64,000 nt of DNA from the NCBI RefSeq assembly GCF_024343775.1, contig NZ_RJUF01000019.1, positions 1 through 64,000 of the forward strand, written 5' to 3'. The position numbers and the translations under genes are program-made. This stretch comes from Lacihabitans soyangensis. GTDB lineage: Bacteria; Bacteroidota; Bacteroidia; Cytophagales; Spirosomataceae. Under the pieces are notes generated by a model, which saw only the letters and a program-made list of their open reading frames with translations, was not told the DNA's origin and ran no database searches. Positions 1-64,000 of this stretch are shown here, one piece after another; the first letter of the stretch is position 1; every line of letters starts with the position of its first letter.

Positions 1-726
1 TCGTCACAATTTGGCATCAAGCATTATTGCACCATAGGATTGAACTCAAGAGAAGCCAACAACGAAGCTCTTGCTGAGGAAGTTATGGAAATCTTGCCTT
101 TATTTTTATACAAAGAAGGTGTGGTAGGCGTTGGAGAAATTGGCTTTGACGACCAAACCGCTGCAGAGGAAAAATATTACCGTCAGCAGTTAGAAATGTC
201 AAAAGAGGCTGGCTTACCTGTGCAAGTACACACGCCGCATAGAGACAAAAAGAAAGGAACAGAATTGAGCATGTCCATTGCCTTGGAGCACGCCATTGAC
301 CCAGGAATGGTAATCATCGACCATAACAATGAAGAAACCGTGGAGAGTGTTCTGGACAAAGGATTTTGGGCGGCATTTACCATTTACCCTTTCACTAAAA
401 TGGGTAATGAACGCATGGTAGAACTCGTAAAAAAGTATGGGCCAGAACGAATCATGATAAATTCTGCTGCAGACTGGGGTATAAGCGATCCATTGGCAGT
501 GCCAAAAACAGCCGCCTTGATGAAAATCAGGGGAATTTCAGATGAAGCTATAAAAATGGTTTGCTACCAAAACGCCATTGATGCCTTTGCTCAAAGTGGA
601 CAAATAAATGTGGCGGACTTCGAGACACCACAAGTAATCGATCAAAGTCTAAAATTCAATGGAAATACCGTTTTAAGAGGCGGACAGATTCCGAGAGTGG
701 ACAAAAATTCTATTTTTATTAGCTAA
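1..726 (+). CDS. eboB: EboB, TatD-like metal-dependent hydrolase (5' end outside window)
   Basis: The reading frame is open from base 1, so the gene begins before the window; the first TTG at 40 is internal. The visible 241 codons are the C-terminal part of a TatD-like TIM-barrel hydrolase. Candidate metal ligands are visible: Glu in GEIGFD, His residues in QVHTPH, His in IIDHNNE and Asp in SAADWG, in the order expected of an amidohydrolase/TatD barrel. It is followed after 7 bp by a UbiA gene and then by eboD-eboE-eboF homologues, which identifies it as EboB rather than the housekeeping DNase TatD. In cyanobacteria the ebo genes are linked to moving scytonemin precursors to the periplasm; the substrate of EboB itself is unknown. 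eboA would be expected just upstream, outside the window. Confidence 0.85.
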   Translation, partial: SSQFGIKHYCTIGLNSREANNEALAEEVMEILPLFLYKEGVVGVGEIGFDDQTAAEEKYYRQQLEMSKEAGLPVQVHTPHRDKKKGTELSMSIALEHAIDPGMVIIDHNNEETVESVLDKGFWAAFTIYPFTKMGNERMVELVKKYGPERIMINSAADWGISDPLAVPKTAALMKIRGISDEAIKMVCYQNAIDAFAQSGQINVADFETPQVIDQSLKFNGNTVLRGGQIPRVDKNSIFIS

Positions 727-733
727 GTATATT

Positions 734-1615
734 TTGAACATAAAAGCATATCTTCAACTCTGTCGCCCCGCCAATATCATCACAGCTATTGCCGATATTT
801 TGGCAGGAGTAGCAATAGCGAGTTTTGCGACTCCATTAACCGAAATAAATCCGTTTGGGGTAATACTTTTATGTATTTCTACTATTGGTCTGTACGGTGG
901 CGGAATAGTTTTTAATGATATTTTTGATTTAGAATTAGATAAAATCGAGCGGCCTGAAAGAGCAATTCCCAGTGGAAGGATAAGCTTAAGAAATGCCTAT
1001 ATTTTCGGAACTGTGCTTTTGTTAATAGCAATTATTTCCGCTTTTTCGAATGGTAGTTTAAGTGGAATCATCGCAACATTGATCGCAATCTCAGCCCTTG
1101 TTTATGACAAATACGGAAAACATCATTCGTTTTTGGGACCGATTAATATGGGTCTTTGTCGTGGTGGAAATCTGATTTTAGGGATGTCTATAGTTGCCAA
1201 TACGGTTTCCGAATGGTGGTGGTTGGGAATTTTACCAGTCTGTTACATAGCAGCCATCACAATCATAAGCAGAGGTGAAGTGCATGGTGGCAACAAAAAC
1301 ACCCTATATTTTGCTGGTTTATTATACATAATGGTTAGTATTTCACAATTAACTATTGCTTACAAACTCGATAACCTCTTGATAACCTTAGCTTTTGTTG
1401 CAATTCATATTTATTTGATTTTCAAGTCATTACTTAAAGCTATTTCGAACCCGATTGGACCAAATATTAGCAAGGCTGTTAAGGCTGGAGTATTGGCTCT
1501 AATCGTGATGGACGCGGCCTGGGTGAGTGTTTCAGGCAATTTTGTTATTGCACTTTTTGTACTAATTTTACTACCGATATCGATAAAACTAGCAAAAGTT
1601 TTTGCTGTTACGTAG
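734..1615 (+). CDS. eboC: EboC, UbiA-family prenyltransferase
   Basis: A 293-residue polytopic membrane protein of the UbiA family, which transfers prenyl chains to small acceptors in the membrane. The first Asp-rich motif is clear, NDIFDLELD near residue 62, followed by a polar loop RPERAIPSG; a weaker second acidic motif is in the LVYDKYGKHH segment. Most of the remaining sequence is hydrophobic helices. The start is TTG at 734, eight bases after the eboB stop, so the two genes are probably co-transcribed and translationally coupled. No menaquinone or haem biosynthesis genes flank it; position in the ebo order B-C-D-E-F gives the name. The acceptor and the prenyl donor are not known and cannot be read from the sequence. 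Confidence 0.88.
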   Translation: MNIKAYLQLCRPANIITAIADILAGVAIASFATPLTEINPFGVILLCISTIGLYGGGIVFNDIFDLELDKIERPERAIPSGRISLRNAYIFGTVLLLIAIISAFSNGSLSGIIATLIAISALVYDKYGKHHSFLGPINMGLCRGGNLILGMSIVANTVSEWWWLGILPVCYIAAITIISRGEVHGGNKNTLYFAGLLYIMVSISQLTIAYKLDNLLITLAFVAIHIYLIFKSLLKAISNPIGPNISKAVKAGVLALIVMDAAWVSVSGNFVIALFVLILLPISIKLAKVFAVT

Positions 1616-1690
1616 GATCTTAAATAAAAGAAATTAAATATTCTAAATATAATGAACTAATGGCTCCTTAAAATCATCAAATAGTCCGTT

Positions 1691-1750
1691 CTGAAAATTT
1701 GATGTAGAGTTAAGTTCATTAAACACTCAAAAATTAAATCAAATTTTCAG
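1691..1750. repeat. 13-bp perfect inverted repeat with 34-nt loop
   Basis: CTGAAAATTTGAT at 1691-1703 is repeated as its exact reverse complement at 1738-1750. It lies in the 325-bp gap between eboC and eboD. It could form a stem in RNA or be a binding site; no T-tract follows, so it is not a typical terminator. Confidence 0.7.
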
Positions 1751-1780
1751 AGAGGATTTTATTTGATGAATGTTTTTTTG

Positions 1781-1823
1781 CCTACTTTTTTTCGAAAAAA
1801 AGCAGGTCCCCGCCGGAAAGGCG
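1781..1823. repeat. Palindrome CTTTTTTTCGAAAAAAAG plus small GC hairpin
   Basis: 1785-1802 is a perfect 18-bp palindrome (CTTTTTTTCGAAAAAAAG), flanked by CCT at 1781-1783 and AGG at 1804-1806 so the stem can extend with one mismatch. It is followed at once by a GC-rich hairpin, CGCC-GGAAA-GGCG at 1811-1823. The rest of the 1616-1940 gap is AT-rich with no open gene. The oligo-T half could act as a terminator for eboB-eboC; the composite structure also looks like a dispersed intergenic element. Function is inference. Confidence 0.6.
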
Positions 1824-1940
1824 ACGAATCAAATATAAGGAGTTTATTATTTTGTGTTTGTTTCAGTTTATTTAATAAAACTAAAATTGTGCATTCAAAA
1901 AGAAGTTTAGTCAGGTGATAAAAATTTTATTCAACCATAA

Positions 1941-3089
1941 ATGAAGTCTATAAAACAGGCCTTTGAGGTTCCGTTCAGTTTTGATATTATTTTTACTGAG
2001 AACCTTTTTTCTACTGATAATCAAGAATTTAAAAACTTTCTTGAAAACTTTGGGAACCGCAGTTTCCATAAAAAAATATTATTTTTAATAGACGCAGGTG
2101 TCGCAGAAAATCATTCCTATCTGCAAGACAACATCCGTGGGTATTTTCAAGAAGTCAATAACATTTCTTTAGTTGATGAAATACTGGTGATGCCTGGTGG
2201 TGAGTTGGTTAAAAATGACCCTCAATATCTTGAAAAAGCACTTTTGGCCATCAATGAACATGGCATAGATCGGCATTCGTTTGTAGCTGCCATCGGTGGG
2301 GGAGCTTTTTTGGACATGGTAGGTTATGCCTCTTGTATTGCCCACCGCGGAGTAAAGCACATTAGAATTCCTACTACTGTTCTTTCTCAAAATGACTCTG
2401 GCGTGGGTGTTAAAAACGGTGTCAATTTTCTTGGTAAAAAGAACTTCCTGGGCACATTTGCTCCGCCAGTGGCCGTGTTCAACGATTCAAATTTCTTAAA
2501 AAGCTTATCGGACAGAGACTGGCGATCTGGAATTTCTGAAGCCGTTAAAGTGGCCTTAATCAAAGACTTATCATTTTTTGAATGGCTTGAAGATAATGCC
2601 CAAGCCATGGCTGATAGAAACAAGGAAGTTATGGGCGAGCAGATTTTCCGCTCAGCCGCACTGCATACCAATCACATTTCAAGCGGTGATCCGTTTGAAT
2701 TAGGTTCAGCCAGACCATTGGATTTTGGTCATTGGGCAGCCCATAAATTGGAGTACTTGACCAATTTCGAAATCCGGCATGGCGAAGCTGTGGCTATCGG
2801 CATAGCCTTGGACTCTGTTTATTCTAAAATACTAGGTCTAATTACCCAAGAAGAGGCAGATAGAATTCTTATTTTGCTCAAAAAACTGGGTTTTATTCTG
2901 TACCATCCAGCACTTGGGGAAAACGACAAATTGAATCTTTGGGAAGGATTAAATGAATTCAGAGAGCATTTGGGAGGCGAATTGACCATAACAATTTTGG
3001 AAAAATTGGGTAAAGGAAAAGAAATACACGAAGTAGATTTTGAAGCCATGAAACAAGCCGTTGATGAGCTCGAAAAATTGAACGTATAA
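1941..3089 (+). CDS. eboD: EboD, 3-dehydroquinate synthase-like sugar phosphate cyclase
   Basis: A 382-residue member of the dehydroquinate synthase/sugar phosphate cyclase fold: NAD-binding glycine motif GGGAFLDMVGYA near residue 118, PTTVLSQNDSGVG, SEAVKVALIKD, a metal-binding FGHWAAH, and RHGEAVAIG with a second metal His. The pattern differs from AroB: AroB has RxxLNxGHTxGHxxE, whereas here it is RPLDFGHWAAHKLE, with Asp in place of the Asn. A housekeeping aroB role is therefore unlikely; the ebo context makes it EboD, probably making a cyclitol-like product. It starts at ATG 1941 after a 325-bp gap with repeats, so it may have its own promoter. Product unknown. Confidence 0.87.
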   Translation: MKSIKQAFEVPFSFDIIFTENLFSTDNQEFKNFLENFGNRSFHKKILFLIDAGVAENHSYLQDNIRGYFQEVNNISLVDEILVMPGGELVKNDPQYLEKALLAINEHGIDRHSFVAAIGGGAFLDMVGYASCIAHRGVKHIRIPTTVLSQNDSGVGVKNGVNFLGKKNFLGTFAPPVAVFNDSNFLKSLSDRDWRSGISEAVKVALIKDLSFFEWLEDNAQAMADRNKEVMGEQIFRSAALHTNHISSGDPFELGSARPLDFGHWAAHKLEYLTNFEIRHGEAVAIGIALDSVYSKILGLITQEEADRILILLKKLGFILYHPALGENDKLNLWEGLNEFREHLGGELTITILEKLGKGKEIHEVDFEAMKQAVDELEKLNV

Positions 3090-3104
3090 TAGAAACAATT
3101 AAAA

Positions 3105-3129
3105 CCTTAGCGTCTTAGCGACCTAGCGG
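3105..3129. repeat. Three near-identical 8-bp units (xCTTAGCG type)
   Basis: CCTTAGCG at 3105-3112, TCTTAGCG at 3113-3120 and ACCTAGCG at 3121-3128 stand in tandem, filling the short gap between eboD and eboE and ending 12 bp before the eboE start. Similar short CTTNGCG runs are familiar to me from intergenic DNA of Bacteroidota, but I cannot count copies here. Confidence 0.7.
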
Positions 3130-3140
3130 TAAAATCAAAT

Positions 3141-4340
3141 ATGAAAACAGCATTTGGCCAACTTAGCTATTGCAGCAATATACATCCGGGAGAAGACTGG
3201 AAAGAGCATTTTTCGGTACTTAAAACCAGTATTCCTGAAATAAAAGCAGCCGTCAGTCCAACGGAACCCATGGGACTCGGACTTAGATTAGCCAATCAAG
3301 CGAGTATAGATTTATCTGAAAATGAGAACTTTGAGGATTTCAAAAATTGGTTAGAAGCTAACGATGTCTACGTTTTTACGATGAATGGATTTCCGTACGG
3401 AAATTTTCATAATGTAGTGGTGAAAGACCAAGTTCATGCTCCTGACTGGACCACCAAAGATCGGGCAGATTACACTATCAGAATGTTTGAATTACTGGCT
3501 AAACTCCTTCCCGAAAATCTAGATGAAGGCGGAATTTCAACATCTCCTCTCTCCTATCGTTTTTGGTGGAATACGCCCGAAAGTTTAGAAAAGGCCACCA
3601 AAGCGGCCACCAAAAACATTTTATTGGTCGTTGATGCTTTAATCGATATTTTTGAGAAAACTGATAAAACGCTACATTTAGACATTGAACCAGAGCCTGA
3701 TGGTATTTTAGAAAATTCCGAGGAATTCATAAATTGGTACAAGGGGTATTTGCTTCCAATGGGCGTCCAACACCTTGCTGGCAAAGGATATTCGACTGAA
3801 GAGGCCACCATACTCATAAAAAAGCATATAACACTTTGCTATGATGTTTGCCATTTTGCAGTTGGCTTTGAAAACCCACAAGACGTTATCGATAAACTTA
3901 ATAATGAAGGACTTAAAGTAGGCAAAATTCAAATAAGTTCAGCTGTAAAAGTAGATTTTTCTGAAAATGCAGAAGAAAAACTAAAAACAATAGCCCAATA
4001 CAATGAGCCCACTTATTTGCACCAGGTGGTGGCTCAGCAAAAAGATGGAAGTTTCCAAAAATTCCCAGATTTAACCGAAGCCATCGCTAGTTTTCATGAA
4101 AATATCAGTGAATGGAGAGTACATTTTCATGTTCCTTTGTTTCTGGAGAATTATGGTTTGCTGGGCTCGACTCAGTCAGATATTGTAGAAACTATCAAAG
4201 TGCATAAAAACAAACTATTTACTCATCATCTTGAAATCGAGACTTACACTTGGGGAGTTTTGCCATCAGAGTTCCAAGCACCTCTTAATGAATCCATTAT
4301 ACGAGAAATCAACTGGGTAAAGGGTCTTCTTAATGGTTGA
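3141..4340 (+). CDS. eboE: EboE, xylose-isomerase-like TIM-barrel protein
   Basis: A 399-residue soluble protein of the sugar phosphate isomerase/epimerase (xylose isomerase-like TIM barrel) type. Acidic and His residues placed at strand ends are consistent with a metal site: LHLDIEPEPDG (around residue 180), CYDVCHFAVGF (around 235) and a late HHLEIETYTW. It has no signal peptide. It starts with ATG 3141, 51 bp after eboD across a small tandem repeat, and is followed by eboF. The ebo order supports the name. Acting with EboD on a cyclic or sugar-derived metabolite is a reasonable inference, but no substrate can be read from the sequence. Confidence 0.85.
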   Translation: MKTAFGQLSYCSNIHPGEDWKEHFSVLKTSIPEIKAAVSPTEPMGLGLRLANQASIDLSENENFEDFKNWLEANDVYVFTMNGFPYGNFHNVVVKDQVHAPDWTTKDRADYTIRMFELLAKLLPENLDEGGISTSPLSYRFWWNTPESLEKATKAATKNILLVVDALIDIFEKTDKTLHLDIEPEPDGILENSEEFINWYKGYLLPMGVQHLAGKGYSTEEATILIKKHITLCYDVCHFAVGFENPQDVIDKLNNEGLKVGKIQISSAVKVDFSENAEEKLKTIAQYNEPTYLHQVVAQQKDGSFQKFPDLTEAIASFHENISEWRVHFHVPLFLENYGLLGSTQSDIVETIKVHKNKLFTHHLEIETYTWGVLPSEFQAPLNESIIREINWVKGLLNG

Positions 4341-4344
4341 ATGA

Positions 4345-4391
4345 ATTAAAGAATGAATGATTATTATTTTGAATGATTCAATGATTGATTA
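4345..4391. repeat. Degenerate GAATGATT repeats with a short palindrome
   Basis: The eboE-eboF gap contains imperfect repeats of AATGA(A/T)T and an inverted repeat TTGAATGATTCAA at 4369-4381. It resembles low-complexity intergenic repeats rather than a terminator: no GC-rich stem and no T-tract. Confidence 0.5.
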
Positions 4392-4425
4392 AACAAGGGT
4401 ATATTTTGGTAAAATATAGAAAGAA

Positions 4426-5799
4426 ATGCAAAAAACAGTTGTAATCGATATAGTGGGATTGAGTACGAGCGTGATAGGTAAGCATACGCCTTTTTTGCAA
4501 AAGTATATTGCCAAAAATAATCTTACCCACATAAAACCCGCATTTCCTGCCGTTACTACTACCGCACAGAGTTGCTACGTGACCGGAAAAACGCCAGCCG
4601 AACACGGAATAGTGGGCAATGGATGGTATGACCACGAGGCCTCAGAAATAAAATTCTGGAAACAATCGAACAAACTGGTGTATGCCGAAAAAATCTGGGA
4701 AGCCGCCAAACGAAAAAATCCTGAATTTACAAGTTCAAAAATGTTTTGGTGGTATAACATGTACTCCTCGGCCGATTTTTCAGTAACACCACGTCCACAA
4801 TATCATTCCGATGGGGTGAAAATGCCTGATTGTTACTCTTACCCCTCAGATTTAAGAGATAAACTCCAAAAGAAGTTTGGGACCTTTCCTTTGTTTAAAT
4901 TTTGGGGACCAGGTGCCAATATTGAATGCTCCAAGTGGATTGCGAATGCTTCTATGGAAGTTGACCGAGAAAACGACCCGACACTAACGCTAATATATTT
5001 GCCGCATTTGGACTATTGCTTGCAGAAATTCGGCACGGATTTCTCTAAAATAGCCAAAGAATTAAACGAAATAGATGCTCTGGCGGAAGAACTGGTCACT
5101 TATTATGAGCAAAAAAATGCCAACATTATTTTGCTTTCAGAATATGGCATAAACAACGTTTCTCGGCCCGTTCATATCAACAGAATTTTAAGAGAAAATA
5201 GCTTAGTGGCCATCAGAGTAGAGGCTGGGCTCGAACTCTTGGATGCCGGAGCCTCAAAAGCCTTTGCGGTAGCTGACCACCAAATTGCCCATATTTATGT
5301 CAATGACCCAAAAGAAAAGGCCCGTGTAAAAAGTATTTTGGAGAAAATAGAAGGTGTAGCCTTGGTAATGGACGAAGCCGAAAAACAGCAACACCACATC
5401 AACCATAAAAGAGCAGGAGATTTTGTACTAATGGCCAAAGCCGACAGCTGGTTTACTTATTATTACTGGAACGACGACAAACTTGCACCCGACTTTGCAC
5501 GAAGCGTAGACATACATAACAAACCCGGCTACGACCCTGTGGAGATGTTCATGAACCCTGCAAATCCTTTCATAAAATTACGGGCAGCCTATAAACTAGC
5601 CAGAAAACTCCTCGGATTTAGATACCGCATGGATGTAATTCCATTGGACGCCACACTCATTAAAGGCTCACACGGCACCTTGGACATTGGCAAAGAATAC
5701 TATCCCGTACTTATAACTAATCAAGCCATTAATCAAAAAGAGATAGCGGCCACAGATGTTTATAATGTAATTTGGCAGAGTGTTTTTGGAGAGGGGTAA
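4426..5799 (+). CDS. eboF: EboF, alkaline phosphatase-superfamily (NPP-like) protein with altered metal site
   Basis: 457 residues of the type I phosphodiesterase/nucleotide pyrophosphatase branch of the alkaline phosphatase superfamily. The first metal Asp (D8 in VIDIVGL) and the Thr nucleophile region (PAVTTTAQ, residues 41-48) are present, as are D196 in LPHLDYCLQKFG and the late H416 in KGSHGT. Other ligands are replaced: the position four after D196 is Gln200 instead of His, and the SDHG motif reads SEYG (E239, Y240). Three of the seven canonical ligands are therefore changed, so activity as a normal two-zinc phosphodiesterase is doubtful. No signal peptide is visible. Last gene of the ebo cluster; its 3' end is partly repeated 0.9 kb downstream. 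Confidence 0.85.
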   Translation: MQKTVVIDIVGLSTSVIGKHTPFLQKYIAKNNLTHIKPAFPAVTTTAQSCYVTGKTPAEHGIVGNGWYDHEASEIKFWKQSNKLVYAEKIWEAAKRKNPEFTSSKMFWWYNMYSSADFSVTPRPQYHSDGVKMPDCYSYPSDLRDKLQKKFGTFPLFKFWGPGANIECSKWIANASMEVDRENDPTLTLIYLPHLDYCLQKFGTDFSKIAKELNEIDALAEELVTYYEQKNANIILLSEYGINNVSRPVHINRILRENSLVAIRVEAGLELLDAGASKAFAVADHQIAHIYVNDPKEKARVKSILEKIEGVALVMDEAEKQQHHINHKRAGDFVLMAKADSWFTYYYWNDDKLAPDFARSVDIHNKPGYDPVEMFMNPANPFIKLRAAYKLARKLLGFRYRMDVIPLDATLIKGSHGTLDIGKEYYPVLITNQAINQKEIAATDVYNVIWQSVFGEG

Positions 5800-5860
5800 G
5801 TGTTTTGGAAATAAACAGGTTGTGAATTATGGAGTTATGTTTTTTTTGAAGTTGAGTTCA

Positions 5861-5891
5861 TTGTTTCAGAAATAAAATAAACCTACATTTA
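5861..5891 (+). promoter_or_regulatory. Possible Bacteroidota-type promoter for the toxin-antitoxin module
   Basis: TTG at 5861-5863, a 20-bp spacer and TACATTTA at 5884-5891, one base off the TAnnTTTG consensus. It sits 38 bp before the antitoxin start. Confidence 0.35.
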
Positions 5892-5929
5892 CAATCTAAA
5901 TTATATGTTCACTTATTTCAGTATTCTGT

Positions 5930-6151
5930 ATGAACACCATGCGAATTGACATAATAAATCCAAAAGCTGCCAAACTTTTAAGAGACTTGGAGGACATGAA
6001 CCTGATTTCCATTCAAGATTCATCAAAAAAAGGATTTGCAGATGTTCTAAAAAAGCTTCGTTCAAAGGCCAAAGAGGCACCATCATTGGAAGAGATAACT
6101 AAAGAAGTGGAGTTGGTTAGAAGCAAACGTTATGCAGAAAAATCCAACTAG
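5930..6151 (+). CDS. Small antitoxin-like protein of a PIN toxin module
   Basis: 73 residues with no recognised catalytic motif: an N-terminal segment RIDIINPKAAKLLRDLEDMNL (read in two parts) typical of short antitoxins that pair a DNA-binding strand with helices, and a charged C-terminal helix suited to wrapping a toxin. The stop overlaps the start of the downstream PIN-domain frame by 20 bp, the usual arrangement for antitoxin-toxin operons. The start ATG at 5930 was kept; a second ATG two codons later (MRIDIIN) is equally plausible. Function is inferred from size, order and overlap. Confidence 0.65.
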   Translation: MNTMRIDIINPKAAKLLRDLEDMNLISIQDSSKKGFADVLKKLRSKAKEAPSLEEITKEVELVRSKRYAEKSN

Positions 6152-6631
6152 AATCATTATTGACACTAATCTCTGGGTCAGCTTCTTGATATCAAAAGAT
6201 TATTCAAAACTGGACGAAATCATTTTTACCGAAAAAGTTTCGCTAGTTTTTAGCAAAGAATTGCTTGATGAATTTTTGGAAGTGGCACGCAGGCCTAATT
6301 TAGAAGATTTTTTGCTGCAAATGATATTGAGGAAATACTTGAGACTATAGACGAATATGCAGATTTTGTCAAAGTTAAATCTAAAATTGAGCTTTGTAGA
6401 GACCCGAAAGGTAACTTTTTGCTCTCCTTATTAGCTGATGGTAAAGCCGATTATTTACTTACTGGAGATAAAGACTTACTTGATTTAGTCAATTTTGGAA
6501 AGACGAAAATTCTAACAATTTCTCAATTCCTTACAAAGAATAAAAGTTCATATTTCATTCAAGGCTCAAACAGAGTGATAGCCATCGATATTGAGTTTTT
6601 ACAATTTACTCATTACCAATCAAGCAATTAA
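6132..6631 (+). pseudogene. PIN-domain toxin, frameshifted
   Basis: The frame from 6132 reads a clear PIN-domain N-terminus (IIIDTNLWVSFLI, then DEFLEVARRPNLEDF) but leaves the family pattern after codon 60. The correct continuation (AANDIEEILETIDEYADF, then CRDPKGNFLLSLLADGKADYLLTGDKDLL) is in the next frame and is open to 6631. The switch falls on a run of six T at 6308-6313; one more T would restore a single frame of about 167 codons. The four acidic PIN residues (D11, the Glu in DEFLE, the Asp in CRDP, the Asp in GDKD) all survive, so the break is recent, a sequencing error, or slippage. The last ~35 codons are not PIN sequence and derive from an eboF remnant. Confidence 0.75.
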
Positions 6632-6683
6632 GCAGAAAGAGCTAGTATGTCATAAACGGATTTGTGAGGGTGTTTTTGGGAAC
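6557..6683 (+). pseudogene. Decayed copy of the eboF 3' end
   Basis: The segment can be read LITNQAIKQKE...VFG, against LITNQAINQKE...VFGEG at the eboF C-terminus. At DNA level 6607-6644 matches 5708-5745 at about 31 of 38 positions, and the similarity can be followed back to AAGGCTCA at 6561 (eboF 5663). One small frame slip and a roughly 9-bp deletion separate the copies. The toxin-antitoxin module lies between the two copies. Confidence 0.65.
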
Positions 6684-6695
6684 GATTCGATAACC

Positions 6696-7448
6696 TCACC
6701 TTGCAAACTTCTCCAGCTGATTTACCAAAACTTCGAAATCATTAGGGTAAGGGGCAGTTGCTTCGATAACTTGACCGTCGAGATCGCGGAATTTGATGGT
6801 GTGGGCGTGTAGGGCCACTCTTTTCATCAATGGTAATTCCTCGGTGTCGTTTTTGAGGTTAAACTTTCTTTTGATGTCTGACAGAAATACCATTTCGCCG
6901 CCATAAGTCGGGTCACAAACAATCGGGGCTTTGAGGCATTGCAAATGCACACGTATTTGGTGCATACGTCCTGTAATCGGGATACATTTCACCAAGGTAT
7001 GTCTGGTGTATTTTCTGATGGTAAAAAATATCGTTTCAGCCATTTTGCCCTTTGCCTTGTCTATCCTCACAGCTGTGCCATCTTTCAAGGGTGCTATCGG
7101 CAAAAAGACTGAAATAGAGTCAAAATCGTGCAAACCATTTACGACCGCATGGTATTCTTTCTGTACTTCGCGATGCTCAAACTGCATGGCCAAGTTACGA
7201 TAAGCTTCAGGATTTTTGGCAATTACTAAGGCACCTGATGTTTCTTTGTCGAGTCTGTGGCAGAGTTGCACATCTCCATAAGTTTCACGTGCCAGTTTAA
7301 GGATACTAATAGATCGGTCAGCAGTACGTTCATCAAGCGAAGGAACAAATGGTGGTTTGTTGATAACCATATAGTTATCATTTTCAAAAATCACTAATTC
7401 CTTAAAATCTAAATTCTTGGGTGCTTTTTTAAACCTGCTTAAATCCAT
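6696..7448 (-). CDS. RluA-family 23S rRNA/tRNA pseudouridine synthase
   Basis: 250 residues of the RluA family, which converts uridine to pseudouridine in rRNA or tRNA. The catalytic motif HRLDKETSG is at residues 64-72 with the nucleophile D67; the GRMHQIRVHL motif follows around residue 160. There is no N-terminal S4 domain, so it is a short RluA/RluC-catalytic-core protein and the exact target uridine cannot be assigned. It lies downstream of the histidine kinase gene on the same strand (27 bp gap) and could be part of that transcript. Confidence 0.88.
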   Translation of the reverse strand: MDLSRFKKAPKNLDFKELVIFENDNYMVINKPPFVPSLDERTADRSISILKLARETYGDVQLCHRLDKETSGALVIAKNPEAYRNLAMQFEHREVQKEYHAVVNGLHDFDSISVFLPIAPLKDGTAVRIDKAKGKMAETIFFTIRKYTRHTLVKCIPITGRMHQIRVHLQCLKAPIVCDPTYGGEMVFLSDIKRKFNLKNDTEELPLMKRVALHAHTIKFRDLDGQVIEATAPYPNDFEVLVNQLEKFAR

Positions 7449-7475
7449 CCTACCGTTTATTATTTCGGTACAAAG

Positions 7476-8522
7476 CTACGCAATTTCCTTGGGTGGTTTG
7501 GCCAAATGGAAGGTAAATCTTGTCCCTTTGTCTATTTTAGAGGTCACGTTTATGGTAGAATCATGGGCGTTTAGGATATGTTTTACAATGGCCAAGCCTA
7601 AGCCCGTTCCGCCCACTTCGCGTGTTCTACTTTTATCAACTTTATAGAATCGCTCGAAAATCCTGGGCAATTGTTCCTGAGGAATTCCAGGTCCGTTGTC
7701 CTCAATGACAATCTCTACTTTTTTGTTTTCAGTGTTGAGTTCAACCACCACTTTACCGTTGTCTCGGCCATATTTTATGGCGTTGTCTATGAGGTTTATC
7801 AGCACTTGAGACAACCGTTGCTTGTCGCCATAAACCCAACACGCTCGGAGGTCTTTGGGTTTATAAACCAAGGTCGTGTTTCGTTTATTGGCCTTATTTT
7901 CAAGTTGTTCAAATATTTCCTTCACTAACTCCAAAATATCAAACGCCCCAAATATCATTTTGATGTCACCCGTTTCCACTTGAGAAAGCACCACTAAATC
8001 TCTCACCAAAATATCTAAACCATCTAAGCTTTTGGCGGCTTTTTTTAGGAACCTTTCTGCTATAACAGGATCTTCCAAAGCACCATCAATGAGCGTATGC
8101 ACAAAACCTTGGGCTGCAAAAATCGGGGTTTTAAGTTCGTGCGAAACATCAGCCAAAAACTCCCTACGGAATATCTCCATGCGTTTTAGTTCATCTATCT
8201 CCTCTTGCTTTTTGCTAACATAGTTAGAAATTTCTCTATTGAGTTTTTTAAGTGGGTTTACACTTTTTAGCAGCGTTTTTCTAGATATATCAAAGTCCCT
8301 GATTTTGAGTTTTTGTATACTGGCATATATCTGATTCACCTCCTTAAACACCAGCAAATCAATGATATAAAAAGTAAAAAAGAAAGTAGAAAAGAAACTA
8401 CCAATGGCTGCTATGAACAGCATGGCCAAGTTAACCTCCGGCACAAAACTAAGGAAACCAGTAGTGATACTAGAAACAAGCAAAGAAGTAAAAAGAGAAA
8501 TCCACCTAGGCGATAAAAACAT
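7476..8522 (-). CDS. PhoR-like sensor histidine kinase
   Basis: 348 residues. Two hydrophobic segments (about 8-26 and 33-56) form an N-terminal membrane anchor with almost no periplasmic loop, so it probably senses a membrane or partner signal. Then comes HisKA with the phospho-acceptor H128 in FLADVSHELKTP, an N box NLIDNAIKYG around residue 247, EDNGPGIP and GGTGLGLAIVKH. There is no PAS or HAMP domain that I can see. It is 57 bp downstream of a PhoB-type response regulator on the same strand and forms a two-component system with it. Confidence 0.9.
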   Translation of the reverse strand: MFLSPRWISLFTSLLVSSITTGFLSFVPEVNLAMLFIAAIGSFFSTFFFTFYIIDLLVFKEVNQIYASIQKLKIRDFDISRKTLLKSVNPLKKLNREISNYVSKKQEEIDELKRMEIFRREFLADVSHELKTPIFAAQGFVHTLIDGALEDPVIAERFLKKAAKSLDGLDILVRDLVVLSQVETGDIKMIFGAFDILELVKEIFEQLENKANKRNTTLVYKPKDLRACWVYGDKQRLSQVLINLIDNAIKYGRDNGKVVVELNTENKKVEIVIEDNGPGIPQEQLPRIFERFYKVDKSRTREVGGTGLGLAIVKHILNAHDSTINVTSKIDKGTRFTFHLAKPPKEIA

Positions 8523-8579
8523 ACGAAATCTTTAGCACAACGAAATTGCGGTTTTATGGGCTAGAAAGCAAATATTCTG

Positions 8580-9263
8580 CTATTTATCTGTCTTAAACAT
8601 ATAGCCAACGCCTTTGAGCGTGCCTATGTATTGGTCGCCAATTTTCTCCCTTACTTTACGAATGTGCACATCTATGGTACGCTCTACCACAAAAATATCT
8701 GAACCCCAAATTTTCTGAAGTAAGCTTTCGCGTGACTGAACTTTGTTTGGTACTGTAGCCAAATAATGAAGAATTTCGAATTCTTTTTTAGGTAAAACTA
8801 CCACCGAACCGTCTTCTTTTGTTACGGAGTAGGTTTCCTTGTTGATGATTAAACCGGCAATACTCAAAACACCTTCATCAGTGCTTTTTTGGGTTTCTTT
8901 CCTAAAAAAAGCATTAATTCTACTCAACAAAGCCCGCGGTTTTATGGGTTTGGTGAGGTAATCGTCAGCTCCAACTTCAAAAGCCGCCACTTCTGAGTAT
9001 TCTTCGGCACGTGCGGTTAGGTATAGTAAGTGTATGTGTTTTAGTTTTTCAGTGTTTTTGATGATTTTTCCTGCTTCTATTCCGTCCATGATGGGCATCA
9101 TGATATCCATCAATATCAAATCTGGCATAAATTGCTTGGCGGTTTCAATACCTTCCAGGCCATTTGCAGCAGATTTTACCTCATAACCTTCTTTTTCTAG
9201 ATTATAAATCAATAGCTCAAGTATGTCTGCATCATCGTCAATGACAAGTACTTTTTTAGCCAT
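8580..9263 (-). CDS. PhoB/OmpR-type response regulator
   Basis: 227 residues: receiver domain 1-120 with the acidic pair DDD at 9-11, phospho-acceptor D53 in LILMDIMMP, the switch Thr in YLTA and K105 in YLTKPIKP, then an OmpR/PhoB winged-helix domain at about 130-225 ending RTIDVHIRKVREKIG. It is a transcription factor paired with the kinase immediately downstream. The size and the linkage resemble the PhoB-PhoR pair of Bacteroidota, but no pst or pho genes are in the window, so the regulon is not shown. A TACTTTTG box on the minus strand (9301-9308) is a candidate -7 element. Confidence 0.9.
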   Translation of the reverse strand: MAKKVLVIDDDADILELLIYNLEKEGYEVKSAANGLEGIETAKQFMPDLILMDIMMPIMDGIEAGKIIKNTEKLKHIHLLYLTARAEEYSEVAAFEVGADDYLTKPIKPRALLSRINAFFRKETQKSTDEGVLSIAGLIINKETYSVTKEDGSVVVLPKKEFEILHYLATVPNKVQSRESLLQKIWGSDIFVVERTIDVHIRKVREKIGDQYIGTLKGVGYMFKTDK

Positions 9264-9300
9264 ATTTATTATTTGTTAAATGAACGTTAAAATTCTGGTA

Positions 9301-9308
9301 CAAAAGTA
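9301..9308 (-). promoter_or_regulatory. Candidate -7 box for the response regulator
   Basis: Minus-strand TACTTTTG fits TAnnTTTG and lies 38 bp before the start codon. No convincing -33 element is seen. Confidence 0.25.
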
Positions 9309-9341
9309 GGCTAACCGAAGCTGAGGTATGTTAAGCCAGTG

Positions 9342-10169
9342 TTAAATTTCTATGGAATATATTTTGCGTTGTTCGTTGGTAAATACAATTTTGGAGTTGT
9401 TTTCAAATACGACCGCTTCAGTTTGGTTTTTACCAATCTTCACGCATTTCAAAGGCTTTTTAAAATTTACCTGACCATTCTCTATGCCGTAAATCATTAG
9501 TTTACCATAAGTTATGAGGGCATATTTGGTGCCATCTGGGCTTATATCTGCACCAGTCACTTGGGCTTTAAAGTACACTTGGTCTTTGGGCATTACCGAA
9601 TATTCACCTGGTTTATCGGGTAAAACATAGAGTTTTGTAAGCTTCTTGCCTTTGTTCCAGCTTTTTGTAAAAAGATACAATGAGTCGTTTTTCCAGAAAA
9701 ATGCCTCACAATCAAAAACTCTGTTTAGAGAATCAGCTGGTGTTTGATCAGCATATCTAAATTTTATCTGCTCTACACCGTAATAGCCTCTTTTATAAAT
9801 AGTTAAATCGTTCCTGCGGTTTGAATTATTACCAAAGTCTCCGATGTAGATATTGCCCTTTGTATCTTTTGCTAAGTCTTCCCAATCAATGTTTACCGAA
9901 TTTGGTACATCCAAAGTGTCAAACATCAAACCCTCGGCATTGACCATGTACAGCTCTGGGCTACCACCAGAGTCGTTATGCGTCCAATAGTATCCATCCT
10001 GCCAAGCTTTGCTAAGTCCCGAATTTTCACCAATACAGACTGGAAACTTACCTGTTTTCTCTATTTTAGGTTTGCTTTTGACAAAAAAAGCATTCTTTAC
10101 CTCGTAGTTGCACGAGCAAGTGGCTGTTTTCAGAGCAAAAAGAAAAAGGTAGAGTTTGTATATAATCAT
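9342..10169 (-). CDS. Secreted hypothetical protein, beta-propeller-like
   Basis: 275 residues. An N-terminal hydrophobic stretch (residues 3-17) suggests export. The body has the repeated short-strand texture of a beta-propeller (WTHNDSGGSPELY, DWEDLAKDTKGNIYIGDFG, GADISPDGTKYALITYG). I do not recognise a defined enzyme family. Its start codon overlaps the stop of the maltokinase gene by four bases (ATGA), so the two are translated from one mRNA. A signal peptide on this protein and none on its partner makes a direct complex unlikely. Confidence 0.7.
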   Translation of the reverse strand: MIIYKLYLFLFALKTATCSCNYEVKNAFFVKSKPKIEKTGKFPVCIGENSGLSKAWQDGYYWTHNDSGGSPELYMVNAEGLMFDTLDVPNSVNIDWEDLAKDTKGNIYIGDFGNNSNRRNDLTIYKRGYYGVEQIKFRYADQTPADSLNRVFDCEAFFWKNDSLYLFTKSWNKGKKLTKLYVLPDKPGEYSVMPKDQVYFKAQVTGADISPDGTKYALITYGKLMIYGIENGQVNFKKPLKCVKIGKNQTEAVVFENNSKIVFTNEQRKIYSIEI

Positions 10170-11722
10170 CTTTTCAATTTTTCAATTTCCAAAATCACAT
10201 CTAATATACCTTTTAAAGGGATTTTTACCCAACCTGGACGGTAATTTAACTCATAACCTAACTCATAAACAGCTTTTTCGAGCAAATGAAATTGCAACAA
10301 ATAGTTGATCTCATTGTTGTTTTTCAAAAGCGGATGAAGCGGCCCAAAATATCCAAGATATTCTTCCAAATAGGTATCTCTCATGAGTTTATACCACCTG
10401 TCGGTAGCTCGTTGGAGTACTTTCTCGTCCAGTTCCTTGGTTTCAGGACTGTTGAACAATTTGGCAGAAACCGCATAATGGTAAGACCGAATCATTCCTG
10501 CCACATCTTTTAAGGGTGAATGCTTCACTTTTCTACTTGCAATGCTACTTTCTGGTTCTCCTTCAAAATCAATAATTACCAAGTCTTCCTCACAAACCAG
10601 CACCTGACCGAGGTGATAATCTCCATGAATTCTGGTTCGGAACGATTCAATGGGGCGGGTGAGAATTTGATCCACAAAATCCAAGATTAAATCTTTGGCC
10701 TCCATAAATTTCCAAGCCAATATTTGCGAGGCTTCGTCGAGTGACAAATAATTGTCTGTCAGAAGATTGTACCGATGCTCAAGCAAATCTTCGACTTTCT
10801 GATGGATAAATCTACGATAAGGTCGGTCAAAATTATCAGCCCTAAAGCCTTCGTCGCCATGAATGCTAAAAAGTGCATCGTGCATTTCTGCCGTTCTTAC
10901 TCCCAAAAGAGCCACTTTCTCAAATACATTTTCCTTAACTTGGAAATTACCGTCAACAAAAGCAAACATGAACTCGTTGAGATAGTCGCCCGTTTTGGAC
11001 CAGTTATCTTTTTCGTTGGATATAACTTCTACCAATAGCCCAAAAGTGATGTCACTTTCAAGTTTTCGTTCCAAAGTTACACTCCCACAAAATCTCGGAA
11101 TATTTTTAAAATCGGAGTTTTGAGTGATAAACTGCACCATTTCCACCTCTGGATTGGTTTCACTGAAGAGCTTGCGGTAAAGTTTGAAGAAATATTTCCC
11201 ACCAAAAACAAAAGCGGTATTACTGGAGTCTATGTCAGGAATTACACTTTCAGAAGCCGACTCATCTTCCAAGCCTTTGCCTTTTTCAAACTTAAGGAGG
11301 TCGTTGTCTATCTGCAATGTACCCTTGCTGGCCACCACATTATGAAAAATGGCCTGTCTAAAAGACGTATCAAAAACAGCCTCCACCAAATAACCCTCTT
11401 TGTCCTCCAAAGTTGCCGGGCTGATAATTGCCTTTTCTGGAAGTTCAACACTGCCTTTCTCTACAAAAGAAAGTGGAAACATATAAGTCTCTGTGTCTCC
11501 CTCAGGGTATTTAACGGTAATAATACTGAAGAAAAACTGCTTCTCTGCATCGGTCATTCTGACTACTTTGGTAACTTTCAATCTCCAGTTCTTTCGAGCT
11601 TTACCAGCGAACCATCTACATTTAACAAAGTAGTCGGGCAATAAATTATCTTCTAAAACAGTGTGTACGTATTTATCTTTTTCAAAACCTTCCCAGTCGA
11701 GTTGTAAAACAAATTTTGACAT
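10166..11722 (-). CDS. Maltokinase (Pep2/Mak-like)
   Basis: 518 residues of the maltokinase family, which uses ATP to make maltose 1-phosphate for the GlgE alpha-glucan route. Diagnostic features are the N-terminal cap CRWFAGKAR (residues 35-43), a kinase lobe with IHGDYHLGQVL (catalytic D368) and IDFEGEP (D385), then RKVKHSPLKDVAGM, a string peculiar to this family and to the kinase half of TreS fusions. It is a stand-alone kinase: no treS, glgE or glgB lies in the window. The fold is shared with aminoglycoside phosphotransferases, but the cap and the C-terminal motifs argue against that function. Confidence 0.87.
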   Translation of the reverse strand: MSKFVLQLDWEGFEKDKYVHTVLEDNLLPDYFVKCRWFAGKARKNWRLKVTKVVRMTDAEKQFFFSIITVKYPEGDTETYMFPLSFVEKGSVELPEKAIISPATLEDKEGYLVEAVFDTSFRQAIFHNVVASKGTLQIDNDLLKFEKGKGLEDESASESVIPDIDSSNTAFVFGGKYFFKLYRKLFSETNPEVEMVQFITQNSDFKNIPRFCGSVTLERKLESDITFGLLVEVISNEKDNWSKTGDYLNEFMFAFVDGNFQVKENVFEKVALLGVRTAEMHDALFSIHGDEGFRADNFDRPYRRFIHQKVEDLLEHRYNLLTDNYLSLDEASQILAWKFMEAKDLILDFVDQILTRPIESFRTRIHGDYHLGQVLVCEEDLVIIDFEGEPESSIASRKVKHSPLKDVAGMIRSYHYAVSAKLFNSPETKELDEKVLQRATDRWYKLMRDTYLEEYLGYFGPLHPLLKNNNEINYLLQFHLLEKAVYELGYELNYRPGWVKIPLKGILDVILEIEKLKR

Positions 11723-11780
11723 AATTTTCGGTCAAGTATTTTTCAACAAATTAGCATTTGAATTGAAAATAAAAAAGGAT

Positions 11781-14123
11781 TTATCTCAATTTCTCCTCGA
11801 AAAGTTTCAGTATCCTTTTATACTCGTCTGTCCACGAACTTGGCTCCACAAAGCCGTGATCCTCAACCGGATAGGATGCCAACTCCCAGTTTTCTTTTTT
11901 GAGTTCTATCAAACGCTGACTCAAACGCACAACATCTTGATAATGAACATTCACATCTACCACTCCATGACAGATTAGAAGGTTGTTTTTGAGACCATTT
12001 GCAAAATAAATGGGTGAGCTTTTACGATAAGCTATACTATCGGTCTGAGGCGTGTTTAGGATATTTGAGGTATAGCCATGATTGTAGGCCGCCCAGTCTG
12101 TCACTGGTCGAAGTGCCGCACCGGCTTTGAACACATCGGGTGCCGCAAATAATCCCATAAGAGTTATAAAACCACCATATGAACCACCATAAATCCCGAT
12201 TTTCTTAGCATCCACTCCATGGTTTTTCACTAAATATTGAGCTGCATCCACGTGGTCTGACAAATCTTTGCCGCCCATGTGTCTGTAAATTCCAGTCCGC
12301 ACATCACGCCCATAACCTGCTGATGATCTGTAGTCTATATCCAATACAGTGTAGCCCAAATCCGTCAAAAGGTTATGAAACATGTACTCTCTAAAATAGC
12401 TACTCCACCATTTGTGGGCATTTTGTAGGTATCCAGCTCCATGTACAAATATTACTGCGGGTTTTGTTCCTGCCTTTTTGCCTTTGGCTGTTGGCTCATA
12501 AATTCTGCCGTAGATTTCCTGGCCATCGGAAGCTTTAAAAGTAATGACTTGAGGATCTCTCCATGGGTACGCCTGAAAATCAGTGGTGAGTGAATTGGTG
12601 ATTTTTTCAGCGACAGCTCCGGCTTCATTTTTCTGCAAATACAGCTCCCATGGCTTATTTGAATAGGAATATCTGACGGCCAAGAGCTTCTCATCAGGCG
12701 AAATCGTAACCTCATGTGCCCCAGTCATTTCAGTTATTTTGTTAAGTTTTGAACCATCAACTGCCAAATGATAAAAATGCTGTTCGCCGGGATGAACCTG
12801 ATTGGTGGTGATAAAAAACGTTTTTTTATCAGAAGACAAAGCCACTCTTTGTACTTCAAATTTACCAGAAGTAAGAGCCATTTTGGTTTTTGTATTCAAA
12901 TCATATCTATAAAGATGAGCATATCCTGTTTCTTCAGATTGGAAATAAATGGTATTTTCATCCAAAAAACCCAAAGTACTGGCAAAATTCGATATCCCGG
13001 GTCCGCCAATCCAAGCTTCATCTCTTTGGTGATCAAGGTTTTGAACTTTTCCATTTGCAAGATCAACTTTTACTATCCAGCGATCTTTGTGATCGACAGT
13101 TCGTGCCTCAGCTATCAAAACAGTACCCATTGGCGACCAAATAAAATTGGAAAACTGAATCGCCCTTCCTTTAGCCTTTGTTGCACTGTCTATTTTAGGA
13201 TAATCCTTAAAATATTCTGGAAATTTATCTATGCCAGGTAAACCTTTTGAAGAAATCTTAAAAACGGTATCTGCAAGAGCATTGAATAAATAAGACTCAG
13301 AGGTCATTTGTGGAGAACCCACTTTGTTTCTTGCAGGAATATCTTCGGTGTAACCCGATGCGTTCACATAATTAGGTACAATGGTATTTTTTTGCGTTTT
13401 AGGTGTTTCTATCACACTATAAACCACCATATTAAGATTTGGGCTTATTTGCAAACCACCCAATCTTTTGTCATCAAGGTATATTTTTCGAAGGCCTTTT
13501 TTAGGTGGATTATTTTTCTTGGCCTGAGTCTCCTTATTTTTTCTTTCTTCCAGAACATCGAACAATTCCAACTGATCTTTTTCTAACCAAGCTTCCTCTT
13601 CTGTCTTTTTCTTTTCTGATGCTTTTGAGCCAGCCTGAAAATCAGTCAATTGTTTTACAAATCCATCGTTAATGTTTTGAGAATAAAAGTTTTGACCTCT
13701 TCTGTAAACCACAGTTTCGTCGTCCAGCGAGAACTCTGCTGATGACTCTATATCAACGGTTTGTGTTAATCTTTTGATAAGATTTGTGTGTAAAAAATGG
13801 ACAAATAAATCCCCTTCTTTTACAAACACCTTTTTGGCACGATCATTTGAGTACGCACCAGTCAGAGAAAGGCTCTCTCGTTGTTTTGAAGATAGCTTTT
13901 CGATTTTCTTACTTTGCAGGTTATACGAATAAAGCGAATCGCCTAAGTTCTTATCAGGATTCCAGTTGAAGTAAATATTTTTGTTCTCCTCAGACCATGA
14001 AATGTTCGAAGGTGAAGTACCGATCCATTTTGGGTCTTGCATGATTTTGTCTACGGTGAGTTTTGACTGAGCAAATGCACCAAAAAAACCAAAGAGAAAC
14101 AGAGACAATAGTTTGATTTTCAT
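11781..14123 (-). CDS. S9 family dipeptidyl peptidase IV-like exopeptidase
   Basis: 780 residues. A signal peptide (residues 1-18, ending FGAFAQ) sends it to the periplasm or outer surface. An N-terminal DPP-IV-type propeller (about 40-530) precedes an alpha/beta-hydrolase domain with the triad Ser648 (GGSYGGF), Asp723 (HGVVDVNV) and His756 (EDHGF). A charged insertion at about 165-210 (lysine- and glutamate-rich) interrupts the propeller. Length and domain order are as expected for S9B/S9C peptidases that clip dipeptides from peptides in Bacteroidota. It is transcribed alone or with the maltokinase downstream (58 bp). Confidence 0.9.
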   Translation of the reverse strand: MKIKLLSLFLFGFFGAFAQSKLTVDKIMQDPKWIGTSPSNISWSEENKNIYFNWNPDKNLGDSLYSYNLQSKKIEKLSSKQRESLSLTGAYSNDRAKKVFVKEGDLFVHFLHTNLIKRLTQTVDIESSAEFSLDDETVVYRRGQNFYSQNINDGFVKQLTDFQAGSKASEKKKTEEEAWLEKDQLELFDVLEERKNKETQAKKNNPPKKGLRKIYLDDKRLGGLQISPNLNMVVYSVIETPKTQKNTIVPNYVNASGYTEDIPARNKVGSPQMTSESYLFNALADTVFKISSKGLPGIDKFPEYFKDYPKIDSATKAKGRAIQFSNFIWSPMGTVLIAEARTVDHKDRWIVKVDLANGKVQNLDHQRDEAWIGGPGISNFASTLGFLDENTIYFQSEETGYAHLYRYDLNTKTKMALTSGKFEVQRVALSSDKKTFFITTNQVHPGEQHFYHLAVDGSKLNKITEMTGAHEVTISPDEKLLAVRYSYSNKPWELYLQKNEAGAVAEKITNSLTTDFQAYPWRDPQVITFKASDGQEIYGRIYEPTAKGKKAGTKPAVIFVHGAGYLQNAHKWWSSYFREYMFHNLLTDLGYTVLDIDYRSSAGYGRDVRTGIYRHMGGKDLSDHVDAAQYLVKNHGVDAKKIGIYGGSYGGFITLMGLFAAPDVFKAGAALRPVTDWAAYNHGYTSNILNTPQTDSIAYRKSSPIYFANGLKNNLLICHGVVDVNVHYQDVVRLSQRLIELKKENWELASYPVEDHGFVEPSSWTDEYKRILKLFEEKLR

Positions 14124-14147
14124 TTATTTATAGGGTTTATGATGAAA

Positions 14148-15620
14148 TTATTTCTTTAACAAATTTTCTAATATTACTACAGAACTGACACCAGCTTTCT
14201 TTCGGAGTTCTCGGTTAAAGGCACCTAAAACAATATCCTTATCGCCATCATTGTCAAAATCTCCAGCGTCCATGGTTAGCCATTTATGGCCGGAAACTTT
14301 CTTTTTTGAATTCACCTCAAAATTCAGGTTACCCATTCCTTCAAAATACAAAAAGCCCTCGCTTCTTGCAAACTCCGGAAAAAAGGAAATAACGGCCAAA
14401 TCAAAGTCTTTATCATTGTCGAAATCTTCGGCTATTACTTTGGAGGCACCGTTTATTGGATAAAAATACTTTTCCACAAAGCCTGCTTTTCCATCGTTAA
14501 GATAAATACGAACGCCATGAAAAGGTTTCTTGACGATGCTCAAATCGGCATTGTCACCATTTGTATAGACAAAATCCATATCACCATCAAAGTCCAAATC
14601 TTTGGCTTCGAAATAACTAGAGCCGAAATAAGGCGGAAAACTCAGAAGAGGCTTCATCTCATACTCGCCGTTTCCCGTGTTTTTCAATAAAACTATGGCT
14701 TCTCTGCCTTGGGTCATCAGTGCCAAAATATCTTTTTTACCGTCCCTGTCAAAATCCACATGATAAACTACCCTAGCTCCAGGTTCATTTATTAAAACGT
14801 TTTCTTTAAATGTTTTACCATCATACCAAGCTAAATTTCCGAAAAGATTCCCAAAATTAGCGATGATAAAATCTTCATAGTTATCGCCGTTTAGGTCGGC
14901 CAAAACCAAATTTACTGGTCGGTGTAACTTGTCAATTAAAACTTTATTGTCGGCCATTAGCCTACCCTCAGACAAATCGGATGGATTGAGAATACCCACC
15001 TCTAACCAAACTTTACCAAGATTTTTGTGGAATTTCAAGTCTACAACTGGGCTTTTGGTACGCATTGAATCCGATAGTTCTCCATTCTGTTTCAAAGAAT
15101 AAAGACTACTTTTTATTGAGGTTCCTATCGAAAGCTCCTTTTTTGTGGAATCAAACTGGGTCAAAACTATCTCTTTTGCCTCTATTTTTTGCTCTTTCAG
15201 AGCAAACCCCAAAAGCTCTTTGGTTTTGCGTATTTCAGCCTTATTTAAAGAATCTGGAGCATTATCACCATAATATTTAACAATTTTTTCCCAATCCTCT
15301 TTCGTCATCACGGGATGATCAGGATAAACTCCCGAATTCATAATGGCCATCATTTCGTCGTTGGAGTAGTTCATCATTTCCAACATATAATCTCCTTGTC
15401 CCAATCTCAGAGCCATTTTGGGTAATACACCATTGAGCCAAATAGCTTTGGGCAAAGATTTAGGCTCAGGAAACATATGACAACTACCACAATGAATTTT
15501 AGAAAGTTCTTCACCACTTAGATTCGTCACCTCTGGAACGGTAATTTCCGAAGAATTTCCTTTTTTGCATGAATATCCTATGACACAAATGAACAATATA
15601 CCAATTATAAAACACTTCAT
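14148..15620 (-). CDS. FG-GAP/VCBS lipoprotein with N-terminal c-type haem motif
   Basis: 490 residues. Lipoprotein signal with lipid Cys18 (VIGYSC). Residues 44-48 (CGSCH) are a haem c attachment motif, with the Met of HMFPEP close behind and further candidates near residue 70-85. From about 215 on come FG-GAP/VCBS repeats with calcium-type DxDxDG loops (DLNGDNYEDFI, DFDRDGKKDIL, DLDFDGDMDFV, DFDNDKDFDLA, DFDNDGDKDIV). The fusion suggests a periplasm- or surface-exposed electron-carrying propeller. Its start lies 2 bp after the stop of the large FG-GAP/ASPIC gene, so the two are one operon. Confidence 0.8.
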   Translation of the reverse strand: MKCFIIGILFICVIGYSCKKGNSSEITVPEVTNLSGEELSKIHCGSCHMFPEPKSLPKAIWLNGVLPKMALRLGQGDYMLEMMNYSNDEMMAIMNSGVYPDHPVMTKEDWEKIVKYYGDNAPDSLNKAEIRKTKELLGFALKEQKIEAKEIVLTQFDSTKKELSIGTSIKSSLYSLKQNGELSDSMRTKSPVVDLKFHKNLGKVWLEVGILNPSDLSEGRLMADNKVLIDKLHRPVNLVLADLNGDNYEDFIIANFGNLFGNLAWYDGKTFKENVLINEPGARVVYHVDFDRDGKKDILALMTQGREAIVLLKNTGNGEYEMKPLLSFPPYFGSSYFEAKDLDFDGDMDFVYTNGDNADLSIVKKPFHGVRIYLNDGKAGFVEKYFYPINGASKVIAEDFDNDKDFDLAVISFFPEFARSEGFLYFEGMGNLNFEVNSKKKVSGHKWLTMDAGDFDNDGDKDIVLGAFNRELRKKAGVSSVVILENLLKK

Positions 15621-15622
15621 AA

Positions 15623-18600
15623 TTAGTTTATTTTAAAACCTTTAGCCCCCTTTGGCAATACTACATATCTTGCAGACTGCCCCAAATAACCAGAGCCATG
15701 ATAAATTTCTTTCTTTGTTGTCTTGCCATTTAACACATAGCTATAAAACCTTGAATTTGGATTTAATTCTGCCTCTTGCTTCATAAGTGGCGTTTTGAAC
15801 ATTTTTAAAGGCCCCCTATTTTGTGAAGCCAATAGACAAATTTCGCCTTGACTATTAGCAATACTTACCAAAGCTTTTGCATCGCTTGGCACGTAGAAAC
15901 CCGAGTTTTTCACTATCGAAAAGTTACCTGTGCCATTTCCTTTCAAATAGACACCATTGGAAGCATCATAACGTCCGACTGAGGTTTCAATGCCGAAATT
16001 ATTGCCCGAAACTACGATATCTTGAAAGCCGTCACTGTCAAAATCCTCCACAACAATGCCATTTGCTGGACTAAACTGTACCTCCATAGGTAAATCTTTG
16101 ACCAAAAACTTGCCACCACCTTGGTTTAAAATAATAACGGACTTCATAAAATTTAACTCCAAATCTTGAGCATCCTTTTTCTCTTCCTTTGTTAGTAAGT
16201 TATCAATATTTGCCTTTGCAAAATCCTTATAAGACACAAACCTTGATCTCGTTACGTTTAATTGTTTGTTAACGTCGTCTTTACCATTAAAAGGAACCAA
16301 AAACTTCTCTTTCTCTTCGTTTATATAATACACAAATGGAATAATGTCATAATTGCCATTGTTATCAAAATCTTTGGCCAACACCCTCGCAGGCTCTTTT
16401 TCATTACCTTTAAACTGAGCATTGAGGCCAATATTACCGAGTAAATAATCCATATCTCCGTCATTATCAAAGTCCCCAGCATTGGTAGAAGTCCAAAGAC
16501 CTTTGAGCTTTTCAAGTCCGGTATCTTTCATTTCAGATAACTTCCCTTTATTATTTTTGAATAATCTCGGTGCCGACCATTCTCCTGCTACCAATAAATC
16601 CATCCACCCATCATTGTCAAAGTCGGTCCACAAAACGTCACAAATCAATCCCAAGTTTTTAAGTTCTGGAAGAACCACATTCGTAAACTTTGCTTGGCCA
16701 TCTCTTGAATCATTTCTGAATAAATAAGAATCAGTGAATTTAGGATATTCTCCTGGGACATTTCTACCTGCAACAAACAAGTCCAAGTCGCCGTCATTGT
16801 CATAATCTGAAGCCCTCACACAAGATGTACTTGTCGCAAATGCAGGAATTGCATTCATTTTCTCTGAAAAATTACCTTTCCCATCATTCAAGTATAGTTT
16901 ATCTTCAAAAACTTTGTCTCCAGGCCTACCCTCAGAGCCACCGCGGCACAGGTATAAGTCCAAATCTTTATCCCCGTCTGCATCAAATAATAATGATCCC
17001 AAATCTTCTTCAAACTTGTTTTGGAGTTCATATTGGGCCAAAAGTGTTTTTTTTGTGAAGGTTCCGTCTGCTTTTTGAAGAAAAAACATTCCGCTATATC
17101 CACGGCCACCCCCTAAGAAAAAATCCTCCAACTTATCGCCGTTGACATCTCCCACTGACATGCCGGGTCCCAATTCTGAAAGTTTGAATGGTAAGAGATT
17201 TTGTACATTGAAGTCTATAAAATCAATCTCTTTATGAATGAAATCTAATTTGGAGTTTTCGGTAATGTCTTCGAAAACACTTTCTCCCATATTTTCGATG
17301 TAGTCGGTTTTAACATTGGCATTTTTGATATTTACTTCCAAAACCTGATCTAACTTAGGATTTACAATTATCTGAGACATACCGTTGTACCATTGTACTG
17401 TCAGTTTCTTCACCTTTTTAGCACCCAAACCAAAATGAATAAAGGGTTCAACGCTAGACAAATAACCTCTATAAGGATTATTCTCATGAATCATTTTCTC
17501 TCCATTCTCAAATTCCAAAAGAGCTACCGTTCCGAGGCCATTCAGATTACTTTTATCTCCAATAGTTTTAATTCTCAAAAAGTGATTTTCTTTGGCTTTA
17601 TCCAATTGCACTTGATTGTTTTTAAACACGAAAGCAGAGTCATTGATATTGTTTACTACATAATCCAGATCGCCATCGTTGTCTAGGTCTGCATACACTG
17701 CACCGTTGGAAAAAGATGGAATATCCATTCCCCATTTTTCAGTTACGTCTTCAAATTCTAAATTACCTTTATTTCTGTAGGCGTAATTACTAATCTTTAC
17801 CTCTGGAATTTGCCCAAGCAAAAAAGTCTTCTCTGCCAAATTTTCGGCCTCAGCTCTGAAGGCCATGAAGTCTCTGTCTGTTACATCCTTTGGAAAGCCG
17901 TTTGTTATTATGATATCCCGAAAACCATCATTGTCAAAATCCGCCAATGAGGGTGTCCAACTCCAATCGGTTTCAGCTATGCCAGAGAGTAAGCTTACTT
18001 CACTGAACATCGCTTGCTTATTGTTAGGTAATTTCCCATTATTAAGCTGAAGCGTATTACGCATGTATTGGTAGGTATAGCCAAACTCATCACTTAGTTT
18101 AAACAATTGATAGTTGTTTGGTGGGGCAAGAACTTTTTTTCTTAAATTGTTTTTTGCCAACATGTCCACCGCAAAAACATCAAGCAAACCGTCATTATTA
18201 ATATCGGCCACGTCATTGCCCATTGCGGAGCTACTTGTATGCTTAAAATACTGATTAGCTTGATCTGTGAAGGTCCCATTGCCATTGTTGATATACAATA
18301 AATCGTCAGCAGCATAGTCATTAGTCACATAAATATCTTTCCATCCATCTTTGTTGATATCGCAAATATTTAAACCCAGTCCGTAGCCCTCTATGGTTAT
18401 GCCCGCCTCTTTGGAAACATTGGTGTAGTATGAATGTCCTAACTTTTCGTCGAAATCACATCTATACAATCTATCTGTATTTGGATAAGTCCCGTCTTTA
18501 ACTTTTGGTCTAAAAGTATTGGGATATTGGTCAATTTCGTTGGTAAGTACATATAAATCCAAATCTCCATCGTTATCATAATCAAAAAAAGCAGCATTTT

Positions 18601-19111
18601 CAGAATGTCCCGAATCATTCACACCATATTCAGCAGCCATCTCTTTAAATACTGGCACTCCATCTTTCAAACCTTGACTGACAAACAAGAGATTATGTCT
18701 CTCTGAGGCGGGTTCCTTAACCGTGGCCGCCACATAAACATCCATCCACCCGTCGCTATTAATATCCACTGGAACCACGCCGGCACACCACCTGTTGGAT
18801 GCTTCAATACCCGCTTTAGAGGATATATCATCAAACTTAAAATCTCCTTTGTTTAAGTATAACTTATTGGCAACCTGATTTCCACTAAAAAATACATCCT
18901 GCAAACCATCTTTGTTAAAATCAGCAATACCGACACCAGACCCATTGTAGACATATTCAAAATCAAGGATATTGATAGAATCGTTTTCGATTATTCTGTT
19001 AGAAAACTGAATACCAGAGTCAGAGGCCTCTATTTTGGTAAAAAGAGTATTGTCCTTGCAAGAAAGAAAAGTAATAGAAATTATAGAAAGAAATAAAAAT
19101 CTTAACGTCAT
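15623..19111 (-). CDS. Large FG-GAP/VCBS and ASPIC/UnbV domain lipoprotein
   Basis: 1162 residues. Lipoprotein signal peptide with ITFLSC lipobox (Cys18). At least eight calcium-type FG-GAP loops follow (for example DFNKDGLQDVFF, DINSDGWMDVYV, DYDNDGDLDLYV, DFDNDGFRDIII), so two propellers are likely. Between them, around residues 515-600, is an ASPIC/UnbV domain (GLGTVALLEFENGEKM ... SVEPFIHFGLG). Proteins of this CRTAC1-like type are usually placed beside SusC/SusD genes in Cytophagales, as here. It lies 89 bp downstream of susD with a terminator hairpin between. A surface glycan- or ligand-binding role is inference. Confidence 0.87.
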   Translation of the reverse strand: MTLRFLFLSIISITFLSCKDNTLFTKIEASDSGIQFSNRIIENDSINILDFEYVYNGSGVGIADFNKDGLQDVFFSGNQVANKLYLNKGDFKFDDISSKAGIEASNRWCAGVVPVDINSDGWMDVYVAATVKEPASERHNLLFVSQGLKDGVPVFKEMAAEYGVNDSGHSENAAFFDYDNDGDLDLYVLTNEIDQYPNTFRPKVKDGTYPNTDRLYRCDFDEKLGHSYYTNVSKEAGITIEGYGLGLNICDINKDGWKDIYVTNDYAADDLLYINNGNGTFTDQANQYFKHTSSSAMGNDVADINNDGLLDVFAVDMLAKNNLRKKVLAPPNNYQLFKLSDEFGYTYQYMRNTLQLNNGKLPNNKQAMFSEVSLLSGIAETDWSWTPSLADFDNDGFRDIIITNGFPKDVTDRDFMAFRAEAENLAEKTFLLGQIPEVKISNYAYRNKGNLEFEDVTEKWGMDIPSFSNGAVYADLDNDGDLDYVVNNINDSAFVFKNNQVQLDKAKENHFLRIKTIGDKSNLNGLGTVALLEFENGEKMIHENNPYRGYLSSVEPFIHFGLGAKKVKKLTVQWYNGMSQIIVNPKLDQVLEVNIKNANVKTDYIENMGESVFEDITENSKLDFIHKEIDFIDFNVQNLLPFKLSELGPGMSVGDVNGDKLEDFFLGGGRGYSGMFFLQKADGTFTKKTLLAQYELQNKFEEDLGSLLFDADGDKDLDLYLCRGGSEGRPGDKVFEDKLYLNDGKGNFSEKMNAIPAFATSTSCVRASDYDNDGDLDLFVAGRNVPGEYPKFTDSYLFRNDSRDGQAKFTNVVLPELKNLGLICDVLWTDFDNDGWMDLLVAGEWSAPRLFKNNKGKLSEMKDTGLEKLKGLWTSTNAGDFDNDGDMDYLLGNIGLNAQFKGNEKEPARVLAKDFDNNGNYDIIPFVYYINEEKEKFLVPFNGKDDVNKQLNVTRSRFVSYKDFAKANIDNLLTKEEKKDAQDLELNFMKSVIILNQGGGKFLVKDLPMEVQFSPANGIVVEDFDSDGFQDIVVSGNNFGIETSVGRYDASNGVYLKGNGTGNFSIVKNSGFYVPSDAKALVSIANSQGEICLLASQNRGPLKMFKTPLMKQEAELNPNSRFYSYVLNGKTTKKEIYHGSGYLGQSARYVVLPKGAKGFKIN

Positions 19112-19145
19112 ATTGGGTCAAATTAATAGAACCCAAAAATAACAA

Positions 19146-19178
19146 AAAAAGGGCAGAAGCTTTGCTTCTACCCTTTTT
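19146..19178 (-). terminator. Rho-independent terminator of the susCD unit
   Basis: AAAAAGGGCAGAAGC / TTT / GCTTCTACCCTTTTT: a 15-bp stem with one mismatch and T/A tracts on both sides, 22 bp after the susD stop on the minus strand. It should reduce read-through into the large FG-GAP gene. Confidence 0.85.
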
Positions 19179-19200
19179 AAAAATCTCGAAAATCTATGAA

Positions 19201-20949
19201 TTAATATCCAGGATTTTGAGTTAGGATATCTTTTCCTTGAACGTCAATCTGAGCCTGAGGAATTGGTAAGTATTCATTTTTACCTTTAGTGAATTTAGCT
19301 CCACCAAATTTAGCAACTAATAATTTACTTTCGTAAGCCAAGTATTTGTTCAATTCAGTATCAGCAATTCCCCATCTCACTAGGTCAAAGAATCTATGTC
19401 CTTCTTGAGCAAGCTCAAGCATTCTTTCCATTCTTACCGCTGACCTAGCTACTGCTTTGTCAGTCCAAGGTGCACTGTAAGAAGCTATGTTATAATTAGC
19501 CGCAAACTTAGACTTGTCACTGTTTTCAGTAACCCAACTAGCTTTGTTGGCTGCTCTAGCTCTAACCATGTTAGTATATTCACGAGCTTTCTCCAATGAA
19601 CCAGCCTCTATCTCAGCCTCAGCTGCCATTAATAAAACATCAGCAAAACGAATAATGTTGAAGTTCATAGTAGCATAACCTCTTGTCCAAGATGAACCGT
19701 CAGTCAAAGTATTCTCTTGACGTTTGTAGTAAACAAACTTTTTAGGAGAATAAGGACCCGCATAAGGTTGAGAACGAATCCAGTCTTTACCAGGATGCTC
19801 TGTCCAGTCAAGATATGGTATACCTCTACGACCTACTGTAAAGTCCAAACGTGGATCTACAGGACCAGCATCTTCCACAAAGGGAGCTGAAGACTCAACA
19901 CCATAATCATTTTTCAATTCATTACCTGGAGAATTATATGAGCCGTCTAATAATGGAAGACCATCTTTTGTACGATATGAATTAGCCAAAGAAAAACTTG
20001 GCTGGAAGAATCCACAACAGTTTCCAGGACCATTCAAACCTGTGTTGTAAGGATAGTTCAAATCATCAAACCAGTTCGAGTTGTTTACATTCTGTGTATT
20101 CATAGAAGACTGCAAAGCAAATACCGACTCCTCGTGATTATCATTCTCAGCATTGAATACCTCAGGGAAACTTGATACCAAAGCATATTTCTTACCATTG
20201 GTAGTTCTACCATTGGCAATAATCTGATCAAATAAAGTTTTAGCTTGAGCAAACTTACCTTGGTACAAATTAGCTTTGGCTAAATAAGAAGCAGCTGCCC
20301 ATTTATTAACTCTACCTGCCTGCGACTGAGTCTCAGGAAGATTATCCATGGCAAATTTGAAATCCGCCTCAATTTTATCCCAGAAATTTGGAGAGTTTTT
20401 GATGGTTTCAATTCCTTTACCAAAATCAACTGTTTCATCTACATATGGTACGCTGTTGAAAAGCTTCTTAAGCTCAAAATAGTAATGACCACGTAGCATT
20501 CTTGCTTCACCAAGAATTCTTTTCTTATCAGCATCTGATAACGATGTAGACGCTGTAGCCAAACGAATAGTGGCATTACAACGTGAGATACCTTCATACT
20601 TAGGTCTCCATGTATCGTTAACATCACCGTTGGTTGGATCCACCTCATAACGCTGCATTGGGTTAATGGCAGTGTAGTCACCTGGGTCAGTACCCTTATT
20701 TGCCTCACCACCCATTATACTACCATATACCCAGTTATTTGGAGCACCCAAACGCGAATATCCTCTGGCATTCAAGACAGAATATGCTCCAATCAAAGCA
20801 CCTTCAACACCTGCCTTGCTGGTCAACTGGGTCTCACTCAAAGACGCCGTAGCAGGAATCTCAAGAAAACTATCTTTACAAGAGTAAGTAAAAACTGTCA
20901 TTGCAGCTAGTACCATTCCTGTCTTTTTTAATATTGACTTGTTTTTCAT
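19201..20949 (-). CDS. SusD/RagB-family nutrient-binding lipoprotein
   Basis: 582 residues. Lipoprotein signal with Cys24 in FTYSCKD. N-terminal SusD-like helices with LSETQLTSKAGVEGALIGAYS, TPR-like helices across the middle (LRGHYYFELKKLF) and the C-terminal RagB/SusD end (MERMLELAQEGHRFFDLVRWG) make the assignment clear. It caps the SusC transporter in the outer membrane and binds the substrate. It lies 29 bp downstream of susC in the same operon. No glycosidase or sulfatase is adjacent, so the substrate is unknown; a peptidase and FG-GAP proteins are the nearest neighbours. Confidence 0.95.
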   Translation of the reverse strand: MKNKSILKKTGMVLAAMTVFTYSCKDSFLEIPATASLSETQLTSKAGVEGALIGAYSVLNARGYSRLGAPNNWVYGSIMGGEANKGTDPGDYTAINPMQRYEVDPTNGDVNDTWRPKYEGISRCNATIRLATASTSLSDADKKRILGEARMLRGHYYFELKKLFNSVPYVDETVDFGKGIETIKNSPNFWDKIEADFKFAMDNLPETQSQAGRVNKWAAASYLAKANLYQGKFAQAKTLFDQIIANGRTTNGKKYALVSSFPEVFNAENDNHEESVFALQSSMNTQNVNNSNWFDDLNYPYNTGLNGPGNCCGFFQPSFSLANSYRTKDGLPLLDGSYNSPGNELKNDYGVESSAPFVEDAGPVDPRLDFTVGRRGIPYLDWTEHPGKDWIRSQPYAGPYSPKKFVYYKRQENTLTDGSSWTRGYATMNFNIIRFADVLLMAAEAEIEAGSLEKAREYTNMVRARAANKASWVTENSDKSKFAANYNIASYSAPWTDKAVARSAVRMERMLELAQEGHRFFDLVRWGIADTELNKYLAYESKLLVAKFGGAKFTKGKNEYLPIPQAQIDVQGKDILTQNPGY

Positions 20950-20978
20950 ATTATTTAAAAAAAAATTATGATTAAATG

Positions 20979-23900
20979 TTAAAAACCTAGGTTTAAACCA
21001 AAGTTAAAGCTTCTTGTTACTGGATAGTTACCAACATCCACACCGAAGCGGCTATCAGCATCTCCACCAACTGCAGGATCCAAACCTGAATACCCAGTTA
21101 TGGTAAAGATGTTGTTCACTGAGCCTGAAATTCTTGCACGGTTGATACCCATTTTTTTGATCATGCTAGTTGGGAAAGTGTAACCTACTGAAATATTTTG
21201 CATTCTGAGGTATGAACCGTCTTCTACGTACCAAGAGTTTTCAGCACCCGAAGTAGAGATATTTGAAGCTGACTCCCAGATTGGGGCTTTGGCATTATCG
21301 CCTAAAGCAGCAGTCCATGATTCTTTAGCTCTTTCTCCCTTACCTGAGCCTTCAAATGTTCCGTGGAAATCTGTAAACCACTTAGACATGTTGAATATTT
21401 CGTTACCAACATTAAATGCAGTATATACTGCGAAATCCCAGTTTTTGTATGTCAAACCTAAGTTAAGACCACCACTGTATGGTGAAACTGGACTTCCTAA
21501 GAAAGTACGGTCATCTGGAGTGATTTTACCATCTCCGTTTACATCACGATATTTGAAACGACCTACGCCTGCACCTGATTGTGCCGGAGAGTTCTTCACG
21601 TCCTCAGCACTGCTGAAATATCCAAGAACATCATAACCAAAGAATGAAGACAATGATTGACCTACCGAGTTACGAATAGGAGAAATACCTCTATATCCTG
21701 GGCCATTGATAAATTGTTGTGTTCCAACAAGCGAAATAATTTCGTTCTGTAAGAATGAATTGTTCAACGTCAAATCGTATTTCAAATCGTTGGTAATTTT
21801 ACCTCGGTTGATGATTTGGAAGTCAATACCTTGGTTTCTCATTGAACCGATGTTAACTCTTGGAGCAGATGCACCAGGACCAGCTACTGCAGGAATTGGA
21901 GCTGGGAATAACAAATCTCTTGTTGTCTTTCTCCATAAGTCAAATGCTACTTCCCATTTACCGTTTCCTAATGTAGCATCAAAACCTAGGTTAATAGTTT
22001 CTGAAGTCTCCCATTTGGTGTCTGCATTACCAATTCTTGTTCTGAAATAACCCTCGTCAGCACCGCTGCTTTGTCCACCAATCGGATAAAAAGATGAACC
22101 ACGTCCAGCACCGAATAATGAGAATTGATTGGCTGGGTCCACATTGTTTGAGTTACCCATTAAACCCCAACCAGCACGTAACTTCAAGTCTGAAATAAAC
22201 GGCAAGTCTTTCATAAAATCCTCACTAGCAATTCTCCAAGCTCCAGAAACCGCAGGGAAAATACCCACTCTTGAGTTAGCTCCAAAAACAGAAGATGCAT
22301 CACGACGAACAACTCCAGTAAAATAATATTTCTCGTTGAAGTTGTAATCTACCTTAGAGAACAATGAGTAATAATTTGCTCCTCTAAATAGTGAGCTGTT
22401 TACTGCTGGAGATTGTACTGCATTAAGTGTTACAAAGTTTGGATCCATAGAGAACGGGTTAATACCAGAACCACCTATATTTCTACCTTTTCCTGTATTA
22501 AGTGCCTCTTGACCAACAAATATATTAACATTATTTTTGGCACCAAGCTTAAGCTTATAATTCAAGGTGTTAGTTAAAACCCAGTTCATAAAATAACTAG
22601 CATTTTCGCTAAATGAGTCTGAAGCCTGAGGCTCAGAGTCTCCAAGGTATCTGTTGTCATAATTTACGCTATAACCATTACCAAAGTTGCTACCAATACT
22701 CGACCTTAATGTCAAGTTTTTGATAGGGTCAACTTCGATGTAAACATTACCCATACCACCTAGGAAGAAACTTCTGTCTCCTTTGGCGTTGTATTCTCTT
22801 TCACGCAAAGGGTTTCTAGGATTGTTAAAACCAGCAGCCCTTGTAGAGGCAAACTGACCGTACTCGTCATAAACAGGAATTACTGAAGGCATACGATATG
22901 CTGACAAAATCACTGATTCATCATCAGCAACACCAATACCACCTGCATTACCAATTGCACCATTAACAGAACGGTAAGTAACTTGGAAGTTTTGTCCAAT
23001 TCTAACTTTCTTACCTAAATCATACTCAGAGTTTACACGAGATGAATATCTTGCAAAATCATTATATTTTAGGATACCCTGTTGATTTTGAGCAGCCAAA
23101 CTAACATAAAATCTACTTTTTTCTGTTCCACCACTGAAACCCAAACTGTGACGAGAAAGTTGACCCAAACGAGTTATTTCGTCGTACCAGTTTGTTCCTG
23201 CCAAATTAGGTCTAATCAAGAAAGTGGTTAATGGGCTAGCTGCCTTAGCTGCGTCAATTGCAGCTCTATCGATTGTACCTCTAACACCGTTCTGACCGTT
23301 TGCATGCAAATAATCAGGTAAAGTTGCAGTAGCTGAAGTACCATACTGTGGGTGAGTGTATGCAGGTGCAGTACCGTTTGCTGCAGCATTATTTCTATAC
23401 GCTACGTGTGTCCATTCTGCTTGCTCTTGTGGAGTCAACATTTTAGGCACACCGTTTACGTTAGGATCAGTTGCACCATATAAACCATCATATGACACTT
23501 GAAGACCTTTTTTACCTTTCGTACCTTTTTTTGTGGTCATAACAATCACACCAGCAGCAGCACGTGAACCATATATTGAAGCTGCAGCAGCATCTTTCAA
23601 TACTGTAGTAGACTCAATGTCATCTGGTGATAAGAAATCGATGTTTTGAGTAGGTACTCCGTCCACTACATATAATGGCTGATTACCTTCAAAAGCACCA
23701 AAACCTCTCACACGAATAATTGAACTAGTGCCTGGAGCTCCAGTTGTAATTACTGTAAGACCAGCTACTCTACCTTGAAGTTGTTGTTCAACGTTACCTG
23801 AAGGAATCTGAGCTAGGTCTTTGGCCTTAACGATTGAAGCAGCAACTGTTGATTCTTTTTTGTTTGTGATTGAGTAACCAGTTACGATTACCTCGTCAAG

Positions 23901-24221
23901 GGCAGCAGCGTCAGTCTCTAAACTTACATTGATCGCAGACTGGTTACCAACCGTAACCTCCTTTGATTTGTAACCAACAAAGCTGATTACCAATACATCG
24001 CTTCCTCCTCTTACGTCGATAGAATAATTTCCATCTCCGTCCGTAGCCACACCTTTTGTAGTACCTTTAATTACTACCGATGCCCCTGGCACCCCCGAAT
24101 TGTCACCCGCGTCAGTGACCCTACCGCTTACCTTTCTTCCCTGAGCAAATGCAAACTGTGACGTGAGAGCCACACCGAACATAAGCATCACGAAAGACCT
24201 CAAATAAAGTTTTACTTTCAT
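20979..24221 (-). CDS. SusC/RagA-family TonB-linked outer membrane protein
   Basis: 1080 residues. Signal peptide ending FAFAQ; a carboxypeptidase-regulatory-like domain (about 30-110); a TonB-dependent plug with the SusC signature (VVDGVPTQNIDFLSPDDIES, then VLKDAAAASIYGSRAAAGV); and a long beta-barrel ending in the aromatic terminus SFNFGLNLGF. It is the TonB-energised channel that works with the SusD lipoprotein downstream. A promoter-like element and a 21-bp palindrome precede it. There is no N-terminal extension for an anti-sigma factor (no STN domain visible), so trans-envelope signalling is not indicated. Confidence 0.95.
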   Translation of the reverse strand: MKVKLYLRSFVMLMFGVALTSQFAFAQGRKVSGRVTDAGDNSGVPGASVVIKGTTKGVATDGDGNYSIDVRGGSDVLVISFVGYKSKEVTVGNQSAINVSLETDAAALDEVIVTGYSITNKKESTVAASIVKAKDLAQIPSGNVEQQLQGRVAGLTVITTGAPGTSSIIRVRGFGAFEGNQPLYVVDGVPTQNIDFLSPDDIESTTVLKDAAAASIYGSRAAAGVIVMTTKKGTKGKKGLQVSYDGLYGATDPNVNGVPKMLTPQEQAEWTHVAYRNNAAANGTAPAYTHPQYGTSATATLPDYLHANGQNGVRGTIDRAAIDAAKAASPLTTFLIRPNLAGTNWYDEITRLGQLSRHSLGFSGGTEKSRFYVSLAAQNQQGILKYNDFARYSSRVNSEYDLGKKVRIGQNFQVTYRSVNGAIGNAGGIGVADDESVILSAYRMPSVIPVYDEYGQFASTRAAGFNNPRNPLREREYNAKGDRSFFLGGMGNVYIEVDPIKNLTLRSSIGSNFGNGYSVNYDNRYLGDSEPQASDSFSENASYFMNWVLTNTLNYKLKLGAKNNVNIFVGQEALNTGKGRNIGGSGINPFSMDPNFVTLNAVQSPAVNSSLFRGANYYSLFSKVDYNFNEKYYFTGVVRRDASSVFGANSRVGIFPAVSGAWRIASEDFMKDLPFISDLKLRAGWGLMGNSNNVDPANQFSLFGAGRGSSFYPIGGQSSGADEGYFRTRIGNADTKWETSETINLGFDATLGNGKWEVAFDLWRKTTRDLLFPAPIPAVAGPGASAPRVNIGSMRNQGIDFQIINRGKITNDLKYDLTLNNSFLQNEIISLVGTQQFINGPGYRGISPIRNSVGQSLSSFFGYDVLGYFSSAEDVKNSPAQSGAGVGRFKYRDVNGDGKITPDDRTFLGSPVSPYSGGLNLGLTYKNWDFAVYTAFNVGNEIFNMSKWFTDFHGTFEGSGKGERAKESWTAALGDNAKAPIWESASNISTSGAENSWYVEDGSYLRMQNISVGYTFPTSMIKKMGINRARISGSVNNIFTITGYSGLDPAVGGDADSRFGVDVGNYPVTRSFNFGLNLGF

Positions 24222-24259
24222 AGAACTTGATGGTTAAAAATGATTAAATAGATTGATTA

Positions 24260-24280
24260 ATTCAAACAAATTGTTTGAAT
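24260..24280. promoter_or_regulatory. Perfect 21-bp palindrome in the susC leader (possible operator)
   Basis: ATTCAAACAA-A-TTGTTTGAAT, ten-base arms around one base, 38 bp before the susC start and just downstream of the predicted promoter. This is a typical spot for a dimeric repressor or an RNA stem. Confidence 0.5.
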
Positions 24281-24284
24281 AGTG

Positions 24285-24314
24285 CAATATTAGACATAAA
24301 AAATGAAATGTCAA
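24285..24314 (-). promoter_or_regulatory. Predicted promoter of susCD
   Basis: On the minus strand TTG (24312-24314), a 19-bp spacer and TAATATTG (24285-24292), one base from TAnnTTTG. The start codon is 63 bp downstream. The rest of the 372-bp gap 24222-24593 is very AT-rich and I see no gene in it. Confidence 0.45.
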
Positions 24315-24593
24315 CAATACAAATAAAAAAAATTGCATTTAATCATGAAAAAAATATCCTTTGGTCGATTAAAACTCAATTTTTTAGTAAAAAAATGTTA
24401 ATTATTCATCACTTATTATCAATTTATTATAAGAAATATTGATAAATTTATAATTTTCTGAAGATTCTTGGATAAAAAATATACAATTGGATATTTGACA
24501 AGAAGTATGTCTTTTTTTTGAAAATTCAATATGAGAACTGGCCAATATGGTTTTCAAATATCTATAGGGCAATTGTATATTTTAGATGGTGGC

Positions 24594-26255
24594 TTAGTTG
24601 GAGCCAACCACACATTTGGCCAGATAACTTTTAGAAAGTTTTTCGGAGTAGATATTTATTCTAAAGACATAATAGCCAACAGGTAGGAGTTGGCCCATAT
24701 TATCTTTTCCATCCCATTCGATTTCTCCGGAAGTTCCTAAAATAACATTATTGGCAATTGTTTTCACCGAATATCCATTTCGGTTAACCACATCTATCGA
24801 TGCTGCACAACCGGAGGCGTTTAATTGATATTTCAGTTTGGTGGTTGCTAAATCGTTCGACTGATAGGGATTGAAGACGATTGGTTCAACATAAAAAGTA
24901 TTCTGCAAGTCATCTGATATAGTTTGAGAATTCTCCGAACCAGGTGTAGCAAAACCGTAATCAAAAGAAGCCGAGGCCCAATTGGATTTATCATTACCCA
25001 AATTGGTTCTTTCTAAAGAAATTCCTTCGGGATTAGTCACCAGTCCATGATGATCCTTTTCATTGTAAATGACTTTGTCAAAAACCTCCTCTTTATCATT
25101 CAAAACTATAACAGTACCTGACTCATTATTAAATGCCGGCATTTTGGTAACTTCCACAATATTACCCGACTTTGGGTACTCGGCCATCAAAAATTCCCTA
25201 TTTGTAGTAAAAGCCAGATAGTTTTTTGGTTTAAGTAGTAAATCATAGTTTACGGTTGGAGTAGGTTCATCCATCTGTCCCAAAAGATTTAGCCTAGAAA
25301 GCTTCCAATTCTTAAGATTCAAGGTTTTTTCTGAAGCATTATAAAGCTCTACGAAATCTTCACCTCCAGGTTTTGGATTAAAAAGTATTTCAGAAATGAG
25401 AATTTCACCTTTTAAAGCAGGCAACAAGTTACTAAATTCTACCTCGAAGTCTTCTGCCAAGTTTCCTGAACAATCCTTTAAATTCAGGACACGGAGACTT
25501 AACGTCTCTCCAATTTCCAACAGGTCCCTTAATGCAATTATTATCTGTGAGTTACTATAAGGCTTATAGGAAATGTCTAATATTGTGTTAGCACTATTTT
25601 GAATGAAAAAATTATTCTTTTCTTTCAAAAAATCCAATGAAAGGTTTTCACTAAAATTGAGTACAATTTCTTTAAGATTAAGACTAGAATTAACCAAAAT
25701 TGGAGGTGAAGTATCTGGTTTAGCTCCTGCAACGGAATTGATCCTACCAGGTGAGCCACCTAATTCATTCTTGGATGATGCCCAATTCGATTTTCCAACA
25801 CAGGGGTAATTGAAGTCAATCATTTCAAGGCTCACTCCGCCAGAATTTACATCTGTGTGCCAGCCTGCAGCATATTCAACGAATGTAATATCCTGATTCT
25901 TGGCGTCTTTCAAAACAAGTAACGAGCCTTCATTGCTCAAAGAAAAACTCGTTAGAGGCACTACCAATCCAAAAGACGAGAATTCTTGTTCAAAATCCCT
26001 TCTACAGACAATAGCAAAGGTTTTAGGTTTTAGCAAGAAATCCGGGAATGTAGTTTTGAAATTGCCATAAAAAAGCTGGTAATTTTTTAGTGAAATATCC
26101 TTATCGGTACTGTTGTAAATTTCGATGTATTCTCTCACCGGCAGCCCTTTTGAAGGTGTAGGATCGGCAAAAATCTCAGTAATAATGATTTCGTGTGATT
26201 GTGCGACTGCACATTTATACAGAAAAAAAAGTAAAGCGAAAAGTTTAAAATTCAT
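24594..26255 (-). CDS. Secreted protein with two lamin-tail domains and a FlgD-like C-terminus
   Basis: 553 residues. Signal peptide (1-18, ending CAVAQ). Two lamin-tail (LTD) domains are visible: residues 22-160 (IIITEIFADPTPS, REYIEIYNSTDKDISLKNY) and about 285-440 (ILISEILFNPKPGGEDFVELYN). The last 90 residues (GEIEWDGKDNMGQLLPVGYYVF) form an Ig-like FlgD/CHU_C-type fold, often found at the end of T9SS or gliding-associated surface proteins. Bacterial LTD proteins are exported and probably bind surfaces or nucleases; no catalytic domain is visible here. The gene is divergent from the CHU_C-type protein at 26674. Confidence 0.85.
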   Translation of the reverse strand: MNFKLFALLFFLYKCAVAQSHEIIITEIFADPTPSKGLPVREYIEIYNSTDKDISLKNYQLFYGNFKTTFPDFLLKPKTFAIVCRRDFEQEFSSFGLVVPLTSFSLSNEGSLLVLKDAKNQDITFVEYAAGWHTDVNSGGVSLEMIDFNYPCVGKSNWASSKNELGGSPGRINSVAGAKPDTSPPILVNSSLNLKEIVLNFSENLSLDFLKEKNNFFIQNSANTILDISYKPYSNSQIIIALRDLLEIGETLSLRVLNLKDCSGNLAEDFEVEFSNLLPALKGEILISEILFNPKPGGEDFVELYNASEKTLNLKNWKLSRLNLLGQMDEPTPTVNYDLLLKPKNYLAFTTNREFLMAEYPKSGNIVEVTKMPAFNNESGTVIVLNDKEEVFDKVIYNEKDHHGLVTNPEGISLERTNLGNDKSNWASASFDYGFATPGSENSQTISDDLQNTFYVEPIVFNPYQSNDLATTKLKYQLNASGCAASIDVVNRNGYSVKTIANNVILGTSGEIEWDGKDNMGQLLPVGYYVFRINIYSEKLSKSYLAKCVVGSN

Positions 26256-26600
26256 TCAAGATTGGGATTTCTTGGAACTAAGTTAATAGAATATTTTAAG
26301 AGTACAAAAGTGAAACCTTTCCAAAACTAAAACCCCAAACTGAAAAAATGACAAAATAACCAATGAGGCACTAAAAGTAACTTTTATAGGCTCACAAAAA
26401 AAGATTAATAGGCTTCGAATTGGCTTTAAAAACTGCTTGTCCATTTAATAGAATGAAACATTATCCTTTTTCAAAAAACGCTTTTAACAAAAAACAAGCC
26501 AAAAATGTCACCTTTCAATAATTTAAATCACCATTATCTCTGTTAACCCGTTTACAGGTGGTTTTCCTGCAAAATTCTCTAAGTTGTGATTCGAGCCAAA

Positions 26601-26617
26601 TCGGCATGATTTTTGTA
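26601..26617 (+). promoter_or_regulatory. Sigma-54-like -24/-12 element before the CHU_C-type protein
   Basis: TCGGCATGATTTTTGTA: GG at 26603-26604 and GT (for GC) at 26615-26616, 12 bp apart as required for RpoN. It shares GGCATGATTT with the element before gldK. An alternative reading is TTG (26584-26586), 21 bp, GATTTTTG (26608-26615) as an ordinary promoter. The rest of 26256-26673 is AT-rich with no gene seen. Confidence 0.4.
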
Positions 26618-26673
26618 ATATTCCTGATTTTAAAGCTATTGAGTTGAATATTAAAAGTTTAAAACATCATAAT

Positions 26674-28806
26674 ATGTCATTACTAAAAAATAAAACATTG
26701 GGTTTTATTGCTAGCTTGGTAATATCGACCACGGCCTGGGGGCAAACCATACCACCAAAGCCGAATATCTGCACCACACCACCTGTAGGCTATTTACTGG
26801 GAGGAGAATCCTCTCTTAGCCCACCTATTTCGTGTGTTTCATTTGGAGCAGATAGCTTAGCAATAGTTAAGATTACAAATAAAAATGATGCGAACACAGG
26901 TATTTTTGTGGACAATCCGATTTTCTATTTCAGCATAAACAATAACTTTAATATAGCTACAGCTACGAATGGTATTGTGGGCGTGGCCAACTCTGCCTCA
27001 AAAAATTTACCTGCAGGCTATCACTGGATTTTGATGAAGGGAGAGAAAAATGGACAGAAATATTTACATTGCACCGTCCAAGAGGTTCTGAGGACTCAAA
27101 TACCAACCGTCACGGCCACGGCTTGTACGGGCAATACGGTTACTCTTAATATACCGAAAACACCAGAAAACCAACACAATAGATATATAATTGACTGGGG
27201 AAACGGAACGACCGACATTATTAATATTAGTGGCTCTCCACTTCCACAAGTTAGAAATAAAACCTACCCAAGTACACCAGATGCTGTTAAAATTCGTGGA
27301 GTTTACATCAGAAATGGCGTGGAAGTTTGCCCAACAAACTTTACCTCTATTACCACTAATGGCGACAAAAACACTTTGCTTCACACATTGGAAGGTGAAA
27401 ATGGAGGTAAAGAAGTAAAACTGAAATTTGCTGGTGCTTTGCCGGGGGAGATATATGATGTCATGGCTGCAGTTGACAATGGAGCCGCACTCACCAATTG
27501 GACGAAACTTGCAGATGGCATCAACGGTGCCGCTACAATCACTGGTTTAGATCCCAATGCCAAATACTGTTTCAAACTAAGAAGCAAAAACTCTTGTGGT
27601 TTGGATGTTTTTTCAATGAATACCTTATGTACTGTAAACCTGAAAGCAACCATAAAATCAAGCAGTAGTGCGGAAATGAAATGGAACTTACCGACAGAGC
27701 CAAATAGCATACCGACTAGGCTAAATTTAGAGAAAGATGTTGTAGGTTGCACAAACTGTAAAAACAGCATACCATTTACAAGCCAAATAACCACTAGCTA
27801 TACAGATGGTACTTTAGATTGTTCTAAAAAATATCTTTATCGTGTGGCTTATAGATACGCTTCAGTAACCTTTGGTGGAACACCGTACCAAATCAATATC
27901 AGTTCACCACAGATAACCGTGGACTTAAAATCTAATGCTACCTCTGCAAAACCAGAATACCTAGTTTCGGTAGGTTTTGACCCTAACGATGATACACGAA
28001 TAAGAGTCAACATCGTGACAGACGCTACAACCAGTGTTCAAAACAACTACATTTTCTATAGAGCAGAAAACGACAGTCAGAATTTTGAAAAGCTTGGTCT
28101 TAGAAATACCAACGTTTTTGACGATGTAGCTATTTCATCAGAGGTAAAATCGTATTGTTACAAATACCAAGTGGAAGATAAATGTGGAGTAATGTCCGAA
28201 CTTTCAGACCCATTTTGTACAATTATGCTGAATTCCAAAAGCTTAGGCATGCTCAACTGGACACCTTACCTGATTCCACCAGAAATTTATACCAGTGCCT
28301 CACCAGTTGACTATAGTTTGGAATACTTTGACGAAGACAAGAACTCCTTTGTTCCACTCAATGCAACTGACAAATTGGAACAGTCGGTACAGACTCTACT
28401 CGAATCATCCAGTCAGTCTGAGGTAAAATTCAGAGTAATGGGAAGACAATACGTTGATACTGATATATTTACAAATCAGTTCATTAACTCTTACTCTAAC
28501 CCTTTTATACTGAAAGTACCCCCAGGTTTGTATGTTCCCTCAGCATTTACTCCAGACGGACAAGGGCCTACAGAATCTGAAACTTTCAAGGTCATGGGTA
28601 AATTTATTAGTTCAGGAAGTTTTAAAGTTTTTGACAGATGGGGAGGAACAATATTTGAAGCAAATAACCTGGCTGAGGCATGGGACGGCACAGAGAGTAA
28701 TGGTGTAAAACCAGCCCCACCAGGCACTTATGCCTATACCATAATTGCCACAAGTGACACAGGGCAAACTTTCCGCAAAACAGGCTCAGTACTTTTGCTA
28801 AGATAA
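26674..28806 (+). CDS. Secreted protein with fibronectin III-like repeats and T9SS/gliding-type C-terminal domain
   Basis: 710 residues from ATG 26674, chosen because it gives a clean signal peptide (MSLLKNKTLGFIASLVISTT, cleaved near AWGQ); an upstream TTG at 26644 only adds an untypical extension. Several Ig/fibronectin III-like segments with paired Cys fill the centre. The last ~85 residues are the gliding-motility-associated C-terminal domain: VPSAFTPDGQGP, FKVFDRWGGTIFEA, AWDGTESNGV, PPGTYAYTI. This type-B signal is recognised by the type IX system encoded 5 kb downstream, so it should be exported and held at the cell surface. Its partner and ligand are unknown. Confidence 0.88.
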   Translation: MSLLKNKTLGFIASLVISTTAWGQTIPPKPNICTTPPVGYLLGGESSLSPPISCVSFGADSLAIVKITNKNDANTGIFVDNPIFYFSINNNFNIATATNGIVGVANSASKNLPAGYHWILMKGEKNGQKYLHCTVQEVLRTQIPTVTATACTGNTVTLNIPKTPENQHNRYIIDWGNGTTDIINISGSPLPQVRNKTYPSTPDAVKIRGVYIRNGVEVCPTNFTSITTNGDKNTLLHTLEGENGGKEVKLKFAGALPGEIYDVMAAVDNGAALTNWTKLADGINGAATITGLDPNAKYCFKLRSKNSCGLDVFSMNTLCTVNLKATIKSSSSAEMKWNLPTEPNSIPTRLNLEKDVVGCTNCKNSIPFTSQITTSYTDGTLDCSKKYLYRVAYRYASVTFGGTPYQINISSPQITVDLKSNATSAKPEYLVSVGFDPNDDTRIRVNIVTDATTSVQNNYIFYRAENDSQNFEKLGLRNTNVFDDVAISSEVKSYCYKYQVEDKCGVMSELSDPFCTIMLNSKSLGMLNWTPYLIPPEIYTSASPVDYSLEYFDEDKNSFVPLNATDKLEQSVQTLLESSSQSEVKFRVMGRQYVDTDIFTNQFINSYSNPFILKVPPGLYVPSAFTPDGQGPTESETFKVMGKFISSGSFKVFDRWGGTIFEANNLAEAWDGTESNGVKPAPPGTYAYTIIATSDTGQTFRKTGSVLLLR

Positions 28807-28830
28807 GTTAAATTGATAAAATACAAACAT

Positions 28831-28856
28831 AAAAAAAGGCCTTTCGGCCTTTTTTT
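28831..28856. terminator. Bidirectional rho-independent terminator
   Basis: AAAAAAAGGCC-TTTC-GGCCTTTTTTT between convergent genes, GC core of four pairs flanked by seven A and T on each side. It overlaps the stop codon of the AAA+ ATPase gene on the minus strand. Confidence 0.9.
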
Positions 28857-30312
28857 ATTCATAATCTTCTTTACTTAACATACTGTCTAGCAAATCGTTA
28901 AACTTAACACCTTCATCGAGTGGTTGCTTTGATATGAGTGAATACTCCGCCATACCATGCAACACAAACTCCATCAGAAAATCCTTTTGATCTGAACTTT
29001 CATTTGGGAAAAATCTTTCAACCAATTCTTCTAAACCATCCACTTGTTTTAAACCTGATTTATAAACTTTTTGACTTTCATCAGACAAGAAAGTTAAAGA
29101 ATTACCATTTCCAAACCACTCAACTATCTTCTTATAGTCTGGGCTTTTCCTTTTTTCTGGGTTTGGAAAATATGCAATAAACTCCGAACGAATGGCTTTA
29201 CCAATAAGATTGTGTGCAACAAAAACTGGCCCCTCCAACTCCCCTTCGTAAACTAATTCAATTTTGCCATTGATGGCAGATATGGCACCATAAATATCAG
29301 AAACTCTCAAAGTCGGCTTTTTATCACCGTTTTTTAAGGCTCGCAACTCAGCCGAAGAAAGTAAGTTTTCAAATGCAGAAATAGTCATACGAGCCGAAAC
29401 ACCAGACTTAGCATCAACAAATTCACTATTTCGAGCCTCAATAGCCACCTTTTCAATCAAGTTTTGAAGAATATCATTTACAAAAATCTTACTCTGACCA
29501 TCTTTTCTTTTGGCTTCTTGTTGTGTGATTTTCTTGCCAATTTCTATACTTTTAGGATAATGTGTAATTATCTGTGAATCAATCCTATCCTTTAATGGGG
29601 TTACTATACTACCTCTATTGGTGTAGTCCTCAGGATTGGCTGTAAACACAAACTGAATGTCTAAAGGTAGCCAAAGTTTAAATCCACGAATCTGCACGTC
29701 TTCTTCTTGCAAAATATTAAACAAAGCCACCTGAATTCTAGCTTGTAAATCAGGCAATTCGTTGATCACAAATATGCATCTGTTGGACCTTGGTATCAGT
29801 CCAAAATGAATAACTCGCTCATCAGAATATGGAAGTTTTAGAGTTGCCGCCTTTATAGGATCCACGTCGCCAATCAAATCCGCAACAGAAACGTCAGGTG
29901 TAGCCAGCTTTTCTGAATAACGATCCGCCCTTGAAAGCCAAGCAATCGGAGTATTATCTCCAAGAGTTTTAACTTGATCTCTTCCAAATCTTGAAACGGG
30001 CATCATTGGATCATCATTGAGCTCGCTTCCTTCAATTATAGGCACATATTCGTCCAAGAGATGGGTAAATAATCTGGCAATTCGCGTTTTGGCCTGACCA
30101 CGCAATCCCAATAAATTGATGTTGTGCATAGACAATATAGCTTTCTCAATCTCAGGAATTACCGTATTTTCATAACCCCAAATACCCTCAAAAATATTCT
30201 CTTTGTTTTTTAGTTTTTCTACTAAGTTGTCCCTCAGTTCTTGCTTGATAGATTTAGAATGATAGCCGTATTTTTTTAATTCTCCAAGTGTTTTGATTTC
30301 TAAAAGATTCAT
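28855..30312 (-). CDS. MoxR/ChlI-like AAA+ ATPase
   Basis: 485 residues. An AAA+ ATPase of the helix-2-insert (MoxR/magnesium chelatase I) type: P-loop GLRGQAKT at 69-76, Walker B-like CIFVINEL with Asn-Glu instead of Asp-Glu, sensor 1 FVFTANPEDYTNRG and an Arg-rich lid. Many such ATPases act with a von Willebrand A protein as a chaperone pair; here the gene is followed by a convergent gene and no VWA gene is nearby on either side. No cobalt or magnesium chelatase H/D subunit is in the window, so a chelatase role is not supported. ATP use is likely since Lys75 and Glu of Walker B remain. Confidence 0.8.
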   Translation of the reverse strand: MNLLEIKTLGELKKYGYHSKSIKQELRDNLVEKLKNKENIFEGIWGYENTVIPEIEKAILSMHNINLLGLRGQAKTRIARLFTHLLDEYVPIIEGSELNDDPMMPVSRFGRDQVKTLGDNTPIAWLSRADRYSEKLATPDVSVADLIGDVDPIKAATLKLPYSDERVIHFGLIPRSNRCIFVINELPDLQARIQVALFNILQEEDVQIRGFKLWLPLDIQFVFTANPEDYTNRGSIVTPLKDRIDSQIITHYPKSIEIGKKITQQEAKRKDGQSKIFVNDILQNLIEKVAIEARNSEFVDAKSGVSARMTISAFENLLSSAELRALKNGDKKPTLRVSDIYGAISAINGKIELVYEGELEGPVFVAHNLIGKAIRSEFIAYFPNPEKRKSPDYKKIVEWFGNGNSLTFLSDESQKVYKSGLKQVDGLEELVERFFPNESSDQKDFLMEFVLHGMAEYSLISKQPLDEGVKFNDLLDSMLSKEDYE

Positions 30313-30360
30313 TTTTTGAAAGGTATATTTATTTTATTAACCCAAAAACAAAACAAAAGG

Positions 30361-30385
30361 TTTGCATGAAAGGATTCTATGCAAA
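30361..30385. repeat. Inverted repeat TTTGCAT / ATGCAAA between divergent genes
   Basis: TTTGCAT at 30361-30367 and ATGCAAA at 30379-30385, in the 123-bp gap between the divergently transcribed AAA+ gene and mgsA. It could be a regulator site. Confidence 0.35.
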
Positions 30386-30411
30386 TAAGGAGAAATGTGT
30401 TTTTTTAAATT

Positions 30412-30419
30412 TATATTTG
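30412..30419 (+). promoter_or_regulatory. Candidate -7 box for mgsA
   Basis: TATATTTG, an exact TAnnTTTG match 16 bp before the mgsA start; no clear -33 motif, giving a very short leader. Confidence 0.35.
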
Positions 30420-30435
30420 GCAAATTTTAGAAACT

Positions 30436-30885
30436 ATGAACATTACCTTAGAAGAACGCAAAAGAGTGGCACTTATAGCCCATGACAATAAAAAAGCCGA
30501 AATAGTAGAATGGGCAAAATATAACAAAGCAACTCTACGTAAACACCAACTTTTTGCAACAGGTACCACCGGCAGACTGATAGAAGAAGAACTCGATGTC
30601 CATGTAACAAAGCTTTTGAGTGGACCATTGGGCGGTGATCAACAAATTGGAGCATTGATAGCCGAACAAAAAATTGACATACTTATTTTTTTCTGGGATC
30701 CGATGTCAGCACAACCGCATGACCCCGACATAAAGGCTTTGATTAGACTGGGAGTGGTGTGGAACATCCCCATAGCATGTGACCGATCCACCGCTGATTT
30801 CTTACTTACCTCCCCGCTTTTTCACCAAAAATATGACATAAAACTACCCGATTACAGCAGTTATATCAAAAGAAAAGATTTTTAA
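30436..30885 (+). CDS. mgsA: Methylglyoxal synthase
   Basis: 149 residues, the usual length. It converts dihydroxyacetone phosphate to methylglyoxal and phosphate, a bypass of lower glycolysis. Family residues are all visible: HDNKK at 16-20, the phosphate-binding ATGTTGRL (41-48), the catalytic Asp in GPLGGDQQIG (D68), FFWDPM (D88) and HDPD at 95-98. The gene precedes DUF4271 and hemD on the same strand, but a second -7-like box (TATTTTTG, 30902-30909) separates them, so co-transcription is uncertain. Confidence 0.95.
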   Translation: MNITLEERKRVALIAHDNKKAEIVEWAKYNKATLRKHQLFATGTTGRLIEEELDVHVTKLLSGPLGGDQQIGALIAEQKIDILIFFWDPMSAQPHDPDIKALIRLGVVWNIPIACDRSTADFLLTSPLFHQKYDIKLPDYSSYIKRKDF

Positions 30886-30919
30886 AATCAATCATAATTG
30901 GTATTTTTGCAAAAAAATT

Positions 30920-32086
30920 GTGGGCTTGAGATACTTATTTTTGTTATTAATTTCATTTGTTTTTTTTCCAACGATTGCTGCATTACCAAGTGGCCCAGAG
31001 AATAAATACAATATTGTCTACAATTTTGAAAAAGATTGGACTGAATACGACCAAGACCTTAAAGTATATACCCCATACATCGCAAAAAACAACAACGATT
31101 CGAAAGTTTTTTCCCTGAAAATTAATTTAAACGATTACCCAGGTGGTTATTTGGTAATCAAAACTCCAAAGAAAGGCAATTTTCTTTTTTTTGACAACCA
31201 TCTCAAAAGGACCCTTCCCGACAACAAGTGGGTAGTTTATAGCATAAGGCAGCTCATACAAGAAATTAACAGAGGAGAGACAGTCCTGAGTATATTTGGC
31301 TCAAACTTACCAGAGGAGAATACCGTATTCATCGGCTTCCCAGCTGCCAAAACCACTGAGGTTATCACCAAAGCCAAAAGCAGCTTTCTAAACCTCATAC
31401 CCAGATCTACCGAGCACATGAGTAGCAGTTTGGTATTTGTCTTCTTTATCAATGTTATAATGCTGAGTTTTATAGCAACCAACTATACAAAGGCATTTAA
31501 AAAATATTATAGTTTCAAAGACCTTACGGCATTTATACCCAAAGAAAACTCTTTCTTGGTCAATAAACCGATGGACCGCCCCAATATGATGTTCATCATT
31601 ATGGTCAGCCTTATTTCGGGTTTTATTGTGATGCTTTCTCATTCCAATGGCCTCAACCTTTTCGAGGAAAATTTCTTTTTTCAAAGTGGTAACACCTTCG
31701 GAATTCTCACCACAAATTTTTTCAAGGTTTGCTTGTTATTTTTTATTTCGTACATCGTCAAATACTTTTATATTAACCTCATAGCCAAGCTATTCAATAT
31801 TCGAAAAATAGTTGACATCCACTATTTTAAAATAATACAAACCACTATTTATTATTTCACACTAGTTCTTATTTTGCTTCTTATAGGATACAATACCCAC
31901 CTAAACCTTAATTTAGAGTTCAAATATTTATTCACATCGATATTGATTGTTTTCTATTTTTTGAGAACAGTTCTTATCTATTTTACCATAAATAGAACCG
32001 GAAATATCAAAACTCTTTACTTAATTTCCTATCTTTGCATCGTGGAAGTGTTTCCCATCGTATTAGGTATCAGAATATTATTATAA
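30920..32086 (+). CDS. DUF4271 membrane protein
   Basis: 388 residues of a Bacteroidota-specific membrane family. A hydrophobic N-terminus (residues 4-22) serves as signal; a soluble region follows to about 165; then six or seven membrane helices (about 170-190, 225-245, 265-290, 310-335, 345-365, 370-388). The gene stands directly before a HemD-like gene, the usual neighbour of this family. No enzyme motif is visible and the function is unknown. The start is GTG 30920; the short distance from the TATTTTTG box (11 bp) would make the mRNA nearly leaderless, so a later start is possible. Confidence 0.8.
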   Translation: MGLRYLFLLLISFVFFPTIAALPSGPENKYNIVYNFEKDWTEYDQDLKVYTPYIAKNNNDSKVFSLKINLNDYPGGYLVIKTPKKGNFLFFDNHLKRTLPDNKWVVYSIRQLIQEINRGETVLSIFGSNLPEENTVFIGFPAAKTTEVITKAKSSFLNLIPRSTEHMSSSLVFVFFINVIMLSFIATNYTKAFKKYYSFKDLTAFIPKENSFLVNKPMDRPNMMFIIMVSLISGFIVMLSHSNGLNLFEENFFFQSGNTFGILTTNFFKVCLLFFISYIVKYFYINLIAKLFNIRKIVDIHYFKIIQTTIYYFTLVLILLLIGYNTHLNLNLEFKYLFTSILIVFYFLRTVLIYFTINRTGNIKTLYLISYLCIVEVFPIVLGIRILL

Positions 32087-32156
32087 AAACCAAAAGACAC
32101 CTAAAATCGAAGAATTAGGTAAATAAGACCCAAGATTAATTCAAATTTTTTTCTGC

Positions 32157-32942
32157 ATGAGTGAGATGACAGATATTCAAAAAGAAAGTAGGCTAAAAAA
32201 AGTTGAAAGCATATTAATTACCCTAGAAAATCCAGGTGAAAAATCTCTAACTTACACAGATCTGACTAAAGTCTATAACCTCAAGGTGGATTTCAGGAAC
32301 TTCATAGACGTCAAAAAATCAGATCATCGTGACTTTAGAAAGCAAAAAATCGATATTTTAGCCCATACGGCCATCGTCTTTACAAGCAGGCACGCAGTAG
32401 ATCATTTTTTCAAAATCTGTGAAGAAATGAGAATTGAGGTTCCAATAGAAATGAAATATTTCTGCGTTACAGAGCAAACAGCCAATTATTTACAGAAATA
32501 TATCACCATCCGTAAACGTAAGATTTTTTCTGGCAACAAAACGGCAGCTGATTTAGAACCTTTTTTTGTTAAACACAAAAACGAAAAATATCTTTTCCCT
32601 TGCTCAAACATCAGAAACAACTCCGTTCCAGATATTTTAAAAAAGCATGGCATAGCACTTACAGAAGCCATTATGTATGAAACCGTACCTGCTGACTTGT
32701 CAGATCTAACGGAGGTTTTTTATGATATCATTTGCTTTTTTAGTCCTTCTGGAGTTCACTCATTGGTACATAATTTCCCTGATTGGAAACAAAACAATAC
32801 CCGTTTGGCGGCATTCGGCCCAACCACGGCAAAGGCAATTAGAGACCTTGGTCTTATACTTGATATAGAAGCACCACTACCAAATGCCCCGTCTATGGTG
32901 GGTGCTTTGGAGCTTTATATCAAAAAAGCCAACAATTTGTAA
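32157..32942 (+). CDS. hemD: Uroporphyrinogen-III synthase (HemD)
   Basis: 261 residues with the two-domain HemD fold, which closes hydroxymethylbilane to uroporphyrinogen III in haem synthesis. Recognisable segments are HTAIVFTSRHAVDHFF (residues 72-87), YFCVTEQTANYLQKY (100-114), LFPCSNIRNN and the C-terminal CFFSPSGVHSLV and AFGPTTAKAIRDLG. HemD sequences diverge strongly, but these motifs and the DUF4271 neighbour fix the call. Other hem genes are not in the window. A TATCTTTG box at 32030-32037 inside the upstream gene may be a promoter. Confidence 0.85.
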   Translation: MSEMTDIQKESRLKKVESILITLENPGEKSLTYTDLTKVYNLKVDFRNFIDVKKSDHRDFRKQKIDILAHTAIVFTSRHAVDHFFKICEEMRIEVPIEMKYFCVTEQTANYLQKYITIRKRKIFSGNKTAADLEPFFVKHKNEKYLFPCSNIRNNSVPDILKKHGIALTEAIMYETVPADLSDLTEVFYDIICFFSPSGVHSLVHNFPDWKQNNTRLAAFGPTTAKAIRDLGLILDIEAPLPNAPSMVGALELYIKKANNL

Positions 32943-33021
32943 TAAAAAGAACCTGATTAGAAAATATTTCATTTAATTGGAGGTTAATAATCAGGGAATA
33001 GTTTTTTCCGAATATAAAAGA

Positions 33022-33972
33022 ATGATTAAAAAGTATTTATACCTATTGCTTTTTATATCGTATTGTCAGGCTGGGTTTGGTCAAAACATACCGCAGTTTA
33101 CACAATACGTGTTTAATCAATTTTATATAAACCCAGCCTCTGCTGGTACTTCTAACCGTACGCAAGTTCAAGCCACACTTCGATCACAATATCTAGGCTA
33201 TGTGGCAGATTTTGACCAAGGCGGTAGCAATATGGCATCTGTTTTTTCTGCTGACATGCCATTTACAAAAGGTAAAGGTGGATTGGGAGTGTATTTTTCG
33301 AACAACCAGTTTTCCAAAATCCAATCAAAGTCAGAGTTCCAGCTGGCCTATTCTTATCACAAAAGAATAAACAGTAATATAATTGGCGTAGGTATCAGTG
33401 TTGGCACCAACAATCTGAAGCTTCAAGGAGAGAACTACAGACCTCGCGACGAAGAAGACCCCCTAATACCCAATACAACCATTAATTCATTTTCTCCGAA
33501 TATAAACACAGGTATTTATCTTTTCAATCCGAGTTATCAACTAGGCTTATCCGTTAAAAATTTACTTGAACCCGGTTATAAACTAAATGACGTTTCGGGA
33601 GTTTATAAAGATAAAAGAGCTTATTATTTAACTGGAAAGTACGACTTTGGTGTTACTTACACCCTTGATATAAGTCCTACTTTCATTGTAAAAACAGACT
33701 TACAGACTATTTCAACCGAATTGGGAGCCATAGCCACCTATAATCAGCAATATTGGGCGGGTTTAAACTATAGATGGCAAGATGCGGCATCTGTATTAAT
33801 TGGTGGAAATTTCCTTAGAAATACGGTAAAAGTGGGTTACGCAATAGATATTGTAAACTTTGGCACCTTGGCGAAATCGAATACATCTCATGAAGTTTTC
33901 CTGAGATATTCATTTGCTGCACTTAAAATGGGTAAAAAATCTATTATTAAAACACCTCGTTACAATATATGA
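33022..33972 (+). CDS. PorP/SprF-family type IX secretion outer-membrane protein
   Basis: 316 residues from ATG 33022 (MIKKYLYLLLFISYCQAGFG is the signal peptide); an upstream TTG at 32977 only adds 15 residues ahead of it. The mature protein starts NIPQFTQYVFNQFYINPASAG, the hallmark of PorP/SprF proteins, and continues as an outer-membrane beta-barrel ending RYSFAALKMGK. It is thought to act as the OM receptor that anchors particular T9SS cargo, and here it directly precedes gldKLMN, the normal order for the core locus. Confidence 0.92.
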   Translation: MIKKYLYLLLFISYCQAGFGQNIPQFTQYVFNQFYINPASAGTSNRTQVQATLRSQYLGYVADFDQGGSNMASVFSADMPFTKGKGGLGVYFSNNQFSKIQSKSEFQLAYSYHKRINSNIIGVGISVGTNNLKLQGENYRPRDEEDPLIPNTTINSFSPNINTGIYLFNPSYQLGLSVKNLLEPGYKLNDVSGVYKDKRAYYLTGKYDFGVTYTLDISPTFIVKTDLQTISTELGAIATYNQQYWAGLNYRWQDAASVLIGGNFLRNTVKVGYAIDIVNFGTLAKSNTSHEVFLRYSFAALKMGKKSIIKTPRYNI

Positions 33973-33976
33973 TTAA

Positions 33977-33993
33977 ACGGCACAGTTTTTGTA
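33977..33993 (+). promoter_or_regulatory. Sigma-54-like element, distal site before gldK
   Basis: ACGGCACAGTTTTTGTA: GG at 33979-33980 and GT (for GC) at 33991-33992, 12 bp apart; GGCACAG and TTTG are shared with the element before the MG2-domain gene. It lies five bases after the porP/sprF stop. Confidence 0.4.
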
Positions 33994-34044
33994 AGAATTA
34001 GTTTTGAAACAATAAGAAAGATTGACCACAATAGCCCATATAGC

Positions 34045-34061
34045 TTGGCATGATTTCTGCA
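34045..34061 (+). promoter_or_regulatory. Sigma-54-like -24/-12 element, proximal site before gldK
   Basis: TTGGCATGATTTCTGCA, against the RpoN consensus TTGGCACG-N4-TTGCA: GG at 34047-34048, GC at 34059-34060, only two mismatches in the conserved positions. The predicted start is about 100 bp before the gldK ATG. Confidence 0.5.
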
Positions 34062-34174
34062 AATACTTTTTCCAGTAGCTTTTTAATTGTTTTTAGAAGA
34101 TACAATAAAGAGTAAAAAATATACGTTTTCGCTTTTAGAATTTAAGAATTAAATTAATCATCTTGTTTTCGATT

Positions 34175-35266
34175 ATGAACAAGCAATTTTCAAACATTTT
34201 AGTAAAAGCCTTATTAATTATGGCTCCTGTTGTTTTCCTTCAAAGCTGCGGCTTTTTTAATAAAACAATGGACAAAGTAGGATTGGGCAAAAAGAAAGGA
34301 GGCGGAGATGCGGCTGATCCATTAGACGGAATCCGAAATGGTGAGATTATTGCCACGGCTAGAAAAGGCTACAAGCAAACTGCACCTAACGGCATGGTCT
34401 TGATTCCCTCAGGTTCGTTTACCATGGGCCAGACAGACGAGGATATCATGTCTGCCAGAATAACGCTCAACAAAAGAATCACTATATCTCCGTTTTATAT
34501 GGATGATACAGAGATTTCTAACCACGAATACAGAATGTTTGTCAATTCAATAATGGCCGACTCAATCTCAGTTTTAGGGGAAGAGTTTATTATGACCAAG
34601 TTGTATCCTGACACCACAGTTTGGAAAAAAGACTTCACTTATCATAATGGTGACCAGTTGACAGAAAACTATTATGGTAATCCAGCCTTCGACATGTACC
34701 CTGTAGTAGGTGTAAGCTGGGATGCAGCACAATATTTTGCAAAGTGGAGAACACAATTATACAACAATTATAGAGCAGAAAACGACCAATTCAAATCTCC
34801 AAGGTTCCGTTTGCCTTCTGAAGCTGAATGGGAATGGGCAGCCAAAGGAGGAAAAGACGGTGCTAAATACCCTTGGGGTAACCCATACGTAGCCAATGGA
34901 AAGGGATGTTATTTGGCTAACTTTAAGCCATATAGAGGTAACTATCAAAAAGATGGGTATCAATATACCGCTCCTATCAATGCCTTCAACGTAAACGACT
35001 ACGGCCTTTACAACATGGCCGGAAATGTGGCAGAATGGACGCAAGATGCTTTCTCTGACTCTTATATGCCAGTGACCTGGGACTTAAACCCTTCTTATGA
35101 CAAAGATGACGAGCCAAGAAAAGTGGTAAAAGGCGGATCTTGGAAAGATGTAGCTTACTTCCTCGAAACGGGTACAACCACATTCGAATATCGCACAGCA
35201 ACAAGATCATACATTGGTTTTAGATGTGTAATGGATAGACTAGGATCTATACCAGGAAGAGAATAA
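34175..35266 (+). CDS. gldK: GldK, T9SS lipoprotein with FGE-sulfatase-like domain
   Basis: 363 residues from ATG 34175; the TTG at 34163 was not used. A lipoprotein signal ends LQSC (Cys25). The body is a formylglycine-generating-enzyme (SUMF1)-type fold: GMVLIPSGSFTMGQ, DDTEISNHEYRMFV, PVVGVSWDAAQYFAKWR, RLPSEAEWEWAAKGG, YGLYNMAGNVAEWTQD, KVVKGGSWKDVAYF, RSYIGFRCV. In the type IX system GldK (PorK) forms the periplasmic ring with GldN. The order gldK-L-M-N separates it from the related GldJ. It is likely a structural, not catalytic, domain. Confidence 0.95.
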   Translation: MNKQFSNILVKALLIMAPVVFLQSCGFFNKTMDKVGLGKKKGGGDAADPLDGIRNGEIIATARKGYKQTAPNGMVLIPSGSFTMGQTDEDIMSARITLNKRITISPFYMDDTEISNHEYRMFVNSIMADSISVLGEEFIMTKLYPDTTVWKKDFTYHNGDQLTENYYGNPAFDMYPVVGVSWDAAQYFAKWRTQLYNNYRAENDQFKSPRFRLPSEAEWEWAAKGGKDGAKYPWGNPYVANGKGCYLANFKPYRGNYQKDGYQYTAPINAFNVNDYGLYNMAGNVAEWTQDAFSDSYMPVTWDLNPSYDKDDEPRKVVKGGSWKDVAYFLETGTTTFEYRTATRSYIGFRCVMDRLGSIPGRE

Positions 35267-35313
35267 GATTAAATAAACTATAAAATAATAAAACAAAAAT
35301 TAAAGTATAAATC

Positions 35314-36126
35314 ATGGCAGCAAGTAGTGGTCCGAGTGCATTTTGGGACAAGTATATTCCTTTCTTTTATAGTATCGGTGCAGCAATCGTAATTTTAGGT
35401 GCAATGGGTAAAATCATGCACTACGACTGGGCTGGCTGGATGCTTCCGATTGGATTAGGAACTGAGGTTGTAATATTTGTAATTTATGCACTACAGTCTT
35501 TCCTAAGACCAACGGTAGAGTACCAATGGGAAAAAGTTTATCCTGAACTTTCAACAGAATTTAAAGGTGAATTACCAACTCGCTCTACTTCAGCAGCTCC
35601 TGCTGGTTTGGGCCTAACAGCCAAAATGGACGATATGTTGGCCAATGCAAAGATCACTCCAGATATTTTTGATGGTTTGAAAAGTAGCTTCCAAAATTTA
35701 TCGAACTCTGTTTCAAACATGGGAGAAATAGCTTCTGCCACTGTAGCTACCAACGAGTTTTCTTCCAAAGTAAAAGATGCTTCATCTAAAATTGGTGATT
35801 TAAGCACATCTTTGGGGCAAACTGTAAACTCTATAGCGAGCATGGGAGACGCCAGTAGAGATGCCCAAGAGTATAAAACTCAATTTCAGAAAATTGCTCA
35901 AAATTTGGGAGCTCTAAATGCCGTATACGAAATCGAACTTCAAGATACCAACAGACATTTGAAGTCAATGAACTCTTTCTATGGAAATCTTTCAACTGCG
36001 ATGTCAGACATGCAAGAAGCTTCAAAGGATACGCAACAGTTTAAGGCTGAATTAAATAAACTTACCAATAACTTGGCTTCTTTGAACAACGTATATGGTA
36101 GCATGTTGTCAGCAATGAAACAATAA
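35314..36126 (+). CDS. gldL: GldL, T9SS inner-membrane motor protein
   Basis: 270 residues. Two N-terminal membrane helices (about 15-35 and 41-62), with the conserved KIMHYDWAGWMLPIG turn between them and the membrane-buried acidic residue in GTEVVIFVIYALQS, then a long cytoplasmic helical region with heptad-like repeats (residues 100-270). GldL (PorL) forms a pentamer around a GldM dimer and turns proton flow into rotation that drives secretion and gliding. It lies 47 bp after gldK and 50 bp before gldM, consistent with one operon. Confidence 0.96.
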   Translation: MAASSGPSAFWDKYIPFFYSIGAAIVILGAMGKIMHYDWAGWMLPIGLGTEVVIFVIYALQSFLRPTVEYQWEKVYPELSTEFKGELPTRSTSAAPAGLGLTAKMDDMLANAKITPDIFDGLKSSFQNLSNSVSNMGEIASATVATNEFSSKVKDASSKIGDLSTSLGQTVNSIASMGDASRDAQEYKTQFQKIAQNLGALNAVYEIELQDTNRHLKSMNSFYGNLSTAMSDMQEASKDTQQFKAELNKLTNNLASLNNVYGSMLSAMKQ

Positions 36127-36176
36127 TTTCGAGCTATTCCCTAAAATCAAGACATTAAAATTCTAAAATAAATATT

Positions 36177-37769
36177 ATGGCAGGTGGTAAAGAAAGTCCA
36201 CGTCAGAAGATGATCAATATGATGTATCTCGTTCTGACTGCGATGCTAGCCCTTCAAGTCAGTAATGCGATATTACAAAAGTTTGTTTTATTGAACTTAT
36301 CATTAGAACAAGCCAATAGTGCTGCAGATAATTCCAACAATCGGACATTAGCCGCAATGAATGAGGCAGTGGAAAAAGCTGGAGGCAAACCAGAATACAG
36401 ACAGCTTTATAATAATGCCACAGTGGTTAGAAAAAAGACAGCTGATTTAATCAAATATATTGAAGGTTTAAAATCAATTATTATTCAAGACGCTGGTGGT
36501 GGTATTCAAGAAGGTGCAATTAAAAATTTAGCAGAAGAAGAAAAAGTAGCCAACATATTTGTTAAAAATAAGAAAGGCTATGAACTCAAAGGGAAGCTTA
36601 ATGAATATGTTGCAGAAATACAAAAATTTGCACCAAATATCAAATTCGTCTCCTTGGCATTGGATGCTAAAGATGACAATGGAATGAAAAATACAGATGC
36701 CATTACCCGTAGCAAGGATTTTGCTGAGTTGATGTTTGCTCAAACTCCAGTTCCAGCTGCCTTGGCAGGACTAAGCCAGAAACAATCTGAAATACGTAGA
36801 TACGAATCAGAAATTTTAGATTATTTGGCTTCGCAAGTGGGTGCTAAAGAAATTAAGTTTGATAAAATATTTGCGGTGGTTATCCCTGACTCAAGAACTG
36901 TTGTAGCGGGACAAACCTACAAAGCTGAAATCGCTATCGGTGCTTATTCAAGTGCTATTACTCCTACGATTAGTATTAATGGCTCTGGATTACCTGTAAA
37001 AGAAGGAAAAGGAACATACGAAGTAAGAACATCAGGTGGAAACTTTGATGCCAATGGTCAAATGAAAAGAAGTTATGTTGCCACAGTTTCATATCCAAAA
37101 CCGGATGGTACAAGAGAAACTGTTACCCAAGAAGAAGAGTACACGGTTCTCAAACCTTCTGTAGAAATTATGTCACAGTCAATGCCTGCACTTTATTTCA
37201 AATGTGCCAACAGAATTCAGACTTCCTCACCAGGTTTGAGAGATTTGTTTAAGCCAACTTTCTCTGGTTCAGGTGCTGAATTCATACCAGGTGGAGGTGG
37301 AAAAGTTACGATTGTTCCAAATCTTGCTAAAGTTAACTTGCAAGTAAACAATGACGGTATTGCTTTAGGTTCGTTTGCCTTCCAAGTAAGAAAAGTTCCG
37401 AAGCCGACCATAATAGCAACTGCCAACGGTACAAGAGTGTCTGACGATGTATCAAAAAGAGGTCTTCCAGCTAGTCAAGTTAGGGTTATTAATGTAAATG
37501 CTTTGGCTGATGAAGATTTTAAAGCAACAAATCCAGAGGATGCAACGTTTAGAGTAGCAAGTTTTAATATTTACCTGGCATCAGGTACCAGACCAAAAGG
37601 AAAACTTGAAAATCAGTCTGGTAACGTGAATGTAGGTTCATTGGCTCAACAAGCCGAACCAGGAGACAGATATTTGATTACAATAAATAAAGTTCAGAGA
37701 AAGAATTTCAAAGGAGAAATAGAAGACGTGCCTGTAGGCGAAATGAGCTTTACAATACCGTTGAGATAA
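36177..37769 (+). CDS. gldM: GldM, T9SS motor/periplasmic shaft protein
   Basis: 530 residues. One N-terminal membrane helix (MYLVLTAMLALQVSNAI, about residues 16-32), then a helical first periplasmic domain and three Ig-like domains (about 225-330, 330-430, 430-530). GldM (PorM) dimers sit in the GldL pentamer and reach across the periplasm to the GldK/GldN ring. The start motif AGGKESPRQKMINMMY is strongly conserved in the family. Located between gldL and gldN with short gaps. Confidence 0.96.
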   Translation: MAGGKESPRQKMINMMYLVLTAMLALQVSNAILQKFVLLNLSLEQANSAADNSNNRTLAAMNEAVEKAGGKPEYRQLYNNATVVRKKTADLIKYIEGLKSIIIQDAGGGIQEGAIKNLAEEEKVANIFVKNKKGYELKGKLNEYVAEIQKFAPNIKFVSLALDAKDDNGMKNTDAITRSKDFAELMFAQTPVPAALAGLSQKQSEIRRYESEILDYLASQVGAKEIKFDKIFAVVIPDSRTVVAGQTYKAEIAIGAYSSAITPTISINGSGLPVKEGKGTYEVRTSGGNFDANGQMKRSYVATVSYPKPDGTRETVTQEEEYTVLKPSVEIMSQSMPALYFKCANRIQTSSPGLRDLFKPTFSGSGAEFIPGGGGKVTIVPNLAKVNLQVNNDGIALGSFAFQVRKVPKPTIIATANGTRVSDDVSKRGLPASQVRVINVNALADEDFKATNPEDATFRVASFNIYLASGTRPKGKLENQSGNVNVGSLAQQAEPGDRYLITINKVQRKNFKGEIEDVPVGEMSFTIPLR

Positions 37770-37790
37770 AAATTTAAAATAATTTAAGAA

Positions 37791-38690
37791 ATGAAAAAAA
37801 TCACAGTTTTAACTTGCCTTCTAGCCTTAGCGGCCACAAGTGCGGTTGTTGCTCAGGAAAAGTCTGACAATGGAATCAATCCATTGTCGTTGCGTCCGGT
37901 TCACGAGTCAAACGTGATGTACAAACTAACCCTTTGGAGAAGGTTAGATTTGAACGAAAAAGCCAATCAACCTTTGTTTGCCAGTGGTTCTGAAATCACC
38001 AAACATCTTATAGATGGCGTAAAAGCTGGTGTGCTGGAGCCTTATGACAACGATTCAGTTGCTACAAAAATCACTTTGGAAGAATTCACAAGAAGACTTA
38101 CGAAGAAATTTGAAGGTGGTGGTCTTTCAAAAGAAGAAATTGAGGCCGGATTTGGCACTGAAGGTGCAGGATCTGAAGATGATGGCTGGGGAGGCGGTGG
38201 TGCTGCCACAGAAACTACGTCACAAAACTCAGGAAACAAGCCTGCCGCAACTACCGCAGCAGCCAATAGTGAAGGTTATGAGTTATTTGCGAAGGATTTG
38301 TATATCATAGAAATAAAAGAAGATTGGATATTTGACAAACAACGTTCTCGTCAGTACTTTGATATTCAGACAGTTACTATCAAGATTCCAGCCGAATTGT
38401 CGAGTGAAGGTTTAGAAATAGAATTGGCATCATTTAAATACAAAGAATTAGAGTCGTATTTCAGACTTAATCCAAACTGTATTTGGTACAATGCAGCTAA
38501 TACAGCTCAGCACAAGAACTTAGCAGATGCCTTTGAATTGAGATTGTTTAACGGCAGGATCATTAAGAAATCTAATTCATTGAACAAATATCTGGATCAA
38601 GTATACAAATCACCGAAGGAAGGTTTACAAAAATCACAGCAGCTTGAGTATGAGTTGTTAGAGTGGGAAAATAACCTTTGGGAGTTTTAA
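37791..38690 (+). CDS. gldN: GldN, T9SS ring component
   Basis: 299 residues. Signal peptide (about 1-21, ending AVVAQ). Conserved GldN/PorN features: RPVHESNVMYKLTLWRRLDL (residues 37-56), KDLYIIEIKEDWIFDKQRSR (about 169-188), and the C-terminal ELLEWENNLWEF. A Gly/Ala/Thr-rich linker (about 122-158) inserts between the two conserved halves and is longer than I would expect. It is the last gene of the gldKLMN operon, followed by a good terminator. Confidence 0.95.
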   Translation: MKKITVLTCLLALAATSAVVAQEKSDNGINPLSLRPVHESNVMYKLTLWRRLDLNEKANQPLFASGSEITKHLIDGVKAGVLEPYDNDSVATKITLEEFTRRLTKKFEGGGLSKEEIEAGFGTEGAGSEDDGWGGGGAATETTSQNSGNKPAATTAAANSEGYELFAKDLYIIEIKEDWIFDKQRSRQYFDIQTVTIKIPAELSSEGLEIELASFKYKELESYFRLNPNCIWYNAANTAQHKNLADAFELRLFNGRIIKKSNSLNKYLDQVYKSPKEGLQKSQQLEYELLEWENNLWEF

Positions 38691-38710
38691 TATCATTTTA
38701 GAAATATTTT

Positions 38711-38748
38711 GGAGAGGCAAAGCGAAAGTTCTGCCTCTCTTTTTTTTG
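38711..38748 (+). terminator. Rho-independent terminator after gldN
   Basis: GAGAGGCA (38712-38719) pairs with TGCCTCTC (38732-38739), 12-nt loop, followed by eight T. It ends the T9SS operon. Confidence 0.88.
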
Positions 38749-38773
38749 TATAAAATGGAAAACCCTAAATTTG
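38745..38773 (+). promoter_or_regulatory. Candidate promoter for the TonB-dependent receptor
   Basis: TTTG at 38745-38748, 17-bp spacer, TAAATTTG at 38766-38773 (exact TAnnTTTG). The -33 overlaps the T-tract of the gldN terminator. The start codon is 21 bp downstream. Confidence 0.35.
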
Positions 38774-38794
38774 ACGAAAATTTAACAAAAACCT

Positions 38795-41338
38795 ATGACA
38801 AAAATCAAACTACTCATCGCATTACTATTCGTTAGTATACAAACCTTTGCTCAAAACAGGGTTGGTAAAGTAACCGATAATAACGGTGAGCCACTAATTG
38901 GTGCATCCATAGTGGAAAAAGGTAGCAATAATGGAACTACTACAGATGCTACTGGCCGATTTGAAGTGAAGGTAACCAACGCTTCTGCGATATTTCAAAT
39001 AAGCTATATCGGCTACAAATCCCAAGAATTAAAAGGTTCTGAATTGGCCACAACCATAGTTCTTCAAGAAGGCAACCTACTAGACCAAGTAGTAATTGTG
39101 GGTTCGAGAAGCATGAACAGGTCGGCCACAGACACCCCTGCACCTATTGACGTTATCGATATTAAAGACATTACCTCTAAAACAGGCCAATTAGACTTGA
39201 ATCAATTGCTACAGTTTGCGGCACCATCGTTCAACTCCAACAGACAGTCTGGTTCTGACGGCACAGACCACGTGGATCCTGCCTCATTAAGAGGATTAGG
39301 CCCAGACCAAACCTTGGTATTAATCAACGGCAAAAGAAGGCATCAAAGTTCATTGGTAAATATTTATGGCACAAGAGGAAGAGGAAACACAGGAACCGAC
39401 CTGAACACAATTCCAGCCGCAGCTATAGAAAGAATAGAAATACTTAGGGACGGAGCAGCAGCTCAGTATGGTTCAGATGCTATAGCAGGCGTGATAAACA
39501 TTGTTTTGAAAAAAACTACAGAATCATTAGAGATCAATGCCAACTCGGGTATTTACAAAGCTAGCTATAGATTCGACGATAAAAAATTTGATGGCTTGAA
39601 TTATAACTTCAACGCGAATTACGGTTTCAAAGTAGGTAAAGAAGGTTTCGTAAATCTAACCGGAGATTATAACTTCAGAGACCACACCAACAGAGCCAAT
39701 GCGGCCGCTAACGAATTGGCCAGAAGGGAGTTTGGAGATCCGCGTGCTCAGAATACTGCCTTGTACCTCAACTCAAGTTTCCCAATAAATATAAACACCG
39801 CTATTTATGTTTTTGGAGGAACCAACCAACGAAAAGGAGAATCTTATGCTTGGACAAGATTTGCTGATGACGACAGAAATATAGCTTCGATTTATCCTGA
39901 CGGATTTGACCCACTCATTAAAGCTGATATCAAAGATAACTCAATAGCAGCAGGAATCAAGTCTCAAATAAGGAGCTGGGACGTAGATTTTAGCAATACT
40001 TTTGGGTCAAACAAATTTGACTATTCACTTGATAACACCCTTAACACTTCATTGGGTGCTACCTCCCCTACTTCGTTTGAAGCTGGTGGTTTCAGTCTCA
40101 ATCAAAACACCATAAACCTCGGCTTTTCGAAGTTCATGAAAGATAAAATGGCTGGCTTAAACTTAGCATATGGTGCTGAGTACAGAATAGAGAATTACAA
40201 GATTTTTGCAGGAGAAGAAAAATCTTATAAAAGTTACGTAGCAGGTGTACCAGGTGGTTCACAAGGATTTCCAGGATTTCAACCCGGTGACGAAATAGAA
40301 GCTTCAAGGTCTAATTTCGGTTTATATTTTGACACCGAAGCAGATTTTACGAAGAAATTTATGGTAGGAGCGGCTTTGCGTTTTGAAAACTATAGTGACT
40401 TTGGAAATACTTTAAATGGAAAATTATCAAGTAGATTTAAGGTAAATGATGTCTTAACATTCAGAGCCACTGCCAGTACAGGCTTTAGGGCACCGTCTTT
40501 GCCACAAATTAACTTTAACTCTACTGTAACCAACTTTATCAATGGCAAACCTGTGGAGGTATTGATAGCGAGAAACAACTCTGAAGTGACAAAAGCATTG
40601 GGCATACCTGCTTTGAAACAAGAATTATCTAAGAATGCCAGTTTAGGATTTACGGTTAGACCGAATAACACCTTCTCGCTGACTGTAGACGGCTACTGGG
40701 TTCAAATTAAAGACAGGATAGTACTGACCGGACAATTTACTGATGAGGACGAACAAATAGGCCAATTACTTAAAAATGTAAATGTGGCCAAAGCTCAGTT
40801 TTTCACCAATGCCGTAAATACCACCACCACTGGCTTAGACATCCTATTGAGCAATAAAGACAAAATAGGCGAAGGACAATTGACCACCAGTTTGGGAATG
40901 AATTTTAACAAACTAGTGATTGACCAAATAAATACCACCAGTAAATTAGCAGGTAAGGAGGAAACTTATTTTGATCTAAGAGAGCAATATTTCTTGAAAG
41001 CTTCGGCACCGCCTTCGAAACTAAACCTGACTTTTGATTATCAAATCAAGAAATTGAGCACTATGATAAGATTTGTACGATTTGGGCAAGTAGAATTGGC
41101 GGACTGGAACTACGATGTGGTCGAAAACGATATCTATAGACCAAAAACTACCACTGATTTATCGGTTAACTACAAAATATCTCAAAAACTTGGCTTGGCC
41201 ATAGGCTCTAATAACCTCTTTAATGTATATCCTGATATGTCGTCGGGTTACTATACTGAGTCTGGAGGAGCATGGGATCCAGTTCAAATGGGAAGCAACG
41301 GAGCTTTTTATTATGCCAAAATAAATATTAAACTATAA
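38795..41338 (+). CDS. TonB-dependent receptor with carboxypeptidase-regulatory-like domain
   Basis: 847 residues. Signal peptide (1-19, ending TFAQ), a carboxypeptidase-like regulatory domain (about 22-95, VTDNNGEPLIGASIVEKG), TonB plug (about 115-235, with SLRGLGPDQTLVLINGKRRH and ILRDGAAAQYGSDAIAGVIN) and a 22-stranded barrel (FRATASTGFRAPSLPQINF; C-terminus ending YYAKINIKL). It is smaller than SusC proteins and lacks a SusD partner, so it is more like a siderophore or cofactor receptor. Nothing adjacent identifies the ligand. It is a single-gene unit between two terminators. Confidence 0.92.
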   Translation: MTKIKLLIALLFVSIQTFAQNRVGKVTDNNGEPLIGASIVEKGSNNGTTTDATGRFEVKVTNASAIFQISYIGYKSQELKGSELATTIVLQEGNLLDQVVIVGSRSMNRSATDTPAPIDVIDIKDITSKTGQLDLNQLLQFAAPSFNSNRQSGSDGTDHVDPASLRGLGPDQTLVLINGKRRHQSSLVNIYGTRGRGNTGTDLNTIPAAAIERIEILRDGAAAQYGSDAIAGVINIVLKKTTESLEINANSGIYKASYRFDDKKFDGLNYNFNANYGFKVGKEGFVNLTGDYNFRDHTNRANAAANELARREFGDPRAQNTALYLNSSFPININTAIYVFGGTNQRKGESYAWTRFADDDRNIASIYPDGFDPLIKADIKDNSIAAGIKSQIRSWDVDFSNTFGSNKFDYSLDNTLNTSLGATSPTSFEAGGFSLNQNTINLGFSKFMKDKMAGLNLAYGAEYRIENYKIFAGEEKSYKSYVAGVPGGSQGFPGFQPGDEIEASRSNFGLYFDTEADFTKKFMVGAALRFENYSDFGNTLNGKLSSRFKVNDVLTFRATASTGFRAPSLPQINFNSTVTNFINGKPVEVLIARNNSEVTKALGIPALKQELSKNASLGFTVRPNNTFSLTVDGYWVQIKDRIVLTGQFTDEDEQIGQLLKNVNVAKAQFFTNAVNTTTTGLDILLSNKDKIGEGQLTTSLGMNFNKLVIDQINTTSKLAGKEETYFDLREQYFLKASAPPSKLNLTFDYQIKKLSTMIRFVRFGQVELADWNYDVVENDIYRPKTTTDLSVNYKISQKLGLAIGSNNLFNVYPDMSSGYYTESGGAWDPVQMGSNGAFYYAKINIKL

Positions 41339-41361
41339 AATACATAAAAGTTCAATTTTGG

Positions 41362-41398
41362 CGGACTCATGTTTACAAAATATGAGTCCGTTTTTTTT
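41362..41398 (+). terminator. Rho-independent terminator after the TonB-dependent receptor
   Basis: CGGACTCAT (41362-41370) and ATGAGTCCG (41382-41390) form a 9-bp perfect stem followed by eight T. Confidence 0.9.
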
Positions 41399-41439
41399 GA
41401 TTAAATTAGTATTGAGCTCAAAATCCTCATTTTTTGCAT

Positions 41440-41447
41440 TATTTTTG
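41440..41447 (+). promoter_or_regulatory. Candidate -7 box for gatB
   Basis: TATTTTTG, an exact TAnnTTTG match 14 bp before the gatB start; no clear -33. Confidence 0.3.
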
Positions 41448-41461
41448 TGAAAATTTAAAGT

Positions 41462-42904
41462 ATGGAATACGATATCGTTATAGGCTTGGAGGTACACTGC
41501 CAATTAGAGACAGAAAGTAAAATTTTTGCCTCAGATTCTAACAAATTCGGTGGGGAACCCAATACCCATATCGGCGTCATCACTTTGGCACACCCTGGCG
41601 TGTTACCAAAACTCAACGAAAAAGCCGTTGAATTTGCCATAAAGCTGGGCCTGGCTTTTGATTGTGAAATCAACCAGTTCAATTTTTTTGATAGGAAAAA
41701 CTATTTCTACCCTGACCTACCAAAAGGCTACCAAATTTCACAGGACAAATCTCCGATATGCTGGGGTGGCGAAGTGAAATTCAAAATAAAAAAAGGCAAA
41801 GATTTTTCTAATCACGCCGTCAAAATCCATCATATACACATGGAGGAAGATGCCGGAAAATCGATACACGACATTGAACCCAACAATACTTGTCTTGATT
41901 ATAACCGAGCCGGAACTCCCCTACTCGAAATCGTTTCAGAACCGTGCATGACCTCACCCATTGAGGCCGCAGGTTATTTGGCAGAGATCCGAAAAATGGT
42001 GCGTTTCTTGGGAATTAGTGATGGAAACATGGAAGAAGGTTCTCTTCGTGCCGACCTCAATGTGTCTTTAAAACCAAAAGGAAGCGAAAAACTGGGTACT
42101 AAGGTTGAAATCAAGAATATGAATTCCATTAGGTTTTTGCAAAAAGCAGCTGAGTATGAAATAGAACGTCAATCGGCTATACTAGATGCCGGAGGTACCA
42201 TTATACAAGAAACCAGAAGCTTTGACCCTGAACAAGGCAAAACTTTTGGCATGCGAGTAAAAGAAACCATGAACGACTATCGTTATTTCCCTGAGCCTGA
42301 TTTAGCCCCAATCATTATCAGTGATGAGGAGTTGAAGCTTGCAAAGTCGAGAATGCCAAAGCTACCTTACGAACTGTTTGAAACTTTCAGCAAGGAGATG
42401 GGTATTTTGGAAGAGCATGCATATCTTTTGACTGAAGAAAAATCCTTAAGTGATTACTTTTTAGAGACTTGTAACATTACGAAAAACTATAAAAGTGTCT
42501 CGAATTGGATGCTTTCAAATATTAAAGGTTATCTGAACGAAAACAACCTGGAGATTGGTCAGTTTCCTGTTAAACCAGTAAAATTGGCTGAGCTGATTAA
42601 GAATATAGATGAAGGGAATATCAGCAACTCGGCGGCACAAGTGTTAATGGGATTGTTAATTGCGGGCCCTGAAAGTGATATTTTAGAATTGGCCAAGTCT
42701 AATAATCTGATTCAAAGCCAAGATTCTGACTCGATGGGTGCTTGGATTGAAGAAGTATTGGCCCAAAATGCACCAAAAGTAGAAGAATACAAAAAGGGTA
42801 AAAAAGGTTTGATGGGATTTTTTGTGGGAGAAGTTATGAAAAAATCAAAAGGGTCTGCAGATCCGAAGGTATTGAATACACTTTTGGCAGAAAAATTGAC
42901 ATAA
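41462..42904 (+). CDS. gatB: Asp-tRNA(Asn)/Glu-tRNA(Gln) amidotransferase subunit B
   Basis: 480 residues, full length. GatB phosphorylates the misacylated Glu/Asp on tRNA and with GatA/GatC completes amidation to Gln or Asn. Signature strings: VIGLEVHCQLETESKIF (residues 5-21), NRAGTPLLEIVSEPCM, FLGISDGNMEEGSLRADLNVS, KVEIKNMNSIRFL and YRYFPEPDLAPI; the C-terminal tRNA-binding YqeY-like tail ends near KGSADPKVLNTLLAEKL. gatA and gatC are elsewhere. It stands 38 bp before a thioredoxin-like lipoprotein gene. Confidence 0.97.
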   Translation: MEYDIVIGLEVHCQLETESKIFASDSNKFGGEPNTHIGVITLAHPGVLPKLNEKAVEFAIKLGLAFDCEINQFNFFDRKNYFYPDLPKGYQISQDKSPICWGGEVKFKIKKGKDFSNHAVKIHHIHMEEDAGKSIHDIEPNNTCLDYNRAGTPLLEIVSEPCMTSPIEAAGYLAEIRKMVRFLGISDGNMEEGSLRADLNVSLKPKGSEKLGTKVEIKNMNSIRFLQKAAEYEIERQSAILDAGGTIIQETRSFDPEQGKTFGMRVKETMNDYRYFPEPDLAPIIISDEELKLAKSRMPKLPYELFETFSKEMGILEEHAYLLTEEKSLSDYFLETCNITKNYKSVSNWMLSNIKGYLNENNLEIGQFPVKPVKLAELIKNIDEGNISNSAAQVLMGLLIAGPESDILELAKSNNLIQSQDSDSMGAWIEEVLAQNAPKVEEYKKGKKGLMGFFVGEVMKKSKGSADPKVLNTLLAEKLT

Positions 42905-42942
42905 ATGAATATTTACAATATCTTCACTGGCACCAAATACCA

Positions 42943-44115
42943 ATGAAAGAACAAAAAAATAAAATGAAAAAGAATTTATTGTTGTTATTTTTTGTGGGCG
43001 TAATTATGTCCTGCAATTCTCAAACGAAGGAAGTTTCTAATGGTCTTTCATTAAAGATTAAAGGTACCATCACCAATGACGTGTCGGGTATGGTGTATTT
43101 AGAAAGAATGAATGAAAGAAACATTGGAGCTAAAATTGACAGTGTAAAAATAGCTGCAAAGAGTTTCAGTTTCAATACCAAAATAGCTGAACCCGGCATT
43201 TATCAATTGAATATTGCTAACGAGCAAGTAATAGGCTTGATTTTAGATGGCGGTGAAGAATTAACTATAGTCGCTGATGGTTCTGCGACTCCTGAGAAAG
43301 CAGCCACAGCCAAAGTAGATGGCTCCGAAAACATGCGAATGTTCAATGAGGTCATGACTGACATGCAGAATTTCTCCAAAAAAGTAAATATTATTGATGG
43401 GAAATTCCAAGCTGCTAAAAACGAGAAAGATAAAACAACTCTAAGAAACGAATACCTTGGTATGTTAGAAGCTCAAAAAGGCTTGGTTATACCTAAAATA
43501 AAATCAATGGGAACTTCATTAGCAGGTATTATTGCCACTAATAATTTCCTTAAACCTGACTTCGGTGGTGAGTATCAGTTTGAACTAAAAGAAAAGCTCG
43601 AAAAAGAAGGCAAGAATCATTTCTTCGCCAAAATGTTTATTCAAACCGTCAATCAGGCATCAGTTGGAACCGTTGGTTCGGTGGCACCAGATTTTGAACT
43701 GACTACATTGGAGGGTAAAAAGGTAAAACTTTCTGATTTTAGAGGTAAAACCGTCATCATTGACTTTTGGGCAACTTGGTGCGGACCATGTATAATGGCG
43801 TTTCCGGGAATGAAAAAAGCAACTGAAAAATATAAAGACGACCCTAATGTAGTCTTTCTTTTTGTGAATACATTCGAAAGAGTGGATGCAGGCCAATGGA
43901 AAGATCATGTAGGCAAATTTATAAGCAATCGTGGTTTTACATTTATGAATCCTGCCCTAGATATTGGCAATCAAACTGCTTTAACGTACGGTGTAGAAGG
44001 AATTCCGGCCAAGTTCTGTATTGACAAAGATGGAAAAGTGAAACACAAAGGTTCGGGATATTTAGGAAGTACTGAGGCCGTATTCAACGAAATGGTTGAG
44101 TGGGTTGAAAAATAA
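42943..44115 (+). CDS. DUF4369/TlpA-like thioredoxin-fold lipoprotein
   Basis: 390 residues from ATG 42943; an ATG at 42964 (MKKNLLLLFFVGVIMSC) is an equally good start and gives a textbook lipoprotein signal (lipid Cys in VIMSC). A DUF4369 beta domain (about 30-125) precedes a helical linker and a C-terminal AhpC/TlpA thioredoxin domain (about 245-390) with active site FWATWCGPC. It should be an outer-envelope thiol-disulfide reductase, as is frequent in Bacteroidota, for example in cytochrome maturation or stress defence. The substrate is unknown. Confidence 0.9.
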   Translation: MKEQKNKMKKNLLLLFFVGVIMSCNSQTKEVSNGLSLKIKGTITNDVSGMVYLERMNERNIGAKIDSVKIAAKSFSFNTKIAEPGIYQLNIANEQVIGLILDGGEELTIVADGSATPEKAATAKVDGSENMRMFNEVMTDMQNFSKKVNIIDGKFQAAKNEKDKTTLRNEYLGMLEAQKGLVIPKIKSMGTSLAGIIATNNFLKPDFGGEYQFELKEKLEKEGKNHFFAKMFIQTVNQASVGTVGSVAPDFELTTLEGKKVKLSDFRGKTVIIDFWATWCGPCIMAFPGMKKATEKYKDDPNVVFLFVNTFERVDAGQWKDHVGKFISNRGFTFMNPALDIGNQTALTYGVEGIPAKFCIDKDGKVKHKGSGYLGSTEAVFNEMVEWVEK

Positions 44116-44132
44116 TAGTAACGAGAATATTG

Positions 44133-44168
44133 AAATAGCCCAAATGCGAATTTGAGGCTATTTTTTTT
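44133..44168 (+). terminator. Rho-independent terminator after the TlpA-like gene
   Basis: AAATAGCCCAAAT (44133-44145), GCGA loop, ATTTG-A-GGCTATTT (44150-44163) with one bulged A, followed by a run of T. The long stem gives confidence. Confidence 0.88.
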
Positions 44169-44188
44169 GATAAAATAAAACACTAAAA

Positions 44189-44989
44189 ATGAAGATTGCG
44201 ATAGTTGGATGTGGAAATATGGGAATGGCCTTTGCCAGGTCGTTTATTCAATACGATTTGGTAAAAAAAGAAAACCTCTTGTTGATAGAAAAAAGTCCAG
44301 AGAGATCAGAAATACTCAAAAAATCGAAAGAAGGAGTGGTGGTTGACACCGTAAATGACACATTATCAACTTATGACTTGGTCATATTATCAGTAAAACC
44401 ACAGGATTTTAGTATAGTAGCGACTGAATTAAAATCTTTTTTAAATCCTGAACAAGTGGTTCTTTCTATAATGGCCGGTATCACGATGGCGAGGATTCAA
44501 AGTGAGCTAAACCATAAGTTAGTCGTTAGAGCCATGCCTAACACACCAGCCATGCTTGGGCAAGGAATCACGGGTTTCTGTGCATCAGAAGGCATTGGTT
44601 TCTCTAAACTACTCAAAATAGAGAACCTTATCAACGCCACAGGACGCTCAGTATATATTGAAGACGAAAGCATGATAGATGCCGTAACGGCTCTGAGTGG
44701 AAGCGGCCCTGCATACTTTTATTATGTAGTGAAACACATGGTAGAGGCAGGCAAAAAAATGGGATTCGATGAAGGACTTTCCAGGTTGTTGGTAAAACAA
44801 ACTATGTTAGGGGCCTATCATTTAATAAACAATGCAGAACTTAGCTTAGATGATCTCATAAAAGCTGTCGCTTCCAAAGGAGGAACGACTGAGGCCGCAC
44901 TAAGCACTTTTGCCGAAGCCAATATTGGCACCGGACTTGAACAAGGAATATTAAACGCCGAAAAACGAGCCAAAGAGCTTTCAAAATAA
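44189..44989 (+). CDS. proC: Pyrroline-5-carboxylate reductase
   Basis: 266 residues, normal for ProC, which reduces pyrroline-5-carboxylate to proline with NADPH. Rossmann motif GCGNMGMAFA at 7-16; VILSVKPQD near 69; RAMPNTPAMLGQG near 111; the C-terminal ALSGSGPAYFYYVVKHM and SKGGTTEAALSTF are the family signatures. The stop codon is immediately followed (no gap) by the ATG of the metallo-beta-lactamase gene, so the pair is translated from one mRNA. No other proline genes are present. Confidence 0.97.
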   Translation: MKIAIVGCGNMGMAFARSFIQYDLVKKENLLLIEKSPERSEILKKSKEGVVVDTVNDTLSTYDLVILSVKPQDFSIVATELKSFLNPEQVVLSIMAGITMARIQSELNHKLVVRAMPNTPAMLGQGITGFCASEGIGFSKLLKIENLINATGRSVYIEDESMIDAVTALSGSGPAYFYYVVKHMVEAGKKMGFDEGLSRLLVKQTMLGAYHLINNAELSLDDLIKAVASKGGTTEAALSTFAEANIGTGLEQGILNAEKRAKELSK

Positions 44990-45718
44990 ATGAAGCATTT
45001 TATCTATTTACTTTTCATTCCTTTTGTATTTGCTTGTAATCCAAGCAAATCGTTGGTCAGTAAAAACGAAAAGCAATTGGCCTTTTACAAAATAAAGAAA
45101 AATACTTTTGTGCATATTTCTTTTTTGCAAACCCAAACTTGGGGTAAAGTTGGCTGTAATGGCATGATTTATATTCATAAAAACCAAGCCTATATATTTG
45201 ATGCTCCAACTGATAACGAAACTTCGGAGGTACTCATAAAGACCTTGGAGAATCAGAAAATCAAAATAAAGGGTGTGGTTGTGAATCATTTCCATAATGA
45301 CTGTTTAGGTGGACTAGAGGCTTTTCATAAAAAAGGCATCAAAAGCTATGCTTCAGAAAAAACAATAGAATTGGCAAAAAAAGACAGCGTGACCGTACCT
45401 CAAATTGGTTTCAAAGAAAAGCTGACTTTAAGAATTGGCAAAAAGGAAATTGTGAATCAATATTTAGGGGAGGCACATACCAAAGACAACATCATAAGTT
45501 TTATTCCGTCTGAAAATACGATGTTTGGAGGCTGCATGGTTAAAGAAGTAAAGGCTGGAAAAGGATTTCTTGGTGATGCCAACGAAAAAGAGTGGTCAAA
45601 TACCATCCGAAATGTAAAAAAAACGTTCCCAACTGCACAATTCATAGTACCGGGCCATGGAAAACCGGGCGGTCAAGAGTTACTGGATTATACCATAGGA
45701 TTGTTTGAGGTGAAGTAA
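44990..45718 (+). CDS. Subclass B1-type metallo-beta-lactamase, lipoprotein
   Basis: 242 residues. A lipoprotein signal ends VFAC (lipid Cys16), so the enzyme should be membrane-anchored in the periplasm. All six subclass B1 zinc ligands are in place: H100, H102 and D104 (HFHNDCLGG), H163 (GEAHTKDN), C182 (GGCMVK) and H223 (VPGHGKPG), together with the B1 carbapenem-contacting Lys three after Cys (K185). The residue after D104 is Cys105 where B1 enzymes usually have Arg or Lys. The B1 layout (CxxK and HxHxD) separates it from glyoxalase II-type hydrolases. It is joined to proC without a gap and is chromosomal by context, with no transposon or integron around it. Real beta-lactam activity is an inference. 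Confidence 0.88.
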   Translation: MKHFIYLLFIPFVFACNPSKSLVSKNEKQLAFYKIKKNTFVHISFLQTQTWGKVGCNGMIYIHKNQAYIFDAPTDNETSEVLIKTLENQKIKIKGVVVNHFHNDCLGGLEAFHKKGIKSYASEKTIELAKKDSVTVPQIGFKEKLTLRIGKKEIVNQYLGEAHTKDNIISFIPSENTMFGGCMVKEVKAGKGFLGDANEKEWSNTIRNVKKTFPTAQFIVPGHGKPGGQELLDYTIGLFEVK

Positions 45719-45772
45719 AAATAGAGATAGAAAATAATCCCACAAAAAGCTTTCAAAATACTCGTTTTTCCC

Positions 45773-45780
45773 TAAATTTG
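45773..45780 (+). promoter_or_regulatory. Candidate -7 box for the Lrp-type regulator
   Basis: TAAATTTG, an exact TAnnTTTG match 22 bp before the start codon; the -33 region (TTTC at 45751-45754) is weak. Confidence 0.3.
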
Positions 45781-45802
45781 AGTTTAAAAAGAATAATATT
45801 CT

Positions 45803-46264
45803 ATGATTGATATAGATCCTGTGGATTTGAAGATTTTAAAACTTCTCAAAAAAGACGGAATGATGACCAATAGGCAAATTGCCGTTGAACTCAACCTCAC
45901 CACAACCCCCATTCACGAAAGGATAAAAAGGCTCCGTAGAGATGGTTTTATAGAGAAATATACCATTGAATTAAATCGAAAAAAGCTTAACAAAAATCTA
46001 ATTGTTTTTTGTAATGTCTCTCTTAAAGAACACGCACAACAGTTTTTGACGCAATTTGAAAAAGATGTTCAAACCGTACCAGAGGTAGTAGAATGCTATT
46101 GTGTTTCAGGTGGTTCAGATTTTCTTTTGAAAGTAATTGTATCAGACATGGAGGAATACAAAGACTTTATTCTCAATAAATTAGCTGCAATATCAAATAT
46201 CGGAAGTGCACAATCGCACTTTGTTATAACAGAAGCCAAGCACTCTTCTATTATTGGAGAATAG
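45803..46264 (+). CDS. Lrp/AsnC-family transcriptional regulator
   Basis: 153 residues: N-terminal winged helix (about 4-60; DLKILKLLKKDGMMTNRQIA, then TTTPIHERIKRLRRDGFI), linking strand, and C-terminal RAM/ligand domain (about 68-150; VPEVVECYCVSGGSDFLLKV). Such proteins form octamers and respond to amino acids. The target is not shown; proC, in the same direction upstream, is a possible neighbour of interest. The 3' end overlaps the convergent DUF4126 gene by 14 bp. Confidence 0.93.
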   Translation: MIDIDPVDLKILKLLKKDGMMTNRQIAVELNLTTTPIHERIKRLRRDGFIEKYTIELNRKKLNKNLIVFCNVSLKEHAQQFLTQFEKDVQTVPEVVECYCVSGGSDFLLKVIVSDMEEYKDFILNKLAAISNIGSAQSHFVITEAKHSSIIGE

Positions 46265-46832
46265 GCTTCTTAGGTTTGGAGGAAAACAGTTTCTTCAACA
46301 TCCAAAACACCAGAAGAATAGCCAAAACACCCATTATAAGTGGAATCCAAATAGAAACTATCGAAATGCCAACAGCCAGTATGTTCTCGAATGTACTGAA
46401 AAAACTGTTTCCAATTCCTCCAGTAAATTTTGTAGAACCAAGCCGTATCAAGGAAGTGCCAGCCTGAATGGTTCCGGCTACTCCCCCACCTGCCAATATT
46501 CCTAGACCCCATTGAAGCGTTGGGTCGTTTATTTTCAAGAATTGAGTAGTTAATAATGTTCCGGCAACTACAGACGCAGGCAAAGCTATAGAATCCAAAA
46601 GATTATCTATAAAAGCAATATAATAAGAGGCGATTTCGACTATTGAGGCAACTATCAAAACAAAGGTGGCAGTATTGCTTATCATCCACCCAAAATCATC
46701 TGAAACACTTACTAAACCAAACCTAGCCGCCAAATTTGACACCAAAAGTGGAATAAATACCCTGAATCCACTCCCTGCACTCAGTGCCACGCCGAGCATT
46801 AATCCAGGAATCCAAGTGATCCATTCTTCCAT
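46251..46832 (-). CDS. DUF4126 membrane protein
   Basis: 193 residues, about five membrane helices (9-28, 50-75, 80-105, 110-130, 150-180) and a short basic C-terminus (KKLFSSKPKKP). The start WITWIPGLMLGVALSAGSGF and GLGILAGGGVAGTIQ are family-typical. No active-site motif is visible; a transporter or structural role in the membrane has been guessed for the family but is unproven. It follows yicC... read on the minus strand it is upstream of yicC by 3 bp, so the two are one transcript. Confidence 0.85.
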   Translation of the reverse strand: MEEWITWIPGLMLGVALSAGSGFRVFIPLLVSNLAARFGLVSVSDDFGWMISNTATFVLIVASIVEIASYYIAFIDNLLDSIALPASVVAGTLLTTQFLKINDPTLQWGLGILAGGGVAGTIQAGTSLIRLGSTKFTGGIGNSFFSTFENILAVGISIVSIWIPLIMGVLAILLVFWMLKKLFSSKPKKPILQ

Positions 46833-46835
46833 TTT

Positions 46836-47720
46836 TTACAGAATATTCATGGTTTGTTCCTTTATTTTTTCGAGTTCATCTTTCATTTGAACCACCAAAC
46901 GCTGTATAATAGCATCGTTCGCCTTTGAGCCGATTGTATTGATTTCTCGACCTATTTCTTGAGCTATAAAATTAAGTTTTTTGCCATTAGAGGCTATTTC
47001 AAGCTCTTTCTTAAAATAATCTAAGTGATTTGTCAGTCTCACTTTTTCTTCCGAAATATCATATTTTTCAACATAATAAATCAATTCTTGCTCAAAACGA
47101 TTCTTATCAAAATTTTCACTGTTTATAAAATCCGCCACAGATTTCTCCAATCGTTCTCTAATGGCCGGAATTCTTTTGGGGTCTTGCTCAATAACCATTT
47201 GCAAAAGGCCATCAATAACATCAATATATTCCACAAATTTCAGCTTGGTTATCTGACCTTCTTGTAGCCTAAATTCCTTACAATTTGCAATAGCCTGATT
47301 GATCAATTTCATGATTAACTTCCACTCCTCTTCTACCTCTTCGGTATTCAATGCATTGGTATTGTAGGCATTAGGCATCATGGTGGCCATTCTGAGCACT
47401 TCTGTTTGAGAAGCCTCAAAGCCCAATTCCTTTGCGGTCTGAATTAAATCCTTAAAATATGCTTTAACCAATGGCCTGTTTACCGTCGTCCCCGCTGATT
47501 CCTCATCTTTTGGAGTTACGTTCAACATCATCTCTATTTTGCCGCGTTCTAATTCTTTGGAGAGGAGATTTCTAACTTCAATTTCTCTATTCGAAAAACT
47601 TCTTGGCAGCCTACAATAAATATCAGAAAACTTAGAGTTGAGTGTTTTGATTTCTACAGAAACGGCCATCTTGTCGGTTTCGATAGTGGCAGATCCGAAA
47701 CCCGTCATTGATTGTAACAT
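46836..47720 (-). CDS. YicC-family endoribonuclease
   Basis: 294 residues, full length. Starts with the signature MLQSMTGFGSATIETDKM, followed by SVEIKTLNSKFSDIYCRLPR; the C-terminal DUF1732 part has EKVRLTNHLDYFKKEL, GKKLNFIAQEIGREINTIGSKAND and IQRLVVQMKDELEKIKEQ. YicC proteins are endoribonucleases affecting small RNA or mRNA turnover. Its reading frame begins 103 bp before the divergent argS start. Reading order on the minus strand places it upstream of DUF4126. Confidence 0.92.
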   Translation of the reverse strand: MLQSMTGFGSATIETDKMAVSVEIKTLNSKFSDIYCRLPRSFSNREIEVRNLLSKELERGKIEMMLNVTPKDEESAGTTVNRPLVKAYFKDLIQTAKELGFEASQTEVLRMATMMPNAYNTNALNTEEVEEEWKLIMKLINQAIANCKEFRLQEGQITKLKFVEYIDVIDGLLQMVIEQDPKRIPAIRERLEKSVADFINSENFDKNRFEQELIYYVEKYDISEEKVRLTNHLDYFKKELEIASNGKKLNFIAQEIGREINTIGSKANDAIIQRLVVQMKDELEKIKEQTMNIL

Positions 47721-47792
47721 AAATAGTGTTTATCTTTTGTGTAAAACTAAGGAATTAATCCATCAAAATGGTCAACCAAAGGCAAAAAAGTG

Positions 47793-47800
47793 TAATTTTG
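47793..47800 (+). promoter_or_regulatory. Candidate -7 box for argS
   Basis: TAATTTTG, an exact TAnnTTTG match 20 bp before the argS start; the -33 position has no TTG. Confidence 0.3.
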
Positions 47801-47820
47801 CAGCCAAATTGATAGTAAAA

Positions 47821-49596
47821 ATGGATATTATTGGTATATTAAGTAATAAAATAGAAACGGCCGTTCAGTCACTTTTTGGTGTATCTGACCAAGCAGTTTT
47901 ACAACCTACTCGCAAGGAATTCGAAGGAGATTACACCTATGTTTTTTTTGGTTTAGTTAAAAGTCTAAGAAAATCGCCTCCCGAAATAGGCAACGCCATC
48001 GGTACATACTTGTTGGATAATAACGACATTTTTGAATCTTACAACGTGGTACAAGGCTTTTTGAATTTAAAAATAAAAAATACGGTATGGGTTGAAGTTC
48101 TCAACGATTTACTAAAAACCAATACCGGTTCCGAAATAGAACGTTTATCTCAATCAGTTTTGGTGGAATATTCGTCCCCAAACACCAACAAACCGCTGCA
48201 TTTAGGGCATTTGAGAAATAATTTCTTGGGTTACTCCGTATCTAAAATCTTAGACGCTGCTGGATATGATGTTACAAAAGCTTGTCTAGTAAACGACCGA
48301 GGTATTCACATTTGCAAGTCTATGGTGGCCTACAAGCATTTTGGCAATAGCGAAACTCCCGAGTCTGCGGGCATTAAAGGGGATCACTTGGTAGGGAAAT
48401 ACTATGTGGAATTCGACAAGGCCTATAAAAGCCAAATTCAAGAGCTTATAGCAAGTGGTTCAACAGAGGATGAAGCGAAAAAGGCAGCTCCAATCATGGT
48501 AGAAGCACAGGAAATGCTTCTGAAATGGGAACAAAATGACCCCGAAATTATTGACCTTTGGAAAAAACTAAACACTTGGGTATATGATGGTTTTGAGAAG
48601 ACTTATAAAAAAATCGGAGTTGATTTCGACAAAACCTATTATGAATCAGATACTTATCTACTCGGAAAAGATCTAGTTGAAGATGGTTTAAACAGAGGTA
48701 TTTTCTATAAAAAAGAAGACAACAGTGTTTGGATTGATTTGACTGACGAAGGGTTGGATAATAAATTGGTGCTCAGAGGAGATGGAACGTCGGTTTATAT
48801 TACCCAAGATTTAGGGACAACTGACTTGAAATTCCAGGATTTCCATTCCGAAAAATCCATTTGGGTAGTTGGAAATGAGCAAGACTATCACTTCAAGGTG
48901 TTGTTTGCCATAATGAAAAAACTAGAGAGAGCATATGCAGAAGGCTGTTATCACCTTTCCTACGGCATGGTAGACCTGCCGTCGGGCAAAATGAAATCAA
49001 GAGAAGGTACTGTAGTAGATGCTGATGAATTGGTGGACGAAATGATAGCCACCGCAAAGGCCATGAGTGCAGAAAAAGGCAAAATTGAGGATTTGGAATC
49101 CGAAGAATCAGCCGAACTTTTCAGAATGTTAGCTTTGGGAGCCTTGAAATATTACCTTCTGAAAGTAGAGCCTAAAAAGCGAATGCTCTTCAATCCCGAA
49201 GAATCTATTGATTTTCAAGGAAATACTGGGCCTTTTATCCAATACACCCATGCCAGAATCAAGTCCATCCTCAGAAAGGCAGAAGTAGCAGATAATCAAA
49301 TATTTACGCTTGACGGTGTTCATATTCTAAATCCCGAAGAATTAGAATTGGTGTTTTTAATAAAAGACTATGATACAGTAATCAAAAACGCCGCCGCAGA
49401 TTATTCTCCAGCCTTGCTGGCCAATTACACCTACGAATTGGCCAAAACCTTTAATGGTTTCTATACGCAACATTCGGTAATGAATGAAGAAAATGCGAAT
49501 ATCAAATATTTGCGTCTTGGACTGATCAAAAAAGTAGCAGAAACCATCAAACATGCCATGGGTTTACTTGGAATTGATGTTCCTGAAAGAATGTAA
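47821..49596 (+). CDS. argS: Arginyl-tRNA synthetase
   Basis: 592 residues from ATG 47821; an open frame extends upstream to 47638 but that part is antisense to yicC and adds no family sequence. Class I synthetase: additional N-terminal domain (1-90), HIGH motif PLHLGHLRNN (HLGH at 127-130), the KMSK-like loop KMKSREGTVVDADEL, and a C-terminal DALR anticodon-binding helical domain ending GLLGIDVPERM. Followed by a strong bidirectional terminator. Confidence 0.97.
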   Translation: MDIIGILSNKIETAVQSLFGVSDQAVLQPTRKEFEGDYTYVFFGLVKSLRKSPPEIGNAIGTYLLDNNDIFESYNVVQGFLNLKIKNTVWVEVLNDLLKTNTGSEIERLSQSVLVEYSSPNTNKPLHLGHLRNNFLGYSVSKILDAAGYDVTKACLVNDRGIHICKSMVAYKHFGNSETPESAGIKGDHLVGKYYVEFDKAYKSQIQELIASGSTEDEAKKAAPIMVEAQEMLLKWEQNDPEIIDLWKKLNTWVYDGFEKTYKKIGVDFDKTYYESDTYLLGKDLVEDGLNRGIFYKKEDNSVWIDLTDEGLDNKLVLRGDGTSVYITQDLGTTDLKFQDFHSEKSIWVVGNEQDYHFKVLFAIMKKLERAYAEGCYHLSYGMVDLPSGKMKSREGTVVDADELVDEMIATAKAMSAEKGKIEDLESEESAELFRMLALGALKYYLLKVEPKKRMLFNPEESIDFQGNTGPFIQYTHARIKSILRKAEVADNQIFTLDGVHILNPEELELVFLIKDYDTVIKNAAADYSPALLANYTYELAKTFNGFYTQHSVMNEENANIKYLRLGLIKKVAETIKHAMGLLGIDVPERM

Positions 49597-49621
49597 AAAA
49601 AGTCTAAAATATAAGTGAATA

Positions 49622-49653
49622 AAAAAGCGGCAAAATCAATCTTGCCGCTTTTT
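49622..49653. terminator. Bidirectional terminator between argS and the stress protein gene
   Basis: AAAAAGCGGCAA (49622-49633) pairs perfectly with TTGCCGCTTTTT (49642-49653), 8-nt loop, between two convergent genes. Confidence 0.92.
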
Positions 49654-49676
49654 GCTTTTATGTACATCCTTAAAAA

Positions 49677-50492
49677 TCAATGTTCCATAATACTCAAAAC
49701 AGGAATTACCGAAATATTTACAACCTCCTCAGCGATACTTCCAAACAGAAAACGCTCAAAACCAACCCTACCATGGGTAAACATAATGATTAAATCAATA
49801 TCGTGAGTCTCGGCAAATTCTACAGTTCCTTTTGAGACAGAATCATGCCTAAAAATCTCAAAATCAAAGTTTTGGATGTTATATAATTTCTCAACATCTC
49901 TGGCCGTATCATAGATTTCGCTTCTATCGTCGGTGGTTTCACCGGTATCTATAAACACAAACTTGTTTTTTGTGGCACTCAAGTCAAACAAACTCATGGC
50001 TTTTTCTATGAATCCCGTTTTCTCAAAATCAGTCACAAACAAAACGTTTTCTATTTTTACAAAAGCCGTATTTTCTTTCATAACCAACACTGGGCAGTCA
50101 GCTTTCCGGATTACATTCTGGCTATTGGTTCCTTTCAAATAATCCTTCCAACCGTTGGCTCCCTCTGAGCCCATCACTATGAGATCGGCATTCTCACTTA
50201 AAATAGCAGGGATCAGTTCTTCAAAATCCTCTTTGATACTTCCCTCAATGGTAACATCGGGGTACCACTCCTTCCACCTTTCAATCTCTCTGAGAGCATC
50301 ACCTTTCAGTAAATTGTAATATTCTTCCTCGGTGTGTACCGCAGATTCTACCAACTGATATCTGAATTTTGGAAACTTAAACATAGTCATCAAGTTGATC
50401 TTGGCATCCATGTTTTTGGCAAGTTTTACGGCGGCAGACATTGCATTTTCGGCTGCCAAATGAAAATCTGTGGGTACTAAAATAGTCTTCAT
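49677..50492 (-). CDS. Universal stress protein (two-domain)
   Basis: 271 residues from the ATG at 50492 (MKTILVPTDFHLAAENAM); the longer frame to 50552 has no family sequence. Two tandem Usp domains: residues 1-145 (with LIVMGSEGANGWKDYLKGTN, a degenerate ATP-binding G-2X-G-9X-G) and 146-271 (VLFVTDFEKTGF, with DLIIMFTHGRVGFERFLFGS). The C-terminal domain keeps the better nucleotide loop. Likely a stress or energy-state protein of the cytoplasm; regulation is not shown. Confidence 0.9.
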   Translation of the reverse strand: MKTILVPTDFHLAAENAMSAAVKLAKNMDAKINLMTMFKFPKFRYQLVESAVHTEEEYYNLLKGDALREIERWKEWYPDVTIEGSIKEDFEELIPAILSENADLIVMGSEGANGWKDYLKGTNSQNVIRKADCPVLVMKENTAFVKIENVLFVTDFEKTGFIEKAMSLFDLSATKNKFVFIDTGETTDDRSEIYDTARDVEKLYNIQNFDFEIFRHDSVSKGTVEFAETHDIDLIIMFTHGRVGFERFLFGSIAEEVVNISVIPVLSIMEH

Positions 50493-50604
50493 AATCTGAA
50501 AATTTATTATAACACAAAAGTACGTGTCATAAGAATTCAGAATAATGACCAAAACCCAAATCCGAAATGATTAAAGACAGTTTTTAGCAAAAAAAGAATA
50601 CAAT

Positions 50605-51846
50605 TTATTTAGCTCTTATGGCTATCACTGGGTCCATTTTAGAGGCCTGTGAAGCAGGAATTAATCCTGCCACAATACCAATGATACTTGAAATGGTAAG
50701 ACCAAAGATTATATTGCTCGAAGAAAGTACAATATCTAAACTGCCAAGGTCAATGAAACTGGCGAAATAAACCAAAATCAAACCAAATAAACCGCCAATC
50801 AGACAAAGAAATATGGCTTCAAACAGAAACTGGAACAATATAAAGTAGTTTTTAGCACCGAGAGATTTCTGAATTCCGATAATGTTGGTACGTTCTTTTA
50901 CAGAAACAAACATGATATTGGCAATTCCGAATCCGCCAATAAGTAGAGAAAACAAACCAATAACGAATCCACCTGCACGGATAGACCCAAAAATAGTAGT
51001 AAGAAAACTAGCAGCGGCATCAGGTCTATTTAATGCAAAATTATCCTCCTCTAAGGGCCTTAAACCTCTAATAGTACGCATTTTGCCTTTAATTTCGCTT
51101 TCCAGTTTTTCCATCTTTAGGTCACTTTCAAAAGCTTGCACTTGTATCATTCCATACAAATTACCCGAACTGAACATTCTTTTGTGCTTCACAAAAGGCA
51201 CATAAACTTTCTGATCCGGGTTTCCACCGACATCCACCAGTTGCTTACCTTTTTTCTCTTGCATACCAATCACCACAAAATTTTCACCCTTGATCTTCAT
51301 CTGTTTACCAATCGGATTCTCTTCTCCAAACAAGGTTTCGGCTATTTCAGCACCGATTATTACTACATTTCGGCCAGATTCTATTTCCGTAGGTGAAAAG
51401 TATCTGCCATCTATAACTGGCACATCAGAAATCAAATTAAAATCATATGTAATACCCTGAACAAGAGCATTATAACTATTACTCTGGTATTTCACTTGCG
51501 TGGCAGACCAATCCATAATGGTAACTGCAGAGGCGTTTTCGAGATTATCTTTTAGGTACTTATATTCAGAATATTTTGGTCTTGGCCTGTTGAAATATTT
51601 CCACCAAGGATATTCGCCATCACCAAACTGCCACGGAAATTTATCGACATAAATGGTTTTGTCGCCAATAGAACTCAAGCTGGTTTTGATATTAGATTCG
51701 AGCGAATCTACCATAGTATAAACTCCAATTATAGAAAAAATGCCGATGGTAACCCCTAGAAGTGACAAAACAGTTCTTAATAAATTAGACCGCAATGCCT
51801 GCCATGCAAATCTTAAAGCTTCAAACGTGAGTTTAAAAAACAACAT
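50605..51846 (-). CDS. MacB/FtsX-type ABC transporter permease
   Basis: 413 residues from the ATG at 51846 (MLFFKLTFEALRFAWQALRS), preferred over 51921, which adds an untypical 25-residue leader. One membrane helix at about 23-45, a periplasmic MacB core domain (50-270), and three C-terminal helices of the FtsX type (about 285-310, 335-360, 375-400) with the conserved VKERTNIIGIQKSLGAKN loop. It needs a partner ATPase; no ATP-binding subunit gene lies beside it, so the ATPase is encoded elsewhere. Cargo unknown (lipoprotein or efflux-type mechanotransmission). Confidence 0.9.
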   Translation of the reverse strand: MLFFKLTFEALRFAWQALRSNLLRTVLSLLGVTIGIFSIIGVYTMVDSLESNIKTSLSSIGDKTIYVDKFPWQFGDGEYPWWKYFNRPRPKYSEYKYLKDNLENASAVTIMDWSATQVKYQSNSYNALVQGITYDFNLISDVPVIDGRYFSPTEIESGRNVVIIGAEIAETLFGEENPIGKQMKIKGENFVVIGMQEKKGKQLVDVGGNPDQKVYVPFVKHKRMFSSGNLYGMIQVQAFESDLKMEKLESEIKGKMRTIRGLRPLEEDNFALNRPDAAASFLTTIFGSIRAGGFVIGLFSLLIGGFGIANIMFVSVKERTNIIGIQKSLGAKNYFILFQFLFEAIFLCLIGGLFGLILVYFASFIDLGSLDIVLSSSNIIFGLTISSIIGIVAGLIPASQASKMDPVIAIRAK

Positions 51847-51996
51847 TCGTGATTTTATAATTGATAAGGTAAAAATTGCAAAAAAAAAGGAATTTGAATC
51901 AAGTAATTTTATAAATGACACAAAACACTTAACTTAACGGTAAATATCCATGATTGGTGGAATCCCTAACCTAAACTTATCAACAGAAAACTAGAG

Positions 51997-53772
51997 ATGA
52001 AAAACAGAATTGCATTCTTCTTTTTGGCCTTATTCCTTGTGTTGGCTTGTAAAACTACCCAAAAAACGCCGACGAAAGAGGCCTCCAAAGATTTATTTTC
52101 CTTATTTGTAGAAGACCCAAATGTAAAACCATTTTACTCGGAAAAGAAGGGCGTTTTTGCTAAAAATGGAATGGTTGCCGCCGCACATGCCGAAGCCTCC
52201 AACGCTGGTATTGAAATACTAAAAATGGGCGGAAATGCGATTGATGCAGCGGTGGCCACCCACTTTGCTTTGGCGGTAGTTTTTCCGTTTGCAGGTAACC
52301 TAGGTGGGGGTGGATTTGCTGTAATCCGTACCAAAAATGGGCAAGCACATACCTTAGATTTTAGAGAAAAAGCACCTTTGAAAGCACATAGAGACATGTA
52401 TTTGGACGCCGAAGGTAATGTAATTCAAGGCCTCAGTTTACAAGGCCATTTGGCAAGCGGTGTACCCGGATCGGTGGACGGAATGGTTGAAATGCATGAA
52501 AAATTCGGAAAGTTGCCTTGGGCTAAACTATTGGAACCAGCCATAAAATTAGCCGAAGAAGGTGTAATCTTGACCGACCGAGAGGCACTTGGTCTAAATA
52601 ACAATGCGGATGTATTTAAAAAAGTAAATGGCCAGGACTTACAATACTTTATGAAACCTCAAGGCACAAAATGGGCCAAAGGAGATCTTTTAGTTCAGAA
52701 AGATTTGGCAGAGACTTTAAAACTCATACAATTAAACAAAAGAGCGGGCTTTTATGAAGGCAATGTGGCAAAGCTATTGGTAGATGAAATGGCAAAGGGC
52801 GGAGGAATAATTTCACAAGAAGACCTTCAAAAGTATCACTCCGCTTGGCGAAAGCCTATTGAGGCAGATTACAAAAACTACAAAATCATAACCATGCCGC
52901 CTTCCTCTAGCGGTGGAGTGGCCCTGTTGCAAATGCTTCGCCATGTGGAGCCCTACCCACTTCAAAAATGGGGTTGGAACTCTGCCAATACCGCTCAAGT
53001 GATGATAGAAGCAGAAAGAAGGGTCTATGCCGACAGAGCCAAGTGGATGGGGGACACTGACTTTATCGATGTGCCTATAGAAAAACTAATCAGTAGAGAT
53101 TACTTGAAAAAGCGTTGGATAGATTTTGACAGCACCAAAGCTAGCAATAGTAAAGACATCAAAGGGGGTACATTGCCTGGCTATGAGTCTTTTGAAACTA
53201 CGCATTACTCTGTTGTGGATAGTGAAGGAAATGCGGTTTCGATAACCACTACACTCAATGGTGCTTACGGAAGCAAGGTAATAGTTGCTGGTGGTGGTTT
53301 CTTGATGAATAATGAAATGGACGACTTCAGCATAAAAAGCGGCGTACCAAATATGTTCGGATTGTTAGGTTCGAAGGCAAACGAAATTCAACCTGAAAAA
53401 CGGATGTTGAGCTCCATGACACCCACCATAGTAGAAAAGGACGGCAAGCTATTCATGGTTGTAGGTACTCCGGGTGGAAGCACCATTATGACCTCTGTGT
53501 ATCAGACGATACTTAATGTCACCGAGCATAAAATGACCATGCAGCAAGCGGTAAACGCTCTTAAGTTTCACCACCAATGGTTGCCCGACCGTACGGTATT
53601 CGAAGCCAACGCATTTAGTGAAAAGACTTTGGAAAAACTCAGAGGCAAAGGTTATATAATGGATCAGCAAAAAGGAACTTTAGGACGTATGGACTGCATA
53701 ATGGTACATCCTGACGGAAAGTTAGAAGGAGCATCAGATCCAAGAGCGGACAATACCAGTATAGGTTATTAA
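51997..53772 (+). CDS. ggt: Gamma-glutamyltranspeptidase, lipoprotein
   Basis: 591 residues. Lipoprotein signal with Cys18 in LVLAC. The family hallmarks are all present: AAAHAEASNAGIEILKMGGN (61-80), AGNLGGGGF (about 99-107), and the autocleavage motif TTHYSVVD with the nucleophile Thr401, plus AYGSKV and GTPGGSTIMTS. The preprotein cuts itself before Thr401 into large and small subunits. It hydrolyses or transfers the gamma-glutamyl group of glutathione and similar compounds in the periplasm. It stands alone. Confidence 0.95.
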   Translation: MKNRIAFFFLALFLVLACKTTQKTPTKEASKDLFSLFVEDPNVKPFYSEKKGVFAKNGMVAAAHAEASNAGIEILKMGGNAIDAAVATHFALAVVFPFAGNLGGGGFAVIRTKNGQAHTLDFREKAPLKAHRDMYLDAEGNVIQGLSLQGHLASGVPGSVDGMVEMHEKFGKLPWAKLLEPAIKLAEEGVILTDREALGLNNNADVFKKVNGQDLQYFMKPQGTKWAKGDLLVQKDLAETLKLIQLNKRAGFYEGNVAKLLVDEMAKGGGIISQEDLQKYHSAWRKPIEADYKNYKIITMPPSSSGGVALLQMLRHVEPYPLQKWGWNSANTAQVMIEAERRVYADRAKWMGDTDFIDVPIEKLISRDYLKKRWIDFDSTKASNSKDIKGGTLPGYESFETTHYSVVDSEGNAVSITTTLNGAYGSKVIVAGGGFLMNNEMDDFSIKSGVPNMFGLLGSKANEIQPEKRMLSSMTPTIVEKDGKLFMVVGTPGGSTIMTSVYQTILNVTEHKMTMQQAVNALKFHHQWLPDRTVFEANAFSEKTLEKLRGKGYIMDQQKGTLGRMDCIMVHPDGKLEGASDPRADNTSIGY

Positions 53773-53787
53773 GAACAAAATTAAGAG

Positions 53788-53808
53788 CGGCTAAAAGACG
53801 AATAGCCG
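53788..53808. terminator. Weak hairpin between convergent ggt and the MG2-domain gene
   Basis: CGGCTA (53788-53793) pairs with TAGCCG (53803-53808); no T-tract follows, so termination is doubtful. Confidence 0.3.
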
Positions 53809-53860
53809 AAGATTATCCTCGACTACTCTTTTATCACTCAATAGAAATTAAGAATCTAAA

Positions 53861-56143
53861 TTATTTCAAAATCATCCTTTGGCTGATGGTTTTTCCTTTT
53901 CCATCGGTTCCATAAACCGTTATAAGATATTTTTTGGTTAAGTCTGCATTATAAAATCCAATGTTCGTTTTACCATAAATATCTGTTTTCAGCAAGGGAT
54001 TCCAATATAAAGTCTTGCGTCTATCGGGCTTCGCAGTGGCTTTGGTATACTTCGGGGCAAATATATTTCGGGCATACTGATAACCCATAAAAGTCTGATA
54101 ATTGTTAGCTTTATAAATACTTAAAAGGTCCTTACCTTTTGCTGTCAAGAGATTTACGATGGTACCAGCTTCTTGTCCCAGCTTGGCCGTTTTCTCTTTT
54201 TTATTCAAGAAATCCAGCCAAACAATGTCAACAGGTTTCAGTAGATTTAAGAAACCTACCGGTACTCTAGTTCCATCCACCATCACCCAGTTTTGATTTC
54301 CGCCATTTAATTTGCCAGTTAACTCAGGAACGTTTTTTTCAATCAAATCTACCACTGAAGTAATTCCCGATGAAGAATCTACCGTAACGGCAGTCTCAAA
54401 GTCCGCCTCCCAATTGTAACCTCTACGACGATAATCATTTTTAAGGTCTTTGCTCATTTTGCCGGTAACTACCACTTCTTTTAGAGCCACGGCTTTAGTT
54501 TGTACCGCTGGAGTTGTATTCGGTTTGTTCACTGCCGTAGGTTTCGCTGTTACACCATTAGCCGGAGTTTTAGCAACAACAGCAGGTGGAGTAATAGAAA
54601 CTTTGGGGCTGTATACTCCTTCTAACTTAAGGTCCAAATACTGGCCCTCATTATTCAGAGCCAGAACCTTAACGCTGTCCGTCCAATGGTCGTAAACGAC
54701 AAAATTTCCAGAAGAATCCGTTTGGGTTTCTTGGTATTTCATTCCTATTTTATCCCATAGAAATAAACTAAGCTTTTGATTTTCATATGGAACCATACTT
54801 TGCAAGGCAGTGCCTTTCATAGCCAAGGATTTTTCTTCTTTGAACACATTGGTTTTGGCTTCCTTTTTCCAGTCCATGGTCATCATAAGATTATCTAAAT
54901 AAAACTTAGAAACCGTAGGTTGAAACTCAAAGAGTGAGTCCAGTTTTTGAATTTCCGCCTCAAAATCAGCATCAAAAACCAGGCTATTTTGCATATTTTC
55001 TATTTTCTGACTGAAAACTGTGGGTGGTGTAATGTCGGTAACTGAAATAGACAAGTCAAGATTGGACATTGGCCTTTGGTTGTCATCCAAAACATAAAGG
55101 TCAAAATTAACTTTGCCTTTTGGTAACAGATTAGGCTTGTAATTGTCTATCTGTAAGGAGTTTTTGGCATTATTCAGAAAATACACCAAACGCTTGCATA
55201 CTACCTTGCCAGTCAAATCCTCCACTGCGATTTCTACAACTCCTGAATTAGGCACCAAGTCATTGTTAAGCACAAACTTGAAGTTGGTACTAACCGTCTC
55301 AAAAGGCACAGTGGTTATGATTTCTCCTCTTTGGCGAACCACAATATTGAATTTCTCAGGTACGTTGATATTGGTAAATACATTAATGAATAATCCATCA
55401 GAATAAATAACATTGTCGGTAGACAGAACATAACCAAACTGTTGCGAGGCAGGCAGCAGTTCTTTATACATTTTACCAGCTAGACTAAAAACTGCATAAT
55501 ACTTCATCCCCGTCTCAGGTTTTATTATAAAAGTGCCAATTTTTTGTAAATCAGGATAAAAGGTAGTTATGAGTTTTCCTGTACTGTCTTCAATTTTCCC
55601 CTCGAATCCCTTTGGCAAATTCATAAAATTATTGAGTTTAACCGCCACTTTACACGAAATGGCATCTACCAATTGTCCCCCTTCTGGGTAAAAAACAACT
55701 TCTGGTTTCTGAACAACTTTGGTAGCCAGTGGGCTGGCAGCACCTGGTAAAACACCTGAAACCTTGAAAGTCTTGGTATAGAAAGCTTTTTCAGAATAGT
55801 TTCGCATCAGCTGCGTATAAGCTGTGAGCTCATATTGTCCAGCAGCAAGGTTCTTTGGCAGAATAATCTGAGAATTAGCGTGACCGTTTTGTACGGCCAA
55901 TTTAGACTCATTGATTATCTCATTTTGCTTGTTTTGAAATAGCAAATACAAAACCTGACTTTTCTGAGATAAATGGTGCGAAGTGGCATCAAAAACATAA
56001 GTTTTAAGCCAAATGGTATCCCCAGCTACATAAGCGTCTTTGTCAGTATGGACAAAAACTTTCTCCGATTGATAAGTCGAAGTTTGAGCTGAGATTTGAA
56101 TCGCACAAAATACTAATAAAACTAAAAACTTAAACTTTTGCAT
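53861..56143 (-). CDS. Secreted MG2-domain protein with TonB-plug-like segment
   Basis: 760 residues. Signal peptide (1-20, ending ISAQ). Residues about 25-130 are an alpha-2-macroglobulin MG2-like domain (KVFVHTDKDAYVAGDTIWLK, GQYELTAYTQLMRNYSEKAF). Further Ig-like domains follow, then a Thr/Pro/Ala-rich linker (about 520-545) and, from about residue 550, a VVVTGKM segment and a plug-like part resembling that of TonB receptors (NWVMVDGTRVPVGFLN, VDIVWLDFLNKKE) without a barrel. Proteins of this kind are outer-membrane or surface proteins of Bacteroidota with unknown partner. A near-consensus RpoN site lies 36 bp upstream. Confidence 0.82.
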   Translation of the reverse strand: MQKFKFLVLLVFCAIQISAQTSTYQSEKVFVHTDKDAYVAGDTIWLKTYVFDATSHHLSQKSQVLYLLFQNKQNEIINESKLAVQNGHANSQIILPKNLAAGQYELTAYTQLMRNYSEKAFYTKTFKVSGVLPGAASPLATKVVQKPEVVFYPEGGQLVDAISCKVAVKLNNFMNLPKGFEGKIEDSTGKLITTFYPDLQKIGTFIIKPETGMKYYAVFSLAGKMYKELLPASQQFGYVLSTDNVIYSDGLFINVFTNINVPEKFNIVVRQRGEIITTVPFETVSTNFKFVLNNDLVPNSGVVEIAVEDLTGKVVCKRLVYFLNNAKNSLQIDNYKPNLLPKGKVNFDLYVLDDNQRPMSNLDLSISVTDITPPTVFSQKIENMQNSLVFDADFEAEIQKLDSLFEFQPTVSKFYLDNLMMTMDWKKEAKTNVFKEEKSLAMKGTALQSMVPYENQKLSLFLWDKIGMKYQETQTDSSGNFVVYDHWTDSVKVLALNNEGQYLDLKLEGVYSPKVSITPPAVVAKTPANGVTAKPTAVNKPNTTPAVQTKAVALKEVVVTGKMSKDLKNDYRRRGYNWEADFETAVTVDSSSGITSVVDLIEKNVPELTGKLNGGNQNWVMVDGTRVPVGFLNLLKPVDIVWLDFLNKKEKTAKLGQEAGTIVNLLTAKGKDLLSIYKANNYQTFMGYQYARNIFAPKYTKATAKPDRRKTLYWNPLLKTDIYGKTNIGFYNADLTKKYLITVYGTDGKGKTISQRMILK

Positions 56144-56178
56144 ATTAGGAGGCTATATTTTGGGTTTATTATACAATT

Positions 56179-56195
56179 TGCAAATACTGTGCCTA
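56179..56195 (-). promoter_or_regulatory. Sigma-54 -24/-12 promoter element before the MG2-domain gene
   Basis: On the minus strand TAGGCACAGTATTTGCA; RpoN consensus TTGGCACG-N4-TTGCA. GG to GC spacing is 12, only two mismatches. The predicted start is about 26 bp before the ATG. Confidence 0.55.
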
Positions 56196-56373
56196 TATAA
56201 ATGAACAGAGAAATTTCTCGAAAAATTTGTGGCAATAGGGCTGAAATAAAACCTAAAATATATTCACATTAAAACTTAGCTTCCCATTGTCCCAATCTAG
56301 CATTCTATTCCAAAGCGAACTAAATAAATATTGGTTTTAAGGAAATTTAACCAAAAAACATCGATAACAAGCT

Positions 56374-57291
56374 TCACTTGTTCATCCATTGCATCAAGTC
56401 TTCCTTATCCACAATCGACCAACTATGCGGGTGTCTGACGCCATTTGCTCTAAAACCTTTATTTTCGGTTGGTAAATATTCCACTTTATCAAAGCCTATT
56501 TTATTTAGATTTTCATAAAGTATTTTGATATAAAAGGCATTCATTTGGTCAAAATCAGCCTTTCTGTTCTCTTTCCACCAAAGCGTATCTGGCTCTGTAT
56601 AAAAACGCATTTTTGTATTTTTAAGACTTTTAAGATTATCGGTGTAATTGGTTGTGGAAGTGTACACCGCATAATCTTGGTATTTCAAAATATTGTCAGT
56701 CGGATTACCAAATTTATTTCCTAAAGTTTCAATTATCCATTTACTTTCTTGAACAGATACTTCAGAAAAGTTCCGCTTCAAATTTTTTTCAGAACTTCTG
56801 TATAACGCAACCAAGTCAATGGGTGAATCAATTATAAAAACACCTTTGGGCTTCAAGTTATATATCTTATTTTCAATAAGAAACGAACTAATAAGTAAGG
56901 TAACATTACCTCCACTCGAAAATCCACCGAAATAGATGTCCTTCCTTGGTAGATTATTTACCTGAAATATTTTTTGTAATTGTCCCGAAAGTTCTCGCTT
57001 TTCATTTTCCTCGAGCCACAATTTTTGATTGTAGTTCATGTAAATCAAAGCCGTGTTGTTTTCCTTGGCAATTTCTAATATGTTGAATTCCCGTTTTATA
57101 TCTTCTGGTTTTTCTCCAAAACCTCCAAAAAGGATGAGTACCTTTTTGATATCATTGCTGGAAAAATTCAAGACATAATTTTCTTTTCTAACTTCTTGAA
57201 TATCAAATTTTTCAATACTCTGCTTTGGAGTGTTTTTGCAAGAAACGAAAGCCGTCAATATCAAAACGATTATTCCAAAAAACTTTTTCAT
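56374..57291 (-). CDS. Alpha/beta-hydrolase-like lipoprotein, function unknown
   Basis: 305 residues. Lipoprotein signal with Cys18 (AFVSC). Hydrolase-fold features: VLILFGGFGEKPED at about 50-63, the nucleophile elbow GGFSSGGN (around residue 123) with candidate Ser, and a late HPHSWSIVDKED with a His in the right place for a triad. The acid residue is not obvious (D152 in IIDSPIDL or a later Asp). Possible esterase or peptidase at the envelope. I do not recognise the subfamily. Confidence 0.7.
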   Translation of the reverse strand: MKKFFGIIVLILTAFVSCKNTPKQSIEKFDIQEVRKENYVLNFSSNDIKKVLILFGGFGEKPEDIKREFNILEIAKENNTALIYMNYNQKLWLEENEKRELSGQLQKIFQVNNLPRKDIYFGGFSSGGNVTLLISSFLIENKIYNLKPKGVFIIDSPIDLVALYRSSEKNLKRNFSEVSVQESKWIIETLGNKFGNPTDNILKYQDYAVYTSTTNYTDNLKSLKNTKMRFYTEPDTLWWKENRKADFDQMNAFYIKILYENLNKIGFDKVEYLPTENKGFRANGVRHPHSWSIVDKEDLMQWMNK

Positions 57292-57309
57292 TTGTCAAAT
57301 TATTTACAA

Positions 57310-57339
57310 CAAATATATTGAAAAGGATTATTATCCAAA
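57310..57339 (-). promoter_or_regulatory. Predicted promoter for the alpha/beta-hydrolase lipoprotein
   Basis: On the minus strand TTTG (57336-57339), 18-bp spacer, TATATTTG (57310-57317), matching TAnnTTTG exactly. The start codon is 18 bp beyond the -7 box. Confidence 0.4.
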
Positions 57340-57433
57340 ATGGATTCTATTGCTCAGTTAAAACAAATGGTTTGGAAGAAGTTTACTGGCATCAGATAAA
57401 ATTAATACGAAGAGCCTCATCTGTCTGAATGTT

Positions 57434-57502
57434 AAACCCTTACAGGGTTTGGGGTTCAATTATGGTTATTTTTGTTAATTTACTTCAACCCCTCTGGGGT
57501 TG
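57434..57502. repeat. Pair of GC-rich hairpins (REP-like element)
   Basis: AAACCCT-TAC-AGGGTTT (57434-57450) and CAACCCC-TCT-GGGGTTG (57486-57502) lie 35 bp apart in an AT-rich 356-bp gap (57292-57647) with no gene. Each is a perfect 7-bp stem with a 3-nt loop and no following T-tract. This combination looks like a dispersed palindromic repeat. The rest of the gap shows nothing else except the ftsH terminator. Confidence 0.55.
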
Positions 57503-57621
57503 CTTATTTTCAATTGTTTAAGAGTTTAAACCTTTTTCAAATGAAATTTATTCGTACACCAGTAGAAGAAATTCATCTATTATTTTCAAAAACAAGCCAA
57601 TTCCAAAAATAAACCCATAAA

Positions 57622-57643
57622 AAAACCCGATTACTCGGGTTTT
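57622..57643 (-). terminator. Rho-independent terminator after ftsH
   Basis: AAAACCCGA (57622-57630), TTAC loop, TCGGGTTTT (57635-57643), just 5 bp beyond the ftsH stop on the minus strand. Confidence 0.85.
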
Positions 57644-57647
57644 AAAA

Positions 57648-59684
57648 TTATTTCGTTTCAGTGCTGTCTGTGACTTCGGGATCCTTGTCGGCTCCCTCTA
57701 CAACTGCTATTTCATCCTTTTTATCTAAAAACTCCTGATAAACCGTTGGCTTATCAAAAGGCCTCTCTCCTATCAGGCCAACTAAATCATGTTGATAAAT
57801 GATTTCTCGTTCCAACAAAGCTTTTGCCAATATATCCAATTTATCACGGTGTTCTAGAAGCAAATCTTTAGTGGCAGAATAAGCCAAATCAATCATTTTC
57901 TTAACCTCTTCATCAATCACTTGTGCCGTGAGTTCTGAATATGGTTTAGTAAATGAGTACTCACTTTGACCTTTAGAATCGTAATAACTTACGTTTCCAA
58001 TTTTCTCGTTCATACCATATACCGTAACCATGCTGTAAGCCAACTTGGTAATTTTCTCCAAATCGCTCAAGGCACCAGTTGATATCTTCCCGAACACCAC
58101 TTCTTCGGCAGCTCTACCCCCAAGGGTCATACACATTTCGTCAAAAAGCTGCTCGGTGCGATACAAATATTGTTCTTTAGGCAAGTATTGAGCGTAACCC
58201 AAGGCCGCAATTCCTCTCGGAACTATACTCACTTTTACTAGAGGATTGGCGTGCTCTAAAAACCAGCCCGCGATGGCATGACCAGCTTCATGAAAAGCTA
58301 CAATTTCTTTTTCCTCTGGCGAAATCAATTTATTGCGTTTTTCTAAACCGCCAATTTCTCTGTCAATAGCGTCTTGGAAATCTTTCATTTCCACCTGCTT
58401 TTTACCTCTACGAGCAGCCAAAAGAGCAGCTTCGTTACATACGTTGGCAATTTCAGCACCGGCAAAACCTGGTGTCTGAGCAGCCAATTTCTTAGGATCT
58501 ACTTCTTCTGCAAACTTAATTGGCTTCAAGTGAACTTTGAAAATTGCCTCACGACCATTAATATCTGGTACATCCACACTTATCTGACGGTCAAATCTAC
58601 CTGGTCTGAGCAAGGCTGGATCCAAAACATCTGGACGGTTGGTTGCGGCAAGAATTATGATTCCAGAGTCTGATCCAAAACCATCCATTTCCACCAAAAG
58701 TGAGTTTAAGGTATTCTCTCTTTCGTCGTTTCCGCCTGGCATTGAGCCCTTTCCACGAGAACGACCAACAGCGTCAATCTCATCTATAAATATGATACAA
58801 GGTGCTTTTTCTTTGGCTTGTTTGAACAAATCTCTAACTCTGGCAGCACCAACACCCACGAACATTTCTACAAAATCAGAACCTGAAAGTGAGAAAAACG
58901 GCACACTAGCTTCTCCAGCTACAGCCTTAGCCATTAATGTCTTACCTGTTCCCGGAGGGCCAACCAACAAGGCTCCTTTCGGTATTTTACCACCCAATTC
59001 GGTATATTTACCCGGTTTTTTCAAAAACTCTACAATCTCCGTCAGCTCTTCTTTGGCCTCGTCGAGACCTGCAACGTCTTGAAAAGTTATTTTAACCTTG
59101 TTATCAGCATCAAAAAGTGCTGCTTTGGATTTTCCAATGTTAAACAATGCTCCTCCTGGGCCACCACCAGACATACGGGTCATGATGAAGTACATCAAAC
59201 CGAAGAAGAACAAAATAGGGAACCACTGCCAGAAAATATTCATATAGTCACTTCTGGTCATGGTTTCAGGATACAGAGTACCCTTCACATCATCAGGAAT
59301 TGCTGCAGTTTTCAGGAAATTATTGTACTCGTACATAAACGAATCCTCAGAAACGATATCCACCTTTAAATGCGGCCCGCCTGAGAATTTGTTATTAGCC
59401 AATTTGGCCTTGTATTCAGGCTTAGTAAGTGCTTCTGGTGTAAGATTAATCTCAAGTGTATTGGTTCCTTTGACCAAAAATACCTTTTGCACATCGCCCG
59501 CCAAAACCATCTTTTCGAAAGACTTGTACGGCACAGAACCAAGTTTATTTGTACTGCTAAAAAATACTAGACCCATGATGGCCAAAATAAGAGCCGCCAC
59601 TACCCAGCCTTGAAGCCCACCAGGATTAGGTGTCAGCTTCTTCTTCGGTTTATCCGAAGAATTGTTGTTGTTGCTTTCAGACAT
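57648..59684 (-). CDS. ftsH: ATP-dependent zinc metalloprotease FtsH
   Basis: 678 residues. Two membrane helices (about 25-43 and 155-170) flank a periplasmic domain; AAA+ module with Walker A GPPGTGKT (242-249), Walker B IIFIDE (297-302) and the [23 protein letters not shown]41 peptidase with HEAGH (465-469) and third zinc ligand D541. It degrades membrane and short-lived cytoplasmic proteins. An acidic C-terminal tail (residues 655-678) is typical of Bacteroidota FtsH. It lies 29 bp downstream of rsfS in the same operon. Confidence 0.98.
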
Positions 59685-59713
59685 ATTAAATTTTAAATAA
59701 AATCTATGATTGG

Positions 59714-60106
59714 TTAACTAAGTGGAGTTAGAGAAGGTTTCAAGGTATCACCATAATAAGTGCAGTCTGCATCACCCCAAAGCGACTCAATATCGTAAAA
59801 CTCACGACGGTCTTTTTTGAAAACATGCACCACCACATCTACATAATCTAACAAAATCCACTCTTTATTTTGAATACCCTCCTTGTGCCAAGGAGATTCT
59901 TTGGTTGACTTAAATACTTCTTCGTCCACCGAGCCAGCTATGGCGTCTATTTGTGTGTCGGAACTTCCTGAGCAGATAACAAAAAAGTCTGTAATAGCAC
60001 CCTGAATCTTTCTTAAATCCATTTTTATGATATCAAAACCCTTCTTCTCCTGCATTCCGTTGATGATGGAATCGCACAACACTTCACTCGAAATCTTTTT
60101 CTTCAT
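59714..60106 (-). CDS. rsfS: Ribosome silencing factor RsfS
   Basis: 130 residues, standard RsfS/YbeB/DUF143 length. Signatures: KGFDIIKMDLRKI, ITDFFVICSGSSDTQIDAIA (residues 36-55), ESPWHKEGIQNKEWILLDYVDVVVHVF (read as two parts), and FYDIESLWGDA. It binds L14 (uL14) of the 50S subunit and blocks subunit joining in starvation. The pair rsfS-ftsH is common in Bacteroidota. birA starts divergently 93 bp away. Confidence 0.96.
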   Translation of the reverse strand: MKKKISSEVLCDSIINGMQEKKGFDIIKMDLRKIQGAITDFFVICSGSSDTQIDAIAGSVDEEVFKSTKESPWHKEGIQNKEWILLDYVDVVVHVFKKDRREFYDIESLWGDADCTYYGDTLKPSLTPLS

Positions 60107-60198
60107 TAAACTGTAAATTGGTTAAATTTGCGAGCGGTAACAAAATCAAATATGCCATTACATCGCAGATTTTCTATAAAACGCTAAATTAATTTATT

Positions 60199-60966
60199 TT
60201 GCTCAAAATTCAGCCCAAAACTTTTTTTGTCGGTAAAAATCTAATTTTTCTGCCATCTTGTCATTCTACCAACGACATAGCTAATGAAATAATTCAAAAT
60301 AAGGAATTTATTGACGGAACTGTCATCCTTACCGATCACCAAACGGCGGGCAGGGGACAACGTGGAAACGCCTGGGAAAGTAACATAGGGCAGAATATTT
60401 TGATGAGTCTTATTGTCAAAACAACGTTTCTAAGTCTAGAAAAATCCTTTGATTTAAGCATTACAGTAGCCGTTTCCGTTTTGGAGGCATTGCAAACTTT
60501 AGGAATACAAAACACAAGCATCAAATGGCCTAACGACCTCTATATCAACGAGAAAAAAACAGGTGGAATATTGATTGAGAACAGCATTTCGGGCAACAAA
60601 ATGAGCCATTCGATAGTGGGAATAGGTATAAACGTTAATCAGACAAAATTTGAGAATATACGGGCAACATCATTATGTTTGGAGCTAAAACAGGAGCAAG
60701 TAAGTCGTGAAATAATCGTAGAAAAAATCTGCGAATCTATAGAGTCAAATCTGGAATTACTAAAAAGCGGCTCATTCAAAAAAATCAAAGAGAAATATCT
60801 TCTAAATCTATTTGGAAAAGACCAATTAAGAGTTTTTAAATCCGAAAAAGGAATTTTTGAGGGCGAAATCGTGGGAATATCAGACCAAGGACACTTGAAA
60901 ATAATTAGCCAAAACGAAGAAAAATATTACAATATCAAGGAAATTGAATATCTTTTTGATGATTAA
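60199..60966 (+). CDS. birA: Biotin-[acetyl-CoA-carboxylase] ligase
   Basis: 255 residues from a TTG start at 60199; no ATG lies at a suitable place. It is the catalytic BPL_LplA domain without an N-terminal DNA-binding helix-turn-helix, so it cannot act as the BirA repressor. The biotin-adenylate motif GRGQRGNAW (about residues 51-59), IKWPNDLYINEKKTGGIL (about 109-126) and SIVGIGINVN are all visible. It attaches biotin to acetyl-CoA carboxylase or similar carriers. Confidence 0.93.
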   Translation: MLKIQPKTFFVGKNLIFLPSCHSTNDIANEIIQNKEFIDGTVILTDHQTAGRGQRGNAWESNIGQNILMSLIVKTTFLSLEKSFDLSITVAVSVLEALQTLGIQNTSIKWPNDLYINEKKTGGILIENSISGNKMSHSIVGIGINVNQTKFENIRATSLCLELKQEQVSREIIVEKICESIESNLELLKSGSFKKIKEKYLLNLFGKDQLRVFKSEKGIFEGEIVGISDQGHLKIISQNEEKYYNIKEIEYLFDD

Positions 60967-60976
60967 CCCGCAGAAT

Positions 60977-61007
60977 TTTGGGCAAGTCAAATGAAACAAT
61001 ATTTTTG
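60977..61007 (+). promoter_or_regulatory. Consensus promoter for the GH63-like gene
   Basis: TTTG (60977-60980), 19-bp spacer, TATTTTTG (61000-61007): exact match to TTTG-N19-TAnnTTTG. The leader to the ATG would be about 62 nt. Confidence 0.6.
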
Positions 61008-61075
61008 CAATCAAGCAAAATACTACATAAATCATCCACCCTAGAATACAACCAAAGAAGAATATTTTAAAACCT

Positions 61076-63721
61076 ATGGAATCAAATACGGAAAGAAAGA
61101 GACTGATAGAACGAGCTGACAATAAAGGATGGAAAAAATGGGGACCGTATCTTTCCGAAAGACAATGGGGAACTGTTAGAGAGGACTACAGTGTATACGG
61201 AGACGCCTGGAACTATCTCACCCACGACATGGCACGCTCGAGAGCATACAGATGGGGAGAAGATGGCATCGGAGGTATTTCTGACAATAAACAACACATT
61301 TGTTTCGCTTTGGCACTTTGGAATCACAAAGATTCCATCTTAAAAGAGCGTCTATTTGGCTTAACCAACAATGAAGGAAACCACGGCGAAGATGTAAAAG
61401 AGCTGTACTATTACCTCGATAGTACTCCTACCCACTCATATATGAAAATGCTCTACAAATACCCCATAGAGGCATTTCCTTATGAAAAAATCACTGGCGA
61501 AAACAACAGACGGAACATCCGCGAAGATGAGTACGAAATAATAGATACGGGTGTTTTCGACGACAACAAATACTTCGATATTTTTGTGGAGTACGCCAAA
61601 AGGGAAGAAAACGACATTTTCATAAAAATAACCGCCACCAACCGCAGCAAAAAAGAAGCACCTTTGACCGTGCTACCTACCATTTGGTTTAGAAATACTT
61701 GGTCTTGGGGGTATGAAGAATTCGACAAAAAACCTATACTCTCGGGCATAGCCAATAGCCAAATAGAGGTTAATCACAGACTATTTGAGCGGATGAAACT
61801 CTATTGTCACGGAGCAGATTCTCTGCTATTTTGTGAAAACGAAACTAATATGGAGCGGGTTTTTGGAAAAGAAAATGCGAGTCCTTACACAAAAGATGGT
61901 ATCAATAATTATATCGTCCATGGGAAAGAAAAAGCCATCAATCACAACCAAATAGGCACCAAAGCCTCCGCAAAATATACTAGAAAAATAAAAGCAGGGG
62001 AATCGGAGACCTTTTGGCTGAGATTCAGCGATCAAACCAACCTTAAAGAGCCTTTCGTTAATTTTGAGGAAGTATTTGCAGAAAGTCTGAAAACTGCCGA
62101 TGATTTCTACGAAATTATACAGAAAGACATCAAAAGTGAGGAAGAAAAGGCCATTCAAAGACAGGCCTTTGCAGGTATGATGTGGAGTAAGCAGTTTTAC
62201 TACTACAACATCGACCAATGGATGAATGGTGACCCAAAAATGCCTTTTGAGTTTAGAGGACGGGCTTTTGAGCGAAATTCTCCTTGGAAGCACGCCTACA
62301 TGGCCAACATACTTTCTATGCCCGACAAATGGGAATACCCATGGTTTGCAGCATGGGATTTGGCTTTTCATACCGCTACTTTGGCTCGTATAGACCCTGA
62401 TTTTGCCAAAAGACAGCTGGCAGTGGTTTTAAGAGAATACTATATGCACCCGAACGGGCAAATACCAGCTTACGAGTGGAATTTCTCTGACGTAAACCCT
62501 CCAGTCCATGCATGGGCCACTTGGAAAGTCTACGAAACAGACAAAGAAATGAACGGCGGAAAGGGTGATGTAGGATTTTTGGAGAGGATTTTTCATAAAC
62601 TTTTGTTGAACTTCACTTGGTGGGTCAACCAAAAGGATGAGGACGGCAATAATATATTTGGAGGCGGATTCTTAGGACTTGATAACATCGGAGTATTTGA
62701 TAGAAACGCACAAATTCCGGGTGTAAAACTCCAACAAGCCGACGCCACAGGTTGGATGGCCATTTACACGCTCAATATGCTAAAAATTGCCTGCGAAATA
62801 TCCTTGGAAAGGCCAGCTTATCAGGATATGGCCTCTAAGTTTTTTGAGCACTTCCTGTATATTGCCGCGGCCATAAACAAGACCTTGGACGAAGAAGGAA
62901 ACGGACTTTGGGATGAGGACGACCAGTTTTATTACGACAAAATATATACCCCAGACGCAAACACTTTGTTCCTGAAAATCAGGTCATTGGTGGGTTTAAT
63001 TCCATTGTGTGCTGTTGAGGTCATCAGCGAGGATTTATTACAAAAACTACCAGATTTCAAGCGTCGCTTGGAATGGATTTTAAAGAATAGGCCTGATTTG
63101 GCGGGTTTAATTTCAAGATGGCACGAGCCAGGGAAAGGTGAAACGCACTTGCTGTCGCTTCTGAGAGGACACCGCATGAAAATGGTATTCAAACGTCTAT
63201 TTGACGAGAAAGAATTCCTTTCAGATTACGGTATCAGGTCCATGTCGAAATTCCATTTAGAGAACCCCTATCATTTTAACCTCCACGGTGAACACCTGAA
63301 TGTAAAATATACACCTGGCGAATCTGACCTGACCATAATGGGCGGAAATTCGAACTGGCGAGGGCCCGTTTGGTTTCCACTTAACTACCTTATAATAGAC
63401 TCTTTACATAAATATTCAAAATATTATGGTGAAGACTATGAGGTAGAATACCCAACCAACTCTGGCGAAATAGTAACCATTCGTGAAGCTGCCCTTCAGA
63501 TTTCGGAGCGGTTAATCAATATTTTCAAAGAAGGAGAAAATGGCAAAAAGCCATTTATGGGCGGTGTAGAAAAATTCAACAAAGACAAAGACTTTAAGGA
63601 TTACTACCATTTCTACGAATACTTCCATGGCGACAACGGCAAAGGTCTAGGAGCCGCCCACCAAACCGGCTGGACAGGCCTCGTAGCAGATTTGATTCAG
63701 GAAGTGAATGAGGGGAGGTAG
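61076..63721 (+). CDS. GH63/MGH1-type glycoside hydrolase
   Basis: 881 residues, no signal peptide, so cytoplasmic. The N-terminal beta-sandwich region opens WKKWGPYLSERQWGTVREDY; the C-terminal (alpha/alpha)6 barrel covers roughly residues 360-880 and includes FAAWDLAFHTATLARIDP (candidate acidic residue in WDLAF), IPAYEWNFSDVNPPVHAWA and GGNSNWRGPVWFPLNYLIID. Related proteins act on glucosylglycerate, mannosylglycerate or alpha-glucosides. Which of these it uses cannot be read here. The stop is 2 bp from that of the convergent RtcB gene. It shares trehalose/alpha-glucan themes with the maltokinase at 10.2 kb, but they are not linked. Confidence 0.85.
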   Translation: MESNTERKRLIERADNKGWKKWGPYLSERQWGTVREDYSVYGDAWNYLTHDMARSRAYRWGEDGIGGISDNKQHICFALALWNHKDSILKERLFGLTNNEGNHGEDVKELYYYLDSTPTHSYMKMLYKYPIEAFPYEKITGENNRRNIREDEYEIIDTGVFDDNKYFDIFVEYAKREENDIFIKITATNRSKKEAPLTVLPTIWFRNTWSWGYEEFDKKPILSGIANSQIEVNHRLFERMKLYCHGADSLLFCENETNMERVFGKENASPYTKDGINNYIVHGKEKAINHNQIGTKASAKYTRKIKAGESETFWLRFSDQTNLKEPFVNFEEVFAESLKTADDFYEIIQKDIKSEEEKAIQRQAFAGMMWSKQFYYYNIDQWMNGDPKMPFEFRGRAFERNSPWKHAYMANILSMPDKWEYPWFAAWDLAFHTATLARIDPDFAKRQLAVVLREYYMHPNGQIPAYEWNFSDVNPPVHAWATWKVYETDKEMNGGKGDVGFLERIFHKLLLNFTWWVNQKDEDGNNIFGGGFLGLDNIGVFDRNAQIPGVKLQQADATGWMAIYTLNMLKIACEISLERPAYQDMASKFFEHFLYIAAAINKTLDEEGNGLWDEDDQFYYDKIYTPDANTLFLKIRSLVGLIPLCAVEVISEDLLQKLPDFKRRLEWILKNRPDLAGLISRWHEPGKGETHLLSLLRGHRMKMVFKRLFDEKEFLSDYGIRSMSKFHLENPYHFNLHGEHLNVKYTPGESDLTIMGGNSNWRGPVWFPLNYLIIDSLHKYSKYYGEDYEVEYPTNSGEIVTIREAALQISERLINIFKEGENGKKPFMGGVEKFNKDKDFKDYYHFYEYFHGDNGKGLGAAHQTGWTGLVADLIQEVNEGR

Positions 63722-63745
63722 ATTTAATCCTCTCTCCCCTCTTTT
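63710..63745 (+). terminator. Possible terminator over the convergent stop codons
   Basis: GAGGGGAG (63710-63717) pairs with CTCCCCTC (63734-63741), followed by TTTT. It overlaps the 3' ends of both the GH63-like and RtcB genes. Confidence 0.5.
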
Positions 63746-64000
63746 CTGTTCGCATCAGCCATTCTAACAATTTTTGGAGTAAACTTAGCCAAAACTTTAA
63801 CCAAATCTTTTTGTGCTGAAATGACATCGTTTATGTCCTTGTAGACCATTGGTGCCTCGTCTAAATCACCACCGATTAATTCAATACCAAAATCATTTAG
63901 CACTTTGTTCATAGAATTTTTGGTTATCGAATTTAGGGCAGCAGTTCTGCTCATCAGCCTTCCTGCTCCATGCGAAGCTGAATTAATTGAAGATTCATTT
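63724..64000 (-). CDS. rtcB: RtcB-family RNA-splicing ligase, C-terminal part
   Basis: The minus-strand frame is open to the right edge of the window, so the 5' part is missing. The visible end reads NSASHGAGRLMSR, the active-site motif of RtcB in which the His is guanylylated, then AALNSITKNSMNKVL, GGDLDEAPMVYKDINDVI and VRMADANRKEGRED at the terminus. RtcB ligates 2',3'-cyclic phosphate to 5'-OH RNA ends, in repair. An internal Met at 63954 is not the true start. Confidence 0.92.
   Translation of the reverse strand, partial: NESSINSASHGAGRLMSRTAALNSITKNSMNKVLNDFGIELIGGDLDEAPMVYKDINDVISAQKDLVKVLAKFTPKIVRMADANRKEGRED

What the first reader, a model, noticed from the sequence alone, without database searches (positions are those of the whole stretch)
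1..5799. An ebo (eboB-C-D-E-F) cluster in a gliding-type Bacteroidota
Five genes in the order TatD-like hydrolase, UbiA prenyltransferase, DHQS-like cyclase, xylose-isomerase-like barrel and alkaline-phosphatase-like protein match the ebo set known from cyanobacterial scytonemin work and from scattered bacteria and algal endosymbionts. Its chemistry is unsolved. A prenyltransferase plus a cyclitol-forming enzyme plus a sugar isomerase could make a prenylated cyclitol membrane compound. No pigment genes lie on the visible side, so it is probably not scytonemin in this host.
Basis: partly seen in the sequence, partly recalled or inferred. Interest (0 to 1): 0.8.

Follow-up and report, generated by a model that had tools for sequence, protein, structure and literature searches.

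The report
Ebo cluster and its membrane partner
The window holds most of an already known six-gene bacterial cluster whose product nobody has identified; comparison with other genomes suggests that it makes a lipid with a sugar-like ring and that a small membrane protein, related to an unexplained human protein, belongs to it.

Summary
Window 1-5799 carries eboB (5' end cut by the contig edge), eboC, eboD, eboE and eboF in one direction. The missing eboA lies directly upstream on contig C5, which overlaps the window start by 1134 identical bases. The host is Emticicia-like. In itself this is an ordinary ABCDEF ebo cluster.

Two things came out that I did not find in the papers searched. (1) A TMEM220-family (PF15071) four-helix membrane protein is inherited with ebo: in 241 genomes of the order, 77 have both, 11 only EboE, 10 only TMEM220, 143 neither (phi 0.81; two control families 0.18). 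It is also the immediate neighbour of ebo in 31 of 81 loci, in four arrangements. This genome has it, unlinked. (2) In 6 of 6 actinobacterial plasmid loci examined, myo-inositol-phosphate synthase stands in for EboD, which supports a cyclitol step.

Product and biological role remain unproven.

The parts
1..726 (+). eboB (TatD-like metallohydrolase), 3' 241 codons; the 5' part is on contig C5
   Evidence: whole protein 345 aa in L009; alignment A6: H51, H53, E150, H181, H212, D262 invariant in 21 of 21
734..1615 (+). eboC, UbiA-family intramembrane prenyltransferase (TTG start)
   Evidence: NF035940 406 bits, cut-off 250; first motif N61 D62 x x D65 x x x D69 invariant in 23 of 23
1616..1940 (.). 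eboC-eboD gap holding a dispersed repeat element (roughly 1660-1830), with partial matches at 8 other places in the genome
   Evidence: the gap is 47 and 48 bases in Emticicia L046 and L047
1941..3089 (+). eboD, sugar-phosphate-cyclase family, not the housekeeping 3-dehydroquinate synthase
   Evidence: below the AroB cut-off; an AroB over it is on C11; tree and site residues
3141..4340 (+). eboE, TIM-barrel-type protein of the ebo set
   Evidence: NF035939 505 bits, cut-off 250; A1
4426..5799 (+). eboF, alkaline-phosphatase-fold protein with an altered metal site
   Evidence: PF01663 201 bits; A7 and alignments to solved relatives

Best explanation
It is a complete ABCDEF-type ebo cluster of an Emticicia-like Bacteroidota, with a TMEM220-family membrane protein elsewhere in the genome as its likely seventh part. 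Proposed working: EboD closes a phosphorylated sugar other than the shikimate-pathway substrate into a cyclitol; EboE and EboB rework that ring; EboC prenylates it in the inner membrane; EboA, a nearly all-helical solenoid-like protein, holds partners together; EboF, with a changed metal site, binds or acts on a phosphate-bearing partner in an unusual way; TMEM220 handles the resulting membrane lipid (placing, flipping or using it). The lipid then serves the passage or protection of small molecules at the inner membrane, which would explain the Nostoc transport phenotype. SHOWN: gene content and order, family membership, site residues, the statistical co-inheritance and adjacency of TMEM220, the EboD/MIPS exchange. 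INFERRED: the order of the chemical steps, the product, the role of TMEM220 and of EboF, and the biological use.
For: Cluster membership. EboD is not the shikimate enzyme: a separate AroB (335 bits, cut-off 305) is on C11 while EboD scores 212; 23 of 23 EboD compared carry R-P-L-D-F-G-H and E-F-(R/Q)-E-H where this genome's AroB has K-I-L-N-F-G-H and Q-D-K-K-N. Cyclitol: of 12 plasmid ebo loci, 6 of 6 non-actinobacterial ones have EboD and no MIPS hit, and 6 of 6 actinobacterial ones have MIPS and no EboD hit; MIPS domains confirmed in 3 of 3 tested. Membrane step: EboC's closest solved relative by sequence is digeranylgeranylglyceryl phosphate synthase. TMEM220: 77/11/10/143 in 241 genomes, phi 0.81, against 0.18 for catalase and 0.18 for rhodopsin; by genus 34/4/4/61; immediate neighbour in 31 of 81 loci; 7 positions invariant in 70 of 70 proteins. 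EboA model (of the Emticicia L046 protein): 17 helices, pLDDT 95.
Against: No ebo product is known from the papers seen. The only EboC activity that I saw reported is on aromatic acceptors, best on quinoline acids, not cyclitols (PMC9235831). MIPS keeps the phosphate whereas sugar-phosphate cyclases lose it (recalled), so the two may not make the same compound. Klicki et al. saw no lipid-linked monomer. NCBIfam NF004852, which scores EboD 559 bits (cut-off 333), is named '3-dehydroquinate synthase'. TMEM220 is absent in 11 of 88 EboE+ genomes of the order, several of them near-complete, and in 6 of 24 of the phylum sample, and present in 10 of 153 EboE- ones of the order and 22 of 272 of the phylum sample. 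The control families are weakly associated with EboE too (p 0.006 and 0.007). No TMEM220 hit in the plasmid collection, so the link is shown for Bacteroidota only. In this genome it is unlinked.
Confidence: 0.5

Rival explanations
1. The Ebo proteins form a machine that moves small molecules from cytoplasm to periplasm and make no lipid of their own; the enzyme-like folds are used for binding.
For: In Nostoc every one of five single ebo deletions leaves the scytonemin monomer in the cytoplasm (PMC6282210, first parts of Results and Discussion read). EboF has lost most of its usual metal ligands. The EboA model is a helical, solenoid-like protein, a shape often seen in scaffolds (recalled). A small membrane protein is inherited with the set.
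Against: EboC retains the first prenyltransferase Asp motif and homologues have activity in vitro; EboB keeps all six usual TatD-type metal positions (roles recalled); EboD keeps the usual cyclase residues; a cyclitol-phosphate synthase replaces EboD in actinobacterial loci, which makes most sense if a cyclitol is made.
Confidence: 0.2
2. The cluster makes a prenylated aromatic or quinoline-type secondary metabolite (meroterpenoid).
For: UbiA-297 (EboC) of Maribacter farnesylates six of 14 aromatic acceptors tested, best 8-hydroxyquinoline-2-carboxylic acid and quinaldic acid; the Zobellia and Algoriphagus homologues farnesylate 8-HQA (PMC9235831, section read).
Against: Only aromatic acceptors were tested. 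Replacing its Arg145 left that activity unchanged; this is apparently the Arg at column 143 of my alignment, invariant in 23 of 23 EboC (equivalence inferred from position), so 8-HQA may be a surrogate. Apart from TMEM220 no non-ebo protein cluster recurs in more than 9 of 81 loci; those clusters were not annotated, so quinoline genes were not specifically looked for.
Confidence: 0.12
3. The TMEM220 link is not functional: both families are simply common in the same lineages and lifestyles.
For: Genomes are not independent samples; TMEM220 is unlinked in this genome; 11 EboE+ genomes lack it and 10 EboE- genomes have it; catalase and rhodopsin also associate weakly with EboE (p 0.006, 0.007). 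In 38 neighbourhoods of mostly unlinked copies no partner recurs outside the host's family in more than a few loci.
Against: The genus-level table (34/4/4/61, phi 0.83) and the table without the host's family (49/11/9/143) keep the signal; two control families of like prevalence give phi 0.18 by genome and 0.22-0.29 by genus. In 31 of 31 loci where it occurs in the stretch fetched around ebo it is the immediate neighbour, upstream or downstream, on either strand.
Confidence: 0.2
4. Not an ebo cluster: unrelated housekeeping genes that happen to lie together.
For: EboD resembles AroB and EboB resembles TatD at low stringency.
Against: EboA, EboC and EboE exceed curated ebo cut-offs; order conserved in 69 of 81 loci.
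Confidence: 0.01

Closest known systems
ebo cluster, ABCDEF type (Yurchenko et al. 2016, PMC5133447: Bacteroidetes, Cyanobacteria, Leptospira, eustigmatophyte plastids)
   Same: All six genes, same order, same strand
   Different: A 325-base gap with a dispersed repeat between eboC and eboD; a TMEM220 gene elsewhere in the genome
ebo genes of the Nostoc punctiforme scytonemin locus (Klicki et al. 2018, PMC6282210)
   Same: eboA, B, C, E and F families
   Different: There eboD lies apart and the set serves a scytonemin pathway; scy genes were not searched for here
UbiA-297 / EboC of Maribacter, Zobellia and Algoriphagus (PMC9235831)
   Same: Same ebo-linked prenyltransferase group
   Different: Only aromatic acceptors were tested; the native acceptor is unknown
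Actinobacterial EboA/EboB/EboE/EboF sets with an SCO3242-family prenyltransferase (L202-L207)
   Same: Shared EboA, EboB, EboC-like, EboE, EboF
   Different: Myo-inositol-phosphate synthase plus an extra PF01261 isomerase in place of EboD
TMEM220 family (PF15071), human TMEM220
   Same: This genome's protein at C182:60973-61254 scores 78 bits, cut-off 27
   Different: In the papers seen the human protein is a Golgi-resident hit of a secretion screen (PMC6979480, passages read) and a subject of cancer studies (search listings)

Membership tests
ebo cluster (ABCDEF) | eboA present next to eboB | tested here: met
   EboA_domain 165 bits, cut-off 50, at C5:113893-114315, eboB next. The narrower EboA_family model NF035937 scores 175, below its 320 cut-off
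ebo cluster (ABCDEF) | EboB | tested here: met
   92% and 87% identical to EboB in two Emticicia ebo loci, 65-81% to 18 others; no EboB equivalog appeared in the NCBIfam scan
ebo cluster (ABCDEF) | EboC equivalog | tested here: met
   NF035940 406 bits, cut-off 250
ebo cluster (ABCDEF) | EboD as a clade apart from true DHQS | tested here: met
   AroB model 212 bits, cut-off 305; separate AroB on C11. In the tree own EboD groups with Emticicia EboD (100/100); own AroB, the only DHQS in the tree, is a long outlier whose placement is unsure
ebo cluster (ABCDEF) | EboE equivalog | tested here: met
   NF035939 505 bits, cut-off 250
ebo cluster (ABCDEF) | EboF | tested here: met
   PF01663 201 bits; 82% identical to EboF in two Emticicia ebo loci
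ebo cluster (ABCDEF) | Order A-B-C-D-E-F on one strand | tested here: met
   Across the C5/C19 overlap
ebo cluster (ABCDEF) | Single transcription unit | not testable with these tools
   No expression data; the eboC-eboD gap of 325 bases leaves it open
ebo cluster (ABCDEF) | Role in moving metabolites to the periplasm | not testable with these tools
   Shown in Nostoc (PMC6282210); no such data for this host
Scytonemin biosynthesis locus | scy genes present | not tested
   No scy search was run in this genome
3-dehydroquinate synthase (AroB) | Score over the curated AroB cut-off | tested here: not met
   212 against 305 bits; but NF004852, carrying the DHQ synthase name, is passed at 559 against 333
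Sugar phosphate cyclase superfamily | Metal- and phosphate-site residues kept (roles recalled) | tested here: met
   E200, K203, H264, H268, H280 invariant in 20 of 20 and the same in own AroB
Two-metal phosphodiesterase / NPP family (EboF) | Canonical metal ligands (roles recalled) | tested here: not met
   The ligand positions read V10, Q200, E239, Y240 in 22 of 22; T44, D196 and H416 kept (H416 lies outside the printed alignments)
TMEM220 (own protein on C182) | PF15071 over the gathering score | tested here: met
   78.1 bits, cut-off 27

The most novel reading that the evidence does not exclude
TMEM220-family proteins are the missing membrane component of the ebo pathway in Bacteroidota: a four-helix protein whose near-invariant N-D-x-D and invariant E-x-x-R-E residues, on the same membrane face by topology, act on or carry the prenylated cyclitol made by EboA-F. 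The unexplained human TMEM220, a Golgi protein, would then belong to a family that evolved to handle a polar-headed isoprenoid-type lipid.
Probability: 0.3. Interest if true: 0.85.

Novelty: new member of a known kind. Interest (0 to 1): 0.58.

Why it matters
The ebo cluster occurs in bacteria of several phyla, in algal plastids and in an algal endosymbiont (PMC5133447, PMC6092422), and its product has been unknown since it was named in 2016. The two comparative results make the question testable. One adds a seventh gene that can be deleted in Pedobacter, Chitinophaga or Flavobacteriaceae strains, some of which are workable genetically (recalled). The other narrows the chemistry, because a synthase of known product (myo-inositol phosphate) stands in EboD's place in actinobacterial loci, so inositol-type cyclitols are the first acceptors to try with EboC. 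If the TMEM220 link holds, a human protein without a settled function gains a bacterial pathway to be studied in.

Tried and rejected
Viral contigs: 17 pattern matches to EboE, none a relative. Neighbours other than TMEM220: in 81 loci no other non-ebo protein cluster occurs in more than 9 (these clusters were not annotated). Unlinked TMEM220: 40 regions fetched, 38 with the gene found by my ORF and HMM step (two, L174 and L180, gave none there). A transaldolase-like and an FtsE-like gene (named by the look of the sequence, no family search; clusters of 13 and 14 loci) lie near it; in the printed neighbourhoods they appear in the host's family only, and also in an EboE- genome of the same genus (G491), so I put this down to shared gene order. 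Fold searches: the EboA model has 457 matches at E <= 10 and none at E <= 0.001, with several helical-repeat proteins among the best 50 (fold names recalled); TMEM220 has 60 at E <= 10 and none at E <= 0.001, best E 1.2. EboE has no solved relative at E <= 0.1. TMEM220 in plasmids: no match with one query. The idea that EboD is the genome's only DHQ synthase was rejected. The idea that the 1134-base overlap marks a duplication was rejected (only the two contig ends match). (PF12706) was a probe of the search tool and bears on nothing. Not done: a search for scy genes; a search for MIPS in the Bacteroidota loci; a tree-aware test of the TMEM220 link.
Full report
OBSERVATION. Window 1-5799 holds five ORFs on the + strand: 1-726 (open at the edge), 734-1615, 1941-3089, 3141-4340 and 4426-5799. 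EboC and EboE exceed their curated NCBIfam cut-offs widely (406 against 250 bits, 505 against 250); the other three have the expected Pfam domains. The window is the start of contig C19 of a 5.65-Mb, 198-contig genome. A search of that genome for the EboA domain gave one hit, on C5 (165 bits, cut-off 50), followed by a whole eboB of 345 codons and the start of eboC. The last 1134 bases of C5 are identical to window 1-1134, and the search found no third place. The cluster is therefore complete, A to F, and only the assembly splits it.

HOST. The closest EboE proteins among the 80 named loci are those of two Emticicia (78% and 74%), and own EboD groups with them (100/100). Motility itself was not tested.

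HOW COMMON. EboE is over its cut-off in 24 of 296 Bacteroidota genomes drawn evenly from the phylum and in 88 of 241 of the host's order. In 81 loci (own + the best 80 of a capped scan, with up to 10-kb flanks) the full ABCDEF order on one strand, inserts allowed, is present in 69; the 12 others are EF (L051, L063, L076, L108), DEF (L088, L121), ABCDE (L122), BCDEF (L104, L117), ABDEF (L075), ADEF (L077) and ACDEF (L098), several of them cut by a contig end.

EboD IS NOT THE SHIKIMATE ENZYME. This genome has an AroB over the curated cut-off on C11 (335 bits, cut-off 305), whereas EboD scores 212 against the same model. The NCBIfam model that EboD does pass (NF004852, 559 against 333 bits) bears the DHQ synthase name; Yurchenko et al. 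argue that such labels on EboD are unfounded. In 23 of 23 EboD proteins compared, from Bacteroidota, Deinococcus and Proteobacteria, the stretch before the metal-binding His reads R-P-L-D-F-G-H and the C-terminal stretch E-F-(R/Q)-E-H; own AroB has K-I-L-N-F-G-H and Q-D-K-K-N. That these AroB residues bind DAHP is recalled, not tested. Solved relatives include DHQ synthases, the cyclase 4p53 and 2-deoxy-scyllo-inosose synthase.

AN EXCHANGE THAT POINTS TO A CYCLITOL. EboE was found in 47 plasmid records; I fetched 12 regions. By tblastn at E <= 1e-6, 6 of 6 non-actinobacterial loci (Aureibacter, Deinococcus, Ketogulonicigenium, Salipiger, Azospirillum, Mycetohabitans) hold EboD and no MIPS, and 6 of 6 actinobacterial loci (five Streptomyces, one Nonomuraea) hold MIPS and no EboD hit. 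The order there is MIPS, SCO3242-family prenyltransferase, PF01261 isomerase, EboA, EboB, EboE, EboF. The MIPS domains PF07994 and PF01658 are over their cut-offs in 3 of 3 tested. Two enzymes of unrelated Pfam families that both close a sugar phosphate into a cyclohexane ring thus stand in for each other in one gene set. I take this as the best evidence that I have that EboD feeds a cyclitol to EboC. Against it: MIPS leaves the phosphate on and cyclases of EboD's kind remove it (recalled), so the products may differ; five of the six loci are Streptomyces; 35 of the 47 records were not looked at; and MIPS was not searched for in the Bacteroidota loci. 'Inositol' occurs nowhere in PMC5133447, and a search for papers with at least three of MIPS, UbiA, TatD and sugar phosphate isomerase returned only that paper.

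A SEVENTH PART. Clustering all proteins in the 81 loci gave one non-ebo cluster that stands out: a ~125-aa membrane protein in 31 loci, the next commonest being in 9. Six of six tested are TMEM220, PF15071. In 31 of 31 loci it is the immediate neighbour of the ebo genes: 20 upstream on the + strand, 4 upstream on the - strand, 6 downstream on the + strand, 1 downstream on the - strand; L107, one of the 20, has a second copy 4 genes up. In the six downstream + cases its start lies between 16 bases before and 4 bases after the end of eboF (ORF starts as called by my script). The own locus and the two Emticicia loci lack it there, but this genome carries it on C182 (78 bits, cut-off 27).

CO-INHERITANCE. 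Phylum sample, 296 genomes: EboE 24, TMEM220 40 (39 over cut-off), both 18, EboE only 6, TMEM220 only 22, p = 3.4e-13 by Fisher. Order sample, 241 genomes: EboE 88, TMEM220 87 (86 over cut-off), both 77, EboE only 11, TMEM220 only 10, neither 143; odds ratio 100, p = 3e-39, phi 0.81. The same table for catalase is 36/52/36/117 (phi 0.18, p 0.006) and for rhodopsin 39/49/41/112 (phi 0.18, p 0.007), so a weak background association exists. By genus (103) TMEM220 gives 34/4/4/61, phi 0.83, controls 0.29 and 0.22. Without the host's family it is 49/11/9/143. Fisher p-values ignore relatedness; the genus table, the table without the host's family and the two control families are my only guards. Of the 11 EboE-only genomes three are 62-75% complete (G368, G394, G450), so some absences may be gaps, but others are near-complete. 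The 10 TMEM220-only genomes include one of the host's own genus (G491), five of one genus (g184) and one match below cut-off (G337). The link is shown for Bacteroidota only: no TMEM220 hit was found in the plasmid collection with one query. Of 100 papers naming TMEM220 I saw the best 25, all human or animal work; a search by Pfam accession and full name gave 9, likewise; a combined search listed 10 of 1,635 papers, none of which names TMEM220.

TMEM220 ITSELF. In 70 proteins (linked and unlinked) D22, W28, Y32, E87, R90, E91 and G94 (own numbering) are in 70 of 70, N21 in 69 and D24 in 68. The model, of the Pedobacter protein in L081 (pLDDT 87, pTM 0.77), has four long helices, 2-23, 27-45, 51-70 and 95-121. 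With that topology the N-D-x-D loop and the start of the last helix with E-x-x-R-E face the same side (inference; I did not measure distances). Such an invariant polar set suggests a binding or catalytic site. No solved structure matches at E <= 0.001. Human TMEM220 is reported in the Golgi, and its knock-down disturbs Golgi shape and secretion (PMC6979480, passages read).

OTHER PARTS. EboF: aligned to XacNPP, phosphonoacetate hydrolase and ENPP4, it keeps the nucleophile Thr (T44), D196 and H416, but the positions of four usual metal ligands read V10, Q200, E239 and Y240 in 22 of 22 (ligand roles recalled, H416 lies outside the printed alignments). It is therefore probably not an ordinary two-metal phosphodiesterase. 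EboC: the first Asp motif is invariant in 23 of 23; where UbiA enzymes carry a second Asp-rich motif (recalled) EboC of this window has S-R-G-E-V-H-G, and the profile match to the archaeal relative ends there. Klicki et al. nevertheless describe a predicted site with donor- and acceptor-binding residues. EboB keeps H-x-H, E, H, H, D in 21 of 21 (roles recalled), with AF_1765 as closest solved relative. EboA: nearly all-helical model of the Emticicia L046 protein, pLDDT 95, pTM 0.90; only weak structural matches (best E 0.06), several to helical-repeat proteins, in keeping with the helical-repeat guess of Klicki et al.

LITERATURE ON FUNCTION. In Nostoc all five single ebo deletions leave the scytonemin monomer in the cytoplasm (PMC6282210, first part of Results, first part of Discussion and 'Roles beyond cyanobacteria' read); the authors suggest a lipid carrier. 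The Maribacter EboC farnesylates 8-HQA and quinaldic acid, homologues farnesylate 8-HQA, and the R145A change did not reduce this (PMC9235831, first part of Results and the substrate section read), which makes 8-HQA look like a surrogate acceptor (inference). An ebo operon in an algal endosymbiont is described in PMC6092422 (passages read).

VERDICT. Real, correctly named, and in itself a new member of a known set. What raises the interest is the two comparative results, which I did not find in the papers searched (long listings were seen only in part, and the library lacks most subscription journals and preprints).

Noticed in passing
window 1616-1940: A dispersed repeat with inverted-repeat segments (seen by eye: two AATTTGAT-type arms, CTTTTTTTCGAAAAAAAG) sits between eboC and eboD; partial matches at 8 further places in the genome, 68-86% identical.
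   Followed up: partly
window 5930-6631: Right after eboF: a 73-aa antitoxin-like ORF, then a PIN-toxin-like gene whose reading frame is broken into two ORFs (6132-6350 and 6419-6631); a decayed toxin-antitoxin pair by its look, with no family search run.
   Followed up: no
L202-L207 (Streptomyces, Nonomuraea plasmid records): Actinobacterial ebo sets have myo-inositol-phosphate synthase and an extra xylose-isomerase-like protein in place of EboD; in L202 and L206 a ScyD/ScyE-family protein precedes them and a multicopper oxidase lies near.
   Followed up: partly
C182:60973-61254 of this genome (L156), L158, L176-L188: In the host's family the TMEM220 gene often lies near a transaldolase-like and an FtsE-like gene (by look of the sequence); a transaldolase would make sedoheptulose 7-phosphate, EboD's proposed substrate, but the order was not seen outside the family in the printed neighbourhoods.
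   Followed up: partly
L079, L090, L096 (Chitinophaga); L110, L113: Extra genes inserted within ebo, repeatedly at the eboC-eboD or eboA-eboB junction.
   Followed up: no
G491 (same genus as the host): A near-complete genome of the host's genus gives no EboE match but has TMEM220: a possible recent loss of ebo.
   Followed up: no
G179, G445, G476: EboE is matched in two pieces in different frames; possible broken genes or assembly errors.
   Followed up: no
L198 (Ketogulonicigenium plasmid): ebo genes lie with two Gfo/Idh/MocA oxidoreductases and a sugar-phosphate isomerase, the sort of enzymes used on inositols (use on inositols recalled).
   Followed up: no
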